Assembly: GCF_001654835.1 (NCBI RefSeq)
Contig: NZ_LXEP01000032.1
Span: 62,001 to 126,000, forward strand
Length of the DNA: 64,000 nt
Origin: Buttiauxella gaviniae ATCC 51604
Lineage (GTDB): Bacteria > Pseudomonadota > Gammaproteobacteria > Enterobacterales > Enterobacteriaceae
Direction: 5' to 3'
The notes beneath the pieces are model-generated. The model was given only the letters and a program-made list of their open reading frames with translations, made no database searches and was not told the DNA's origin. Both the position numbers and the translations under genes were made by a program. Shown here piece by piece: positions 1 through 64,000 of the stretch (position 1 is the stretch's first letter; each line of letters starts with the position of its first letter).

Positions 1-1
1 G

Positions 2-157
2 TTTGCCGAAACACTCAACTTGACTGAACCTGATGAGGCGTGCGGCGAGCTCGATTACATCATGGGTGGAGCGCGCAAAATCGACACTGAGTTTGTGCAG
101 AGCAATAATTTCGCCTTTGGTGGAATTAACACGTCACTGGTGATGCGCCGTTGGTAG
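2..157 (+). CDS. Beta-ketoacyl-ACP synthase, C-terminal fragment (5' end outside window)
   Basis: Only the last 51 codons are present, ending in TAG at 155-157. The residues FAFGGINTSLVMRRW match the conserved C-terminal FAFGG(x)N loop of FabF-type condensing enzymes, where the Phe/Gly loop lies next to the active site. The phosphopantetheinyl transferase that follows overlaps its stop by 7 bp, which implies translational coupling. In enterobacteria a KAS II-like enzyme paired with a PPTase is typical of aryl polyene (APE) clusters rather than of primary fatty-acid synthesis, and the primary fabF is separately present at 59.9 kb. The cluster assignment is inferred, because the rest lies upstream of the window. 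Confidence 0.8.
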   Translation, partial: FAETLNLTEPDEACGELDYIMGGARKIDTEFVQSNNFAFGGINTSLVMRRW

Positions 158-765
158 TCAACGGCTATCACCTGGCATTTGCCGATGCGGCGTGTTTAGC
201 GGGTGATGTACTCGCTACACGCTGGATGTCACCTGAATTGCTGGAAGAGGCACCCGTGGGGTTGCGCCGCGCAGAATGGCTGGCTGCCAGAATTTTGCTG
301 GCGATGCTGCTCAATGACGGCCCGTTACCGAAATTAGATCGGGGCGCTCACGGCAAACCGTTTCATCCGGCACTGCCTGCTTTTAATATCAGTAACACGG
401 GTTCATCTGTTGCGGTGCTGGTGGGTGAAGGAGATGTGGGTTGCGATATTGAGTTCATTCGCCCGCGTGCGCGTTTCATGGCGATTGCCCGGCATAGTTT
501 TGGTGCGCCACTTTGTGATTGGCTAGAATCGTTGCCTGAAGATGAAAAAATGGTGTCGTTCTGGCGCTTGTGGACGGCGCACGAGGCGGTGCTCAAGCAG
601 CGTGGAGGAACGGTCTGGCAAATGAATCAGCTCAATTTACCGCTGGAGTCACTTTGCCCGCCAGACCGATATCTTCATCATGCTTGCGTCGAAAACCGGC
701 TGATCGCGTGTTGCGGCGAGCAGCCGTTTCCCGATAGTTTTGCACCCGTAATGATTATTGTCTAA
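151..765 (+). CDS. 4'-phosphopantetheinyl transferase superfamily protein
   Basis: A 204-residue protein that should transfer phosphopantetheine from CoA to a carrier-protein serine. Two family motifs are visible. One is VGCDIEFIRPR near residue 97, the (V/I)G(V/I)D Mg-binding motif, with Cys in the second position. The other is FWRLWTAHEAVLK near residues 137-149, the W-x-x-K-E-A-x-x-K motif, with His in place of the usual Lys. Translation most likely starts at TTG 151, because an in-frame stop lies at 127-129 and no ATG or GTG intervenes. It overlaps the ketosynthase stop, so the two are probably coupled and this enzyme probably loads carrier proteins of the same cluster. Its 3' end overlaps the convergent decarboxylase gene by 11 bp. 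Confidence 0.8.
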   Translation: MVVNGYHLAFADAACLAGDVLATRWMSPELLEEAPVGLRRAEWLAARILLAMLLNDGPLPKLDRGAHGKPFHPALPAFNISNTGSSVAVLVGEGDVGCDIEFIRPRARFMAIARHSFGAPLCDWLESLPEDEKMVSFWRLWTAHEAVLKQRGGTVWQMNQLNLPLESLCPPDRYLHHACVENRLIACCGEQPFPDSFAPVMIIV

Positions 766-3058
766 GCGCCCAGATGTGATAAACCCCATCAATCAATTCT
801 GCGCCCTCTAGTTCTTTCTCAAAACCTGGGAATTTCTCTCCCCACTGGGCAATACTGCGAATGTATTTCAGCCACGGACCGTCCGCTGCGCCGAAGCTTT
901 CACCAGGCATCACAATCGGAATGCCCGGAGGGTAAGGAATCACCCCGACGGCAGAAATACGGTTCGGTAATTGGTCGATAGGTAAATGGTCTGCTTTGCC
1001 TGCCATATGTTGTTGGAAGGCAATGCGCGGGCGTTTTGCCGGAACGGGAATATTGCCAAATGCCTCTGCCTGCAGTTTGTCCATCTGGCTGGTTTTCATG
1101 TAGTTAAACATCTCATCGCACAGATCTTTTAGCCCCATACCCGCATAGCGCGCGGCGTCGGCACTGATAAGGTCGGGCAAGCAGCGTTTGAGTTGCGTGT
1201 TGTTGTCGTAGTCATCTTTAAACTCCAGCAACACGTTAATCAGCGTGCCCCATTTGCCTTTTGTTACGCCGATTGAGAACAGGCACAGCACCATAAAATC
1301 GGTGGTACGCGAGGGGACGATCCCACGCTCGCCAAGGTAGGCGGTCACCATCGCGGCAGGAATACCTGACTCAAGTAAGTTGCCATCATCTCCCATCCCG
1401 GGAGCAAGGATCCCGGCTTTGATCGGATCAAGTAAACACCATTCATCTTCCAGTTGCTCAAAGCCGTGCCATTTATCGCCAGGCTTCAGTGTCCAACAGG
1501 CGGGATCGGTGGTGAGTTGCTCACGTGAGGCTTGAACAAACGGTACTTCAGCACCGGACGCATCGGTAATGGTTGGTGCATTCCACGGGGTGAAAAACCA
1601 CTCGCCTTTTTTGGCAAACGCAGCATGCACTTTCGCCAGCGCAAGACGGAAATCCACAGCTTCAACGATCACTTCCTGGGTCAGCGCTTCACCCTGGCCG
1701 CCATCCATCATCGCAGCACCAATTTCGTTGGAGGCGATAATCGCATACAGCGGGGAAGTAGTGGCTTGCAGCATATATGACTCGTTAAACCGCGAATGCT
1801 CGACGGGCTTTTTGCCGTTGCGAATATGGATGTATGAGGCTTGCGACAGTGCTGCCAATAGTTTGTGTGTTGAGTGAGTAGCAAAAACCGTTGGCCCATT
1901 GCGGTCAAAATCTTTCGGATCTCCACGCATGGCAAAGCGACCTTTGTACATCGGATTGAAGCGGGCATAGGCATACCATGCTTCGTCGAAGTGAATCTGG
2001 TCAACGCTTTGCGCCAGCAACTCCTGCGCCGCTTCGGCGTGATAACACATACCGTCATAAGTACAATTAGTCACCACGGCGTAAACGGGTTTATCGCTCA
2101 CTACTTCATGCTTGAGTGGGTTGGCATCAATGGTTGCACGAATGCTTTCTGGCGTGAACTGGCGCTTAGGAATCGGCCCGATAATGCCAAAACGGTTACG
2201 CGTCGGCACGAAATAGACCGGCAGCGCTCCCGTCATCACTAACCCTTGCTCGATGGACTTATGGCAGTTGCGATCGCATAGCGCAATCTCCAGTTCGCCA
2301 ACTACGGCCTGCATAATGGCGCGGTTAGAACCGGAGGTGCCATTCAACACCGAATAGCTTTGATGTGCACCAAACACCTCGGCTGCGTAAGTTTCTGAGG
2401 CTTTAATTGGTCCGCTGTGGTCAAGCAACGAACCCATGGCTGCGCGTTCAATACCGGTATCTGTGCGGAACAAGTTCTCACCGAAGAAATCGAGAAACTC
2501 TCGTCCAACCGCCGATTTAGTAAAAGCAACGCCACCCTGATGCCCCGGCGCCGCCCACGAGTATTCCGGGTTTTCCAATGTGTAATTAAACAGTGCGCGG
2601 GTGAAAGGTGGGAGCAGTTGCTCGTAATAACGCTGGATCAACGAACGTGCACGGGCGGCAATAAATTCGGCAGTATCTTCGTGCATCCAGACGAATTCAT
2701 TCACCAGCCGCATGGAATCGAGCGTTAATGTATCGACGCAAGAGTGCTCGGCCATTAACAGCACCGGCACACTCTTATTGCGGCGGCGAATAGTTTGCAA
2801 CAACGAGAATGCCTGGCTGTGGGATTCGTCGTCATTGCCGCCTGAAGTCCAGTCCACAAAGATGCAGCACAGTGAGGCATCGGAGGTGACCGTTGCGATA
2901 CCATCTTCAAATGTTGCCGCTGAAATCACGGCAAAGTTGTTCTCTTCCAGAGCCTCAATTAGCTCTGCCACTGCGCGCCCGTTGGCGGTGTTAACGTCCT
3001 GAATACTGCTATCGACCACCAGAATTTTACGTTTTTGATGCGTGCCTAAATCAAGCAT
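755..3058 (-). CDS. adiA: PLP-dependent Orn/Lys/Arg decarboxylase, probable acid-inducible arginine decarboxylase
   Basis: A 767-residue enzyme with the fold-I layout of inducible amino-acid decarboxylases. It has an N-terminal response-regulator-like wing domain (residues 1-130), a PLP domain with SWAAPGHQGG near 167 and the Schiff-base lysine in HSTHK (about residue 399), and a C-terminal domain with IPYPPGIP. Substrate choice is inferred from the neighbour. The gene lies 12 bp downstream of an antiporter that closely matches AdiC, so arginine-to-agmatine decarboxylation consuming a cytoplasmic proton is the best reading. Similarity to E. coli AdiA is clear but the sequence is divergent, so a lysine or ornithine preference is not excluded. 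The start at ATG 3058 has a GGAGAG ribosome site. No adiY-type regulator is adjacent. Confidence 0.8.
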   Translation of the reverse strand: MLDLGTHQKRKILVVDSSIQDVNTANGRAVAELIEALEENNFAVISAATFEDGIATVTSDASLCCIFVDWTSGGNDDESHSQAFSLLQTIRRRNKSVPVLLMAEHSCVDTLTLDSMRLVNEFVWMHEDTAEFIAARARSLIQRYYEQLLPPFTRALFNYTLENPEYSWAAPGHQGGVAFTKSAVGREFLDFFGENLFRTDTGIERAAMGSLLDHSGPIKASETYAAEVFGAHQSYSVLNGTSGSNRAIMQAVVGELEIALCDRNCHKSIEQGLVMTGALPVYFVPTRNRFGIIGPIPKRQFTPESIRATIDANPLKHEVVSDKPVYAVVTNCTYDGMCYHAEAAQELLAQSVDQIHFDEAWYAYARFNPMYKGRFAMRGDPKDFDRNGPTVFATHSTHKLLAALSQASYIHIRNGKKPVEHSRFNESYMLQATTSPLYAIIASNEIGAAMMDGGQGEALTQEVIVEAVDFRLALAKVHAAFAKKGEWFFTPWNAPTITDASGAEVPFVQASREQLTTDPACWTLKPGDKWHGFEQLEDEWCLLDPIKAGILAPGMGDDGNLLESGIPAAMVTAYLGERGIVPSRTTDFMVLCLFSIGVTKGKWGTLINVLLEFKDDYDNNTQLKRCLPDLISADAARYAGMGLKDLCDEMFNYMKTSQMDKLQAEAFGNIPVPAKRPRIAFQQHMAGKADHLPIDQLPNRISAVGVIPYPPGIPIVMPGESFGAADGPWLKYIRSIAQWGEKFPGFEKELEGAELIDGVYHIWALRQ

Positions 3059-3070
3059 AGCGCTCTCCAG

Positions 3071-4402
3071 TTAGTCGTTAACCACAGGTTTATCCAGCGG
3101 GTAGGGGTTTTTATGACGACGGTTGTAGTTAACGGTGTACATCGCAGTAATCACCATGATGGCGACAAACGACCACATCACTTCGGTCGCACCAGTGCCA
3201 ACGACGGCCCAAATACAGTAAATGAAAGCAATCAGCGTGATGAACAGGAACGGCAAACGTTGGTTGCCCAAATGCCCCTGACCGACCAGCATTAAAGCCG
3301 CGCAGGTGTAGATGTAAGGCACCAGAGTGAATATCACTGAAACTGACGAAACGACGGCAAATTGCGATGTGGCATCAGGTGAAATACTGGCAAGTTGGAA
3401 GATGGTCATCAGCACGCCAACAATCAGCAAACCTGCGACCGGAGTCTGATCTTTATTCACTTTGGCAAAAATAGGTGGGAACAGACCATCGTCGGCGGCG
3501 GCTTTGGCCGTTTGCCCGGCGAGTAGCGTCCAGCCGCCGAGGCTGCCTAAACAACCCGCTGCGGCACAGAACGAAACAATAGCCCCGGCAGTTGGTCCCA
3601 TCGCCATGCGTGCGGCATCGCCAAATGGCGACGCAGAAAGTCTCAGCTCGGCGTTAGGGATCATGCCCATAATGGCAGTACTGGAAAGCACGTAACAAAC
3701 AGCGGCTATCAATACCCCACCAATGGTGGCTATGGGTACGTTGCGTTTGGGATTTTTCACTACCGCTGCGGCAACTGAGGCGCTCTCAACACCGATAAAT
3801 GACCACAGCGTAACGCTTAAAGTACTCTGAATCGCGCCAAAAGTGCCTTTGCCGCTGACATTCCAGGCTTCCATATAGGTGTCGCTTTTAAACCAGAACC
3901 AGCCGAGCACAGCGACGGCAACGATCGGGATCAGTGCCAGAATAGTGGCGACTGCCTGCACGCGGGTGATCATTTTCGGGCCAACAATATTGAGTCCGAC
4001 AAACAGCCACAAAATGGCAATACAGGTCACGGTAAGCGGCCAGGGCTGGTTGAGCATCGGGAAGAAATAGCTGAGATAACCGACGCCAATCACCACCATC
4101 GCGACGTTACCTATCCAACAAGCAAGCCAGTAAAGCAGATTGGTTTGATAGCCGAGGAAGGGGCCAAATGCGCGGCGGGCATAAGCGTAAGAACCACCGG
4201 GGCTGTCATCAAGTGATGACATTTTGGCGTACACCATCGACAAAGACAGTGCGCCGATAATTGTCACCATCCAGCCAAAAATGGCAATCCCGCCTGTTGC
4301 TGCAAGGTTTGCCGGAAGCAGGAAAACCCCGGAACCCATGATATTGCCTGCCACCATTAACATCACCGGGACCAACCCGACTTTTTGCGCTTCACTAGCC
4401 AT
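3071..4402 (-). CDS. adiC: Arginine:agmatine antiporter AdiC
   Basis: A 443-residue APC-family transporter with about 12 hydrophobic segments that follows E. coli AdiC (445 aa) closely. It has [12 protein letters not shown] in helix 1 (the substrate-binding GSG loop), the SMVYAKMS and [13 protein letters not shown] segments, and the same C-terminal NPYPLD. It exchanges external arginine for cytoplasmic agmatine across the inner membrane and so exports a proton equivalent in acid resistance. I start it at ATG 4402 because AGGAGAGG lies just upstream and the length then fits the family; an in-frame ATG at 4450 would add 16 residues. It is first in an adiC-adiA transcription unit, whereas in E. 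coli adiA and adiC are separated by adiY. Confidence 0.93.
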
Positions 4403-4653
4403 AGAACCTCTCCTGAAACGAAAGTAACTACTGAAATGCATAAAACGCACATTTCAGATCCCATTTTTCGCAGCGAAAACGCCTTCTACAGATGCGGCTG
4501 CAGATAAAAAGTGTGTCAGGTCTAATGGATCTTTTTAGTAGATAACGAGAAAAAATCAGAGGTTAGGTGATGTCGTGAAATCCTCAGGAAGTGATATACG
4601 TCTGCTGTTCGGTAAGTTTAGACTACTATCAAAGACTAACTGGAGAATTCCCA

Positions 4654-5178
4654 ATGAGTGAAAGAATGTCGGTGATACAAGGTGATATCACCTGCGTTGA
4701 AGTTGACGTGATAGTAAATGCCGCAAACCCATCCTTGATGGGAGGCGGTGGTGTTGATGGGGCTATTCATCATGCCGCAGGGCCTTCTTTGTTGGCAGCT
4801 TGTGAAGTTATTCGTCGCCAGCAGGGTGACTGCGCGCCAGGACATGCTGTCATTACCGAGGCGGGAAATATTCCGGTTAAGGCCGTGATTCATGCAGTTG
4901 GCCCGGTATGGCAGGGCGGTGAAAAACATGAAGCTGAATTACTTGAACAGACCTACCGCAATAGCCTCGACTTAGCGGCAGCTAATAGCTATCGCACTAT
5001 TGCGTTCCCGGCGATTAGCACCGGTGCGTATGGTTATCCTAAAGAGCTGGCAGCGAAAATAGCCGTTGATACCGTCTACCGTTATATCGGCCTGCGCCCG
5101 TTACCCGAACAGGTAGTTTTTGTCTGCTTTGACGATGAAAACACCCATATTTACGAGCAACTACTTGCCCAACTCTAA
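4654..5178 (+). CDS. ymdB: O-acetyl-ADP-ribose deacetylase (macrodomain), RNase III modulator
   Basis: A 174-residue single macrodomain protein. The ADP-ribose-binding motifs are visible: QGDIT at residues 8-12, [19 protein letters not shown] near 22-40, and the phosphate loop STGAYGYP near 125. The family hydrolyses O-acetyl-ADP-ribose, and the E. coli protein also restrains RNase III under stress. Start ATG 4654 has GGAG 9 bp upstream and gives the E. coli-like N-terminus; an upstream in-frame ATG at 4591 is less likely. The stop is immediately followed by clsC, as in E. coli. Confidence 0.93.
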
Positions 5179-5179
5179 A

Positions 5180-6616
5180 GTGAATAATCCTCACACCACT
5201 CGTCTGGGTCGAGCGATTGCCCCGGCTACAGCTGGGCATCCAGGCCTTAGCGGGATTCATCCGCTTGCGGATAGCCTTGATGCGTTTGCCGCGCGCTATC
5301 TGCTGTGCGGGATGGCGGAGAAAACCCTCGATGTGCAGTACTACATCTGGCAGGACGATATGTCCGGGCGGCTGATGTTTAGTGCATTATTGGCGGCGGC
5401 AGATCGCGGAGTGAAAGTTAGACTGTTGCTTGACGATAACAACACCAACGGCCTTGATGATACGTTAGCGCTTCTGAACGCCCATCCTCAGATAGAAGTT
5501 CGTCTTTTTAATCCCTTTTCATTTCGCCTGTTTCGCGCCATTGGCTATTTGACCGACTTTGCCAGGCTTAACCGTCGTATGCACAACAAATCATTCACTG
5601 TTGATGGTGAAACCACGATTATTGGCGGGCGAAATGTGGGGGATGCGTACTTTGGTGTGGGCAAACAACCGCTGTTTTCAGACTTAGATGTGCTGGCCGT
5701 GGGTCCGGTTGTCGAGGATGTCAGCCAGGATTTTGAGCGCTACTGGAACAGCCAGTGTGTCTCAACATTGGAAAAGGTGCTCGATGTTGATAACGATGCC
5801 TTACAGCAGCGGGTACAACTTCCTGACGACTGGCGTGATGACCCGACGGCGCGTCGTTATCTTGATCGACTGACAACCAGCCAGTTTGCCACCAATCTGG
5901 TCGCCCGCACGCTGGAAATGTATTGGGCGAAAACACGCTTACTCAGCGATGACCCGCGTAAGGGGCAGGGCAGAGCCCGCAACCACACGTTACTGCCGCA
6001 ACGCCTGATGAATGTGATTGGTATGCCTGAGCGTGAGATAGACATTATTTCAGCCTATTTTGTGCCCACTCGCGCTGGCATTGCGCAAATCTTGGGGCTT
6101 GTGCGTAAAGGGGTAAAAATAGCAATCCTGACTAACTCACTGGCCGCCAATGATGTGGCGGTAGTTCATGCTGGTTATGCGCGTTGGCGCAAAAAACTGA
6201 TGCGCCACGGGGTCGAGCTTTATGAGTTAAAGCCCGAACAAGATGTCCTGCGCAGACCACATGACCGTGGCTTAACAGGGAATTCAGGTTCCAGCCTGCA
6301 TGCCAAAACGTTTAGTGTGGATAAACAAAAAGTGTTTATCGGCTCCTTTAATTTTGACCCACGTTCCGCAATGCTCAATACCGAGATGGGTTTTGTGATT
6401 GAAAGTGAGGCGCTGGCACAGGATATTCACCAGCGTTTCACCCAAAGTCAGAAAGAGAATGCCTGGGCGCTGCGTCTGGATAAGTGGGGGCGAGTGAATT
6501 GGGTGGAGCACAGTGAAGGCAAAGAGATTGTCTGGAAGAAAGAACCGCACACCCGCTTTTGGCAGCGGGTGTTGGTGAGGTTGGTTTATCGACTACCGAT
6601 TGAATGGCTTTTATGA
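5180..6616 (+). CDS. clsC: Cardiolipin synthase C
   Basis: A phospholipase-D superfamily enzyme of 478 residues from GTG 5180; E. coli ClsC has 473. Two HKD-type motifs are present: HNKSFTVDGETTIIGGRN in the first half and HAKTFSVDKQKVFIGSFNFD near the C-terminus. ClsC makes cardiolipin from phosphatidylglycerol and phosphatidylethanolamine and works with the YmdB product, whose gene it follows directly (TAA, one base, GTG). An ATG at 5135 would overlap ymdB and add 15 residues. Neither start has a strong ribosome site, so the start is uncertain although the stop is firm. Confidence 0.92.
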   Translation: MNNPHTTRLGRAIAPATAGHPGLSGIHPLADSLDAFAARYLLCGMAEKTLDVQYYIWQDDMSGRLMFSALLAAADRGVKVRLLLDDNNTNGLDDTLALLNAHPQIEVRLFNPFSFRLFRAIGYLTDFARLNRRMHNKSFTVDGETTIIGGRNVGDAYFGVGKQPLFSDLDVLAVGPVVEDVSQDFERYWNSQCVSTLEKVLDVDNDALQQRVQLPDDWRDDPTARRYLDRLTTSQFATNLVARTLEMYWAKTRLLSDDPRKGQGRARNHTLLPQRLMNVIGMPEREIDIISAYFVPTRAGIAQILGLVRKGVKIAILTNSLAANDVAVVHAGYARWRKKLMRHGVELYELKPEQDVLRRPHDRGLTGNSGSSLHAKTFSVDKQKVFIGSFNFDPRSAMLNTEMGFVIESEALAQDIHQRFTQSQKENAWALRLDKWGRVNWVEHSEGKEIVWKKEPHTRFWQRVLVRLVYRLPIEWLL

Positions 6617-6620
6617 GAAG

Positions 6621-6693
6621 TGTCGGATGTCGCTACGCTAATCCGACCTACAGTTTCGGTTTTGTAGGGTGGATTAGCGTAGCGACATCCACC
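6621..6693. repeat. Pair of inverted REP-like palindromes (BIME-like)
   Basis: Two ~32-bp units in opposite orientation (6621-6652 and 6663-6693) share GGATTAGCGTAGCGACATCC or its complement and lie between the convergent clsC and opgC genes. A third related unit lies at 16690-16721. Such intergenic palindromes are typical of REP/BIME families and can act in 3'-end stabilisation. The exact family was not checked. Confidence 0.75.
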
Positions 6694-6715
6694 ATTTTGA
6701 AGTGAACCCTCAGCG

Positions 6716-7867
6716 CTAACTCGTCACCTTAACCGCCACATTCTGCGGCTTGCCGGAGAACAGGAAGCGCAGCAACGCAATGCGCAGGTGGATTTCATAC
6801 AGAATCACCGCGACACCAATCACGAAAATTAACCCGGTGATAAAGCCCAGCGCATTTGAAGCAATATGCGGTGTGATGTACGCGCCAAAGAACAGCGTCA
6901 ACGGATGGTGCACCAGGTAAATAAACAGTGAGGCATTCACGAAATAGGTGACACGCTTTGAATGGAAATTCAATAGCTTATGGCCAAGGGAGAACACTAC
7001 GTTGACCATCCACAAACCCAGCACCATGGTAATCACGCTCTCAGTTTCATACATCCAGGCGTCACCGCTACCGTAACGTTGGTTAAGCAGATAGGCGAAA
7101 AATGCCAGTGCCGCTCCTACCGCACACCATGGCGACGGTGTGGTAAATAGCGCTTTTAACTGTGGGCGTACAAACACCAGAGCCCCAAGCATGAAGAATG
7201 GTAGATAAAACAGCGTTTGCATCACTACGAAGTTAAATAATCCATCACTTAATATCGGTGAGTAAATAATAAAAATAGTCCGGCGAATAACGCCGTATAG
7301 AATACCGAACCCCAGGAAGGCGACTGAGAGCTTTCCTAAAGTAATAGAAGATGGAATATTTTCTGATTTTTCAGCAATGCGTGCTTTCATCTGTTGAAAC
7401 AAAAATAAACATACGGTTGTAAGTACCACCATCACTAACAAGAACCACAAATGAGAAACCAGCTCCCAAACCAGGGTGTTGTATTTTTCATAGGGAGTCA
7501 GGCCGGGCCAATTTTTTGCTTTGTCATTAACGTGTTGCAGCATTAAAAATTGCGGCAGTGTGAGCAATGGTATCGCGGTGAGCATCGGGATGCCGACCCG
7601 CTCTACACGCACTTTCCACCAGCGTTTAAGCGGGTAGCGCAAAAAAAGCATGTAAGAGAAATATCCCGAAATGACAAAAAACACCTGCATACGAAATGCG
7701 TGAATAAAATCATTAAACAGGGTTAAACCCCACGATGCTTCGGTGCTATTGACGTGCCAGTGATGGCTTGAATAGATGAGCGAGATATGGAACGGGATGC
7801 CTAAGAGCATTAACCAGGCCCGGATAGAATCCAGGAAAAACTCGCGTTGTTGTGGTGCTTTACTCAT
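6716..7867 (-). CDS. opgC: Osmoregulated periplasmic glucan succinyltransferase OpgC
   Basis: A 383-residue integral membrane acyltransferase (acyltransferase-3 type) with around ten hydrophobic segments; E. coli OpgC has 385. Shared blocks include [18 protein letters not shown] at the N-terminus and [20 protein letters not shown] near the C-terminus. It adds succinyl groups to periplasmic glucans made by OpgGH. It is divergent from opgGH, with a 276-bp shared promoter region between them. ATG 7867 gives a natural N-terminus. Confidence 0.93.
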
Positions 7868-8143
7868 AATACTCCAAACATTATCGGACGAATCGCCTTA
7901 TCCTTAAGAACATATCCCAATAGGCTTAAAGTCCCGAACGGTATCAATTCCGTGGCAACCCTACACTAACCATGACATCCTGTCTCCAGGATGGATGCTG
8001 AAAGCGTAAGCAGTTGTCTTTTTTTGCTTAAAGGCTGAGCCGGCGCGCTGAACAATGCGGGTATTTGGTTGTCGGAAAGCAGAAGTTTCCATTAAAATGG
8101 ATTGGATTGATTTAAGCACACAAAGGGGGATGTGCTGGTTAAT

Positions 8144-9697
8144 ATGAAACATAAACTAAAAATGATGAAAGTGTGTGGGCTCGGTGCTGCAGTAATGCTG
8201 TCACTTTATACCACCTCAGTTTGGGCCTTCAATATCGATGATGTCGCAAAACAAGCGAAAACATTAGCGGGCAAAAGCTACGAAGCACCGAAAAGCAATC
8301 TGCCTTCGCTCTTCCGCGACATGAAATATGCGGATTATCAGCAGATCCAGTTCAATCACGACAAAGCCTACTGGAGCAAGTTAAAGACCCCATTTAAGCT
8401 TGAGTTTTATCATCAGGGTATGTACTTCGACACCCCTGTTGCTATCAATGAAGTGACGGCAACTGCGGTTCATAAGATCAAGTACAACCCGGATTACTTT
8501 AATTTCGGTGATGTGAAACACGATAAAGACACCGTGAAAGATCTCGGCTTTGCCGGGTTCAAAGTGCTCTATCCGATCAACAGCAAAGATAAGAACGACG
8601 AAATTGTCAGCATGCTCGGGGCGAGTTACTTCCGTGTGATTGGCTCAGGTCAGGTTTATGGCCTGTCTGCTCGTGGTTTGGCTATTGACACTGCTTTGCC
8701 ATCTGGCGAAGAGTTCCCACGTTTCCGTGAGTATTGGATTGAACGCCCGAAAGCTGGCGACAAAACGCTGACCCTCTACGCGTTGCTCGATTCCCCACGT
8801 GCAACCGGTGCGTATCGCTTTGTGATTACCCCAGGGCGCGACACAGTGGTGAACGTACAGTCAAAAGTTTATCTGCGCGATAAAGTTGGCAAACTGGGCG
8901 TGGCACCACTGACCAGTATGTTCCTGTTTGGGCCAAATCAGCCGTCACCAAGCACCAACTTCCGTCCGGAATTGCATGACTCCAACGGTCTGTCTATCCA
9001 TGCCGGTAACGGTGAATGGATTTGGCGTCCGCTGAATAACCCGAAACATCTGGCGGTGAGCTCGTTTGCAACCGAGAATCCAGTTGGCTTTGGTTTGCTG
9101 CAACGTGGCCGTCAGTTCTCTCGTTTTGAAGATATTGACGATCGTTACGATCAGCGACCAAGTGCATGGGTTGCGCCGCAAGGTGATTGGGGTAAAGGTC
9201 GCGTTGAACTGGTTGAAATTCCAACCAATGACGAAACTAACGACAACATCGTTGCTTACTGGACTCCGGATCAGCTCCCGGAACCAGGCAAAGAGATGAA
9301 CTTCAAATACACTATTACCTTCAGCCGTGATGAAGACAAAATGCATGCGCCTGATAACGCATACGTTGCGCAGACTCGCCGCTCAACCGGTGATGTGAAG
9401 CAGTCGAATCTGATTCGCCAGCCAGACGGCACTATTGCGTTTGTCGTGGATTACGTCGGCGCGGACATGAAAAAACTGCCGCAAGATACGCCGGTTACCG
9501 CGCAAACCAGCATTGGTGACAACGGTGAAATCGTTGACAGCCAGGTACGTTACAACCCGGTCACTAAAGGCTGGCGTTTGACTGTACGTGTGAAAGTCAA
9601 AGATGAGAAGAAACCGACTGAAATGCGTGCAGCGCTGGTCAATGGTGATCAAACGTTGAGTGAAACCTGGAGCTACCAGCTACCTGCCAATGAATAA
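8144..9697 (+). CDS. opgG: Periplasmic glucan biosynthesis protein OpgG
   Basis: A 517-residue exported protein. The N-terminus MKHKLKMMK followed by a hydrophobic stretch ending SVWA-F is a Sec signal peptide with cleavage after Ala. The mature part matches E. coli OpgG nearly throughout. OpgG acts in the periplasm on the beta-1,2-glucan backbone, likely adding branches or releasing it. I chose ATG 8144 because E. coli MdoG begins with the same MKHKL; GTG 8132 is possible. The stop overlaps the opgH start (ATGAATAA, 8 bp), showing translational coupling in an opgGH operon. Confidence 0.95.
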
Positions 9698-12221
9698 GTT
9701 TACTGATACCGCGTCTGATTATATTGATGCACTCCCGCTTTCTGCTGAGCAGAAGGCGGCTCTTCCTGCATCAGATCTGCAAGCGGTGCATGAAGCGCTT
9801 GATGCGCAAGGGCACCACTATGACAGAGCCGATGATTCCCCTTTAGCCTCGGTAAAGGCCCGGCTTGAAGCAAGCTGGCCTGGATCGTTGGGCGGTGATC
9901 AACTGATTGAGGACGAAGAGGGGCGCACCCAGCTGCAGGCAATGCCTAAAGCTACGCGTTCTTCTATGTTCCCCGATCCGTGGCGCACCAACCCGATTGG
10001 TCGTTTCTGGGATCGTTTACGCGGGCGGGAAGTAAATCCTCGCTACATGTCGAAAGAAGAGGCTGAAGCTGAGCAGAAATGGCGTACCGTCGGAACAATC
10101 CGCCGTTACATTCTGCTGCTGCTGACCATTTCTCAGACGGTGGTTGCAACCTGGTATATGAAGACAATTCTGCCTTACCAGGGCTGGGCGCTGATCAATC
10201 CATCCGACATGATCGGCCAGGATCTTTGGGTGTCCTTTATGCAGCTTTTGCCGTATGTGCTGCAAACCGGCATTTTGATCCTTTTTGCGATTCTGTTCTG
10301 TTGGGTTTCAGCCGGTTTCTGGACTGCGCTGATGGGCTTCCTCCAGCTACTGATGGGCAAAGATAAATACAGTATCTCTGCCTCAACAGTGGGTGATGAA
10401 CCAATCGACCCGGCGCATCGCACCGCGTTGATTATGCCAATCTGTAACGAAGACGTAGACCGCGTATTTGCGGGCCTGCGCGCGACGTGGGAATCGGTAA
10501 AAGCAACCGGCCAACAGCAGCACTTCGACGTTTACATCTTAAGCGACAGCTACAACCCGGATATCTGTGTTGCCGAGCAGAAAGCGTGGATGGAACTCAT
10601 CAACGAAGTGCAGGGCGAAGGGCAGATTTTCTACCGTCGTCGTCGTCGTCGTGTGAAGCGTAAAAGTGGCAACATCGATGACTTCTGTCGTCGTTGGGGT
10701 AATCAGTACAGCTACATGGTGGTTCTGGATGCCGACTCAGTAATGAGCGGTGACTGTCTGACTAACCTTGTGCGTCTGATGAATGCTAACCCGAATGCGG
10801 GCATCATTCAGTCTTCACCAAAAGCGTCAGGCATGGACACTCTGTATGCGCGTTGCCAGCAGTTTGCGACACGTGTATACGGGCCGCTGTTTACAGCGGG
10901 TCTGCACTTCTGGCAATTGGGTGAATCCCACTACTGGGGCCACAATGCGATTATCCGCGTTAAGCCATTCATTGAGCACTGTGCGTTAGCACCGCTGCCA
11001 GGTGAAGGTTCATTCGCCGGTTCCATCCTCTCTCATGACTTCGTAGAAGCAGCGCTGATGCGTCGTGCGGGTTGGGGGGTGTGGATTGCCTATGATCTGC
11101 CGGGTTCTTATGAAGAGCTGCCGCCGAACTTACTGGATGAACTCAAGCGTGACCGCCGTTGGTGCCACGGTAACTTGATGAACTTCCGTCTGTTCCTGGT
11201 AAAAGGTATGCACCCGGTACACCGTGCGGTGTTCCTGACGGGCGTTATGTCTTACCTGTCTGCGCCGTTGTGGTTTATGTTCCTCGCATTATCAACTGCC
11301 TTGCAGGTGGTGCATGCGCTGACAGAACCGCAATACTTCCTGCAACCGCGCCAGTTGTTCCCGGTGTGGCCGCAGTGGCGTCCGGAGCTTGCGATTGCGT
11401 TGTTCGCGTCCACCATGGTGTTGCTGTTCCTGCCGAAGCTTCTGAGCATCATTCTGATTTGGTGCAAAGGCTCGAAAGAGTTCGGTGGCTTCTTCCGCGT
11501 AACGGCTTCTTTGTTGCTTGAAGTGCTGTTCTCCGTGCTGCTGGCACCGGTGCGTATGCTGTTCCACACCGTGTTTGTGGTGAGCGCGTTCCTCGGTTGG
11601 GAAGTGGTATGGAACTCTCCACAGCGTGATGACGATTCAACCCCTTGGGGCGAAGCGTTTATGCGCCACGGTTCTCAGCTGCTGCTGGGTCTGGTGTGGG
11701 CAGTGGGCATGGCGTGGCTGGATTTACGTTTCCTGTTCTGGCTTGCACCAATCGTGTTCTCACTGATTCTGTCGCCGTTTGTATCGGTGATTTCGAGCCG
11801 TGCGACCATCGGTTTGCGTACCAAACGCTGGAAGTTGTTCCTGATCCCGGAAGAGTATTCTCCTCCACAGGTGCTGGTGGATACCGACAACTACCTGAAG
11901 CTGAACCGTAGCCGTACGCTGGATGATGGCTTTATGCACGCGGTGTTTAACCCGTCGTTTAATGCCCTGGCAACCGCAATGGCAACGGCGCGTCACCGTG
12001 CCAGCCAGGTGCTGGAAATCGCCCGTGATCGTCACGTTGAGCAAGCTCTTAACGAAACGCCTGAGAAACTTAACCGCGACCGTCGCTTGGTGCTGTTAAG
12101 CGACCCGGTAACAATGTCTCGTCTGCATTACCGTGTGTGGTCTAACCCGCAGCGTTATTCCTCATGGGTTGATAACTACAAAACGGTTAGTCTGAATCCT
12201 GAGGCATTGCCGACTAAATAA
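9690..12221 (+). CDS. opgH: Membrane glucosyltransferase OpgH
   Basis: An 843-residue GT2-family polytopic glucosyltransferase (E. coli 847). It polymerises UDP-glucose into beta-1,2-glucan and extrudes it for OpgG. In E. coli its N-terminus also restrains FtsZ when UDP-glucose is high. Visible features are the nucleotide-binding region around SDSYNPD, the DADSV motif, the acceptor region HNAIIRV and the QxxRW-like RDRRWCHGN, with flanking hydrophobic helices. The N-terminal cytoplasmic region is less conserved than the rest. ATG 9690 overlaps the opgG stop. A strong intrinsic terminator follows. Confidence 0.95.
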
Positions 12222-12239
12222 CGGGTAATACGCGTTATC

Positions 12240-12268
12240 AATGCCGACCTTCGGGTCGGCATTTTTTT
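12240..12268 (+). terminator. Rho-independent terminator of opgGH
   Basis: Stem AATGCCGACC, loop TTCG, stem GGTCGGCATT, followed by a run of T. It begins 18 bp after the opgH stop. Confidence 0.93.
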
Positions 12269-12320
12269 GCGCTCAAGCGATGGGCAGTTATACTCAGCCG
12301 GAAAAATCAGGAGAGAAGAT

Positions 12321-12551
12321 TTGTTTAGAGCGATTGTGGTCGTAATGATGGCGTGTTTGCTGAGTGGTTGTGGCAGTATTATCAGCCGTGCAGTTCCGGG
12401 GCAGGGACATGGTAATCAGTATTACCCCGGAGTGCAGTGGGACGTGCGTGACAGTGCATGGCGCTATATTACAGTGCTCGACTTACCATTTTCGCTGGTC
12501 TTCGATACACTGTTGTTGCCCATTGATGCCAGCCATGGGCCATACGAATAA
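12321..12551 (+). CDS. yceK: Outer-membrane-type lipoprotein YceK
   Basis: A small lipoprotein of 76 residues with the lipobox LLSGC; Cys at residue 16 would be lipidated. The mature part is nearly the same as E. coli YceK (75 aa), including GQGHGNQYYPGVQWDVRDSA and the HGPYE end. I start it at TTG 12321, because AGGAG lies 7 bp upstream and the length then fits. The longer in-frame ATG at 12267 would lie inside the opgH terminator. Its function is unknown. Confidence 0.88.
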   Translation: MFRAIVVVMMACLLSGCGSIISRAVPGQGHGNQYYPGVQWDVRDSAWRYITVLDLPFSLVFDTLLLPIDASHGPYE

Positions 12552-12556
12552 ACGTT

Positions 12557-12937
12557 TTATCGTTCATCCCATTCATCAGCCGCAGTTTGCCCTTCCTCGG
12601 TATCCAGCGGCGGCTCAAGTTGAAATTCACCTTCGTCCCACTCATGCAGCGTGTTTTCCTCAATCCACTCCTGGCGTAACTCGATTTCATCGTAGTCACC
12701 GTCGAACACACTTTGGGCTGCCTCACCACTGAGCATCGGTAAACAATCGCCATCTTCGCTGTCATCTGCGAAGAACTCAGCTTGCCACATAATGTCGCCA
12801 TCCTGAAGAATGTACTTTTGGATGTTCAATTGCTGAACACTGGCACTCTCTTCTTCAAGTTCCGGATTATCTACAAGGAAAAGCTCGCGTGCGGCATCAA
12901 TGGCCTCTTCCAGCGTCGCGTACAGACTCATATTCAT
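12557..12937 (-). CDS. msyB: Acidic protein MsyB
   Basis: A 126-residue, strongly acidic protein (E. coli 124 aa). Conserved blocks are SGEAAQSVFDGDYDEIE and NTLHEWDEGEFQLEPPLDTEEG. In E. coli multicopy msyB suppresses secY and secA temperature-sensitive mutants, and the protein is sometimes used as a solubility partner; its normal role is unclear. It is convergent with yceK, with only 5 bp between stops. Confidence 0.93.
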   Translation of the reverse strand: MNMSLYATLEEAIDAARELFLVDNPELEEESASVQQLNIQKYILQDGDIMWQAEFFADDSEDGDCLPMLSGEAAQSVFDGDYDEIELRQEWIEENTLHEWDEGEFQLEPPLDTEEGQTAADEWDER

Positions 12938-13055
12938 CTCCTTTTGTTACAGGTCAGGGAGCGCGCTACAGCGCAATTTCAAGTTAATTGTTGACGCTGT
13001 TTGCAAAGTTGCAAGTATGAGATTTAATCCTCGTCGTACTTCGAGGATTAGAGGG

Positions 13056-14286
13056 TCACTCTTCCAAAATACGGGTACGAGCGGTTGGGCGGCGTAGGGT
13101 AATCCATGAGTAAAGCGCGTTGAAGAGTACGACACCTGCGGTGACTAAAAACACCGTGCGGAAGCCGTAACTGGCTGAGACTGCCGCCCCCAACTAACGG
13201 GCCGGTAACGTTGCCAATATCACGGAAAGATTGATTGTAACTAAAGATACGCCCGGCAATCTGGTTGCTGGAGTTATAGATAAGCAGAGTTTGTACCGCA
13301 GGCAATAGCGCGCCGTCGGCGGCACCGAGCAGGAAACGCAACACGCCCAATTGCCATGGCGTTTGTACCATCGACATTGGAATGAGCAGAAGCACTGAGA
13401 TAACCAGTGCGCAGATTAAAATCCGCTCCGGCCCGATTCTATCCCCCAGTTTCCCTAAGCGCGGTGCACTTATCAACGCCGCTACACCAGGAACAGATGC
13501 TATCATACCGCTGATAAACGCCAGGTTGCTGACATTACCCGCCAGCTCGCGCACGTAGAGCGTTAGAATCGGGGCAATCGAACCGGTCGCGACCTGAATA
13601 ATCATGGTGGTGACAAACAGGCTCAGCACCAGTTTTGGGTTTTTAAGTGAAGTGAATACCTGGCGCGCGTGCAGCATGTCTTTTTTGTTCACGGGGGTGA
13701 ATTGTTCGCGAATACAGAAGAGCGTAAAGACAAAGCAGGTAAACAACACGGCTGCGGTAATGAAAAATACCGGTCGTAAGCCGTAAGTATCCGCCAGAAA
13801 ACCACCGATCATCGGCCCGAGAAGCGCACCACTCACGCCTCCCGTTGATAATGTGCCCAGAGCCCAGCCACTTTTATGGCGTGGGACCTGTGTGGCAATC
13901 AGCGCATTGGCGTTAGGCACAAACCCGCCCAACAAGCCTAGCAGTGCGCGAAGCGCCAGAAACTGCCAGATATTGCTCGCAAAGCCCATCAGCACCATCA
14001 CGATGGACATACCCAACGCTGAACGCAGCAGCATGATTTTGCGGCCTTTACGGTCGGCAAGCCCGCCCCAGAAAGGTGATGCAATCGCTGAAAACAAAAA
14101 GGTGATGCTGAAAACGATACCGGACCACATGTTTAATGCGCTGTGGCCTGTTACGCCAAGGTGTTCGACATACAAGGGTAGGAATGGCATTACCAGACTA
14201 AATGCAACACCAGTCAGAAAACATCCAAGCCATGCGACGGTAAGATTTCGTTTCCAGTTGATGGTGGTGCTCTCGGGGAGAGTCAT
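13056..14286 (-). pseudogene. mdtG: MFS multidrug efflux transporter mdtG with a single-base frameshift near the 3' end
   Basis: An MFS drug transporter with 12 expected helices that matches E. coli MdtG (408 aa) from the N-terminus to GPLVG at about residue 365. On the coding strand the next bases carry a run of five G (complement of 13186-13190). Reading it as four G restores [16 protein letters not shown] and a normal tail ending RTRILEE with a stop at 13056, giving 409 residues. As written, the frame shifts into an unrelated tail ([14 protein letters not shown]) ending at 13048, so helix 12 is lost. This is either a real inactivating mutation or a homopolymer sequencing error. The rest of the gene shows no decay. 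Confidence 0.85.
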
Positions 14287-14437
14287 AACGCTCCAAATTG
14301 GGCAGAAAAGATATGCGGGGAATTATTACCTTGCTAATTATGCGCCTGTTGGCGTTGGAGTGGCAACGTTTCTGAAACACAATTTTAGAACGAATAAAGG
14401 CGACCAGAAGCCGCCTTATGACTTTAATGAAGGATAG

Positions 14438-15358
14438 CTAGTAGCGTGAAGGAACGCCTTCGGGGCGCGTTTTAAAACGGCGGTGTAGCCACATATATTG
14501 CTCAGGCGCCATCATGATGCATTCTTCGATGATTTTGTTCATCCACAGCGCTGTGCCTTCCGGGGTTTCCAGCGGTGGTGAAAACTCCGCAGGCAGAATA
14601 ATCAGCTCGTAGCCTTTTCCGTCAGGTTTGCGGCGCGGCACCATCGGGACAATTGCTGCACCCGACATACGAGCCAGAGTATAGGTACCGCTGGTTGTAG
14701 CCGCTTGATCAACGCCAAAGAATGGTACAAAAACGCTACCGCGTGGGCCGTAGTCATGGTCAGGTGCGTACCAGATAATCTCGCCCTGTTTTAGCGCCCG
14801 GATCATGCCTTTGAGATCTTTACGGTCGATCATACTTTTGTTTGAACGCATGCGGCCCCAGGTTTGCAGCCAGTCCAGCAGGGGATTGTCATTCGGGCGG
14901 TAAACGCCAATGCCCGGCGTATTCATGCCGAACATGCGCGCGCCTAATTCAAGCGTCAGGAAGTGAATACCAATCAGGAGTACGCCGCGGTTGGCTTCTT
15001 GTACCGCATGAATCTGGTCGACGCCGCTAACGTCGCACCAGCGCTGGATACGCCATGTTGGCCAGAACCAGGCGATACCAGTCTCCATCAAGCCAAGGCC
15101 TACGGACTCAAAGTTTTTTTCCAGATAGTGTTCTCGCTCCTCGACGGTTTTGTTCGGGAAGGCGAGCTCAAGATTGCGGCGTGTAATTCTGACGCGACGT
15201 TTCATAAAGCGTCTGGCGAGTTGGCCAAGGCCACGGCCAAGTCGATAAATCACAGGGTAAGGGAGGAGAGTAATTAAGTAGAGTAAGCCAATCCCAAACC
15301 AAATTCCCCAATATCGGGGATGAAGCAATGCGCGCGAGAATTGCGGTAAGTTCGTCAT
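14438..15358 (-). CDS. lpxL: Kdo2-lipid IVA lauroyltransferase LpxL
   Basis: A 306-residue inner-membrane lysophospholipid acyltransferase-family enzyme with exactly the E. coli LpxL length. It has an N-terminal membrane anchor and the HX4E catalytic motif HFLTLE near residue 132. It adds the secondary laurate to lipid A at the Kdo2-lipid IVA stage. The C-terminus ([20 protein letters not shown]) is unchanged from E. coli. It is divergent from trhO. Nothing is unusual in it. Confidence 0.95.
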
Positions 15359-15591
15359 GTAAAACCTATTGTGACGGCAAATGCCGGATCTTCTTGAGTA
15401 AGACTATTGTGACACTTTTTGAGAGTCAGCCAAAATCAACGGGTGCGGAGTGACTGATAATCAATCAATTGTTGATTGCGGTGCGGCTAGATGAAGAAAA
15501 TGTAGCGCAAAATGCGTGGATGTAAATTAACGATAATTGCTTTATGATGCTGCCCAGTTTTTTTCTTATCAACGATAGCCGAGCGAACACC

Positions 15592-16641
15592 ATGCCAGTG
15601 TTACACAACCGTATATCGAATGATGAACTGCGCGTGCGTATGTTGGCTGAAACCGAGCCACGCACCACAATCTCATTCTATAAATATTTCCATATCGAAG
15701 ATCCTAAAACCACGCGTGATGCTCTGTATCAGGCTTTTACCGCGCTAAATGTTTTTGGCCGTGTCTATCTCGCCCATGAAGGGATTAACGCGCAAATCAG
15801 CGTACCGCAAAGCCGTGTTGAGGTATTCCGTGAAGCGCTTTATGCCTTCCATCCGGCGCTCAATGGCGTGCGTCTGAATATCGCACTTGAAGATGACGGC
15901 AAGTCGTTTTGGGTGCTGCGCATGAAAGTGCGTGACCGTATTGTTGCCGATGGGATTGATGACCCGTCGTTTGATGCCAGCAATGTCGGTTCTTACCTTA
16001 AAGCGGCAGATGTCAACGCCATGCTCGATGACCCGGATGCCGTGTTTATCGACATGCGTAACCATTACGAATATGAAGTCGGCCACTTCCAGGATGCGAT
16101 GGAAATTCCTGCGGACACGTTTCGTGAACAGTTACCGAAAGCGGTCGATATGTTACAAGACGACAAAGACAAAAAAATCGTCATGTATTGCACCGGCGGG
16201 ATTCGTTGTGAAAAAGCCAGCGCCTGGATGCTGCATAACGGCTTCAAAAATGTTTATCACATCGAAGGTGGGATTATCGAATATGCGCGCCGCGCGCGTG
16301 AGCAAGGTATCCCGGTGCGTTTTGTCGGCAAAAACTTTGTCTTCGATGAGCGTATGGGCGAGCGTATTTCCGATGATGTGATTGCCCATTGCCATCAGTG
16401 TGGGGTTTCTTGTGATAGCCACACCAACTGCAAAAATGATGGCTGTCATCTGCTATTTATTCAGTGTCCATCCTGTGCAGAGAAGTTTGCAGGCTGTTGC
16501 AGCGACATTTGCTGCGAGGAGCTAGTGCTGTCACCAGAAGAGCAGCGCCGTCGCCGCGCTGGTCGTGAAAACGGTAATAAGATCTTCAATAAATCGCGTG
16601 GTGCGCTCAATACCACGTTGGGGATCCCTGATCCCGAGTAA
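15592..16641 (+). CDS. trhO: tRNA U34 hydroxylase TrhO
   Basis: A 349-residue rhodanese-domain protein (formerly YceA) that, with oxygen, forms 5-hydroxyuridine at the wobble position of tRNA. The rhodanese active loop is [10 protein letters not shown] near residue 182. A Cys-rich C-terminal part follows with CHQCG, CDSHTNC and CCSDICCEE, likely metal-binding. ATG 15592 gives [11 protein letters not shown], identical to the E. coli start; the upstream in-frame ATG at 15544 is not favoured. In E. coli yceI and yceJ follow; here solA is next. Confidence 0.94.
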
Positions 16642-16689
16642 CTTTTCTGGTGGATGTTGCTTACGTGAATCCACCTGCCAAAAGCGCTT

Positions 16690-16721
16690 CGTAGGTCGGA
16701 TTAGCATAAGCGACATCCGAC
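16690..16721. repeat. REP-like palindrome
   Basis: GTAGGTCGGATTAGCATAAG followed by CGACATCCGAC is the same family as the pair at 6.6 kb. It lies between the convergent trhO and solA genes. Confidence 0.7.
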
Positions 16722-16732
16722 GTTACGTGGTT

Positions 16733-17851
16733 TTATTTAAAGCGCGAAAGCGAGAATGGTGTCAGGTCGAAGCCAGGTTCTTTGCCCAGAGCGAACTTGC
16801 AGGCAATCTCCCCCAATACCGATGCAAATTTAAACCCATGCCCACTCAGCCCGGTGATCACCAGTGTATTGTCATGGCCTGGTAGGGTATCAATAATAAA
16901 ATCTTCATCTGGCGACATATCGTAAGTGCAGGCTGCGCCGTGCATGCAGACACCCACGCCCGGCATGACCTGGCGTAAGAAACTGAATACTTCACTGCCA
17001 TCGGTTGCGATAGCGCCAAATGGTTTGCGATGCTGCGGTTCACTGATGACTTGTCCGCCATTATGTTTCCCGAGTTTCAGCTCGTTATCTTCTCCGGCAG
17101 GGAAACCATAGTACTGGGTACCATCGGGTAACTCGGCCGTGAATGCAGGGAAATTGTTCTTTTCGCTGTAACGTCCGTCAGCCTGATGCCAGCTAAAGAT
17201 TTTGCGCACAGGCGTAACCGGCAGTTCGGGTAATAATTTAGTGACCCAGGTTCCTGCGCTCACCAAAAGTTTATCGGCGGTAAACTCGCCTTCTGGGGTA
17301 TCGACTACCACACCGTCTGCGGTATGGCGGATGTCCGTCACCGGGCAATTAAATAACTGCGCGCACCCACCCTGGTTTGCCAGACGGATATAAGTTTCCA
17401 CCGCCAACTCGCTGCGCAGCACACCAGAATCTGGCTCAAATAAGCCAAGATAGTTCTCTGGAACGGTAATTTGTGGCCAGCGTGTCATCACTTGTTCAGC
17501 CGTCAGTGTTTCAAGCGGTAGTGACCAGCTTTGCGCACTGCTTTGCACCGTTGAGATAAATGCTGAATCCGCAGGGCCGAGGTTAATCACACCTGTGCGA
17601 TGAAAGACTTTCTCACCACTAATTTCCTGCAACGCATCCCATAATGTCTGGGCGCGTAACACCAGTGGGACATATTTTTCCCCTTCGCCATAGGCATGGC
17701 GCATCAGGCGAGTATCACCATGATGGCTACCTTGCTGGTGGGGAGGGTGGTTGCTGTCGACCATAAGCACGTTTAAGCCGGAGTGAGTGGCATAGCATCC
17801 GGCGGCTGCGCCAACGGAACCACTACCGACGATGATAAGGTCATAATGCAT
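16733..17851 (-). CDS. solA: N-methyl-L-tryptophan oxidase (sarcosine-oxidase family)
   Basis: A 372-residue FAD enzyme with an N-terminal Rossmann motif [11 protein letters not shown], the [20 protein letters not shown] block and the flavinylation region around residue 308 with GAACTYD. It oxidises N-methyltryptophan and sarcosine-like substrates, giving formaldehyde and peroxide. ATG 17851 gives the E. coli length and N-terminus; the frame stays open for another 22 codons upstream. The next gene upstream is not bssS, as in E. coli, but the integrated element. Confidence 0.94.
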
Positions 17852-17941
17852 GATGCTTTTCTCTTCTCTCTGGCAAAAAGTATATAGCAGGTTAATTAAT
17901 TCTCGGCCGACTGGCAATTGAGCGAAACCTGAATAATAAAA

Positions 17942-17958
17942 AAGGCACCTTTAGGTGC
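17942..17958. repeat. attL core (17-bp direct repeat)
   Basis: AAGGCACCTTTAGGTGC on the solA side, preceded by AATAATAAAA, which on the minus strand is the T-tract of the ancestral bssS terminator. The same 17 bp recur at 27626-27642. Confidence 0.8.
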
Positions 17959-18031
17959 TTGAATTTGAATGGTAACACACTGGAAAATAAGGGATTTATT
18001 TTCTTCGCGTCCACATCGCGACCACATCACA

Positions 18032-18283
18032 CTATGAAAGCCCTGCATCGCGGGGCTTTTTTTTCATTAAAATCCTGAACCCGGGAGACGTAATTCCATC
18101 GCTTATAATTTCGGTTAGTACCCTTACATTACGCCGCATCATGTCACGCTCATTGTCATTTTTGTATTTCACCTGCATCACATAGCGGTCTGTCATCAGG
18201 ACAGTCAAAGCTGCACGAAACAGAGTACCGAAAAGTGTTATCCGTTCTCTGAGATTTACATGACCCGCAATAAGTAACAGCAT
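18032..18283 (-). CDS. Small protein of unknown function downstream of ogr-like gene 1
   Basis: An 83-residue basic protein that I do not recognise. It starts at ATG 18283, two bases after the TAA of the ogr-like gene, with GGAG upstream overlapping that stop region, so it is very probably translated in an operon with it. Its last residues (KKKPRDAGLS) are encoded by a GC-rich palindrome that is also a plus-strand intrinsic terminator. The N-terminal half is hydrophobic-basic, with no clear domain. It is the element's last gene before attL. Confidence 0.6.
   Translation of the reverse strand: MLLLIAGHVNLRERITLFGTLFRAALTVLMTDRYVMQVKYKNDNERDMMRRNVRVLTEIISDGITSPGFRILMKKKPRDAGLS
18039..18064 (+). 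terminator. Intrinsic terminator reading toward the element interior
   Basis: AGCCCTGC / GCGGGGCT stem with a three-base loop, followed by eight T on the plus strand. It could block transcription entering the element from the left end. Confidence 0.7.
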
Positions 18284-18285
18284 CG

Positions 18286-18546
18286 TTATTTCTCCAGCAT
18301 GTAAGCAATTTGACGGCGTTCACTGCGAGGCAGGACGGCCAGTGATTTTCTTGCGTCATCACTCATTGCAGAGCGTGGCGGTGTAATGTGATATGAAAGA
18401 TAAAGTGAAAATACCAGTGACGCATTGCATTCAACATTACTGCAAATGCAATACAAATTAGAAAAGCCATCACTGACATTTATTGTTGTTTTAATAAATG
18501 CTCTCTCACCACAATCAGGGCATTTAATAATTGTGCTTTGCTTCAT
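18286..18546 (-). CDS. Ogr/Delta-like zinc-finger transcription activator 1
   Basis: An 86-residue protein with CPDCG near residues 9-13, then C-x4-C in CSNVEC, the Cys pattern of the Ogr/Delta family. These proteins bind upstream of P2/P4 late promoters and recruit RNA polymerase through its alpha subunit. It is the ogr next to the attachment site, as in P2. ATG 18546 has GGTGA upstream; a GTG start at 18558 is possible. The intergenic region toward the divergent gene at 18661 carries the palindrome TTATCGAGGTATTGATAA, a candidate repressor operator. Confidence 0.78.
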   Translation of the reverse strand: MKQSTIIKCPDCGERAFIKTTINVSDGFSNLYCICSNVECNASLVFSLYLSYHITPPRSAMSDDARKSLAVLPRSERRQIAYMLEK

Positions 18547-18581
18547 TGTTGTCACCACTAATTATCAAAATAAACAAAGTA

Positions 18582-18599
18582 TTATCGAGGTATTGATAA
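18582..18599. promoter_or_regulatory. Candidate operator (shared palindrome) between ogr-like gene 1 and divergent gene
   Basis: TTATCGAGGTATTGATAA is an imperfect palindrome of TTATCGA and TTGATAA. The first 17 bases recur identically in the cox/C intergenic region (26086), and a perfect version lies upstream of ogr-like gene 2 (20170). Confidence 0.7.
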
Positions 18600-18660
18600 T
18601 ATCGTTATGTTGTTTATAATGCAATCAATGAGTGTTATTTTAATTAATGGAGATGTGGTG

Positions 18661-19092
18661 ATGATTACAATTCAGGACTTACAGGAGCTTTACGAGAAGC
18701 AATATAATAAGAGAAATGAAATTCAGGCGCGGCTGCGCAAAGCTGCTTGTGAGCTTATATGTAACTATCGCCAGTCGCTTGATGTAAATGAAGAGTATAT
18801 TAGTGTGGGGTATTTAACTTACACATCTTTCATCAAGACGCCAGTGGAAAATATTGAGATGAATGAACACAACGCATTGTGTTTTATTCTTTCAACTTTA
18901 CTTGATCCATTAAATCCCGAAGATTCAAATATTTCTATTCAGATTGCTTTACGGGAAATAAAGGGCGGAGACATTGAAGTGATTATCAATGGTGATCAAG
19001 AAACGGTTGTATTAGCTGATGAAGGTAGTAATCGCTATAGCATAACGGTAATCGCAATTAAAACCGCTGTGATGAATGAGATTACACGTTAA
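18661..19092 (+). CDS. Unknown protein, divergent from ogr-like gene 1
   Basis: A 143-residue protein from ATG 18661, with GGAG about 8 bp upstream. It begins with a charged helix (LQELYEKQYNKRNEIQARLRKA) and ends in a beta-rich half (DIEVIINGDQETVVLADEG). I do not recognise it. It is the only plus-strand gene in the left half of the element and shares its promoter region, including the candidate operator, with the divergent ogr-like gene. A strong terminator follows. It is AT-rich compared with the backbone, consistent with acquired DNA. An upstream in-frame ATG at 18607 is less likely. Confidence 0.7.
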   Translation: MITIQDLQELYEKQYNKRNEIQARLRKAACELICNYRQSLDVNEEYISVGYLTYTSFIKTPVENIEMNEHNALCFILSTLLDPLNPEDSNISIQIALREIKGGDIEVIINGDQETVVLADEGSNRYSITVIAIKTAVMNEITR

Positions 19093-19114
19093 CTAAAACA
19101 GCCTGTCAGATTCT

Positions 19115-19138
19115 GCCCGCCTTTGTGCGGGCTTTTTT
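19115..19138 (+). terminator. Intrinsic terminator after the unknown plus-strand gene
   Basis: GCCCGC-CTTTGT-GCGGGC followed by six T, 22 bp after the stop at 19092. Confidence 0.9.
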
Positions 19139-19822
19139 GTGGCCGTCTGACGCCACAGAACGCGCTGTAATCCATTCATTTCTTTCCGACCACTCTTGGT
19201 TTATCTCATACAGACGAACGCGCACAGCGTCGCCCACGCATCGTGACGAAACGAAAGACGTCACGGAAACCGCGCTACACCGCACCCGCCTGCGCTCTTT
19301 GCGTCATAAAGTTTTTTCAGTTGTGGATTTATGCAATTGATACCCGCAGACCGCGCCAGCACTGGTGATTTCGCGTGAAATGCCAATTGCACAAAATGAA
19401 ATGAATTTCAGTAGATTTCAGTTGTGAAGCCTGTTAGCGCCGGAGAAGAAAACACAGAAACCCAGATGTGATGCGGCTTAGCGCCGTTTTACGTGAGAAT
19501 TTATGTCCCACGGAATGCGCCGCAAAAATACCACGTAACAGGCGAAAGCCTTGCCGGGCGCGGCCTGGTGGTTTATGGGGTAACTGAAATCGTTTGCACA
19601 GCAAACTGGGGGACAGGGTATGTTTTGTATAACCGCCATAAGTCTGGCCGCATACAAAACGCACCAGTCAGGCCATGCCCGGCACCATGAATTTCGTGAC
19701 TTTTGGCGGGTCTGGCAATGATTCGCGGTAAGTGATGACTACAACAGTGTCAGAATAAAAGCCAGCATGACTTTCTGGCTATTATTTCTGGTTTCTGGCA
19801 ATAAGGTTGAATGCCTTTTTAT
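19139..19822. other. Long region without a convincing gene; candidate packaging (cos) region
   Basis: About 680 bp in which short frames lack ribosome sites or family features. It contains an inverted repeat CGTGACG (19242-19248) / CGTCACG (19259-19265), a run of ATTTCAG/GAAAT repeats near 19400, and GC-rich tracts near 19550. In P2 the cos site lies between the replication genes and the structural genes; this stretch holds the same relative position between the alpha/ogr side and the att-proximal ogr. I could not match a known cohesive-end sequence, so this is a positional inference. Confidence 0.4.
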
Positions 19823-20119
19823 TTACTGATGAACGCCTGATTCATCTTTTTTTATCATTTCGGTAAGTATTCCAACCAAATCACGCTGCTGGTCGGTATT
19901 AAGATTATTGACAATACTGATAACAGACCTGGGGGATTTTTTTCTAGCATTCACTTTTTTATGCTTATTTGTATGATGCATAAAAGCCACTGTCATGACG
20001 AACTGCGATAAGCATTCCGTATTTATACATCGGCATGAAAGATCAACATCTTTATTATCTTTATGTTCTATAGCAAATACTGGCGCTCTAACTCCACAAT
20101 CAGGACACTTGACCCGCAT
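19823..20119 (-). CDS. Ogr/Delta-like zinc-finger transcription activator 2
   Basis: A 98-residue protein beginning MRVKCPDCG with a second Cys pair (CRCINTEC), the Ogr/Delta zinc-finger pattern, followed by a basic Lys-rich tail (KHKKVNARKK). ATG 20119 has GGGGG 8 bp upstream; the open frame continues to 20287 but without a ribosome site. The perfect palindrome TTATCGAGATGTCGATAA lies 50 bp upstream. Having two Ogr-like genes in one small element is unusual: P4 carries one fused double-domain Delta and P2 a single Ogr. Confidence 0.78.
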   Translation of the reverse strand: MRVKCPDCGVRAPVFAIEHKDNKDVDLSCRCINTECLSQFVMTVAFMHHTNKHKKVNARKKSPRSVISIVNNLNTDQQRDLVGILTEMIKKDESGVHQ

Positions 20120-20169
20120 ATTTATTCCCCCATTAACCCTTTTCGACAGTGCGATTATCATATCGTTGA

Positions 20170-20187
20170 TTATCGAGATGTCGATAA
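20170..20187. promoter_or_regulatory. Candidate operator upstream of ogr-like gene 2 (perfect palindrome)
   Basis: TTATCGA-GATG-TCGATAA, flanked by further TTATC/GATAA half sites at 20156 and 20202. It shares its sequence with the motifs at 18582 and 26086. Confidence 0.72.
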
Positions 20188-20332
20188 CTATCGTGGATTT
20201 TGATAACAGAAAAAGAACGCCTGCCAGAAAAGAAGTGTTCGGGACGGTTGTTAATTTTGTGTTCATTTCTAACACAATCGCAACCATTAAAAACTGTGCG
20301 TAAAATTCTCTGGCGATAAAACCCGGTTTTTA

Positions 20333-20550
20333 CTGTCCCATCTGTACCAGACAGCCATAAAGCCAGATATGGCGCGGCCTGTAGCTGGTACAGATACCTT
20401 TTTTCATATCTGTACCATTTACCCCAAACTGTCCCATTATCGTCGCTTTGGTATAGTTGGTTTAGTTATGGTATAGATAAAATAAATAACTGTACCAGTA
20501 TAACTCTATGTAATTCATGTGATTTGTATGAGGTGGTACAGTTGGTACAG
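20333..20550. other. Iteron array, candidate replication origin
   Basis: Six exact copies of TGGTACAG or its complement lie at 20342, 20386, 20410, 20490, 20534 and 20543. Two TGGTATAG variants (20449, 20469) and two CTGTCCCA variants (20333, 20429) lie among them. Between them is an AT-rich stretch (near 20476-20490). It lies directly downstream of the primase-helicase gene, whose P4 relative binds iterons at its own origin. Origin function is inferred. Confidence 0.65.
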
Positions 20551-20690
20551 ATATAAGTCAGGCTCTGTTGAAAAAACTCTAACCAAAAGGACTTGTTAAA
20601 AATAAGTGGTTATATTGTTTTGTGGGTGTAGCGTGACGAATTGAAGAATCTCGCCGTTCAGGGCTTCTTTTCTGGCGGGGATATGTTGGC

Positions 20691-20717
20691 AAAAAAAAGC
20701 CCCGTCAGATGCGGGGC
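20691..20717 (-). terminator. Intrinsic terminator of the primase-helicase gene
   Basis: On the minus strand GCCCCGCATCTGACGGGGC is followed by eight T, 28 bp after the stop. Confidence 0.9.
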
Positions 20718-20744
20718 GTGTGATGTGTAGCAATGCGGAAAGGT

Positions 20745-23051
20745 TTACCAGAAAGACTCACCAAATACCTGTTCAGGGGCGCTGTTCAGCATACCCGCAA
20801 AGCTACTGCGTATTGCGTCCCAGCCCTCAAAATCTTCCTTCGCCGGAAGCTCGTAGAAAATCCCGCCCCGGTCTGCGCGTCCCACTCGCTCAAGCCCAAT
20901 GGCGGCAAAAATGCGTCCCATCATCCTGCGAGCCGCTGGCGCATTCATGGCAAATCCTTCCTCCTGAAACTGCGCCATAAAACGGGTAACTTCCTCACTG
21001 GCTGACAGCCTCGCCAGCCCACGGAACGGGGACGGGCTGCACAGTTCACGGTACACATAGTTTTCAGCAGGTGGCAGGTTGCTGAGAATTTCCCGGACCA
21101 GCCCGGCAGTGACCGGGGCGCGGCGCGGGTCAAATGTGGAAAGGTCAGTATTCAGCAGGTACGCCATCAGGTGCGATGCGCCATCGTTGTTGATCCAGTT
21201 ATGCAGGCGGTCAAAATAATTCTTCTCCTGCGCATGTTCCGGTGTCGGCTCCAGCACCAGATAACGGCGCTCCCGGATACTGGCGCGTAACACCTGCTCG
21301 CTGTTACTGGCGAATATTAGCCGGGAAAAGTTCGGCATTGGCTCCGGGTCTATGCCCTTACGCTCAAGGTTAATCGTATCCTCACTGATGATCCCTTTCA
21401 GCCTGTCGGCTTCGCGGCTGCTGTTCACGGTCACTTCATCAGCAAACACCATCAGCTTGTTAGCCATTGTGGCGTTAAATTTCCCGGCAATCTGTCCGGC
21501 TCCGTTCACCTGTACGCCGTACTGCCCCATCATTTGCAGAATGGGTTTAACCGTGGTGCCTTTCCCCGTTCCGGGAATGGCTTTCAGCACGATAGCCACA
21601 GACGGTTTTTCATCGGGGCGCTGTACAAGATGCGCCAGCCAGCCCACCAGATATAAAAATGCCTGGTGATTGCCTGCGCAAATAACTTTTTCCAGATGCT
21701 CCAGATAGGGTGACACATCGCCCTCACGGGGCGTGACGCCCCAGCCCGTAAACAGGTTGTAGACCTGCGGCGGGCACTTCTCCGGGCGTGGATAGAATCC
21801 CACACCGTCCGGTTTGTAGGCTTTACCCGGCCATTGCAGCCATGCCGCGCCCTGGCTACGCTTCGCTATCTGCTTTTCATGCAGAAAATAATTGCGAAAC
21901 TGTGACAGCTCTTCAAAAACGTGCGTTTTTCCGTTGACCATGCAGGGCTTCATACTGACCACCCGATGTTTGCCGCCGATAGTCACGTGTGTGTATTTCT
22001 GATTCAGGCGCTCCAGCTCTGTCACCTCCTCATCAGATAACACCACACTGTCACCCAGCGAGCGCCGCGCCTCATGCAGTTTCGTGGCGTTCATTTCACG
22101 CAGGCTGACGGTAAACGCCATTTTAGCGGCCTCGATACCGTGATGCTGGCGATAATCGTCCCAGTCCATCTTCATTTCACCCGGAGGCAGTGCAATCCAG
22201 CCGTTAACGGCCAGCGCGGCCTTTTCCCCGTTCAGCTTCCCGCTGTTGATTTTGGGCTTTCCCCGTTCGTCCAGTTCGCCGGGAAAATGCCAGTCATTAT
22301 CGGCAACGATAATAATTCTGGCCAGTGGCCAGCGTTCACGAACGGCCAGCGCAACGGCTCTGAGATTACCGTCATCGAGCGCGGCAATTATGACGCCCTC
22401 ATGCAGCATTCCGGCGCTTAATGTAGTCGCAACGCCTGTACCAATCAGAATACAGGCAGGCTTCTCCGGCAGGGGGGCAGGCGTCCAGACAGCGCCCTTT
22501 TTCGTGCTTCCGGCCATGATTTTTTTACTGCCATCCGGGGCAATGAACTGAGCGCCGCACACCGCGCCTCTGATATCCGTCAGGGCGAGACACAAGCGAC
22601 CATCAGGCAGAACCGGAATCACGACATGACCCAGACCTTTACGCGCCAGATAAGGTGACGACCCCGGAAGGGTGCTTTTCAGCACACCGGACACCCGCGC
22701 GGCCACATTTTCACTGCCTGCACTGTCTGAGGCTTCTTTTCTGGCAGGCAACGGGCTGACAGCCTGCGTAAAAGCAGCACCGTTCAGCACGTCACCCACA
22801 CGCGACGCGGCTACACCAATATCGACTTTCAGCACCTGTTTCACCAGGTCCAGCCCGTCACCGTGTCCACACTGGTTACAGAACCACGTTCCCCGTTCAT
22901 CTTTATTATCGAAACGGAAACGGTCAGTGCCACCACATGCCGGACAGGCACCGTGTTGTTTATTTTCAGGCACATGAATACCCAAAGAAGATAATAAAAA
23001 CGGCCACCGACCCCGTGATAGGGTAGATACTTCCGAAATTCTCTGTGTCAT
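20745..23051 (-). CDS. P4-alpha-type primase-helicase (zinc ribbon, Toprim-like, DUF5906-type helicase)
   Basis: A 768-residue replication protein (P4 alpha is 777). Domains in order are a zinc ribbon with CPACGG (36-41) and CNQCG (58-62), a Toprim-like fold at about 200-290, and a superfamily-3-like helicase with Walker A GTGKGT (495-500) and an acidic Walker B in MVFADE. Alpha-type proteins bind origin iterons, unwind and prime. Two points are odd. The Toprim glutamate found in alpha (AEGYAT) is replaced by Thr (IGTGVAT), although the ADND aspartates remain. The C-terminal half also resembles P4 alpha less than the N-terminus does. It is preceded by small genes and followed by iterons. Confidence 0.88.
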   Translation of the reverse strand: MTQRISEVSTLSRGRWPFLLSSLGIHVPENKQHGACPACGGTDRFRFDNKDERGTWFCNQCGHGDGLDLVKQVLKVDIGVAASRVGDVLNGAAFTQAVSPLPARKEASDSAGSENVAARVSGVLKSTLPGSSPYLARKGLGHVVIPVLPDGRLCLALTDIRGAVCGAQFIAPDGSKKIMAGSTKKGAVWTPAPLPEKPACILIGTGVATTLSAGMLHEGVIIAALDDGNLRAVALAVRERWPLARIIIVADNDWHFPGELDERGKPKINSGKLNGEKAALAVNGWIALPPGEMKMDWDDYRQHHGIEAAKMAFTVSLREMNATKLHEARRSLGDSVVLSDEEVTELERLNQKYTHVTIGGKHRVVSMKPCMVNGKTHVFEELSQFRNYFLHEKQIAKRSQGAAWLQWPGKAYKPDGVGFYPRPEKCPPQVYNLFTGWGVTPREGDVSPYLEHLEKVICAGNHQAFLYLVGWLAHLVQRPDEKPSVAIVLKAIPGTGKGTTVKPILQMMGQYGVQVNGAGQIAGKFNATMANKLMVFADEVTVNSSREADRLKGIISEDTINLERKGIDPEPMPNFSRLIFASNSEQVLRASIRERRYLVLEPTPEHAQEKNYFDRLHNWINNDGASHLMAYLLNTDLSTFDPRRAPVTAGLVREILSNLPPAENYVYRELCSPSPFRGLARLSASEEVTRFMAQFQEEGFAMNAPAARRMMGRIFAAIGLERVGRADRGGIFYELPAKEDFEGWDAIRSSFAGMLNSAPEQVFGESFW

Positions 23052-23148
23052 AATGCTCTCGCTATTTAGCGTTTTAATCGTGTTATATGCATTCGCTGAT
23101 TTAGCGCCACAAAAACCATTCCAGACAGTTCAACTCCGTGTATATCTT

Positions 23149-23175
23149 GCCCCGTGTGCGACGGGGCATTTTTTT
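23149..23175 (+). terminator. Plus-strand intrinsic terminator inside the minus-strand operon
   Basis: GCCCCGT-GTGCG-ACGGGGC followed by ATTTTTTT on the plus strand. No plus-strand gene precedes it, so it may end a short antisense transcript starting near the primase start. Confidence 0.65.
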
Positions 23176-23374
23176 AATCACGCTCTGAAAGGTCTGTCAC
23201 CAGTGAAACTCTTATCTTTCTGAAACCCCGTTTTGCCGCCGTTTTTAACGCGATATCCCGCGCCGTCAGAATATGACGCGCTGCAATGTAATAAACGGAA
23301 CACACTGGATTTCCTTTGCGACTTACGGATTCCATCACAATTTTAAAATCTCTTAACTGTTCATCATTGAACAT
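23174..23374 (-). CDS. Small protein of unknown function, paralogue of the 23706-23885 product
   Basis: A 66-residue protein. Its C-terminal part (SRKGNPVCSVYYIAARHILTA, then GFRKIRVSLVTDL) aligns with the 59-residue protein encoded at 23706-23885 (NKRGNTVGIHYTLTARCRDSA, then GYQHARITLIREI), so the two are related by duplication. I do not know the family. A GAGGGATG-type ribosome site precedes the ATG at 23374. It lies upstream of the primase gene with a 122-bp gap. Confidence 0.6.
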   Translation of the reverse strand: MFNDEQLRDFKIVMESVSRKGNPVCSVYYIAARHILTARDIALKTAAKRGFRKIRVSLVTDLSERD

Positions 23375-23442
23375 ATTTCATCCCTCTTTATGTGAATAGA
23401 GCCAGCCCGCAGACAAGCGAAACTGGCTTTCTGTAATGTTAT

Positions 23443-23709
23443 TTAACTGTCCTGTGAATCCGCAGGGCGCTCAAGTAATCCCCGTTCGTCCATTTCTTCA
23501 CAAATAAAAATCATGTCTTCACTGATGTAACTGAAAATATCGGCTACCAGTGTCGAATGTAATTTCACTTCCGAAGCGCCATGCAAGTCAGAATGCATAA
23601 ATTCCGAAACACCCATCACACGGTTAAGTTTGCTGATGCATTTTGGGCTTAATGAGTTCTTTTTATTTGTGGCGTGTAGCTGTGTGACACGGCTGCTTTT
23701 ATTTTTCAT
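23443..23709 (-). CDS. Small protein of unknown function
   Basis: An 88-residue protein with a basic N-terminus (KNKSSRVTQLHATNKKNS) and an acidic C-terminal half (SEDMIFICEEMDERG). I do not recognise it. Its ATG overlaps the stop of the upstream 59-residue gene by 4 bp (ATGA), a sign of translational coupling and of a real gene. It is probably an early-operon accessory of the element. Confidence 0.6.
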   Translation of the reverse strand: MKNKSSRVTQLHATNKKNSLSPKCISKLNRVMGVSEFMHSDLHGASEVKLHSTLVADIFSYISEDMIFICEEMDERGLLERPADSQDS

Positions 23710-23885
23710 GCGCGTATCTCCCGGATGAGAGTAATACGGGCATGCTGGTATCCATTTTCAATTGCCTGTCGGATGGCTTCCGCTCGCGCTGAGTCACGGC
23801 ATCTGGCGGTGAGCGTGTAATGAATCCCAACCGTGTTTCCACGTTTGTTAACGGCAAAGCCGGAGGTCTGGAAGGTTTTACGCAT
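23706..23885 (-). CDS. Small protein of unknown function, paralogue of the 23174-23374 product
   Basis: A 59-residue protein starting at ATG 23885 with a strong AGGAGGTG ribosome site. Its start overlaps the end of the Icd-like gene and its stop overlaps the next start, so the three are a tight coupled unit. The fold looks like a short beta-alpha-beta unit (VGIHYTLTAR, then a helix, then ARITLIREI). A second copy of the same domain is the 66-residue product two genes downstream. Confidence 0.65.
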   Translation of the reverse strand: MRKTFQTSGFAVNKRGNTVGIHYTLTARCRDSARAEAIRQAIENGYQHARITLIREIRA

Positions 23886-24474
23886 GGTGCACCTCCTGAA
23901 CAGGCAGGCGACCCGCAAAAGCGGCGATATGATCACGGGCAATCAGGCGACGGGCTGTAGGGTAGTCACTGGCGATGACTTCTTCACGGTGTGGGAGGTC
24001 AGACAAATCAGAACGACGAACGGCCAGAAACAGCCAGGTATATTGCAGATGCGAGGAAACCGGGGTAGTCATCATGATGATGATCTCCTTGTACTTAACA
24101 AAGGAGTCACCACCAGAGTTGCAACGCTCGTGATTGGTGGTGACACTGACAGGGGTTGCAATACCGGCGTACAAGGAGACCGGCCAGCCCGAAAGCTGCC
24201 CTGCCAGCGCCACCATTGATTCTGTGCGGGCATAGGCCGCTGAATATGGGGGTACTGACTTAACGACAATAAAAAAGACGCAATCGGCGTCTACTGTCGC
24301 CTTGTACTGTTCCGGGTTGCAACGCCCGGTTGTCACTGTGGTGACAACCCATAAACTATACCCCTGCTTTGCTAAGCTGTTCAAGCGAAAGTTATCAAAA
24401 TTCATTTGCTTGCCTATTGTTGGGTTATGGTGCATGTTTCGTCCTGTTAGCAGAGAGCGAAGCGCGTATGACAA
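23878..24474 (-). CDS. Ash-like N-terminus fused in frame to Icd-like host cell-division-inhibitor domain
   Basis: A 198-codon open frame with two parts. The N-terminal part contains WPVSLYAGIATPVSVTTNH and RCNSGGDSF, typical of the phage Ash family. The C-terminal 64 residues (MTTPVSSHLQYTWLFLAVRR to GRLPVQEVHHA) resemble Icd-like proteins of P1/P4-type elements, which inhibit host cell division. A strong AAGGAG ribosome site precedes ATG 24075/24072, so the Icd-like domain can also be made alone as an internal product. The true upstream start is uncertain (24474, 24435 and 24405 are candidates). Confidence 0.7.
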   Translation of the reverse strand: MSYALRSLLTGRNMHHNPTIGKQMNFDNFRLNSLAKQGYSLWVVTTVTTGRCNPEQYKATVDADCVFFIVVKSVPPYSAAYARTESMVALAGQLSGWPVSLYAGIATPVSVTTNHERCNSGGDSFVKYKEIIIMMTTPVSSHLQYTWLFLAVRRSDLSDLPHREEVIASDYPTARRLIARDHIAAFAGRLPVQEVHHA

Positions 24475-24547
24475 GGCTTTCTTCAGTGGATGGAACGCGA
24501 CAGGGCTGTGACAACATCCAGGGATAAGAAGAAAGGGCGCGACCCAG

Positions 24548-24575
24548 AACCCGGAGCATTTGCTCCGGGTTTTTT
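24548..24575 (+). terminator. Plus-strand intrinsic terminator opposite the minus-strand operon
   Basis: AACCCGGAGC-ATTT-GCTCCGGG followed by a T6 tract on the plus strand, between the Ash/Icd-like gene and the 90-residue gene. The upstream ~110 bp hold no convincing gene, so a small RNA is possible. Confidence 0.7.
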
Positions 24576-24589
24576 CGTTTCAGCCCCGT

Positions 24590-24862
24590 TTAGATCCAGA
24601 TTTCTTTGCTGTTCCCACCCTGGCTGTACCGCTCAATTCTTTCTTCAAGCTCATCCAGTCTGTTAAGCGTGTTCGCAAGTGGGGTATTATTCCCGGCACT
24701 TGAAGCTGAGAACGTCATAGCCACCCCGCCTCTTGCCTGGCTGAAATTTTTGTTTTCACTCATGGCCTGACCTGCGACCATAATCATATCCATCACGTTA
24801 AAAATATTTTTCTCCGTCACTTCAACGGTTTTACCGTCAATGGTGAGAGTGATTTTTTTCAT
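24590..24862 (-). CDS. Small protein of unknown function
   Basis: A 90-residue protein. It begins MKKITLTIDGKTVEVTEKN, a short beta-hairpin-like start, and ends with a predicted coiled helix (NTLNRLDELEERIERY). Not recognised. It is 25 bp downstream of the 253-residue gene, with AAGGATG-type spacing before the ATG, and is likely cotranscribed with cox and that gene. The C-terminal helix suggests oligomerisation or a protein-binding role. Confidence 0.6.
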   Translation of the reverse strand: MKKITLTIDGKTVEVTEKNIFNVMDMIMVAGQAMSENKNFSQARGGVAMTFSASSAGNNTPLANTLNRLDELEERIERYSQGGNSKEIWI

Positions 24863-24887
24863 TCTTTACATCCTTGTTTACTGTGGT

Positions 24888-25649
24888 TTAGCCTTTGCGT
24901 TTATTAATGACTCTTTCGGCACTGATTAAAATGCTGCTTTCATATTCAGAGCCTGGGAAATCAGTGTAATATTTCCCGAGGTAATCATTAAATTCATAAT
25001 TCAAGGTTTTTTCTGTCTGATTTTTATAGCCGTAGCATGCCGCCAGATTCATCGCAATCGGGTTATATATGCCATTTGATGGTGTTATGTTTTTGATATA
25101 GTCAAACGCAGAGAGATGGACAACCTCTGTAATGCCATCTTGTGAGTTCTCACATTCAATAATTGAACGGTCAATCACTTCACGAATGGCAAAAATAAAT
25201 TTACCTGTGGTATTTTCAGTTCTGGCCGTTTTGTAATGACGAATGGCATTTACATATTCTGAGTAAGTGCGATAAGAAGCGGCTTTAAATATCACAATTT
25301 CATCTTCAAGATTATCACGGGCAATGCTCAGTGTTTTAAGTTTGCTTTCGTGCTTCTCTTTTCTGTCCATCGCTTCGATAATGGCGCTGACATCAGCATG
25401 TGAGTTTACGGCCAGCATTTCCAGTTGATTAATGCTTTCTTCTTCATCTTTAATCAGATTATTAATTTGCACGAGGCTGGAATGCAGCTCTTTAAATTTA
25501 TTGAAGCAAGGTTCATATTGTATTGTTGCTTCACTGGCTTTCTGGTGCGCATTCTTTTCAGCTACATCCAGTTTCTGAATATAAGCGGGTACATCCTGTG
25601 CTCTTACATCAATAAATCGTGAAAATAACTGCTTTGATTCGAAATTCAT
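24888..25649 (-). CDS. Alpha-helical protein of unknown function (candidate helper-interference factor)
   Basis: A 253-residue protein that I do not recognise. Residues 25-160 are predicted helical with coiled-coil character (VQINNLIKDEEESINQLEML, then KHESKLKTLSIARDNLEDEI). The C-terminal 90 residues look mixed. Its size and helical layout are reminiscent of P4 Sid (244 aa, capsid-size determination) and less so of Psu (190 aa), but there is no clear identity and I would not name it. Position: immediately downstream of cox in the rightmost early operon. The base composition is AT-rich. Confidence 0.6.
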   Translation of the reverse strand: MNFESKQLFSRFIDVRAQDVPAYIQKLDVAEKNAHQKASEATIQYEPCFNKFKELHSSLVQINNLIKDEEESINQLEMLAVNSHADVSAIIEAMDRKEKHESKLKTLSIARDNLEDEIVIFKAASYRTYSEYVNAIRHYKTARTENTTGKFIFAIREVIDRSIIECENSQDGITEVVHLSAFDYIKNITPSNGIYNPIAMNLAACYGYKNQTEKTLNYEFNDYLGKYYTDFPGSEYESSILISAERVINKRKG

Positions 25650-25702
25650 TTTTATTCCTTATTTAACAGACCTGATTTTCGTTTTATTCAATACCGGGAT
25701 AG

Positions 25703-25972
25703 TTATCCGGCCATCCCCAGCCACTGTAACCAGCCGTCACGAATTTCTTTCGGTCTGCTGTCATAGGCCATTTTCATGCCTGCGTTCCATGCGGGAAGAT
25801 AAACCCAGTATTCCCCGGCTCTGCCTGTCACCGACGCCGGATCAGTCATTTCGATGACCGGAAGCTTGCCTTTCTCGATCATGCTTTTTACTGCTTTTTG
25901 ACTTTTACCGATAACCCTGGCGAATTCCTTGTACGGAAGTACGTCACTGACGCTGACAAGTGTGTTATCCAT
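25703..25972 (-). CDS. cox: P2 Cox-like excisionase / repressor
   Basis: An 89-residue protein that aligns end to end with P2 Cox (91 aa). Shared stretches include GKLPVI.MTDP, SVTGRAGEYWVYLPAWN and SRPKEIRDGWLQWLG. The N-terminal half is a winged-helix-like DNA-binding domain (PYKEFARVIGKSQKAVKSMIEKG). In P2 Cox directs excision with Int and represses the C promoter. It is divergent from the C-like repressor, and the shared region holds candidate operators. It is probably the first gene of the leftward early operon. Confidence 0.88.
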   Translation of the reverse strand: MDNTLVSVSDVLPYKEFARVIGKSQKAVKSMIEKGKLPVIEMTDPASVTGRAGEYWVYLPAWNAGMKMAYDSRPKEIRDGWLQWLGMAG

Positions 25973-26085
25973 CTGTTACCCTCATTTGTTGGGATGCTGA
26001 TAAATGCTTGTAGTTGCCATCAGAGGTTGTTAAAGGCTGGCAATGATTAGTATTTAGCGCATTAATTATCGAAAACAGCATATGA

Positions 26086-26103
26086 TTATCGAGGTATTGA
26101 TAC
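26086..26103. promoter_or_regulatory. Candidate C operator in the cox/C intergenic region
   Basis: TTATCGAGGTATTGATAC, with an additional half site TTATCGA at 26066-26072 about two helical turns away. The motif recurs upstream of both ogr-like genes. It abuts the C start codon (GTG 26105), so it could serve autoregulation. Confidence 0.7.
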
Positions 26104-26104
26104 T

Positions 26105-26404
26105 GTGTCAATCGACATTTCCGAAAAACTGAAACTCATGCGCGAATCAGAACGAATGAATCGCAGGCAACTTTCTGATCTTGTGGGGATACCTTATTCA
26201 ACCCTGAGTTATTACGAATCAGGGCGAACAGAGCCGCAGGGAGGGGTGTTAATGAAGCTGCTACAACACCCGCGCTTCACCAAGTACACGCTGTGGTTTA
26301 TGACCGAAACAACTGCACCTGAATCCGGACAAATTGCACCGGCTCTCGCACACTCTGGGCCTGGCGAAACAACGTCGCAGCATTACGACCAAAAGACTGG
26401 CTAA
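26105..26404 (+). CDS. C: P2 C-like lysogeny repressor
   Basis: A 99-residue helix-turn-helix repressor with exactly the length of phage P2 C and clear similarity along its length: LMRESERMNRRQLSDLVGIPY in the HTH, STLSYYESGRTEP, KYTLWFMT and APESGQIAPALAH. P2 C keeps early lytic genes off as a dimer. It starts with GTG 26105. It is arranged divergently from cox and upstream of int, as in P2. Conservation outside the HTH suggests a P2-type dimer, while its operators may have changed specificity. Confidence 0.92.
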   Translation: MSIDISEKLKLMRESERMNRRQLSDLVGIPYSTLSYYESGRTEPQGGVLMKLLQHPRFTKYTLWFMTETTAPESGQIAPALAHSGPGETTSQHYDQKTG

Positions 26405-26515
26405 CAATTAACCACTGTTGCGGGTGCTCGTCATGCCATGTAACAAAATGTGACACACGAGAGCAGTTCTTTACCAAATGTAAACAAAATCTAAACGATT
26501 TCGGAGGGCTTCAAC

Positions 26516-27553
26516 TTGTCTGTTAAGAAGCTTGATGATGGTCGTTATGAAGTGGACGTAAGACCTGCCGGACGCAAGGGAAAACGTGTTCGCAGGAAAT
26601 TTATTAAAAGAAGTGAAGCGCTGGCCTATGAAAAATACATTCTGACAAGTCAGCACGAAAAAGAATGGCTACCCCGGCCTGTTGATAATCGGTCAATGTC
26701 CACTCTGCGTGATGAATGGTGGCGCATACGTGGCCGGGTGACAGAACATGGCCTGAGTTATCAGGGCAAAATAAACAGGTTCATTCTGCTTATGGGGGAT
26801 TTATGCGCTTTCCAGATTAACAGTGAAGTCATCACCAGATACCGTGTAGAGCGGATTGCCAGTGGTATTAAGGCAAGCACTGTTAATCGGGAGTTATATA
26901 CGCTTTGTGGAATGTTTACCTGTCTCAAAGAGTCCGGAATATTCAGCGATGAAAATCCATTCAGGGGATATAAGCGACTGAAAACTGAAAATACCGGAAT
27001 GAGCTTTCTCAGTACGGGTGAAATAACCCGACTACTGGGGATGCTGGAAGGCGATAATTACCGCCTTGCTACCCTTTGCCTGAGTACCGGGGCAAGGTGG
27101 GGGGAAGCCCGAAGCCTGAGACGTGAGCATATTATCCATAACCGAGTGCATTTCCTGAAAACAAAAACGGGTCAGGCGCGTGTGGTTCCTGTTTCGGCGG
27201 ATGCTGTTACGAGTATTGTGCATGGGGATTTGCCCTCTGGCCTGTTGTTCCCCTCCGCAAATTACAACCTGTTTCGGTCAATACTCAAAACAGCCAAACC
27301 AGATTTACCGCGTGGTCAGGCAAGTCACGTTCTGCGGCATACTTTCGCCACACACTTTATGATTAACGGAGGAAACATTATTACTCTGCAACGCATACTG
27401 GGGCATGCAAGGATTGAGCAGACGATGGCTTACGCACATTTTGCGCCGGAGTATTTGCAGGATGCTATAGCGTTCAACCCACTTCGTGGGAAGCTCTCAC
27501 CACCAGAAAAAGGGGAGTGTCCACATAATGTCCACACTCCAGCGTCTGATTAA
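26516..27553 (+). CDS. int: P2-type tyrosine integrase
   Basis: A 345-residue site-specific recombinase. Catalytic residues are visible: Arg194 (TGARWGEAR), His271/Arg274 (SHVLRHTFATH), His297 (LGHA) and the nucleophile Tyr306 (MAYAHF). The N-terminus (VKKLDDGRYEVDVRP) is the arm-binding domain type found in P2-like integrases. It starts at TTG 26516 with GGAGGGC upstream. The gene ends about 70 bp before attR, and its 3' end carries two TGTCCACA repeats that may be Int arm sites. Confidence 0.93.
   Translation: MSVKKLDDGRYEVDVRPAGRKGKRVRRKFIKRSEALAYEKYILTSQHEKEWLPRPVDNRSMSTLRDEWWRIRGRVTEHGLSYQGKINRFILLMGDLCAFQINSEVITRYRVERIASGIKASTVNRELYTLCGMFTCLKESGIFSDENPFRGYKRLKTENTGMSFLSTGEITRLLGMLEGDNYRLATLCLSTGARWGEARSLRREHIIHNRVHFLKTKTGQARVVPVSADAVTSIVHGDLPSGLLFPSANYNLFRSILKTAKPDLPRGQASHVLRHTFATHFMINGGNIITLQRILGHARIEQTMAYAHFAPEYLQDAIAFNPLRGKLSPPEKGECPHNVHTPASD
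27518..27536. promoter_or_regulatory. Two TGTCCACA direct repeats, candidate Int arm-binding sites
   Basis: Copies at 27518-27525 and 27529-27536, 11 bp apart (about one helical turn), inside the 3' end of int and about 90 bp from the attR core. Degenerate copies (CGTCCACA, CGACCACA) lie near 18009-18027 on the other side of the element. My recollection of the P2 Int arm consensus is the complement, TGTGGACA. Confidence 0.55.
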
Positions 27554-27625
27554 GGCTTTTAGATGCTTTAAGAGCCAGTGCTCATGCAGTGAACCCGCAT
27601 GAACACTGTATTTTATACCTTTGAC

Positions 27626-27642
27626 AAGGCACCTTTAGGTGC
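27626..27642. repeat. attR core (17-bp direct repeat)
   Basis: AAGGCACCTTTAGGTGC, followed by CTT so that the copy next to bssS is a perfect 9-bp-arm palindrome. On the minus strand it is the stem of the bssS terminator, now followed by element sequence GTCAAAGG instead of a T-tract. Confidence 0.8.
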
Positions 27643-27669
27643 CTTGCGTTATTTGAGTAGCATCGACAA

Positions 27670-27924
27670 TCAATGCTTACGATAATCGTTTACCTGGTAA
27701 TCACTAGATTCAATCTTAGCAATCCCGGCTTCTAAAATAGAAATAAATTGCCGGGCAACATCCGTGGTCAGCCATAAAGTTTGACCGATTTCAGTTTCGT
27801 CGTGCTTTTGCGTATTCGAGGTCAGGTAGTGCAGGCGAAGCATCAGGGCATCGTAGCTATCAACGGTGCTGATGTCCCATCCGATAAGGGGATGGGTCTG
27901 GATAACATCACTATTTTTTTCCAT
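27670..27924 (-). CDS. bssS: Biofilm regulator BssS
   Basis: An 84-residue protein of the same length as E. coli BssS, with the identical blocks WDISTVDSYDALMLRLHY and GQTLWLTTDVARQFISILEAGIAKIES. In E. coli it affects biofilm formation through indole and AI-2 signalling; the mechanism is not settled. ATG 27924 is preceded by AAAGGGG; a second ATG one codon earlier (27927) is possible. Its terminator has been split by the integrated element. Confidence 0.93.
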   Translation of the reverse strand: MEKNSDVIQTHPLIGWDISTVDSYDALMLRLHYLTSNTQKHDETEIGQTLWLTTDVARQFISILEAGIAKIESSDYQVNDYRKH

Positions 27925-28171
27925 CATAACCCCTTTTATACGTGTGTTTGAGACAACGGTTCGTGAGGTTTAATGCTTGTTTAATGTGAAGCCAGTTAAG
28001 TATATCAATGATTAAGCTATTTCGACGGAGAAATAAATACCCTGCAACACTTTTTTTACAATAAAGCGCTTAATTGCACAATAAACCGCCATGATATTCT
28101 TTATTGAATCAGATGATTCTGGGTAATGTACAAGAAGGGAAATTATTTAAATGAGCGAATTTCATACAATT

Positions 28172-28198
28172 AAAAAAAACCGGATGGCGACACCCGGT
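28172..28198 (-). terminator. Intrinsic terminator of dinI
   Basis: On the minus strand ACCGG-N10-CCGGT is followed by a run of eight T, about 80 bp downstream of the dinI stop. The rest of the 353-bp bssS-dinI gap holds no convincing gene. Confidence 0.85.
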
Positions 28199-28277
28199 AT
28201 AAAGATAACAACGAGGGAATTTTTACCTGAAATGAGCGGCAAAATGATCTAAAGCCAGCCCATTCCCATTATGTTTT

Positions 28278-28523
28278 TTAATCCGCAGCAAACCAGTCGT
28301 CAGCGCTTTCCCAGGTCTCTTGCAATATTTCGCTAATGCGATCGCGGTCTTCTTTGGTAGCCCCTAAAACTGACAGGTTATTTGCAGCGGCATAACGCAC
28401 CTGAACGTGGTTAACGTTTTCAGGATAGTGTTGAGTAATACGGCGTGAAAGTTCATTGGCAAGCGCATCAATAGCGCCTGGTGGCAGAGATGTAGTTTTG
28501 GCAATAGTGACTTCAATACGCAT
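28278..28523 (-). CDS. dinI: DNA damage-inducible protein I
   Basis: An 81-residue protein of E. coli DinI length. MRIEVTIAKT, ANELSRRI, VRYAAANNLSVLGATKED and RISEILQETWESADDWF are conserved. DinI binds RecA and stabilises the RecA filament, modulating LexA and UmuD cleavage. A LexA box lies at 28671-28686, separated from the gene by a ~123-bp palindromic repeat. The leader is therefore unusually long and structured. Confidence 0.95.
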   Translation of the reverse strand: MRIEVTIAKTTSLPPGAIDALANELSRRITQHYPENVNHVQVRYAAANNLSVLGATKEDRDRISEILQETWESADDWFAAD

Positions 28524-28538
28524 AACAGCCCCCTGTAG

Positions 28539-28661
<123 letters not shown>

Positions 28662-28670
28662 AATAATATA

Positions 28671-28686
28671 CTGGATATTTATACAG
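28671..28686 (-). promoter_or_regulatory. LexA box of dinI
   Basis: On the minus strand CTGTATAAATATCCAG fits the CTG-N10-CAG SOS consensus with an AT-rich core. It lies 148 bp upstream of the dinI start because of repeat copy A. Confidence 0.9.
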
Positions 28687-28722
28687 TCATATCGCCAGTG
28701 ATGCAACAGGGGGCGGTAAAAA

Positions 28723-29769
28723 TTATGCTTTAACTGACCAGGCTACTTTCTCACCGGCCAGGAATGGCACGATGCTGTCATCGGATGTTTCGATGGTTTC
28801 TGGCATTTCAACCGGAGTGCGAACCAGTTCGATAGTCTCTTGGTTAACAGGTAAACCGTAGAAACGCGGGCCATTGAGGGATGTGAACGCTTCGAAGTGC
28901 TGCATTGCATTCATCTCTTCAAATACCGTCGCGTAAGCACCCAAAGCAGAAGGGGCGTTAAAGCAGCCAGCACAACCACAGCTTGCTTCTTTGCGATGGC
29001 GTGCGTGTGGTGCGGAGTCAGTCCCCAGGAACACACGGTCGCATCCGCTTGCAACCAGTTCGCGTAACGCTTCCTGATGCACACTGCGTTTTAAAATAGG
29101 CAGGCAGTACAGGTGAGGGCGCACGCCGCCAACCAGCATGTGGTTGCGGTTAAACATCAGGTGTTGCGGGGTAATAGTTGCACCTAACAGGGAATTGCCT
29201 TCCTTCACATACTGTGCGGCATCTTTGGTGGTGATGTGTTCAAACACCACTTTCAGTTCCGGCAGTTGCTTACGCAGCGGTTCCATGACAGTTTCGATAA
29301 AGCGTGCTTCACGGTCAAAAATATCAATGTCAGCGTGAGTTACTTCACCGTGAATCAGCAGCGGCATACCGATTTTTTGCATACGCTCAAGCACAGGTAG
29401 GATTGCGGCGGTGCTGGTCACGCCATGGCTTGAGTTAGTTGTCGCATTTGCCGGGTAGAGTTTTGCCGCAGTAAACACACCTTCATTAAACCCGCGTTCA
29501 ACTTCGTTCGGGTCCAGAGAATCAGTCAGGTAGCAGGTCATTAAAGGCTCAAAACTATGCCCTTGCGGTACGGCGTCGAGAATACGCTGGCGATAAGCGA
29601 TGGCAGCTTCAACCGTTGTCACTGGCGGCGCCAGGTTTGGCATCACAATCGCGCGACCATAAATTTCGCTGGTATAAGGCACAACCGTTTTAAGCATCTC
29701 ACCATCACGAAGGTGAACATGCCAGTCATCTGGGCGGCGAATTTTTAATACCTGAGGTAATACGGTCAT
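28723..29769 (-). CDS. pyrC: Dihydroorotase PyrC
   Basis: A 348-residue zinc amidohydrolase (E. coli 348 aa) that closes carbamoyl-aspartate to dihydroorotate in pyrimidine synthesis. Metal ligands are visible: HVHLRDG near residue 17, the carboxylated Lys in [13 protein letters not shown] near 103, HGEVTH near 140, FEHITT near 178 and LGTDSAPH near 250. Nothing is unusual. A PurR-type box lies 60 bp upstream. Confidence 0.96.
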
Positions 29770-29827
29770 GAAAGTGCTCCGGCGTAGGAAGGAAATAACG
29801 ATGATTTATGCCGGGCACAAAGGATAA

Positions 29828-29843
29828 GCGCAAACGTTTAGCT
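29828..29843 (-). promoter_or_regulatory. PurR box upstream of pyrC
   Basis: GCGCAAACGTTTAGCT matches the CGCAAACGTTT core of the PurR operator. In E. coli PurR represses pyrC from a comparable position. Confidence 0.75.
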
Positions 29844-29902
29844 TTGCACCATTTTCGTTGAGATTTTCTTGGGGAGGATGTGCCTCCCCAGTGTTTCAGA
29901 GC

Positions 29903-30463
29903 TTACTCGGTGAACGGGATAATGATTTCGCCTGGTTTGATCTCAATCCCTTTGGCATATTTCTTCGCCAGTTTTTCGCCTGCACTATTATCTTCACTCA
30001 ACACGTAAGCGGGCTGTTGGTTGAAGTAATTGCGTAGCGACTGATTGAGATATGGAATCAGGGTCTGGACAATCGTCTGCATTTTCTCAGGCTCGACGGT
30101 TGCCTCTACCACTTCCATTTCTTGCAAATAGATAGCACCTTGCTCTTTATTAAAGGTCGGCAAGGCTTTGAGTTTAAGTTTGATATTAGCTTTTTGATTG
30201 CCGAACAAAGATGTCATATCCAGTTTGGCATCGCCAGTCAGGGTGATTTTGTTCGGTTCTTCGCGGCCAATCGCACTGGCTAAATTAGTTAAGACAATAT
30301 GGGCATCGGCAACGCCTGGCAGGCCAATATCTTTAGAGAAATTATTCCGTTTGTGCAGCGCCTGGTTGATTTCCTGTTCGCTGACGGTGTATTGCGTTAG
30401 CTGGTTACAACCCACCACTAATCCGCTGAGCATCAAGGCTGCGGCTAATACTATTTTTTTCAT
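29903..30463 (-). CDS. yceB: Lipoprotein YceB
   Basis: A 186-residue lipoprotein (same length as E. coli YceB), with the lipobox LVVGC; lipidated Cys at about residue 19. It belongs to the DUF1439 family, with a BPI/TULIP-like lipid-binding fold suggested for relatives. ATG 30463 has AAGGAT upstream; the longer frame to 30514 lacks such a site. It lies between pyrC and grxB as in E. coli. Its function is unknown. Confidence 0.93.
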   Translation of the reverse strand: MKKIVLAAALMLSGLVVGCNQLTQYTVSEQEINQALHKRNNFSKDIGLPGVADAHIVLTNLASAIGREEPNKITLTGDAKLDMTSLFGNQKANIKLKLKALPTFNKEQGAIYLQEMEVVEATVEPEKMQTIVQTLIPYLNQSLRNYFNQQPAYVLSEDNSAGEKLAKKYAKGIEIKPGEIIIPFTE

Positions 30464-30633
30464 GGATATCCTTAACATGCTGCATCGGTCACAGATCCTG
30501 ACATAAAGCATCATGATGTACTAGTACCGGGCGTGCTACAGGAAAAGGCTTAATTTTTTATTCGACAGAATAAGTTTTTGAACCATGAGATAAAGGCGGG
30601 TTAACTTACCCGCCGTAGAACCATTAACAATCT

Positions 30634-31281
30634 TTAAATGGCGTGGGATGACAGCAGGTTAATTTGCGTCTGTTTGGCCATATTATCCCGGTATGCCGCG
30701 ACACGACTCGGCCACTCAATTCCGGCAACCAGCGTCAGGTTACGCAGCAGTGGGAAGAGGTGGATATCGTCATCAGACAACTCACCGTTGACGGCATTGG
30801 GCTGCACGATAAGTTTATCGAGCTTACGTAAATCATCGCTGATTTTTTTGGTCAGACCCGATGAATGCGTCAGATGGTCAGTAAAAGAACCGATCATTGC
30901 CTCTTTCTTCTGTGCGAAGTAAGCCCGGGCTGCAGGTGTGGCAAACTCATCAAAAGGCGCTTTCGCAATACGCGGCAATAACAGGTGTTGGACATAGCTA
31001 TTGACGTGGCGTAACCAGTCGCTGATAGCTGAATTAGCAGCGCCGGTCAAAAGTGGTTCACCATCAATTTTGTCGACGTAGTGCACGATATCCATGCTTT
31101 CAGGCAGGTAGCGACTGTCATCTTTTTGCAGGATTGGCGCCATTTTCTTGCCAATCATTTTCGTCGGGGTTGCTTCATCGTCGTTTAGCAAGACGACCAG
31201 CTCAACGGGGATATTCTTTAAGCCAAAAATCATTCGTGCTTTAAGGCAGAAAGGGCAGTGATCGTAAATATAAAGCTTCAC
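30634..31281 (-). CDS. grxB: Glutaredoxin 2
   Basis: A 215-residue GST-fold glutaredoxin with an N-terminal thioredoxin domain and a helical C-terminal domain. The active site is CPFC (residues 9-12), while E. coli GrxB has CPYC. A GTG start at 31281 has GGAGGAG just upstream and gives VKLYIYDHCP, in line with the E. coli start. It reduces disulfides and protein-glutathione mixed disulfides in the cytoplasm. Confidence 0.95.
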   Translation of the reverse strand: MKLYIYDHCPFCLKARMIFGLKNIPVELVVLLNDDEATPTKMIGKKMAPILQKDDSRYLPESMDIVHYVDKIDGEPLLTGAANSAISDWLRHVNSYVQHLLLPRIAKAPFDEFATPAARAYFAQKKEAMIGSFTDHLTHSSGLTKKISDDLRKLDKLIVQPNAVNGELSDDDIHLFPLLRNLTLVAGIEWPSRVAAYRDNMAKQTQINLLSSHAI

Positions 31282-31356
31282 GTTACTCCTCCATATCAAT
31301 CGTCAGGAAAAATCCGTCAATTTTTGAGTATGGAGGAGAATACCAGGGGCTGCAAA

Positions 31357-32565
31357 CTAGTTGCCGGGTTCAAGCATAGAGGGGTCTATCGGTTTCGGGC
31401 TAAATTGCCACCACAAGGCGATGAGCGTGATGAAGCCTATAATCCCTAACATCACCCACGGAAGTTCCGGTTGGTTGATACTTTTCCCAGCATCGAATAA
31501 CCAACCCCCACCGGCGTAACCAAATGCGCCGCCAATCGCCAGACCCAGTCGGCTAAAGCCCATATAACTTCCACGCGCACGGGAATCAGCAAGTGATGCC
31601 CCCAGCGTTTCGCGGGCAGGTTCGGCAATGATTGAACCGATATAAAACACGCAAATTAGCGTGAACAGTTGCTGAAGGTTATTGGCAAGGCCAATCGGCA
31701 ACATGGCCAGGGACATAAGGAACAAACCTGCCATCAGCCGCTGCTCGAGACGGAAACGTTTTTCGCTCCAGCGTGCAATAGGGTAGAGCAGCGTTAAGGA
31801 TAGTGCCGCTTCAATGGCATACATCCACTTTACTGCGGCAGGCGTACCGGCAATTTCGTTCACCATAATCGGCAGCATTAACATCACCTGCACCGCCAGC
31901 ATGTAATATCCGGCCAGCGTTAACACATAAGTGATGAAACGTTTGTCGCGCAGCACGCGTCCCATGCCTTCGAGCATTGGCGTGCGAATGGTAGAGAGTT
32001 TATACGCAGGAAGCAGCCAGGCATTGACGATGGCGCAAATCACAAACATCACCGCGCCCGCACCGCACACCAGACGAAAATCGTATTGTAGCAACCAACT
32101 GCCGAGCAGCGCCCCAATGACGGCACCAGCGCTGTCTTGCATCATTAATATCGAGAAGAAACGGCCGCGTTGATGTGGACGCACCAGTTTGACGACAAGG
32201 GCTGCGCGAGGTGGGTCGAATAGTGTGCCCCCGATAGCAGAAATAAAACATGATAACCACAAAACCCAGGGTTCATGAGCGATGCCCATCAGCGCAAAAC
32301 CGACGGCGCGCAACAGCATTCCGGTGACAATCATCGGTTTGGCACCTAGCCGGTCGGCGATGGCGCCACCGAAAATACCTAGCCCTTGCTGAGTAAGCTG
32401 ACGTAGGCCCAGCGCAATGCCGACCATTAATGCCGCCCAACCCATTTGGTCTACAAAGCGAATGGAAATAAGAGGGAAAACCACGAAGAAGCCTAATACA
32501 ACTAACATATTATCGAGCAATAAGAAGTATTTACCCTGGCTCCTGGCCTGCGCGACCCGTGACAT
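31357..32565 (-). CDS. mdtH: MFS multidrug efflux transporter MdtH
   Basis: A 402-residue, 12-helix MFS transporter (E. coli 402 aa). The N-terminal [21 protein letters not shown] and the loop [15 protein letters not shown] (motif A) are present. In E. coli overexpression raises tolerance to norfloxacin and enoxacin. Unlike mdtG in this window the frame is intact. It is divergent from rimJ. Confidence 0.94.
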
Positions 32566-32806
32566 CTCCCCTCCAGGGAACTTAAAAGTGTGACAAACCT
32601 CTATTCTCCACTGCTCTCAGGGTTTTTGACAGGGCGTACGGCGACAATATTTTTTTATCAATCCGGCGCTTTGATTTAACTCGTTAATCGAAAAAAGTAT
32701 GGCCGAATGAGAAATCTGCATGTTGTTGTTTTCCTTCCATCGCAAGGGGCAGGTATAGTAATTACGTTGGCTCAAAAATACGTGGGATGTGAGGAGTAGG
32801 GTGAAC

Positions 32807-33391
32807 ATGTTTGGCTACCGCAGTAACGTGCCGAAAGTACGCTTAACAACGGACCGCATGGTGGTGCGTCTGGTGTACGAGCGAGATGCCTGGCGTCTGG
32901 CAGATTATTACGCCGAAAACCGTCAGTTCCTGAAACCCTGGGAACCCATTCGTGATGACAGCCATTGCTATCCTTCCGGCTGGCAGGCGCGGCTTGGCAT
33001 GATTAGCGAAATGCATAAAACCGGTAGTGCTTATTACTTTGCGCTGCTCGACCCGGAAGAGAAAGAGATCCTTGGCGTTGCCAACTTCTCAAACGTAGTG
33101 CGGGGCTCATTTCATGCCTGCTATCTCGGCTACTCACTTGGTGAGAAATGGCAGGGGCAGGGAATGATGTTTGAAGCACTGACCACGGCTATTCGCTACA
33201 TGCAGCGTAGCCAGCATATCCATCGCATCATGGCGAACTACATGCCGCATAACCAGCGCAGCGGTGACCTTCTCGCTCGCCTTGGTTTTGAAAAAGAAGG
33301 CTATGCCAAAGAGTATCTACTGATTGATGGCGTGTGGCGGGATCATGTTTTGACCGCACTGACCACCAAAGAATGGACCCCTGGCCGTTAA
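32807..33391 (+). CDS. rimJ: Ribosomal protein S5 N-acetyltransferase RimJ
   Basis: A 194-residue GNAT acetyltransferase (E. coli 194 aa). The acetyl-CoA loop [13 protein letters not shown] and the [13 protein letters not shown] segment are conserved. It acetylates the N-terminal Ala of S5 and assists 30S assembly. ATG 32807 gives [17 protein letters not shown], as in E. coli; an in-frame GTG two codons earlier is possible, both behind GAGGAG. yceH and mviM follow closely, suggesting cotranscription. Confidence 0.95.
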
Positions 33392-33400
33392 GGACAATAA

Positions 33401-34057
33401 ATGAAATATCAGTTAACTGCGGTTGAAGCACGAGTTGTGGGTAGCCTGATGGAAAAGCAGGTGACCACTCCCGAACAGTATCCGATGTCGGTCAACGGTG
33501 TGGTCACGGCATGTAACCAGAAGACCAACCGCGAACCGGTGATGGATCTGAAAGAGCATGATGTTCAGGAAATGTTGGATATTCTGGTCAAACGCCACTT
33601 TTTGCGCACCGTCAGTGGGTTTGGCAATCGGGTTACTAAATACGAGCAACGTTTCTGCAATTCTGAGTTTGGTGACCTTAAACTTTCTGCGGCAGAAGTC
33701 GCGGTGGTCACCGCCTTACTGCTACGTGGCGCCCAAACGCCAGGCGAATTGCGTACCCGCTCCGGAAGAATGTTTGAGTTCAGCGATATGGCGCAGGTTG
33801 AAGCGACTCTTGAACATCTCGCCAATCGTGAAGACGGTCCTTTTGTGGTGCGCTTACCGCGTGAACCAGGCAAACGCGAAAGCCGCTATATGCATCTTTT
33901 CAGCGGTGAGGTTGATGCGGCGCAGGTTGTATCATCAGCACCGGAAAGCAGCATTGCCCCTGCTGGTGATTTAACAGCGCGTGTCGAACAGCTCGAAAAT
34001 GAAGTTGCTGATCTTAAGCAACGCCTGGATTCACTGCTCGCTCATCTCGGAGATTAA
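33401..34057 (+). CDS. yceH: YceH family protein (DUF480)
   Basis: A 218-residue protein of two winged-helix domains (DUF480) followed by a C-terminal coiled coil ([20 protein letters not shown]). The signature [17 protein letters not shown] and [12 protein letters not shown] are present. Function is unknown; regulators and DNA binding have been suggested from the fold. It starts 9 bp after rimJ with AAGGA upstream. Confidence 0.93.
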
Positions 34058-34060
34058 TTA

Positions 34061-34984
34061 ATGACTAAACTTCGCGTAGGCGTTGTCGGTTTAGGGGGTA
34101 TTGCCCAAAAAGCATGGTTACCCGTTCTGGGAGCCTCCAGCGACTGGACACTTCAGGGCGCATTTTCCCCAACACAGGCGAAAGCTCAGAAAGTCTGCGA
34201 CACCTGGCGTATCCCCTATATTCCTTCTATTGCTGAACTGGCGGCACAGTGTGACGCCGTGTTCGTTCACAGTGCGACCAGCAGTCATTATGCGGTAGTG
34301 AGCGAGTTATTGCAGGCAGGTGTCCATGTTTGTGTGGATAAGCCGCTGGCTGAAAACCTTGCCGATGCTGAACGTTTAGTGGAAATGGCGCAACGTCAAA
34401 AGCGTACGCTGATGGTTGGTTTTAACCGCCGTTTTTCACCGTTGTACCAGGGTCTGAAAGCGACACTGGCGAATGGTTTATCAGTACGGATGGATAAACA
34501 TCGAGCAGACAGCGTTGGTCCAAATGACCTGCGTTTTACCTTGCTTGATGATTATCTGCATGTGGTTGATACCGCACTGTGGCTGTCTGGCGGTGAAGCG
34601 CAATTGCAAAGTGGGACTCTCGTGACCAACGACCAGGGGCAGATGCTTTTTGCTGAGCATCACTTTGCCCGAGGCAACCTTCAAATCACCACCAGTATGC
34701 ATCGCCGGGCGGGTAGCCAACATGAGTGGGTTCAGGCGGTCACAGAGGGTGGTTTGTACGACGTTACAGATATGCGCGAATGGCGTGAAGAGTGCGGCAA
34801 TGGCGTGGTGAACCGTCCAATCCCGGGCTGGCAAACTACACTCGAACAACGCGGTTTCGCTGGATGTGCGCGTCATTTCCTTGATTGTGTGGCAAATCAG
34901 ACAGTTCCTGAAACTTCCGGTGAGCAGGCGTTAATGGCCCAGCGGGTAGTAGAGAAACTGTGGCGCGATGCGATGAGCGAATAA
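34061..34984 (+). CDS. mviM: Putative NAD(P)-dependent oxidoreductase MviM
   Basis: A 307-residue Gfo/Idh/MocA-family protein. The N-terminal Rossmann motif is VGVVGLGGIAQ, and the family lysine is in CVDKPLAENLADAE (the CEKP-like motif, here VDKP). Substrate is unknown. It lies between yceH (3-bp gap) and murJ, where mviM-mviN cotranscription is known in enterics. Confidence 0.93.
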   Translation: MTKLRVGVVGLGGIAQKAWLPVLGASSDWTLQGAFSPTQAKAQKVCDTWRIPYIPSIAELAAQCDAVFVHSATSSHYAVVSELLQAGVHVCVDKPLAENLADAERLVEMAQRQKRTLMVGFNRRFSPLYQGLKATLANGLSVRMDKHRADSVGPNDLRFTLLDDYLHVVDTALWLSGGEAQLQSGTLVTNDQGQMLFAEHHFARGNLQITTSMHRRAGSQHEWVQAVTEGGLYDVTDMREWREECGNGVVNRPIPGWQTTLEQRGFAGCARHFLDCVANQTVPETSGEQALMAQRVVEKLWRDAMSE

Positions 34985-35101
34985 TGCGGTAACATCTGAT
35001 AGTAGTAATTCGGCTGGGTATCGGTAGACTAAGCGCCTGATCGAAATGCCCTTAACAACGCCTGCCTTGCAGGCGTTGATGTTTGTGGAACCATATAATA
35101 A

Positions 35102-36637
<1,536 letters not shown>

Positions 36638-36755
36638 CGTGATGGCAATTTATCGTGCTGACACGTGCCAAAGGCATAGTCGGCACGCGCATTCTGCATT
36701 AAACTGCGCGCTGCAAAATTTGACTTATTGAACGATTAATTAGGCGGTAATAGCG

Positions 36756-37235
36756 ATGCACGGGACAATCACAACCTGGTTTGAAGATAAAGGTTTCGGT
36801 TTTATCAAAGATGAAAACGGTGACAATCGTTATTTTCATGTGATTAAGGTCGCCAACCCTGAACTGATTAAGAAAGATGCTTCAGTCACTTTCGAGCCAA
36901 CGACGAACAACAAAGGCCTGTCGGCATTTTCTGTGAAGGTTGAACCAGACAGCAAGTACATTTATATCGCAGGCGAGCGCATGAAAATCACCTCGATTAA
37001 ATCCTTCCTGGTTTACAGCGAAGAAGTGCCTGCCGAAACCAAGATTGATAAAGAGAATGCGGTGCTGTCTGTGGGCGCATTGATGAATAGCATTCGTCCG
37101 AAGGTTGACCCGAAACAGGGGCAGATGCGTACCTTGAAAAAGCTGGCAGTGACCACTTTCCAGGGCACAACGTTAATCTTTTCTGAAGATGAAATTGATG
37201 TAGAAGCGACAATGAAGATTCTGAAGGGTCTTTAA
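36756..37235 (+). CDS. Cold-shock-domain protein with extra C-terminal domain
   Basis: A 159-residue protein. Residues 1-65 are an OB-fold cold-shock domain; TITTWFEDKGFGFIKDENGD and FHV correspond to RNP1/RNP2-type aromatic residues. The remaining ~90 residues form an unrecognised domain with IYIAGERMKITSIKSFLVY and TTFQGTTLIFSEDEIDVEA. It is inserted between murJ and flgN; E. coli K-12 has no such gene there. An RNA- or ssDNA-binding role is a family-based guess. It has AATTAGGCGG upstream of the ATG. Confidence 0.8.
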   Translation: MHGTITTWFEDKGFGFIKDENGDNRYFHVIKVANPELIKKDASVTFEPTTNNKGLSAFSVKVEPDSKYIYIAGERMKITSIKSFLVYSEEVPAETKIDKENAVLSVGALMNSIRPKVDPKQGQMRTLKKLAVTTFQGTTLIFSEDEIDVEATMKILKGL

Positions 37236-37282
37236 CGCGTTACTTGGGCGGTGCTTTGAAACCGCTCTTATTCTTTCTGGCA

Positions 37283-37705
37283 CTAAATCGTTATTTTCTT
37301 CCCACCACGACTGACCGTGGTCGCCTGCCCATCAGCCCCATAAAGATTAGGTTCCTGATGCGGTTTGAGTACCGCCAGCGCTTGTTCATTACGCGCTAAC
37401 TGATCCTCTAATAGCCAACCGTTATGCTGGTTGATATCACGTAAGTGCTGCGTTTTCTGCGTAATCGTCTGCCAACGCTGGGTAATATCCGTGCTGCTGG
37501 TATTTTCGGCTTTCTGTGCGTCACGGCGAAGCTGTTCGAGATAATCTAACGTCGCAAGTAGCGAGCTTTTATCTTCAGTAATGCGCTGCAACGCACTGCC
37601 ATTCACATGGCCTGCGGATAGTTGTTGCTGCTCGGCGTCCATCACCTCTTTCAGAGAGTTGAGCACCACAGTCATTTGATCCATTACTTCTAACAGACGA
37701 TTCAT
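37283..37705 (-). CDS. flgN: Flagellar export chaperone FlgN
   Basis: A 140-residue helical chaperone (E. coli 138 aa) for the hook-filament junction proteins FlgK and FlgL. LDYLEQLRRDAQ, QHNGWLLEDQ and LKPHQEPNLYGADGQ are conserved. ATG 37705 is chosen by homology; the frame stays open to 37783 through repeat copy B. In enterics it is cotranscribed with flgM from the flgA and flgM promoters, but here the palindromic repeat lies between flgM and flgN. Confidence 0.93.
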   Translation of the reverse strand: MNRLLEVMDQMTVVLNSLKEVMDAEQQQLSAGHVNGSALQRITEDKSSLLATLDYLEQLRRDAQKAENTSSTDITQRWQTITQKTQHLRDINQHNGWLLEDQLARNEQALAVLKPHQEPNLYGADGQATTVSRGGKKITI

Positions 37706-37726
37706 GCAATTATTTACTCTGGATAT

Positions 37727-37851
37727 ATACCCGTCATACTTCAAGCTGCTGGTGCGTTGACTGCACCCGTGCGCCCCAGTCACATAGTTATCTATGCTCC
37801 TGGGGACTTACGGCCTGGTCGCCTTCCCGCCACTTAAATTATTTTGGGTAT
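37727..37851. repeat. Palindromic MITE-like repeat, copy B (flgM 3' end / flgM-flgN gap)
   Basis: It starts with ATACCCGTCATACTTCAAGC and ends with AAATTATTTTGGGTAT. It provides the flgM stop codon and its last 13 sense codons. Inner palindrome GTCACATAGTTATCTATG. Same family as copies A and C. Confidence 0.88.
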
Positions 37852-38128
37852 CGCTGAGAGCTTCCTGGATTAATGCATCGGCGATTTTGCCGGTATCCAT
37901 TTTAAGCTCGCCGTTACGGATCGCAGTTTTGAGTGCTTCAACGCGTTCCATATTAATATCACCGCTGCCTGGCTGTATTAACTTAGCCTGCGCGTCACTG
38001 AGTGTCACGTTGGTGCTGGTTGGCGTGGTACTTTTTTCCAGACGGCTCTTTTGAATCGGAGCTTCTGATGTTTCACGTGGTTGTACGGTACTTACCGGTT
38101 TCAAAGGAGACGTGCGATCAATGCTCAT
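37808..38128 (-). CDS. flgM: Anti-sigma-28 factor FlgM with repeat-derived C-terminus
   Basis: A 106-residue protein; E. coli FlgM has 97. It holds FliA (sigma-28) until it is exported through the finished hook-basal body. [20 protein letters not shown] and [20 protein letters not shown] are conserved. The normal end after ADALI-EA is about ten residues ending SNY. Here it is [15 protein letters not shown], encoded by repeat copy B. The FliA-binding helices up to about residue 92 appear intact, so function is probably kept. ATG 38128 follows a weak GAGGAT site; a sigma-28 promoter lies upstream. Confidence 0.93.
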
Positions 38129-38194
38129 TATTCTATCCTCATCGAGGTGGCTCGCAGCATTTGAGCCTGCCAATATCTATCATCTGTTAACACA

Positions 38195-38221
38195 CTATCG
38201 GCAGTCGCCGCAGAACCTTTA
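38195..38221 (-). promoter_or_regulatory. Sigma-28 promoter of flgM
   Basis: On the minus strand TAAAGGTT-N11-GCCGATAG matches the class 3 flagellar consensus TAAAGTTT-N11-GCCGATAA. It is 67 bp upstream of the flgM start, within the flgA-flgM gap. Confidence 0.9.
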
Positions 38222-38247
38222 TACCCTTCTTAATCGCCAGTTGAATA

Positions 38248-38907
38248 TTACAAGTTAATCAGAATATTCCCATCAACATCTACTGTCCCGCTTACAATCT
38301 GACCAGAATCCATTCGTACACGCGCATTCTGCGCGACAGCCGCATTGTTGAGTGCTTTGCCTTCGCTATTCACACTAAAACCTTCACCTGCAGCAACAAC
38401 CTGGACTCGTTGCCCGGCTTTCACTCGCCATGACTGGCGCACCATCGACAGCATAATTGGCTGATTGGGTGCGATGTCGCGCAGTGTTACAGCATCGTTT
38501 GCCTGGCGAATATCCAACATGGCACGCGGAGGAAGTTGATCCAGTCTCCCGCGTTTAAGTTGTACCTGGCTTTCATTAATGACACTGCCACGTGGTAGCG
38601 CCTGGGCTGCAACGACGTAATTTCCAATAGCCTGCACTTCTGCCTGAATAAAACGTTTGGCATCACCACATCGAGCTAACACGCTCACGGTTCCCCACAG
38701 GCGACCATTACCGGGCATTGAAAAATCGGGAAGCGGGCAGGAGGGTAATTGTGCATCGGGTGTTTTCACTTTTACCGTTACTTCATCGCTTATGCCCGCC
38801 AGACGCTGCTGAAAAAACTGGTTCAAAGGTGCATCCAGAATACTGGCGAATGCCGGTGGGCATGCCAGTAAAAGCGCAATCGTGCTCCAGGTTTTCAGAC
38901 CGTTCAT
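38248..38907 (-). CDS. flgA: Flagellar P-ring assembly chaperone FlgA
   Basis: A 219-residue periplasmic protein (E. coli 219 aa) with an N-terminal signal peptide (LKTWSTIALLLACPPAFA-S). The SAF domain and the C-terminal beta-clip (RVKAGQRVQVVAAGEGF, ARVRMDSGQIVSGTVDVDGNILINL) are conserved. It helps FlgI form the P ring. It is divergent from flgB across a 152-bp region expected to hold the FlhDC-dependent promoters. Confidence 0.95.
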   Translation of the reverse strand: MNGLKTWSTIALLLACPPAFASILDAPLNQFFQQRLAGISDEVTVKVKTPDAQLPSCPLPDFSMPGNGRLWGTVSVLARCGDAKRFIQAEVQAIGNYVVAAQALPRGSVINESQVQLKRGRLDQLPPRAMLDIRQANDAVTLRDIAPNQPIMLSMVRQSWRVKAGQRVQVVAAGEGFSVNSEGKALNNAAVAQNARVRMDSGQIVSGTVDVDGNILINL

Positions 38908-39059
38908 AACGTCTCTCCTTGTTCAGGTTGCAGTGATTTTAACCGCACACGGAATTGATCAAGGCGACAAATAGCGACGCATTTTGTGTCTATTCCAACG
39001 ATAACGCACGCGTAAGGGGCTTTAAGCTGTCGGACAAATCCTAATTATGCGGAGGGAAC

Positions 39060-39476
39060 ATGCTAGACAAACTGGATGCCGCGCTGCGATTTCAGCAAGA
39101 AGCGATAAATTTGCGCGCCCAGCGTCAGGAAATTCTGGCAGGGAATATCGCTAATGCCGATACCCCAGGTTATCAGGCTCGCGATATAGATTTTGCCAGT
39201 GAAATGAAAAAAGTGATGGACAGAGGACGTGTTGAAGGTAGCGGCGTATCGCTTGCTCTTACCTCTTCGCGCCATATTCCGGCACAAACTCAAACTGTCC
39301 CACAGCTTGATCTCCTCTACCGCATTCCTGACCAGCCATCCATGGATGGCAACACCGTCGACATGGACCGCGAACGTACACAATTTGCCGATAACAGCCT
39401 GAAATACCAGTCAGACCTGACGGTTCTCGGCGGCCAAATCAAGGGCATGATGTCTGTGCTGCAACAGGGTGGCTAA
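39060..39476 (+). CDS. flgB: Flagellar basal-body rod protein FlgB
   Basis: A 138-residue proximal rod protein (E. coli 138 aa), with the flagellar rod motif [17 protein letters not shown] near residues 31-47 and C-terminal helix for axial packing. First gene of the flgBCDEFGHIJ operon, with GGAGGG before its ATG. Confidence 0.96.
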
Positions 39477-39479
39477 TAG

Positions 39480-39884
39480 ATGGCTTTACTGAATATTTTT
39501 GATATTGCCGGTTCAGCGATGGCCGCGCAGTCCAAGCGTATGAACGTGGCGGCGAGTAACCTGGCTAACGCCGATAGCGTCACAGGTCCCGATGGTCAAC
39601 CGTACCGTGCCAAGCAAGTTATTTTCCAGGTGGATGCAGCTCCTGGTGCTGAAACCGGTGGTGTGAAAGTGACTGGCGTTGAAGAGAGCCAGGCACCAGA
39701 CAAGCTGGTATTTCAGCCAGGTAATCCGCTCGCTGACGCTAAAGGTTACGTGCGGATGCCAAACGTTGATGTGGTAGGTGAGATGGTCAACAGCATGTCT
39801 GCCTCCCGTAGCTACCAGGCAAATGTGGAAGTACTCAACACTGTGAAAAGCATGATGTTGAAAACCCTGACTCTTGGTCAGTAA
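39480..39884 (+). CDS. flgC: Flagellar basal-body rod protein FlgC
   Basis: A 134-residue proximal rod protein (E. coli 134 aa), with N-terminal [15 protein letters not shown] and a C-terminal [20 protein letters not shown]. It begins 3 bp after flgB with no room for a separate promoter. Confidence 0.96.
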
Positions 39885-39895
39885 AGGAGTGACTG

Positions 39896-40573
39896 ATGGG
39901 CATAGCCGTTAATATGAACGACACCACGACCAGTGGTGTTAATACTTTATCGGGTAATAGCAGCATTACCGGGAATAATGCTGCCGATCTTCAGAGTAGT
40001 TTCCTGACGCTACTGGTTGCGCAGCTCAAAAACCAGGACCCGACCAACCCTCTGCAAAATAACGAACTGACTACGCAACTTGCGCAAATCAGCACCGTGA
40101 GCGGTATTGAAAAACTCAACACCACGCTCGGTTCAGTGTCAGGCCAGTTAAACAATAACCAGTCAGTTCAGGCAAGCGCCCTGATTGGTCATGGCGTGAT
40201 GATCCCTGGTTCTAAAATTCTGGCAGGCAAAGAGGCGACCACGCCGTTTGGTGTGGAGCTGCAACAAGCCGCCGATAAAGTTACCGCTACGATCACGGAT
40301 AACACCGGCAAAGTGGTACGCACGCTCGATATTGGTGGCCTAAGCGCAGGCGTTCATACCTTTACCTGGGATGGCACGATGACGGACGGTTCGACGGCGC
40401 CAGACGGTGCTTATAACGTCGCTATCAATGCCACAAATGGTGGGACACAACTGGTTGCTCAGCCGCTCAATTTTGCGATGGTCAACGGTGTGACACTCAG
40501 TAATGGCAAGACCTTGCTCGACCTCGGTACTTACGGCACCTCCACTCTCGACGACATCAGGCAGATTATTTAA
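39896..40573 (+). CDS. flgD: Flagellar hook assembly scaffold FlgD
   Basis: A 225-residue hook-cap protein. The conserved N-terminus has SFLTLLVAQLKNQDPTNPLQNNELTTQLAQ, and the C-terminal part carries a FlgD Ig-like domain (VHTFTWDGTMTDGS). It caps the growing hook and is replaced by FlgK. It is slightly shorter than E. coli FlgD (231 aa). Confidence 0.95.
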   Translation: MGIAVNMNDTTTSGVNTLSGNSSITGNNAADLQSSFLTLLVAQLKNQDPTNPLQNNELTTQLAQISTVSGIEKLNTTLGSVSGQLNNNQSVQASALIGHGVMIPGSKILAGKEATTPFGVELQQAADKVTATITDNTGKVVRTLDIGGLSAGVHTFTWDGTMTDGSTAPDGAYNVAINATNGGTQLVAQPLNFAMVNGVTLSNGKTLLDLGTYGTSTLDDIRQII

Positions 40574-40600
40574 GCCTATAACCCTTTGCAGGAGTAAGAC

Positions 40601-41809
40601 ATGGCCTTTTCTCAAGCGGTCAGCGGCCTGAATGCCGCCGCCACCAACCTGGACGTGATTGGTAACAACATTGCCAACTCAGCCACCTATGGCTTTAAGT
40701 CCGGCAGCGTATCTTTCGCTGACATGTTTGCAGGTTCTAAAGTGGGTCTGGGCGTTAAAGTCGCAGGTATCACGCAGGACTTCGGCGACGGTACTACGAC
40801 CAACACCGGGCGTGGCCTGGATGTGGCGATTAGCCAGAATGGTTTCTTCCGTATGGTGGACACTAACGGTTCGGTCTATTACAGCCGTAACGGCCAGTTC
40901 AAACTGGATCAAAACCGCAATCTGGTGAACATGCAGGGTATGCAACTGACGGGTTATCCGGCAACCGGCACACCGCCAACGATTCAGGAAGGGGCAAACC
41001 CGGTAGGGCTTTCAATTCCTAATACTTTGATGGCGGCGAAAATCACCACCACGGCCTCAATGCAGATTAACCTGAACTCTACCGATAAGGTGCCTGCCAA
41101 AACAACTTTTGATCCAGCAGATTCAGAGAGTTACAACAAAAAAGGCTCTATCACTGTCTATGACAGCCAGGGTAACTCCCATGATATGAACGTCTTCTTT
41201 GTGAAGTCTTCTACGGCAAATACCTGGGATGTTTATACCCAGGACAGCAGCGTTGCGGGGAGTCCGATTCAAAAAGGGACATCTCTGGAGTTCAGTAGTA
41301 GTGGTGTCTTAACCAACGGTACCGCTAGCGATTTTAAGACTGAGGCTATTAATGGTGCAACGCCTGCGACATTCAATCTCAGCTTCCTCAACTCCATGCA
41401 GCAAAACACCGGCTCCAACAATATCGTTGCCGCGAATCAGAATGGCTATAAGCCAGGCGATTTGGTGAGCTATCAGATCAATGAAGATGGCACCGTAGTC
41501 GGTAACTACTCCAACGAACAAAACCAATTGCTCGGGCAGATTGTGTTGTCCAACTTTGCGAACCCGGAAGGCCTGTCCTCTGAGGGTAACAACGTCTGGG
41601 CGGCGACTAATGCTTCAGGTGTTGCGCTGTTGGGTACGGCAGGCTCAGGTAACTTCGGTACGCTGACTAACGGTGCGCTGGAAGCCTCAAACGTCGATCT
41701 GAGTAAAGAACTGGTCAATATGATTGTTGCACAGCGCAACTACCAGTCTAACGCGCAGACCATCAAAACCCAGGACCAGATACTTAACACCCTGGTTAAC
41801 CTGCGCTAA
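40601..41809 (+). CDS. flgE: Flagellar hook protein FlgE
   Basis: A 402-residue hook subunit. The N-terminal rod-type motif (SGLNAAATNLDVIGNNIANSATYGFKSG) and C-terminal SNVDLSKELVNMIVAQRNYQSNAQTIK are conserved, with a variable central surface domain. It is secreted by the flagellar type III apparatus. AGGAG precedes the ATG. Confidence 0.96.
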   Translation: MAFSQAVSGLNAAATNLDVIGNNIANSATYGFKSGSVSFADMFAGSKVGLGVKVAGITQDFGDGTTTNTGRGLDVAISQNGFFRMVDTNGSVYYSRNGQFKLDQNRNLVNMQGMQLTGYPATGTPPTIQEGANPVGLSIPNTLMAAKITTTASMQINLNSTDKVPAKTTFDPADSESYNKKGSITVYDSQGNSHDMNVFFVKSSTANTWDVYTQDSSVAGSPIQKGTSLEFSSSGVLTNGTASDFKTEAINGATPATFNLSFLNSMQQNTGSNNIVAANQNGYKPGDLVSYQINEDGTVVGNYSNEQNQLLGQIVLSNFANPEGLSSEGNNVWAATNASGVALLGTAGSGNFGTLTNGALEASNVDLSKELVNMIVAQRNYQSNAQTIKTQDQILNTLVNLR

Positions 41810-41828
41810 GCACTGACGGGAAAGCTTA

Positions 41829-42584
41829 ATGGATCACGCAATTTATACCGCCATGGGCGCGGCCAGTCAGACGCTGAATCAACAAGCGGTGACGGCCAGC
41901 AACCTGGCGAATGCTTCAACCCCCGGCTTTCGTGCACAGCTAACGGCTTTGCGCGCAGTTCCGGTGGAAGGGCTTTCTTTGCCAACGCGTACGCTGGTGA
42001 CCGCGTCAACGCCTGGCGCTGATATGTCTCAAGGTCAGCTTGATTACACCCAACGCCCGCTGGATGTTGCCCTGCAACAAGATGGCTGGCTGGCGGTACA
42101 AAGTGCTGATGGTACAGAAGCTTATACCCGTAACGGCAATATGCAGGTGAGTCCTGCCGGGCAACTGACCATCGGGGGGCAACCGGTGATGGGTGAGGGT
42201 GGCCCGATTGCCGTGCCTCAAGGCGCACAGCTAACTATCGCGGCTGATGGCACCATTTCTGCACTTAACGCGGGCGACCAGCCTAATACCGTGGCACCGA
42301 TTGGCCGCCTGAAACTGGTGAAAGCGACAGGCCTGGAAGTGGTACGTGGTGACGATGGATTTTTCCGTTTGAGCCCAGCCGCACAGGCTACGCGTGGCGC
42401 GACCTTGCAAGCTGACGCCAGCATCTCTTTGATGCCAGGCGTGCTGGAAGGCAGCAACGTGAAACCCGTAGAAGCCATGGCTGACATGATTTCCAACGCC
42501 CGTCGTTTTGAAATGCAGATGAAGATTATTTCGAGCGTGGATGAAAACGAGCAACGGGCCAACCAATTGCTGTCGATGACTTGA
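41829..42584 (+). CDS. flgF: Flagellar basal-body rod protein FlgF
   Basis: A 251-residue proximal rod protein (E. coli 251 aa). MDHAIYTAMGAASQTLNQQAVTASNLANASTPGFRAQLTA in parts and a C-terminal EGSNVKPVEAMADMISNARRFEMQMK-type helix are visible. It joins the proximal rod to FlgG. Confidence 0.95.
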   Translation: MDHAIYTAMGAASQTLNQQAVTASNLANASTPGFRAQLTALRAVPVEGLSLPTRTLVTASTPGADMSQGQLDYTQRPLDVALQQDGWLAVQSADGTEAYTRNGNMQVSPAGQLTIGGQPVMGEGGPIAVPQGAQLTIAADGTISALNAGDQPNTVAPIGRLKLVKATGLEVVRGDDGFFRLSPAAQATRGATLQADASISLMPGVLEGSNVKPVEAMADMISNARRFEMQMKIISSVDENEQRANQLLSMT

Positions 42585-42603
42585 TAATCAGCCGCGAAAC
42601 TAA

Positions 42604-43398
<795 letters not shown>

Positions 43399-43462
43399 GG
43401 CGTTTGCCGGTGTGCAGTTTCGCACCGGCTGTCTTTATCTGAATGACCTGAAGATGAAAGCA

Positions 43463-44158
43463 ATGCAAAACCCAATAGTTCTCCGTCCTATCGTGATGTG
43501 TCTGGTGCTCGCCTCAACGGGCTGCGCGCTGATACCAACTAAACCGCTGGTGGAAGGGGCGACAACGGCCCAGCCAGTGCCAGGCCCTGCGCCTATCGTC
43601 AATGGTTCAATTTTCCAGACGGCGCAACCGGTGAACTATGGGTATCAGCCTTTGTTCGAAGACCGCCGTCCAAGGAATGTCGGCGATACCTTGACTATTC
43701 AGCTCCAGGAAAATGTCAGTGCCAGTAAAAGCTCGTCGGCTAATGCCAGCCGTGATGGCAAAACAAACTTTGGCTTTGACGTAACGCCTCGTTATCTCGA
43801 GGGGCTATTCGGCAACGACCGCGCGTCAGTGGATGCCTCTGGCGGCAACAGTTTCAACGGTAAGGGTGGGGCAAACGCCAGTAATACCTTTAGCGGAACC
43901 TTAACCGTGACGGTGGATCAGGTGCTGGCAAACGGCAACCTGCACGTCGTGGGTGAAAAACAGATAGCCATTAACCAGGGCACCGAATTTATTCGTTTCT
44001 CCGGCGTGGTGAATCCTCGCACTATTAGCGGCTCCAATACCGTGCCGTCTACGCAAGTGGCGGATGCACGCATCGAATATGTCGGTAATGGCTATATCAA
44101 CGAAGCGCAAAATATGGGTTGGTTACAACGCTTCTTCCTTAATTTATCGCCGATGTAA
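43463..44158 (+). CDS. flgH: Flagellar L-ring lipoprotein FlgH
   Basis: A 231-residue outer-membrane lipoprotein. The signal peptide ends in the lipobox LASTGC (Cys about residue 21). The mature part is nearly identical to E. coli FlgH ([32 protein letters not shown]). It forms the L ring with outer membrane and LPS. ATG 43463 fits the family length; ATG 43454 (three codons earlier) is an alternative. Confidence 0.95.
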
Positions 44159-44170
44159 GCGAGGAAACTC

Positions 44171-45265
44171 ATGACCAAATATTTATTCGGATTACTGATG
44201 CTGGTGGCAACCTTTGCGCAAGCTGACCGTATCCGCGACCTGACAACGGTTCAGGGCGTGCGTGAAAACTCCCTGATTGGTTACGGTCTGGTGGTCGGGC
44301 TCGATGGCACAGGCGACCAAACCACACAAACACCTTTCACTACCCAGACACTCAACAACATGCTTTCGCAGTTGGGGATCACCGTTCCTGCAGGGACCAA
44401 CATGCAGCTTAAAAACGTCGCTGCGGTCATGGTGACGGCAAAATACCCGGCATTCGCACGCTCCGGGCAGAATATTGATGTAGTGGTTTCATCCATGGGT
44501 AACGCTAAAAGCCTGCGTGGCGGCACTTTGCTGATGACGCCGATGAAAGGTGTTGATAACCAAGTTTATGCGCTCGCGCAGGGTAACATTCTGGTTGGCG
44601 GCGCCGGGGCTTCGGCGGGCGGTAGCAGCGTTCAGGTTAACCAGCTTAACGGCGGTCGTATTACTAACGGTGCGGTTATCGAACGTGAATTACCGGGCAC
44701 TTTTGGCACCGGGAATATGATTAGCCTGCAACTCAACAACGATGATTTCACTCTTGCGCAGCAGATAACGGACACCATCAACCGCTCACGTGGTTTTGGC
44801 AGTGCTTCAGCTTTAGATGCGCGCACTATTCAGATCCGTGTACCAAGCGGTAACAGTTCGCAAGTTCGTTTGTTGGCTGATATTCAGAACCTTGAAGTCA
44901 ACATGCCTGCGCAGGACGCGAAAGTGATTATCAACTCACGTACCGGCTCGGTGGTAATGAACCAGGAAGTGACACTGGACACTTGTGCAGTGGCGCAGGG
45001 TAACTTGTCTGTGACGGTTAACCGCTCAGCGCAGGTAAGCCAGCCGGATACACCTTTTGGTGGCGGTCAAACAGTGGTCACGCCGCAAACCCAAATCGAT
45101 TTGCGTCAGAACGGCGGTGCGCTGCAACGGGTTAACGCCAGCGCCAATCTAAATAATGTGGTTCGTGCACTGAATACGCTGGGCGCTTCACCAATGGAGT
45201 TGATGTCGATTCTGCAATCGATGCAAACCGCAGGGTGCCTGCGTGCCAAAGTGGAAATCATCTGA
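44171..45265 (+). CDS. flgI: Flagellar P-ring protein FlgI
   Basis: A 364-residue periplasmic ring protein (E. coli 365 aa) with a short signal peptide ([10 protein letters not shown]). Conserved are [37 protein letters not shown] in parts and [21 protein letters not shown]. It needs FlgA for assembly. Its stop overlaps the flgJ start by one base (TGATG). Confidence 0.96.
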
Positions 45266-46206
45266 TGCTTAACGATACCCAGTCACTGGCGAATGCTGCA
45301 TGGGATGCTAACTCTCTTAACGAGCTAAAAGCGAAAACCGGGCAAGATCCAAAGGGCAACATGAAATCGGTTGCCCGCCAGGTGGAGGGGATGTTCGTGC
45401 AAATGATGCTGAAAAGCATGCGTGAGGCGCTGCCAAAAGATGGCTTGTTTAGCAGCGAGCAGACACGCATGTACACCAGCATCTATGACCAGCAAATTGC
45501 GCAGCAGCTAAGCTCCAAAGGGCTTGGTCTGGCCGATATGATGGTGGAGCAAATGGGCGGCAATGCTGACCCATCGGAAGATGCTGGCAAAGTGCCGATG
45601 AAGTTTGATCTGCAAACTGTGACCAGTTTCCAGAACCAGGCGTTAACGCAAATGGTGCGCCAGGCCATACCGAAAGCGCCTTCTAACGAAGAGCCGCTAA
45701 CCGGGGATAGCAAAGACTTCCTGGCTCAGCTTTCGTTACCAGCAAGGCTTGCCAGTGAACAGAGCGGTATTCCTCATCACTTGATTCTGGCGCAAGCTGC
45801 GCTGGAGTCAGGATGGGGCCAGCGGCAAATCCTCACTGAAAAAGGTGAACCAAGTTTTAACTTGTTTGGCGTGAAGGCGTCAGGAAGTTGGAAAGGCCCG
45901 ACGACGGAAATCACCACTACGGAGTATGAAAATGGTGAAGCCAAAAAGGTAAAAGCTAAGTTCCGCGTGTATAGCTCTTACCTCGAAGCACTTTCTGATT
46001 ACGTAGGCTTGCTGACGCGTAACCCGCGATACGCTGCAGTCACTAATGCCAATACCGCAGAACAGGGTGCACAGGCATTGCAAAATGCCGGTTACGCAAC
46101 CGATCCGAACTATGCCCGCAAGCTGACGGGTATGATTCAGCAGATGAAGGCGATGGGTGAGAAAGTGGCGAAAGCTTATAGCAATGACTTATCCAATTTA
46201 TTCTGA
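45265..46206 (+). CDS. flgJ: Peptidoglycan hydrolase FlgJ, rod cap
   Basis: A 313-residue protein with two parts (E. coli 313 aa). The N-terminal rod-scaffold domain (SVARQVEGMFVQMMLKSMREALPKDG) caps the growing rod. The C-terminal glucosaminidase domain (about 150-313) contains the catalytic Glu in LAQAALESGWGQR and a NLFGVKA motif. It starts inside the flgI stop. Repeat copy C begins right after its stop. Confidence 0.95.
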   Translation: MLNDTQSLANAAWDANSLNELKAKTGQDPKGNMKSVARQVEGMFVQMMLKSMREALPKDGLFSSEQTRMYTSIYDQQIAQQLSSKGLGLADMMVEQMGGNADPSEDAGKVPMKFDLQTVTSFQNQALTQMVRQAIPKAPSNEEPLTGDSKDFLAQLSLPARLASEQSGIPHHLILAQAALESGWGQRQILTEKGEPSFNLFGVKASGSWKGPTTEITTTEYENGEAKKVKAKFRVYSSYLEALSDYVGLLTRNPRYAAVTNANTAEQGAQALQNAGYATDPNYARKLTGMIQQMKAMGEKVAKAYSNDLSNLF

Positions 46207-46405
<199 letters not shown>

Positions 46406-46411
46406 AACACC

Positions 46412-46438
46412 TCAAGTGTTGCCAGACGCTGCCGATAC
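46412..46438 (+). promoter_or_regulatory. Sigma-28 promoter of flgKL
   Basis: TCAAGTGT-N11-GCCGATAC fits the class 3 consensus. It lies 41 bp upstream of flgK and 6 bp downstream of repeat copy C. Confidence 0.82.
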
Positions 46439-46478
46439 TTACCAACAGGAATCGTGATTAACGCGCTAAGGAAATTTC

Positions 46479-48158
46479 ATGTCCAGTAGCCTGATTAACA
46501 GTGCCATGAGTGGCCTGGGTGCTGCCCAGGCGGCACTGAATACTGTCAGTAACAACATTTCTAACTATAACGTCACAGGCTATACCCGCCAGACTACCGT
46601 GTTGTCGCAGTCGCAAAGTACGTTTGGTGCAGGTGGCTGGATTGGTAATGGCGTACAGGTCAGCGGTGTGCAACGTGAATATGATGCGTTCATCACTAAC
46701 CAACTGCGTGCGGCACAAACGCAAAGCAGTGGTCTGAATACTCAGTACCAGCAGATGTCTAAAATTGACAATATTCTGTCTGGCACTACAAATACCCTCG
46801 CTACAACCATGCAGAGCTTCTTTAGCGGCTTGCAGACTCTGGTTAGTAACTCCGAAGATCCGGCGGCACGCCAGGCATTGCTTGGAAATGCCAACGGCTT
46901 GGTTAACCAGTTTAAGGTGACCGATCAGTATCTACGCGACCAGGATAAGCAGGTGAATACCGCAATCCAGAGTAGCGTGGAGCAAATCAACAATTACGCC
47001 AGCCAGATCGCCAATCTGAATAACCAGATTTCGCGCCTGACGGGTGTGGGGGCAGGTGCAGCACCGAACGATCTGCTCGATCAACGCGACCAGTTGGTTA
47101 GCGAGTTAAACCAGATTGTCGGTGTTGAAGTCAGTGTTCAGGATGGTGGTACATATAACGTCTCCATCGCGAATGGTTTGTCCCTGGTACAGGGTGATAA
47201 AGCCAATAAACTGGCGGCAGTGGCTTCCAGCGCTGACCCTTCACGTACCACAGTTGCGTATGTTGACCCTGTTTCAGGCACTAAGGAAATTCCGGAAAAC
47301 CAGCTGAGCAGCGGCACGCTGGGCGGCATGTTGACCTTCCGTTCTCAGGATCTGGATAGCGCTCGCAACCGCTTGGGGCAGTTGGCTCTGACATTTGCCG
47401 ATTCGATAAATCAGCAACATGGCAAAGGGGTTGATGCTGGTGACCCGCCGGAGGCTGGCGGTGATTTCTTTTCAATCGGCGGGCCGACAGCCTGGGGGAA
47501 CGCCAACAATGTCGCTAAAGATACCTCGCTTAAAGTAAGCATGACGAACAGTTCGGAAGTGCAGGCAAGCGACTATAAAGTGACCTATGACGGTAAGGAT
47601 TGGCAAGTCACACGCCTGGCGGATAATAAGCAATTCAAAGCCACGCTCTCCACTGATGGTAAAAGCATGAGCTTCGATGGCCTGAAACTTGATATTAGCG
47701 GTACGGCGCCGAGCAAAAATGACAGCTTCATAGTTAAACCTGTTTCTGACGCTGTTGTGAACATGGGCGTGCTGATTACCGACGAAAGTAAGCTGGCCCT
47801 GGCGGGTGACCCTAATGGTGGCACTGGCAATACCAGCGGTGGCGCAAGCGACAACCGTAATGCCCAGGCAATGCTAGACTTGCAAAGCGGCAAACTCGTT
47901 AACGGCAACAAATCGTTTAACGATGCATATGCAAGCCTTGTGAGCGATGTTGGTAACAAGACCAGCACCCTGAAAGTCACCAGCACAACGCAAAATAACG
48001 TGGTTACGCAGTTGAGTAACCAACAGCAGTCTATCTCGGGAGTCAATCTCGACGAAGAGTACGGTAACTTGCAGCGTTTCCAACAATATTACCTGGCTAA
48101 TGCCCAGGTACTACAGACGGCATCAACTCTGTTTGATGCGTTACTGTCCATTCGTTAA
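46479..48158 (+). CDS. flgK: Hook-filament junction protein FlgK (HAP1)
   Basis: A 559-residue protein (E. coli 547 aa). Ends are conserved (MSSSLINSAMSGLGAAQAALN, NNISNYNVTGYTRQT and a C-terminal NLQRFQQYYLANAQVLQTA). The middle contains a longer, Gly/Ser/Thr-rich surface region (GGTGNTSGGASDN), which explains the extra length. It replaces FlgD at the hook tip and is bound by FlgN before export. Confidence 0.95.
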   Translation: MSSSLINSAMSGLGAAQAALNTVSNNISNYNVTGYTRQTTVLSQSQSTFGAGGWIGNGVQVSGVQREYDAFITNQLRAAQTQSSGLNTQYQQMSKIDNILSGTTNTLATTMQSFFSGLQTLVSNSEDPAARQALLGNANGLVNQFKVTDQYLRDQDKQVNTAIQSSVEQINNYASQIANLNNQISRLTGVGAGAAPNDLLDQRDQLVSELNQIVGVEVSVQDGGTYNVSIANGLSLVQGDKANKLAAVASSADPSRTTVAYVDPVSGTKEIPENQLSSGTLGGMLTFRSQDLDSARNRLGQLALTFADSINQQHGKGVDAGDPPEAGGDFFSIGGPTAWGNANNVAKDTSLKVSMTNSSEVQASDYKVTYDGKDWQVTRLADNKQFKATLSTDGKSMSFDGLKLDISGTAPSKNDSFIVKPVSDAVVNMGVLITDESKLALAGDPNGGTGNTSGGASDNRNAQAMLDLQSGKLVNGNKSFNDAYASLVSDVGNKTSTLKVTSTTQNNVVTQLSNQQQSISGVNLDEEYGNLQRFQQYYLANAQVLQTASTLFDALLSIR

Positions 48159-48174
48159 TTAAGGAATCTGGCGT

Positions 48175-49137
48175 ATGCGTATCAGTACCGCAATGATGTA
48201 CCAACAGAACATGCGCGGCATAACCAACTCGCAAAGTGAATGGTTGCGTTATGGCGAGCAGATGTCGACCGGTAAGCGTGTTACTAAACCTTCTGACGAT
48301 CCGATTGCTGCATCGCAGGCTGTAGTGTTGTCTCAGGCTCAGGCACAAAACAGCCAGTATGCGTTGGCGCGTACCTTTGCGACTCAAAAGATTTCGCTGG
48401 AAGAAAACGTGTTAGGGCAGGTGACAACAGCCATCCAGTCAGCACAAGAAAGAATCGTTAACGCCGGTAACGGTACGTTAAGCGATGACGACCGTGCATC
48501 ACTGGCGACCGATCTGGAAGGTATTCGCAATCAGATATTGAACCTTGCCAACAGTACGGATGGCAACGGGCGCTATATTTTTGCAGGTTACAAAACGGAT
48601 TCGGCACCGTTTAGCGGTGGGGCCAACAGCATCACTTATACCGGTGGTAGTACATCGGTAACTCAGTCTGTAGACGCATCGCGTACCATGACCGTAGGGC
48701 ATTTGGGCTCACAGATTTTCGAGTCACTGACCAGTAATGCGGTGCCTGAACCGGGTACCGGTACGTCTGAGAAGAGTCTTTTCAATATGCTTGACTCAGC
48801 TATTGCGACGCTGAGAACACCGACAGAAGGCCTGGATGACACTCAGAGGGCTGACTTGGGCGCGGCTATTGATAAAACCAACCGCGGGTTGAGAAACTCC
48901 CTCAATAACGTGCTGACTGTGCGTGCTGAACTCGGTACGCAACTGAACGAGTTGGATAAGCTTGATGAGTTAGGTAGCGATCGCGCGTTGGGTCAGGCTC
49001 AGCAAATGAGTGATTTGGTGGATGTTGACTGGAACTCAGCAATCTCTTCCTATGTGATGCAACAGGCAGCCCTTCAGGCTTCATATAAAGCGTTCAGCGA
49101 TATGCAGGGGATGTCCTTGTTCCAGCTAAACAAATAA
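48175..49137 (+). CDS. flgL: Hook-filament junction protein FlgL (HAP3)
   Basis: A 320-residue flagellin-like protein (E. coli 317 aa). MRISTAMMYQQNMRGITNSQSEW and the D0/D1 helices at both ends are conserved (the C-terminal YKAFSDMQGMSLFQLNK). It is cotranscribed with flgK from the sigma-28 promoter and followed by a terminator. It is a FlgN cargo. Confidence 0.95.
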   Translation: MRISTAMMYQQNMRGITNSQSEWLRYGEQMSTGKRVTKPSDDPIAASQAVVLSQAQAQNSQYALARTFATQKISLEENVLGQVTTAIQSAQERIVNAGNGTLSDDDRASLATDLEGIRNQILNLANSTDGNGRYIFAGYKTDSAPFSGGANSITYTGGSTSVTQSVDASRTMTVGHLGSQIFESLTSNAVPEPGTGTSEKSLFNMLDSAIATLRTPTEGLDDTQRADLGAAIDKTNRGLRNSLNNVLTVRAELGTQLNELDKLDELGSDRALGQAQQMSDLVDVDWNSAISSYVMQQAALQASYKAFSDMQGMSLFQLNK

Positions 49138-49182
49138 GTTTTACCATTTTGGGTGTGCCATGAAACTGGGCACGCTTTATAT

Positions 49183-49216
49183 GCCCACTTCTGCACCCCA
49201 GAGTGGGCTTTTTTTT
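49183..49216 (+). terminator. Terminator after flgL
   Basis: GCCCACT ... AGTGGGC stem followed by eight T, 45 bp after the flgL stop. Confidence 0.9.
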
Positions 49217-49327
49217 GCCTGAAAATAGAGGGTAAGGGGGACGTTATCGCTGGCAATTTCCCTATGAATAGACAAATTGTTTTTGTAGGTAGGATTAGGG
49301 TTGCCACATGACAGCACACGCATAAAT

Positions 49328-49360
49328 AAAAAAGCCGACCAGGAAACTGGTCGGCTTTTT
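49328..49360 (-). terminator. Terminator of rne
   Basis: AAAAAAGCCGACCAG-GAAA-CTGGTCGGCTTTTT, a 10-bp stem that works on either strand and lies 16 bp after the rne stop. Confidence 0.93.
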
Positions 49361-49375
49361 AGCAACGCTTAGCGA

Positions 49376-52300
49376 TTAGTCAGTGCTTTGCGGGCGTGTT
49401 GCTGGTGCTGCTGCCTGGTGAGTTGCACTGCTACCACCGGCAGAACCGCGACCACTAAAGTCATAAGTTGGGCGTACCCAATCACTTTGACGTGGTGATT
49501 CTGGAGCATATTCCGGTGCTGGAGCACGAGTCATCGGTGCAGTCGCATGCTTAACGACGTGAGCGACTACGGCTACTTGTACAGGCGCTGCTTTTACTTC
49601 TGGTACAATTTCAGCGGCAGTTTCTGGAACAGCTGCTTCTTGAGTAACCGGAGTTTGCACTTCAACCACTTCGACTGGTTTTGTTTCTTCAACCGGAGCC
49701 ATTGGCACAGTTTCTGCAACAACAACCGGCGCTTCCTGTGCAACTTCAGCGACCTGCTGCGGATGAGTTTCTACATTTACTACTTCATCTTGTGCAGGTG
49801 CAACTTCGTCAATCACTTGTTCAGCGACAACGTCATCTTCAGAAGCAATCAGATGTGGCTGCTCGCTGACTGGCGTAGCAATCACTTCCGGGTGTGTCGT
49901 TTCAACATGTGCAGTCTCAACAACTGGTTGCGCTGCCAATACTTCCTGAACAACACGTTGCTCGGTATACACAGCTACAGGCTCTTGCTCATGAGGAACA
50001 AACGCAGGAGTTTGCTCAACGTGGTCGTACTGCGACTCTTCTTGCGAACGGGCAACCGGATAACTAATCCAGGCTTTACCAGAGGCCAGTTCAGGAGATG
50101 CACATGCTACGGTCAACGGCATTGGCGACTGTGCAGGGTAACGCTCATCACGATAGCGACGACGACGCTGACCACTAACACGTAAATGACGTGGAGAGCG
50201 GCGAGAACGGCGCGGCATACCATTAGAGTCGTTACGTGAATCGTTGTTGTCTTCTTGCTCAACAACTGGCTTCTCGATAACGGCTGGTAACGGAATAGTT
50301 GCCAGTTCAGTGTGGGTAGCTGGTGCTGCAACTGTTTCAGCGATTTCAGGCGTTGCCACAACTTCAACAGCAGAATCTTGAGCTGATTCAAAGCGAACTT
50401 TCTGGCTCAGCTGACGCTGTTTACGACGAGGCATAACCTGGACGCGTTCTTCCTGCTCGGTCTCAGCTTCAACTTCAACCACTTCATCACGTTGCAGAAC
50501 TTTAACTTCTTGTTGTGCCTGACGCTTGTCATCGCTACGACGACGGTTGCGCTCACGACGTGGCTGCTGCTCGTCACGTACTTTAGGCTTCTCAGCTTCT
50601 TCAACAACAACGTTCGGGCGGTTTTCACGCACTTCAGTATTTTGCTGCTGACCCTGACGGCGGTTACGGCGGTTATCGTCGCGGTCGCGGTTTTCACGCG
50701 GCTCACGGTTGTCACGATTTTCGCTGCGGTTTTCGCCACGCCCTTCACCACGATTATCACGATCGCGGTTATTGCGATCGCCACGATCGTTACGGTCACG
50801 ACGGTTATTCTGGCGACGGTTATTACGGCGATCCTGATTTTGACGTTGGCCTTCACTCTCAGCAGGTTTTGCTTCCTGAACTTCTTTGCTTTCAGTCGTA
50901 GGTTCACCTGCGAACAGGTTTTTCAACGCACCGAAGAAGCGGCTAAGCAAGCCAGGCTGCTCAGTTGTTGCTACTTTCGCATCTACTGGTTTAGTAACTG
51001 GAGTTTGCACCGCGGTTGCTGCAGGAGCTGACTCAGGCGGAGCTGGCGGCTCGTCAGGCATCACGAAGGTTGCCAGCGCAGGTTGCTCAGGGCGTTTACG
51101 CTCTGCGTACTCTTCTTCAGACGTCACAGCCATCTCTTCTTCATACCGCTTCGGCAGCATGTAGCTCAGAGTTTTGCTTTCTTCGCCTTTACGTACGCGC
51201 AATACGGAATAGTGTGGAGTTTCCATCTGATCGTTAGGAACGATGATAGCTTTCACACCACCCTGACGGGTTTCAATCGCGCTTACCGCATCACGTTTTT
51301 CGTTCAGCAAGTAAGAGGCAATTGGTACAGGAACAATCGCGTGAACTTCCTGGGTATTCTCTTTCAGCGCTTCTTCTTCAATCAGACGCAGAATGGAGAG
51401 TGCCATGGATTCGTTGTCACGTACCGTACCTGTTCCGCTACAACGCGGGCAGACATGGTGGCTGGACTCGCCCAGAGAAGGGGAGAGGCGCTGACGGGAC
51501 ATTTCCAGCAGGCCAAAGCGTGAAATATGGCTAATCTGGATACGAGCACGGTCCTGGCGTACCGCTTCGCGCAGACGGTTTTCTACCGCACGCTGGTGGC
51601 GCACAGGCGTCATGTCGATGAAGTCGATAACAATCAGGCCACCGAGGTCACGCAAGCGCAGTTGGCGTGCGATTTCATCAGCTGCTTCAAGGTTGGTATT
51701 GAATGCCGTTTCTTCGATATCACCACCACGAGTTGCGCGCGCGGAGTTAATGTCGATTGCGGTTAATGCTTCGGTGGAGTCGATAACAATCGAACCGCCG
51801 GAAGGCAGGCGAACTTCACGCTGGAAAGCGGATTCAATCTGCGATTCAATTTGATAGTGGCTAAACAGCGGGATTTCACCGGTGTAGAGCTTAATTTTGC
51901 TGCTGAAATCAGGACGACCCAAAGCACCGATATGCTGGCGAGCCAGTTCGAGCACTTTCGGGTTATCGATAAGAATTTCACCGATATCCTGACGCAGATA
52001 ATCACGGAAAGCACGGACGATAACGTTGCTTTCCTGATGGATAAGGAATGGAGCCGGGCGATTTTCTGCCGCTTTCTGAATGGCTTCCCAATGCTTCAGA
52101 CGGAAACTTAAGTCCCACTGCAGTGCTTCGGCGGATTTACCCACGCCAGCAGTACGTACAATCAGACCCATGCCATCTGGCAGTTCAAGAGAAGACAGTG
52201 CTTCTTTCAGTTCGGTACGATCGTCACCTTCAATGCGGCGTGAAATACCACCAGCGCGCGGGTTGTTAGGCATCAGTACCAAATAACTACCTGCCAGGCT

Positions 52301-52660
52301 AATAAAGGTGGTTAAGGCTGCGCCTTTATTACCACGTTCTTCTTTATCAATCTGGACAATCACTTCCTGGCCTTCGCGCAAAACATCTTTAATGTTTGGA
52401 CGACCATGTGATGAATAATTCGACGGGAAATATTCGCGGGCAATTTCTTTAAGGGGAAGGAAACCATGACGTTCCGCGCCGTAATCTACAAATGCCGCTT
52501 CCAGACTAGGTTCAATACGGGTGATTTTGCCTTTATAGATGTTGGCTTTTTTCTGTTCGTGTCCAGGACTTTCAATATCCAGATCGTACAGGCGCTGCCC
52601 ATCTACAAGGGCGACACGCAACTCTTCTTGCTGAGTCGCGTTTATTAGCATTCTTTTCAT
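49376..52660 (-). CDS. rne: Ribonuclease E
   Basis: A 1094-residue endoribonuclease (E. coli 1061 aa), core of the RNA degradosome. The N-terminal catalytic half has an S1 domain (about 35-125), the Mg-binding Asp in [19 protein letters not shown] (near 303), Asp in IVIDFIDM (near 346) and the Zn-link [11 protein letters not shown] (near 404-407). The C-terminal half is low-complexity and Arg/Asn/Asp-rich (around 600-690), then Glu/Val/Pro/Ala-rich, as expected for the scaffold that binds RhlB, enolase and PNPase. The final part ([18 protein letters not shown]) is the PNPase-binding segment. The extra length lies in the disordered half. Confidence 0.96.
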
Positions 52661-53020
52661 CGTAACTTACTCATTATTCTTACATTGGTGACAGAGCTAC
52701 GGGCATGGTGACGCTGACCGGGAGTGAACCGATGGCCTCGTGACTAAACGCATTAAGTCGCCAACCTCACGGTTGTCGCTTGCTGAGAGGCGCAAAGTGT
52801 CGGTAGCCTGTATTTCATACGGAAATACAGCGCAATTATCGTGGGAATAACCTTAGAAAATATCTTAAGAGTTGATTCCATTTTACCGGTCAGGCTGCAA
52901 CCCGCAGCCCGCTAACTGCCTGAAAGTACAATACGTCTTACGCCATTGCTGCGTGGATGAACATTCAGGCAAAACTGGTAATTCCGCAAAATTCCTTGTT
53001 CTAACAAGTATCAACACGGA
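52661..53020 (-). promoter_or_regulatory. Long 5' leader of rne (autoregulatory element expected)
   Basis: In E. coli rne has a ~361-nt structured leader through which RNase E controls its own mRNA. Here a comparable gene-free stretch with GC-rich hairpins lies upstream of the start and is shared with the divergent rluC promoter region (gap 52661-53233). The transcript start was not located by motif; the extent is by analogy. Confidence 0.5.
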
Positions 53021-53233
53021 AAACCGCAACATTATTCCATTGCTAACCTTATTATAGCAAGATGACTTTTGCCTTTGATGCCTCGTTTCTTACAGTTTTT
53101 TAACTCACTTTTTCGCTGTGCGTCGCAGAAATTTGAAAAAGGAGAGTCAGGCGACTTAAAACCAGGCAATTTCTCAGTTAAGCACATAAAAATGAGTGGC
53201 GCTATGCGCGCACGCTATTTAGAATCGCCGACC

Positions 53234-54187
53234 ATGAAAACTCAGACTCCTTCAGTACAAATCGTTGCCATTTCGTCCGACGAAGCCGGGCAGCGTATCG
53301 ATAACTTTTTGCTCGCGCGCTTAAAAGGCGTACCGAAAAGTATGATTTATCGCATTTTGCGTAAAGGCGAAGTGCGCGTGAATAAAAAACGCATCAAGCC
53401 TGAATATAAAATTCAGGATGGTGACGAAATTCGTATCCCACCAGTTCGCGTTGCTGAACGTGAAGAAGAGGCGGTTTCCCCGCATCTGCAAAAAGTGGCG
53501 GCATTGACTGATGCGATTCTCTATGAAGACGACCACATTCTGGTGCTAAATAAGCCATCGGGTACAGCCGTTCACGGCGGCTCCGGTTTAAGCTTTGGTG
53601 TGATTGAAGGTTTACGTGCGTTACGCCCTGAAGCGCGTTTCCTTGAACTGGTTCACCGTTTGGACCGTGATACTTCCGGGATTTTGCTGGTTGCGAAGAA
53701 ACGTTCTGCATTACGTTCGTTACACGAGCAATTGCGTGAAAAAGGAATGCAGAAGGACTACCTGGCGCTTGTTCGTGGCCAATGGCAATCGCATGTGAAA
53801 GCAGTGCAGGCTCCGTTGCTTAAGAATATTTTGCAAAGCGGTGAGCGCATTGTGCGCGTAAATAGCGAGGGGAAACCTTCAGAGACGCGTTTTAAAGTGG
53901 AAGAACGTTACGAATTTGCCACTCTTGTGCGTTGTAGCCCGATTACCGGGCGTACTCACCAGATTCGTGTCCACACGCTGCACGCTGGCCACCCGATTGC
54001 GTTTGACGATCGTTATGGCGATCGTGAGTTTGATAAGCAACTCGCAGGAACGGGGCTGAATCGCTTGTTCTTGCACGCTGCGGCCTTGCGCTTTACCCAT
54101 CCAGGCACCGGTGAAATTATGCGAGTTGAAGCACCGCTGGATGAGAAGCTAAAACGTTGCCTTAATGTGTTGCGTAACGCACGCTAG
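53234..54187 (+). CDS. rluC: 23S rRNA pseudouridine(955/2504/2580) synthase RluC
   Basis: A 317-residue enzyme (E. coli 319 aa). It has an N-terminal S4 RNA-binding domain ([31 protein letters not shown]) and the RluA-type catalytic motif HRLDRDTSG with its Asp near residue 144. ATG 53234 gives [13 protein letters not shown], matching E. coli; the open frame extends upstream to 53069 without support. It is divergent from rne. Confidence 0.95.
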
Positions 54188-54228
54188 TTTGTTGTCTACT
54201 GGCTAAGCATTGCGGTTGACGAAATAAA

Positions 54229-54267
54229 GAAGGGTGGATCAAGCTGTCGCTTTTCCACCCTTTTTTC
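54229..54267. terminator. Bidirectional terminator between rluC and yceF
   Basis: AAGGGTGG ... CCACCCTTTTTT with an ~17-nt loop. It overlaps the yceF stop region and separates convergent genes. Confidence 0.75.
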
Positions 54268-54850
54268 ACATCAGTAATGGGCTACACCCTTCATTACGCA
54301 GCATTTCGCACAAGCTAATCAGCGGTAGTCCTACTAACGTATTCGGATCTTTTCCAGACAAGCGTTCGAATAATGTGATCCCCAAACCCTCACTTTTAAA
54401 GCTTCCCGCGCACTGTAAAGGTTGCTCTTTATGCACGTAATTGCGGATTTCTTGCTCACTCAGATGACGAAAATGCACATCAAAGGGTTCGCAAATCACC
54501 TGTAAATTGCCCACGGAAGAATTATAAAGTGCAAGGCCGGTATAAAAAGTAACAATACTGTTGCTCGCAATCAGCAATTGTTCGACTGCTTTCTCTTCTG
54601 TGTGCGGCTTGCCGACGATCTTTGCGTCTAATACGCAGACCTGATCCGAGCCAATAATCAAATGATTTGGATATTCCTTGCTCAATGCCTGTGCTTTGGC
54701 TTGTGCCAGTCGCATGACGAGCTGGCGGGCATCCTCACCGGGAATTGGCGTTTCATCGACCAGTGGAGCCGCGGTGATAAAGGGCATGCCGAGCTTTTCA
54801 AGCAGCTCTCGACGGTATGGCGAAGTTGAGGCCAGAACAATTTGCGTCAT
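54266..54850 (-). CDS. yceF: Maf-like nucleotide pyrophosphatase (7-methyl-GTP) YceF
   Basis: A 194-residue Maf-family protein. [16 protein letters not shown] at the N-terminus (S-x-R-R motif), VDETP, IGSDQVC and GSFKSEGLG are the family blocks. YceF of E. coli hydrolyses m7GTP and related nucleotides. It is convergent with rluC and divergent from yceD. Confidence 0.94.
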
Positions 54851-54990
54851 ATTTTTTTCATTAATGATAGCGATCCGAGAAAAGGCATTTTAAACTATGC
54901 CACCGCAATGTGTGCGAATAAGTAGAAAAGGCACTGTTTACAGGCTTTTTCTTTGACTCTATGACGTTACAAAGTTAATATGCGCGCCCT

Positions 54991-55512
54991 ATGCAAAAAG
55001 TAAAATTACCCCTGACTCTCGATCCGGTTCGTACGGCTCAAAAACGCCTTGATTACACGGGTGTTTACACCCCTATTCAGGTGGAGCGTGTCGCCGAGTT
55101 TGTAGTCAGTGTAGACAGTGATGTGGAATGCGATATGTCATTTGCCATCGATAACCAACGCCTCGCAGTTATTACTGGTGATGCGAAAGTTTCGGTAACA
55201 TTGGCGTGTCAGCGTTGCGGAAAGCCATTTGCCCATCAGGTTTACACACAGTATTGTTTTAGCCCGATCGTCAAAGACGAGCAGGCTGAAGCACTCCCGG
55301 AAGGATATGAACCAGTTCAGGTCAACGAATTTGGTGAAATCGATCTTCTGGCGTTGGTTGAAGATGAAATTATCCTCTCCTTGCCAGTTGTTCCGGTGCA
55401 TGATTCTGAACACTGTGAAGTGTCCGAGGCGGACATGGTTTTTGGCAAACTTCCTTCCGAGGCGGAGAAACCAAACCCATTTGCCGTATTAGCCAGTTTA
55501 AAGCATAAGTAA
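54991..55512 (+). CDS. yceD: 23S rRNA accumulation protein YceD (DUF177)
   Basis: A 173-residue DUF177 protein (E. coli 173 aa). A CQRCGKPF zinc-ribbon-like pair and [35 protein letters not shown]-type tail are conserved. It is needed for 23S rRNA accumulation and sits 16 bp upstream of rpmF in a known operon. Confidence 0.94.
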
Positions 55513-55528
55513 TTAAGGAGTAAGGTCC

Positions 55529-55699
55529 ATGGCCGTACAACAGAATAAACCAACCCGTTCTAAACGTGGCATGCGTCGTTCCCATGACGCGCTGACCACA
55601 GCAGCAGTGTCCGTGGACAAAGTTTCTGGCGAAACTCATCTGCGTCACCACATCACCGCCGACGGTTTCTACCGCGGTCGCAAGGTTATCGCTAAGTAA
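55529..55699 (+). CDS. rpmF: 50S ribosomal protein L32
   Basis: A 56-residue basic protein, [20 protein letters not shown] to [12 protein letters not shown]. coli L32 has 57 residues; one residue is missing in the variable middle ([14 protein letters not shown]). AAGGAG lies just upstream. It is too short for many gene finders. It lies between yceD and plsX in the yceD-rpmF-plsX-fab operon. Confidence 0.96.
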
Positions 55700-55710
55700 T
55701 TGGCGATACC

Positions 55711-56745
55711 TTGAGACGTCTAACCCTTGCGTTAGATGCCATGGGTGGGGACTTCGGTCCTTCCGTGACAGTGCCTGCAGCATTGCAGGCACTGGACTCT
55801 AACTCTCAGCTAAACCTTCTATTAGTCGGCGACCCCGACGCCATCACGCCATTACTTGCCAAAGCTGATTTTGAAAAACGCTCACGTGCGCAGATAGTTC
55901 CTGCGGAGTCGGTTATTGCCAGTGATGCAAGACCTTCACATGCGATCCGAAATAGTCGCGGATCCTCGATGCGAGTGGCGCTTGAGTTAGTAAAAGAAGG
56001 GCGAGCAGAAGCTTGCGTCAGTGCAGGAAATACTGGTGCACTGATGGGCCTGGCGAAATTATTACTCAAACCCATTGAAGGGATTGAGCGACCGGCGTTG
56101 ATGACGGTATTGCCGCATCAGCAAAAAGGTAAAACCGTCGTGCTGGATCTTGGCGCGAATGTGGATTGTGACAGTAATATGCTGGTGCAATTTGCGATAA
56201 TGGGATCAGTGATGGCTGAGGAACTTCTCGGCATCAACTCTCCACGTGTCGCATTGCTGAACATCGGTGAAGAAGAGACTAAAGGTCTTGATAGCATTCG
56301 CGATGCTTCAGCTTTATTAAAAACAATGCCTTCTATCAACTATATTGGTTATCTTGAAGCGAACGAGTTGTTGACGGGAAAAACCGACGTGCTGGTCTGC
56401 GATGGTTTTGTCGGTAACGTCACCCTCAAGACGATGGAAGGGGTTGCAAGGATGTTCCTCTCGCTTTTGAAATCACAGGGCGAAGGGAAAAAAAGGTCGT
56501 GGTGGCTAATTATATTGAAGCATTGGTTACAAAAAAGCCTGACAAGGCGATTCAGTCACCTCAACCCCGACCAGTATAATGGCGCCTGTCTGTTAGGATT
56601 GCGCGGCACAGTGATTAAGAGTCACGGAGCGGCCAATCAGCGAGCGTTTGTTGTCGCGATAGAACAGGCAGTGCAGGCGGTGGTGCGGCAAGTCCCTACA
56701 CGGATTGCTGCCCGCCTGGAATCTGTATTACCCAAGAGTGACTGA
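55711..56745 (+). CDS. plsX: Phosphate acyltransferase PlsX
   Basis: A 344-residue enzyme that converts acyl-ACP to acyl-phosphate for phospholipid synthesis. [28 protein letters not shown] and [16 protein letters not shown] are conserved. TTG 55711 is used as start, as homology begins at [12 protein letters not shown] and no ATG or GTG is near. It overlaps the trailing context of rpmF by only 11 bp of gap. Confidence 0.95.
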
Positions 56746-56750
56746 CGTAC

Positions 56751-57704
56751 ATGTATACGAAGATTATTGGTACTGGTAGCTATCTGCCAGAACACGTGCG
56801 TACCAACGCCGACCTGGAAAAAATGGTGGATACTTCTGACGAGTGGATTGTCACCCGCACAGGTATTCGTGAACGTCGAATTGCTGGACCAGATGAAACC
56901 GTCGCAACAATGGCTTTTGCTGCGGCTACGCGTGCGCTTGAAATGGCAGAAATCGATAAGTCTGAAATTGGGCTGATTATCGTTGCCACAACTTCTTCAA
57001 CTCACGCTTTCCCAAGTGCTGCCTGCCAGGTACAGGCAATGTTAGGGATTAAAGGCTGCCCTGCATTTGATGTTGCAGCCGCTTGCGCAGGTTTTACCTA
57101 CGCACTAAGCGTGGCAGATCAATATGTGAAGTCCGGCGCAGTAAAACATGCGTTGGTTATTGGTTCTGACGTGCTGGCACGTACTTGCGATCCTACCGAC
57201 CGCGGCACAATTATTATTTTTGGTGATGGTGCAGGGGCGGTTGTACTGAGTGCATCTGAAGAGCCTGGTATCATTTCAACCCACCTGCATGCTGATGGTA
57301 GCTATGGTGAACTGCTGACGCTACCGAATGTCGATCGCGTGAATCCTGAAAATTCGATTCACCTGTCGATGGCCGGTAATGAAGTCTTTAAAGTTGCAGT
57401 TACAGAGCTTGCACACATTGTTGATGAAACCCTTGAGGCTAATAATCTGGATCGTTCCGATCTTGATTGGTTGGTCCCGCATCAGGCTAACCTGCGCATT
57501 ATCAGCGCGACTGCGAAAAAACTTGGCATGTCACTCGATAATGTAGTCGTTACTCTTGATCGTCACGGTAATACCTCAGCGGCTTCTGTTCCGGCAGCGC
57601 TGGATGAAGCGGTACGCGACGGGCGGATTAAACGTGGCCAACTAGTATTGCTCGAAGCCTTCGGCGGCGGCTTTACCTGGGGTTCAGCACTGGTTCGTTT
57701 TTGA
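56751..57704 (+). CDS. fabH: 3-oxoacyl-ACP synthase III FabH
   Basis: A 317-residue KAS III (E. coli 317 aa) that starts fatty-acid synthesis from acetyl-CoA and malonyl-ACP. Catalytic Cys112 is in DVAAACAGF, His244 in VPHQANLRI and Asn274 in GNTSAAS. It starts 5 bp after plsX. Confidence 0.96.
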
Positions 57705-57721
57705 TTATTAGGGATTTAACC

Positions 57722-58651
57722 ATGACTCAATTTGCTTTTGTTTTTCCAGGGCAAGGTTCGCAAGCAGTTGGTATGCTGGCAGAAATCGCAGCAGCTAATC
57801 CTGTTGTTGAAGCAACCTTCCGTGAAGCTTCTGATGTGCTGGGCTATGATTTGTGGGCTCTGACTCAACAAGGTCCAGTTGAAGAACTAAACAAGACCTG
57901 GCAAACTCAGCCAGCACTGCTGGCAGCCTCTGTCGCATTGTGGCGTGTCTGGGAGCAGAAGGGTGGCAAAACCCCTGCAATGATGGCAGGGCACAGCCTG
58001 GGTGAGTACTCCGCTCTGGTTTGTGCTGGCGTCATTGATTTCGCAGATGCAGTGCGTCTGGTTGAGTTACGCGGTAAATTGATGCAAGAAGCGGTCCCTG
58101 CTGGAACCGGCGCAATGTATGCCATCATCGGACTTGATGATGCGTCTATTGCAAAAGCCTGTGAAGAAGCAGCCCAAGGCGAAGTGGTTTCTCCGGTGAA
58201 CTTTAACTCACCAGGCCAGGTTGTGATTGCGGGTAACAAAGACGCCGTAGAGCGTGCTGGTGCAGCTTGTAAAGCCGCCGGTGCAAAACGCGCTCTGCCA
58301 CTGCCCGTTAGCGTGCCATCTCACTGTGCATTGATGAAACCCGCGGCTGATAAACTTGCTATAGCGCTGGAAAATATCACTTTCAATGCGCCTGTTGTTC
58401 CTGTTGTGAACAACGTCGACGTGAAATGTGAAACCTCTGCGGAAGCTATTCGTAGTGCTCTGGTACGCCAGCTCTACAGCCCGGTACAGTGGACTAAATC
58501 AGTAGAATTTATGGCAGCGCAGGGTGTAGCCCAGTTGCTGGAAGTAGGGCCAGGTAAGGTATTGACTGGCCTAACAAAACGTATTGTTGACACACTGACT
58601 GCATCGGCCATTAACGAGCCGGTAGCGATGTCAGCAGCGCTCGAGCAATAA
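57722..58651 (+). CDS. fabD: Malonyl-CoA:ACP transacylase FabD
   Basis: A 309-residue enzyme (E. coli 309 aa). The nucleophile Ser92 is in the GHSLGEYSAL motif and the active-site His in VPSHCALM near 201. It transfers malonyl from CoA to AcpP. ATG 57722 is preferred over ATG 57701, which lies inside the end of fabH and lacks homology. Confidence 0.96.
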   Translation: MTQFAFVFPGQGSQAVGMLAEIAAANPVVEATFREASDVLGYDLWALTQQGPVEELNKTWQTQPALLAASVALWRVWEQKGGKTPAMMAGHSLGEYSALVCAGVIDFADAVRLVELRGKLMQEAVPAGTGAMYAIIGLDDASIAKACEEAAQGEVVSPVNFNSPGQVVIAGNKDAVERAGAACKAAGAKRALPLPVSVPSHCALMKPAADKLAIALENITFNAPVVPVVNNVDVKCETSAEAIRSALVRQLYSPVQWTKSVEFMAAQGVAQLLEVGPGKVLTGLTKRIVDTLTASAINEPVAMSAALEQ

Positions 58652-58664
58652 GACGAGGAAAACC

Positions 58665-59399
58665 ATGAGTTTTGAAGGAAAAATTGCGCTGGTAACCGGC
58701 GCAAGCCGCGGTATTGGCCGCGCAATCGCGGAAACCTTAGTGGCCCGTGGTGCGAAAGTTATCGGTACTGCTACCAGTGAAAGCGGTGCGCAGGCGATCA
58801 GTGATTATCTGGGCGATAACGGCAAGGGTTATATGCTGAATGTCACCGATCCAGCTTCTATCGAAGCTGTTTTAGGAAATATTCGCGCAGAATTTGGCGA
58901 AGTCGACATTCTGGTTAATAATGCCGGTATCACTCGTGATAACCTGTTAATGCGCATGAAAGATGACGAATGGAACGATATCATCGAAACCAATCTGTCA
59001 TCAGTTTTCCGTCTGTCAAAAGCGGTAATGCGCGCTATGATGAAAAAGCGTCATGGTCGTATTATCACTATTGGTTCTGTGGTTGGTACCATGGGAAATG
59101 CTGGTCAGGCTAACTACGCTGCGGCGAAAGCGGGTCTGATCGGTTTCAGTAAATCTCTGGCACGTGAAGTTGCGTCACGAGGTATTACTGTAAACGTTGT
59201 TGCTCCGGGCTTTATTGAAACGGACATGACGCGTGCGCTGTCGGAAGACCAGCGTGCGGGTATACTGGCGGAAGTTCCAGCGGGTCGTTTAGGCGACGCA
59301 AAAGAAATCGCCAGTGCTGTTGCATTTTTAGCCTCTGACGAGGCGGGTTACATCTCTGGTGAGACCCTGCACGTCAATGGCGGAATGTACATGGTTTAA
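58665..59399 (+). CDS. fabG: 3-oxoacyl-ACP reductase FabG
   Basis: A 244-residue short-chain dehydrogenase (E. coli 244 aa). The cofactor motif is TGASRGIGRAIAE; the catalytic Ser138, Tyr151 and Lys155 are in IGSVVG and YAAAKAG. It reduces 3-ketoacyl-ACP with NADPH. Confidence 0.96.
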   Translation: MSFEGKIALVTGASRGIGRAIAETLVARGAKVIGTATSESGAQAISDYLGDNGKGYMLNVTDPASIEAVLGNIRAEFGEVDILVNNAGITRDNLLMRMKDDEWNDIIETNLSSVFRLSKAVMRAMMKKRHGRIITIGSVVGTMGNAGQANYAAAKAGLIGFSKSLAREVASRGITVNVVAPGFIETDMTRALSEDQRAGILAEVPAGRLGDAKEIASAVAFLASDEAGYISGETLHVNGGMYMV

Positions 59400-59554
59400 C
59401 CGCAAGATAAAACTATTTGCGTTATTTGGGCGAATGCCCGCAAAATAGCGTAAAATCGTGGTATGACCTGCCGGGATTTAGTTGCATCTTTTTCAACATT
59501 TTATACACTACGAAAACCATCGCGAAAGCGAGTTTTGATAGGAAATTTAAGAGT

Positions 59555-59791
59555 ATGAGCACTATCGAAGAACGCGTTAAGAAAATTATCGGCGAACAAC
59601 TGGGCGTTAAGCAGGAAGAAGTTATCAACTCCGCTTCCTTCGTAGAGGACCTGGGTGCTGATTCTCTTGACACCGTTGAGCTGGTAATGGCTCTGGAAGA
59701 AGAGTTTGATACTGAGATTCCGGACGAAGAAGCTGAGAAAATCACCACCGTTCAGGCTGCCATTGATTACATCAACGGTCACCAAGCGTAA
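59555..59791 (+). CDS. acpP: Acyl carrier protein
   Basis: A 78-residue acidic protein differing from E. coli AcpP at only a few positions (EEVINSASF for EEVTNNASF). Ser36/37 in [18 protein letters not shown] carries phosphopantetheine. ATG 59555 is the homologous start; the frame runs open from 59417 across the fabG-acpP gap, but AcpP normally has its own promoter there. Confidence 0.97.
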
Positions 59792-59802
59792 GTGAACATC
59801 TC

Positions 59803-59830
59803 CAGGCGGTCATTCGACCGCCTGAGTTTT
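59803..59830 (+). terminator. Hairpin after acpP (terminator or attenuator)
   Basis: CAGGCGGTC-ATTC-GACCGCCTG followed by AGTTTT, between acpP and fabF. It likely ends the abundant monocistronic acpP transcript. Confidence 0.8.
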
Positions 59831-59848
59831 ATCTAAGTGTCCCACTAG

Positions 59849-61120
<1,272 letters not shown>

Positions 61121-61132
61121 TTGGCTGATAAT

Positions 61133-61157
61133 AAAGGGCTCGCTTGCGAGCCCTTTA
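61133..61157 (+). terminator. Terminator after fabF
   Basis: AAAGGGCTCGC-TT-GCGAGCCCTTT, 12 bp after the fabF stop. Confidence 0.85.
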
Positions 61158-61229
61158 TACATCTTAAATATCCCTCTTTTGCTGCACCATTCTCACTGGC
61201 ACTCTTAATTCACGGAACATTGAGGAACG

Positions 61230-62033
61230 ATGATGTATTTAATCAATGGTGAGTTGACGGCAAATCTTCCGGCAAACGATCGCGGCGTGCAGTTTGGTGA
61301 TGGCTGTTTCACAACGGCAAGGGTCAAAGACAGTAGTGTGCGCTTTTTGGCGCAGCATCTTGACCGTTTAAAACAAGCCTGTGAAAAACTCCTTATCCCG
61401 TTTGTCGAATGGTCACTGCTTGAAAGTGAAATGCAGCAGCTTGCATTGTCACAATCACAAGCCGTACTAAAAGTGTTGATCACTCGTGGTAGTGGTGGGC
61501 GCGGTTACAGTGCAGCAAATTGCCAACATCCGACACGGCTACTCAGCGTTTCAGCTTACCCTTCGTTTTATCCACAATGGCGTGAGCAGGGGATTACCCT
61601 GGCATTAAGCCACATTCGATTGGGCATCAACCCGTATCTTGCCGGAATTAAACACCTGAATCGACTTGAGCAAGTGCTGATTCGTACGCATCTTGAACAG
61701 ACGCAAGCCCAGGAAGCACTGGTTCTTGACAGTGATGGGTGGCTTACGGAATGCTGTGCCGCTAATTTATTCTGGCGTAAAGGATCTCAGGTCTTTACCC
61801 CTTATATGGATAAATCTGGTGTAAACGGCACGATGCGCCAGCATATTATTGCTTGTCTTGCAGACTCACCCTGGCAAGTAACGCAAGTGCGGGAGCGTCC
61901 TGAAAGTCTGGCTCAAGCCGACGAGTTACTCATTTGCAATGCATTGATGCCGGTTGTCCCTGTGAACCAGGCTGAATTATGGCGATTTGAATCTCGCGAG
62001 CTTTATCAATTTTTAGCACCACTTTGTGAGTAA
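61230..62033 (+). CDS. pabC: Aminodeoxychorismate lyase PabC
   Basis: A 267-residue fold-IV PLP enzyme that makes p-aminobenzoate and pyruvate for folate synthesis (E. coli 269 aa). The PLP lysine is in [13 protein letters not shown] near residue 140, and [12 protein letters not shown] is the phosphate-binding part. The ATG at 61230 has GAGGA upstream; 61233 is also ATG. Confidence 0.94.
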
Positions 62034-62043
62034 CCGATTAACG

Positions 62044-63066
62044 ATGAAAAAGATGCTACGTTTCTTTCTGCTGCTGTTGGTTGTATTTGGCGTGGCGGCA
62101 GGCGTTGGCTTATACAAAGTCCGCCAGCTCGCTAACAGTCACCTGACCATTGCGCAAGAAACCATTTTCACCCTTAAACCTGGCACCGGTCGCCTGGCTT
62201 TGGGTAAACAATTGTATGACGAAAAATTGCTTAATCGCCCACGCGTATTCCAGTGGCTGCTGAAAGTTGAGCCCGATCTAGCTAATTTCAAAGCGGGTAC
62301 CTACCGCTTCACGCCGCAAATGACAGTGCGTGAGATGCTCAAACTGTTAGCAAGCGGCAAAGAAGCGCAATTCCCGATTCGCTTTGTGGAAGGGACTCGC
62401 CTGAGCGACTGGCTGAAACAATTGCGCGAAGCGCCATACATTCAGCACACGCTTAAAGATGATAGCTACGCCACGGTCGCCGAAGCCTTAAAATTTGAAC
62501 ACCCTGAATGGGTCGAGGGCTGGTTCTTCCCTGACACTTGGCTATACACCGCAAATACGACAGATATCGCACTGCTAAAACGTGCTCATGAGCGGATGGT
62601 CAAAGCGGTTCAGGCTGCGTGGGATGGCAAAAAAGAAGGGCTGCCGTATAAAACTCAAAATGATTTGGTGACGATGGCCTCGATCATTGAGAAAGAAACG
62701 GCTGTCGCAGCAGAGCGCGATCAGGTCGCATCGGTATTCATCAACCGTCTGCGTATCGGCATGCGTTTACAAACTGACCCGACGGTAATTTACGGTATGG
62801 GTGAAAGCTATAATGGTAAACTGTCACGTAAAGACCTCGAAACGCCTACGCCGTATAATACCTACGTGATTAGCGGTATGCCGCCTGGACCGATTGCGAT
62901 CCCTGGCAACGCCTCGCTACAGGCTGCGGCTCACCCGGCGAAAACACCGTATCTCTATTTTGTCGCGGATGGAAAGGGCGGCCACACATTCAATACCAAC
63001 CTTGCAGGTCATAACCAGGCTGTGCAGGTGTATATCAAAGCGCTGAAGGATAAGAATGGTCAGTAA
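62044..63066 (+). CDS. mltG: Endolytic murein transglycosylase MltG
   Basis: A 340-residue inner-membrane protein (E. coli 340 aa), one N-terminal transmembrane helix ([20 protein letters not shown]), a LysM-like region and a YceG catalytic domain. The catalytic Glu is in [21 protein letters not shown] near residue 218. It cleaves nascent glycan strands. ATG 62044 gives the E. coli start. It overlaps tmk by 11 bp. Confidence 0.95.
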
Positions 63067-63694
63067 ATTTATCGTCATTGAAGGGCTCGAAGGAGCAGGG
63101 AAAACTAACGCGCATAACGTGGTCGTTGCGACTTTAAAAGAGCTGGGTGTAACCGATCTGGTGTTCACGCGTGAACCCGGCGGCACACCTCTTGCGGAAA
63201 GATTGCGCGAGCTGACGCTGAACAACAAAGGTATCGGTGACGAAATCGTTACTGATAAAGCTGAAGTGCTCATGTTCTACGCAGCACGCGTGCAGTTAGT
63301 TGAAACAGTTATCAAACCGGCGCTATCACGTGGCGCATGGGTGATAGGCGATCGGCATGATCTCTCTACACAGGCTTATCAGGGCGGTGGTCGCTGCATC
63401 GATCAGGAATTACTCATGGCGCTGCGTAATACAGTGCTTGGTGATTTTTACCCGGACCTGACCATTTATCTCGATGTCACGCCAGAAGTGGGCCTGACAC
63501 GTGCGCGTGCGCGTGGTGAGCTAGACCGCATCGAACAAGAGTCTGTCGACTTCTTTAACCGCACCCGTGCGCGTTACCTTGAGCTCGCCGCAGCCGACAG
63601 CCGTATTCATACGATTGATGCAACACAATCGTTGGATGATGTGTCGCAAGACGTGCGTAACGCCGTACTTGAGTGGGCTAAGGGGCTGGCGTAA
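63056..63694 (+). CDS. tmk: Thymidylate kinase
   Basis: A 212-residue P-loop kinase (E. coli 213 aa) that phosphorylates d[13 protein letters not shown] is the P-loop, [15 protein letters not shown] the substrate region and [14 protein letters not shown] the LID. In the P-loop the residue after Lys-Thr is Asn where E. coli has Thr, and the next Arg is His; this is close to the phosphate loop but does not remove the catalytic Lys/Thr. It overlaps mltG and its stop overlaps the holB start. Confidence 0.94.
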
Positions 63695-64000
63695 TGAAAT
63701 GGTATCCATGGTTACGCGCGCCTTTTGAGCAAATCCTCAGCCAGTATCAGGCCGGGCGTGGGCACCATGCATTACTGCTTCATTCATTAGCCGGTATGGG
63801 TGACGACGCGTTAATTTACGCGCTCACCCGCTGGTTGATGTGCCAGAAACCGCAAGGGAGTAAAAGCTGCGGCCAGTGTCGCAGTTGCCAGTTGATGCAG
63901 GCCGGTACACATCCGGATAGCTATGTCGTTGCGCCTGAAAAGGGCAAATCAAGCCTTGGCATTGATGCCATCCGCGAAATTACTGAGAAGCTCTACAGCC
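63694..64000 (+). CDS. holB: DNA polymerase III subunit delta' (5' part, cut by window end)
   Basis: The first 102 codons of HolB, the clamp-loader delta' subunit (E. coli 334 aa). [23 protein letters not shown] and the zinc-ribbon CGQCRSCQLMQAGTHPD are visible. The P-loop position is GMGDD, non-functional as in E. coli. ATG 63694 overlaps the tmk stop (TAATG). Confidence 0.95.
   Translation, partial: MKWYPWLRAPFEQILSQYQAGRGHHALLLHSLAGMGDDALIYALTRWLMCQKPQGSKSCGQCRSCQLMQAGTHPDSYVVAPEKGKSSLGIDAIREITEKLYS

Follow-up and report, generated by a model that had tools for sequence, protein, structure and literature searches.

The window, the whole 64,000-nt stretch of the Buttiauxella gaviniae genome that was analysed, carries an element of 9,684 bp (17942..27642) located between solA and bssS. 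It is bounded by a 17-bp direct repeat, AAGGCACCTTTAGGTGC, with one copy at 17942-17958 and the other at 27626-27642; the two att copies are identical, and their positions make the element coordinates as first given exact. The main ORFs of the element are intact. Its features are the following:

17942..17958, no strand: attL core, 17 bp; direct repeat inside a terminator-like palindrome of the solA/bssS intergenic region
18286..18558, minus: ogr/delta-like activator 1 (ogr1), 90 aa in the listed ORF, with another possible ATG at 18546; PF04606 (Ogr_Delta) 38.8 bits, cut-off 26.3
18582..18598, plus: exact copy of the C-operator-like palindrome, lying between ogr1 and orf161 and overlapping promoter-like site 18593-18620 (11 of 12)
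18607..19092, plus: orf161, cos-proximal cargo; phrog_5091
19246..19422, no strand: cos-like packaging site, 177 bp, non-coding; 89% identity over 177 bp to the resident P2-like prophage
19823..20119, minus: ogr/delta-like activator 2 (ogr2), 98 aa from an internal Met; phrog_603 7.6e-8, PF04606 E 0.0056, below cut-off
20170..20186, plus: third C-operator-like palindrome, 3/17 mismatches, upstream of ogr2; overlaps minus-strand promoter-like site 20184-20157
20342..20550, no strand: cluster of six iterons (CTGTACC/GGTACAG), a candidate origin of replication or crr (P4 also has repeats beside alpha)
20745..23051, minus: alpha-type primase-helicase, 768 aa; Zn_Ribbon_Prim, Toprim_3, DUF5906
23174..23374, minus: orf66, small gene; homologues of 56% and 51% in the related elements L095 and L109
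23443..23709, minus: epsilon-like helper-derepression protein, 88 aa; PF25738 (Derepression) 50.7 bits, cut-off 27
23706..23942, minus: orf78, small ORF overlapping ash; ORF only, 3 matches in the assembled ORF set, own copies included
23878..24474, minus: ash/cI-ORF homologue with Icd-like C-terminus, overlying the immunity RNA; PF10554 93.1 bits, NF033153 53.2 bits
24133..24220, minus: C4/CI-type immunity RNA; RF01695 79.9 bits, gathering 45
24271..24348, minus: isrK-like leader with terminator-like hairpin at 24276-24292; RF01394 54.2 bits, gathering 50
24590..24862, minus: orf90, orphan; unmatched in Pfam, lowest PHROG E 0.088
24888..25649, minus: orf253, orphan, predicted all-helical; sits where relatives have the up289-capsid pair
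25703..25972, minus: cox (excisionase/repressor); PF10743 (Phage_Cox) 133.6 bits
26086..26102, plus: copy of the C-operator-like palindrome, TTATCGAGGTATTGATA, located at the C/cox switch; overlaps minus-strand promoter-like site 26111-26082
26105..26404, plus: P2-type C repressor, 99 aa; phrog_147 133.1 bits
26516..27553, plus: P2-type integrase, 345 aa, TTG start; PF24624, PF00589
27626..27642, no strand: attR core, 17 bp; direct repeat, unoccupied site in congeners

The solA locus is present in 11 of the 12 genomes of the genus, this one included, and BLAST coordinates indicate that its flanks adjoin without the element in all ten of the other congeners that have it. At the six of these empty sites whose junction sequence was inspected, a single core or a core variant is found. 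The nearest congener (G006) has an empty site with flanks 99% identical to those of the present genome, which fits a recent gain of the element, loss in G006 being also possible.

The genes for replication and derepression are of P4 type. The alpha-type protein matches P4 alpha with 31% identity over residues 1-318, the epsilon-like protein P4 epsilon with 33% over 78 aa, and the ash homologue the P4 cI ORF with 47% over 129 aa; alpha, epsilon, ash and the C4 RNA are arranged in P4's order. The first-pass annotation had described P4-alpha replication with an iteron array: the alpha domains and the six iterons bear this out, but the copies are dispersed, in direct and inverted orientation, rather than in tandem, in a cluster counted without a shuffle control.

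By contrast with this P4-type core, the lysogeny module is that of P2. The order int-C-cox at the right end, as first read, holds, since Phage_Cox, phrog_147 and the integrase families are all matched. The integrase is 57.5% identical to P2 Int and gives no blastp match to P4 Int at E 0.1; C is 68% identical to Peduovirus C and 62% to the C of the resident prophage, and Cox is 75% identical to the resident prophage Cox. This P2-type cox occupies the place of alpA. No AlpA-family match was found among the element ORFs scanned (Pfam, PHROGs), and Cox and P4 Vis match at 27% in blastp (E 0.053). The epithet 'P2-derived' misleads for the element as a whole, its core being P4-type and only int-C-cox P2-type.

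An ogr-like gene near the other att site is likewise confirmed, with Ogr_Delta above cut-off at 18286-18558; it shows 31% identity to P4 delta over 39 aa. The second Ogr match is weak. Its ORF as listed spans 154 aa (19823-20287), with the start probably at internal Met 57, giving 98 aa, as judged from a promoter-like site and the placement of the Ogr domain. The Ogr site has the form TGT-N12-ACA. This pattern is not enriched in the element (3 vs 2.4 expected) and was found neither at the element promoters tested nor at the one late-promoter region of the resident prophage tested; given this last absence, the search says little.

The immunity RNA, absent from the first-pass annotation, scores higher than P4's own (79.9 vs 74.9 bits). 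Its seqB lies at 24169-24176, and the targets seqA (24300-24307) and seqC (24084-24094), of 8 and 11 nt, match the element's own RNA specificity by complementarity. As read from the sequence, this specificity is different from that of P4. In four of the five elements compared, seqB and both targets have changed together, while the RNA targets of L095 do not match. The C4 target model scores 25.7 in the element, below its gathering score of 46.7. The element therefore holds a predicted RNA immunity together with a P2-type repressor, and the earlier idea that a P2 C repressor stands in place of RNA immunity is not borne out.

The palindrome at the C/cox switch recurs in the element, with two exact copies and one with 3 mismatches, against a mean of 0 in 100 Markov shuffles, a control that is not independent because the motif was chosen after its repetition was noticed. 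The three copies overlap the three best of 18 promoter-like sites, an overlap that is also not independent, as the palindrome letters partly form -35-like hexamers; promoter-like sites overall are about as many as chance predicts (18 vs 15.3). The recurrence of the palindrome at both ogr promoters, once imperfectly, suggests that C would also control the late activators. A shared-18-mer control with 40 random segments gave mostly 14-16, once 17 and twice 18/18, the value of the real region; the two segments at 18/18 presumably overlap operator copies. The operator layout was not found in L095 or L109, the two related elements searched, nor was a repeated C operator found in either. A scan of 60 kb around the resident prophage gave four matches with 3-4 mismatches, and the prophage cox-C region lacks the palindrome in the same scan. 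Together with a C protein only 62% identical, this indicates that element and resident prophage are probably heteroimmune. The earlier proposal that the element shares immunity with its likely helper thus stands for the type of immunity and probably fails for its specificity.

The cos-like site contains an invariant 19-bp core, CTACACCGCACCCGCCTGC, at 19275-19293. The linear record of phage ESSI-2 ends inside this core, and both of its ends carry the same 15 bases, CTACACCGCACCCGC. The placing of the cos-like site, between a tail gene and int/att, is found likewise in the ESSI-2 record, and identity to Cronobacter phage ESSI-2 and Yersinia phage vB_YenM_324 reaches 73-74%. In 68 sequences, conservation is 99% in the core and 61% outside it, in an alignment without loci picked by exact 18-mer but with rows retrieved by BLAST, a search biased towards conserved cores; a larger alignment of 178 rows included the loci picked by exact 18-mer. 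The 177-bp site is probably the cos of the element, and, being common to the resident prophage, it indicates the likely helper. That prophage is spread over two contigs and so may be incomplete; its terminase, portal, capsid, scaffold and A genes are all intact, and it also has an ogr gene. The cos-like site had not appeared in the first-pass annotation.

In agreement with that annotation, no structural, terminase or lysis gene is recognised: capsid, terminase, portal, tail and lysis families gave nothing convincing in 15 element ORFs searched by Pfam and 14 by PHROGs, out of a longer ORF list. Faint holin similarity in orf253 (E 0.017) and in ORF 18032-18283 (E 0.046) was dismissed as noise. 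P2 gene A (GPA) has no match among the element ORFs scanned, and P4 Sid and P4 Psu have no blastp match at E 0.1. The hhalign probability for orf253 against Sid is 0.1%, from single sequences and hence with little power, and the single-sequence structure model of orf253 has a pLDDT of 48. The start of orf161 is probably at 18661, judged by its L095 homologue (36%), which lies near the cos-like site of that satellite; another homologue (35%) is found in L135, a locus with the prophage tail gene.

P2-type int and C occur with P4-type alpha, ash, C4 RNA, ogr, a cos-like site and orf66 in two further elements, from a Buttiauxella MAG (L095/L291) and from Intestinirhabdus alba (L109/L301). The former, whose alpha is the closest relative (75%), also shares the orf161 homologue and a Cox-like gene, the latter tested in this element only, and has no recognised terminase or portal either. 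Both differ from the window element in having a P2-family capsid homologue and a 340-aa protein upstream, where the window element has orphans. Among 90 distinct alpha loci, none has a terminase or portal like that of the resident prophage within 11 kb, 22 carry a cos-like site, and 18 carry this site and a capsid homologue. These counts are not prevalences: they rest on home-built HMMs, those for terminase and portal seeded from the resident prophage alone, and the loci, many of them truncated at contig ends, were selected by alpha or by the cos-like site. Four loci have the cos-like site but no capsid match. They are the window element, L221, and also L140 and L214, both of which are truncated near alpha where the contig or locus ends. 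A capsid homologue without a cos-like site occurs at two loci, L062 and L079. S.Kent 1-2-1 (OR850886) was rejected as a satellite, its ORFs reading as a fragment with P2-like tail genes.

The core list for P4-like satellites in the available part of PMC8628076 comprises int, psu, delta, sid, alpA, epsilon and alpha, with alpA given there as the component most often missing. The window element has alpha, epsilon/Ash, a delta-type activator, CI RNA, a shared cos-like site and an integrase, this one P2-type; alpA, sid and psu are not among its recognised genes. It resembles P4 (NC_001609; PMC8628076, in the part available) in the order of alpha, epsilon and ash/cI with CI-type RNA, in the delta/ogr-type activator, in the iterons and, as far as sequence goes, in a cos common to a P2-group helper. 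However, P4 has its own integrase and AlpA/Vis, sid, psu and one double-length delta, whereas the element has P2-type int, C and Cox, neither sid nor psu recognised, an ESSI-2-type cos and two single-domain ogr genes. P2 and other Peduovirus share with it the lysogeny module, with the Cox Pfam family and the divergent C/cox switch, but the element lacks their A gene and any recognised structural or lysis gene, and its ogr promoters have operator-like repeats as well. ESSI-2-type Peduoviridae (ESSI-2, vB_YenM_324), complete phages of 28.8-29.2 kb with the cos-like site in common, are likely its helper group rather than its relatives.

The element is very probably a P4-type phage satellite, integrated and structurally intact, with a P2-type excision and lysogeny module, and the combination of P2-type lysogeny with P4-type replication read at first sight agrees with the families and the P4 order. 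Loss of the structural genes from a P2-like prophage, with int-C-cox and ogr retained, would account for the P2-type int, C and cox, and for the fact that the resident prophage, too, has the cos-like site and an ogr gene. It would leave unexplained the iterons, the C4 RNA and the alpha, epsilon and ash genes, all P4-type and in P4 order, and the missing P2 gene A; with the closest alpha relative also lacking a recognised terminase or portal, and no resident-type one at any of the 90 loci, a simple deletion derivative is largely refuted and highly improbable. Decay of a satellite no longer mobile is less far-fetched though still unlikely: no capsid-size gene is recognised and orf253 and orf90 are orphans, but the intact main ORFs, identical att copies, matched RNA targets and a C4 score above P4's argue against it, as does the absence from the nearest congener, if this reflects a gain. 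Between these two in likelihood, and improbable, is that the shared 177 bp is another regulatory or recombination site. In P2 itself, cos has a different location, between A and Q (PMC9122126, in the part available), which speaks for this, yet the ESSI-2 record terminates inside the core, a 401-bp query is matched in 61 of 295 family genomes (weak and short matches counted), and the site recurs in the 22 alpha loci, part of them fetched because of it.

For the P4-type satellite, a scheme with two locks on lysogeny, CI-type RNA and C protein, can be drawn. The RNA would terminate the alpha/epsilon operon early, and C would repress cox and, through the operator copies, the ogr-like genes and orf161. 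With an ESSI-2-cos helper present, Cox would excise the element and alpha replicate it, epsilon would inactivate the helper repressor, the Ogr-like proteins would activate helper late genes, and the helper terminase would cut the element cos for packaging. A tentative version, which may well prove wrong in some part, is that an own-specificity CI RNA guards replication and derepression while a helper-heteroimmune C holds excision and both activators via copied operators, in a member of a P4-type lineage, undescribed in the papers searchable, with ESSI-2-type cos and usually its own P2-family capsid homologue, the capsid pair being replaced here by orf253/orf90 or by trimer packaging. No P4-type satellite with P2-type C/Cox or a P2-family capsid homologue was recognised among the open PMC papers searched, which argues only weakly for novelty.

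P4 serves as the standard example of a satellite, and its RNA immunity is commonly presented as an alternative to the protein immunity of P2. In the window, a single 9.7-kb element has both kinds, with the activators of helper late genes apparently wired to the protein lock. This raises the question of whether a satellite benefits from sensing the helper state via a repressor of the helper's own kind.

Given that homologues of Sid, Psu and capsid proteins are all unrecognised, the element would be packaged either as a trimer in full-size heads or in a head resized by orf253/orf90. Its length is about one third of that of ESSI-2-cos phage genomes (3 x 9,684 = 29,052 bp vs 28.8-29.2 kb in the two named phages), which may be coincidence. 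In the available part of PMC10803314, PICMI likewise has no capsid-remodelling gene recognised, and its concatemer packaging is one model for the window element, although PICMI belongs to Vibrionaceae, uses virulent helpers and has other genes. SaPIbov5, a cos-type satellite whose Ccm is a helper-capsid homologue (PMC8569155, in the part available), is an analogue of the capsid-bearing relatives, although it is staphylococcal and unrelated, and no capsid homologue is recognised in the window element. These relatives suggest that capsid gene capture, as in cos-type SaPIs, also occurred in the P4 group.

The element (9,684 bp, with one additional att core) lies between solA and bssS in the 5.07-Mb, 133-contig genome and has a direct repeat at its two ends. 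The solA locus is present in 11 of 12 genus genomes, this one counted, and the flanks are joined without the element in all 10 others having the locus, with a single core or core variant in the six junctions inspected. In the closest congener, both flanks are 99% identical to the window. These empty sites and the similarity of the flanks indicate that the integration is real and, judging from sequence, probably recent. The features are as follows (window positions).

17942-17958 and 27626-27642: att direct repeat AAGGCACCTTTAGGTGC, both element ends
18286-18558: ogr-like gene 1 (ogr1), near left att
18582: palindrome TTATCGAGGTATTGATA, exact, between ogr1 and orf161
18607-19092: orf161
between orf161 and second ogr-like gene: non-coding stretch with cos-like site
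20170: palindrome TTATCGAGGTATTGATA, 3 mismatches, upstream of second ogr-like gene
left of iterons: second ogr-like gene (ogr2), weaker match
20342-20550: iteron cluster CTGTACC/GGTACAG, 6 copies, left of alpha
left of orf66: alpha
between alpha and epsilon-like gene: orf66
left of ash: epsilon-like derepression protein
left of orf253/orf90: ash
left of cox: orf253 and orf90, orphans
divergent from C: cox (family searches)
26086: palindrome TTATCGAGGTATTGATA, exact, C/cox switch
left of int: P2-type C repressor (family searches)
rightmost gene: int, P2-type integrase (family searches)
24133-24220, minus strand: C4-family antisense RNA, 79.9 bits (gathering score 45)
upstream of that RNA: isrK-like leader

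No convincing match to structural, terminase or lysis families was obtained for the element ORFs (Pfam, 15 ORFs; PHROGs, 14 ORFs), and two holin matches (E 0.017 and E 0.046) were read as noise. P4 homologues exist for alpha, epsilon, ash and ogr1, the first three in the same order as in P4, while comparison with the P4 proteins gave zero matches to Sid and Psu. Of the P4-like core list set out in PMC8628076, the element has alpha, epsilon/ash and delta, its integrase is P2-type, and alpA, sid and psu are lacking. Given this outcome, the element is, by gene content, better classed as a variant form of P4-type satellite than as a standard member of the P4-like group. No description of its P2-type/P4-type combination was found in open-access papers.

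The model that detects the element's RNA also finds that of P4 within its cI ORF (74.9 bits), where the seqB octamer is complementary to two targets, seqA upstream and seqC downstream. The element's octamer is unlike that of P4, and both targets are changed to fit, with GTACAAGG on the upstream side, GTACAAGGAGA on the downstream side and the positions in the RNA unchanged. Octamer and targets match in four of the five elements tested (window, P4, the Intestinirhabdus alba element L109 and the satellite L087), and are not matched in L095, from a Buttiauxella MAG. This co-variation argues for a functional RNA lock with its own specificity. The first-pass annotation had proposed the C repressor as a substitute for RNA immunity, a view that is not tenable, since the element carries a C4-family RNA with matched targets.

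The mean palindrome count at the observed match level was 0 in 100 first-order Markov shuffles of the element, for a motif picked because it was repeated. The three copies overlap the top 3 of 18 promoter-like sites in the element, a total near chance, with palindrome letters partly forming -35-like hexamers. We infer that C (or Cox) binds these palindromes. The layout was not found in L095 or L109. The motif is also missing from the cox-C region of the P2-like prophage resident in the same genome, and the two C proteins are only 62% identical, so element and prophage are probably heteroimmune.

Within the element, 177 bp of non-coding sequence (19246-19422) share 89% identity with G000:C5:79951-80127 in the same genome, a place adjoining the 565-aa tail gene of the resident prophage. 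This prophage apparently spans a contig break, from the end of C5 to the start of C6, in the yegQ-yegS region (yegQ, yegS and the tail gene being presumptive identities, assigned by reading their sequences), and has full-length genes for terminase, portal, capsid, scaffold, small terminase, GPA, ogr, cox, C and int. Cronobacter phage ESSI-2 also has the site; its linear record terminates within it, with CTACACCGCACCCGC at both ends. Yersinia phage vB_YenM_324 has it as well. A 401-bp query matched in 61 of 295 family genomes, a count that includes weak hits on terminator-like sequence outside the core. For E. coli, 68 of 5,426 genomes gave matches. A 19-bp core is conserved at 99%, versus 61% outside it, across 68 sequences chosen without using the core motif. 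From the ESSI-2 record end, the recurrence and the core conservation, the site is read as a putative cos, and the fact that it is shared makes an ESSI-2-cos phage, for example the resident prophage, the candidate helper.

From the observed integration, gene content, matched RNA targets and shared cos-like site, a cycle can be proposed in which the RNA lock would keep the alpha/epsilon operon off and C would repress cox and the activators. Upon helper entry or induction, Cox would excise the element, alpha would replicate it from the iterons, epsilon would derepress the helper, the Ogr-like proteins would activate helper late genes, and the helper terminase would package element DNA from cos. 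For alpha, epsilon, delta and the shared cos, these functions are known from P4 and P2 (PMC8628076 and PMC9122126). At 29,052 bp, three element copies come near the lengths of ESSI-2 (28,765) and YenM_324 (29,180). The element may thus be packaged as a trimer in normal heads, comparable with the concatemer packaging of PICMIs (PMC10803314). Alternatively, the head could be resized by orf253/orf90.

Relatives were collected by alpha or cos-site searches, yielding 90 distinct alpha genes, each encoding 550 aa or more. A cos-like site lies within 11 kb of alpha in 22 of them. A P2-family major-capsid homologue is present in 18 of these 22 and in 20 of the 90 overall, and a terminase or portal like that of the resident prophage in none of the 90 alpha loci. 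Both capsid homologues checked belong to PF05125. The 20 satellite capsids are at most 49% identical to five phage capsids, which form one clade apart from them in a quick FastTree tree of unchecked rooting.

P2-type C occurs in three elements of the set (window, L095/L291 and L109/L301), plus a weak C-like match next to alpA in L312. Its combination with P4-type alpha is therefore rare in this set, yet recurrent. L095/L291 has an alpha 75% identical to that of the window and, by family search, a phrog_147 C and a Cox-like phrog_575 excisionase; for L109/L301, C and int are known from HMM matches alone. A C4 RNA was found in all three. The capsid pair is missing in the window element alone, with orf253 and orf90 in its place.

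In P4-type satellites with the ESSI-2-type cos (L087:4151-5155, L095:15758-16750, L291, L294, L296 and others), a single P2-family major capsid homologue of ~334 aa is usual, preceded by up289, a 284-340-aa protein modelled as all-helical. Neither terminase nor portal was recognised in capsid-bearing cos satellites; by analogy, the capsid homologue possibly offers a Ccm-like route to small heads. Another element (L028), in the closest congener, encodes a partial alpha-like protein (G006:C26:4376-6058, 55% over 433 aa). By ORF reading alone, it also has an unrelated integrase, an AlpA-like gene and a 644-aa product resembling the protease-capsid fusion of capsid-forming islands. The ATCC 51604 genome has one further ash-like DNA match (G000:C11:15827-15956, 77%), in a 20-kb locus (L027) that gave no matches to a home-built HMM set.

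Homologues of orf161 (L095:8900-9349 and L135:10260, 35-36%) are located close to the cos-like site in satellites and also in a locus carrying the prophage tail gene; helper and satellite may therefore swap cargo at the cos-proximal slot. Among 295 order genomes, orf161 was matched only in its own. In the resident prophage, a 253-aa gene adjoins the cos-like site on the yegQ side (L025:18985-19746, G000:C5) and matches the PADLOC candidate defence PDC-S31 (E 1.2e-30); its position resembles the cos-proximal cargo slot described for P2/P4 (PMC9122126). The prophage has its cos-like site near att, and its ogr (L023:16820-17140) sits between portal and gene A, immediately following portal. In P2, ogr adjoins att. 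The ESSI-2 record has an ogr-like match beside portal.
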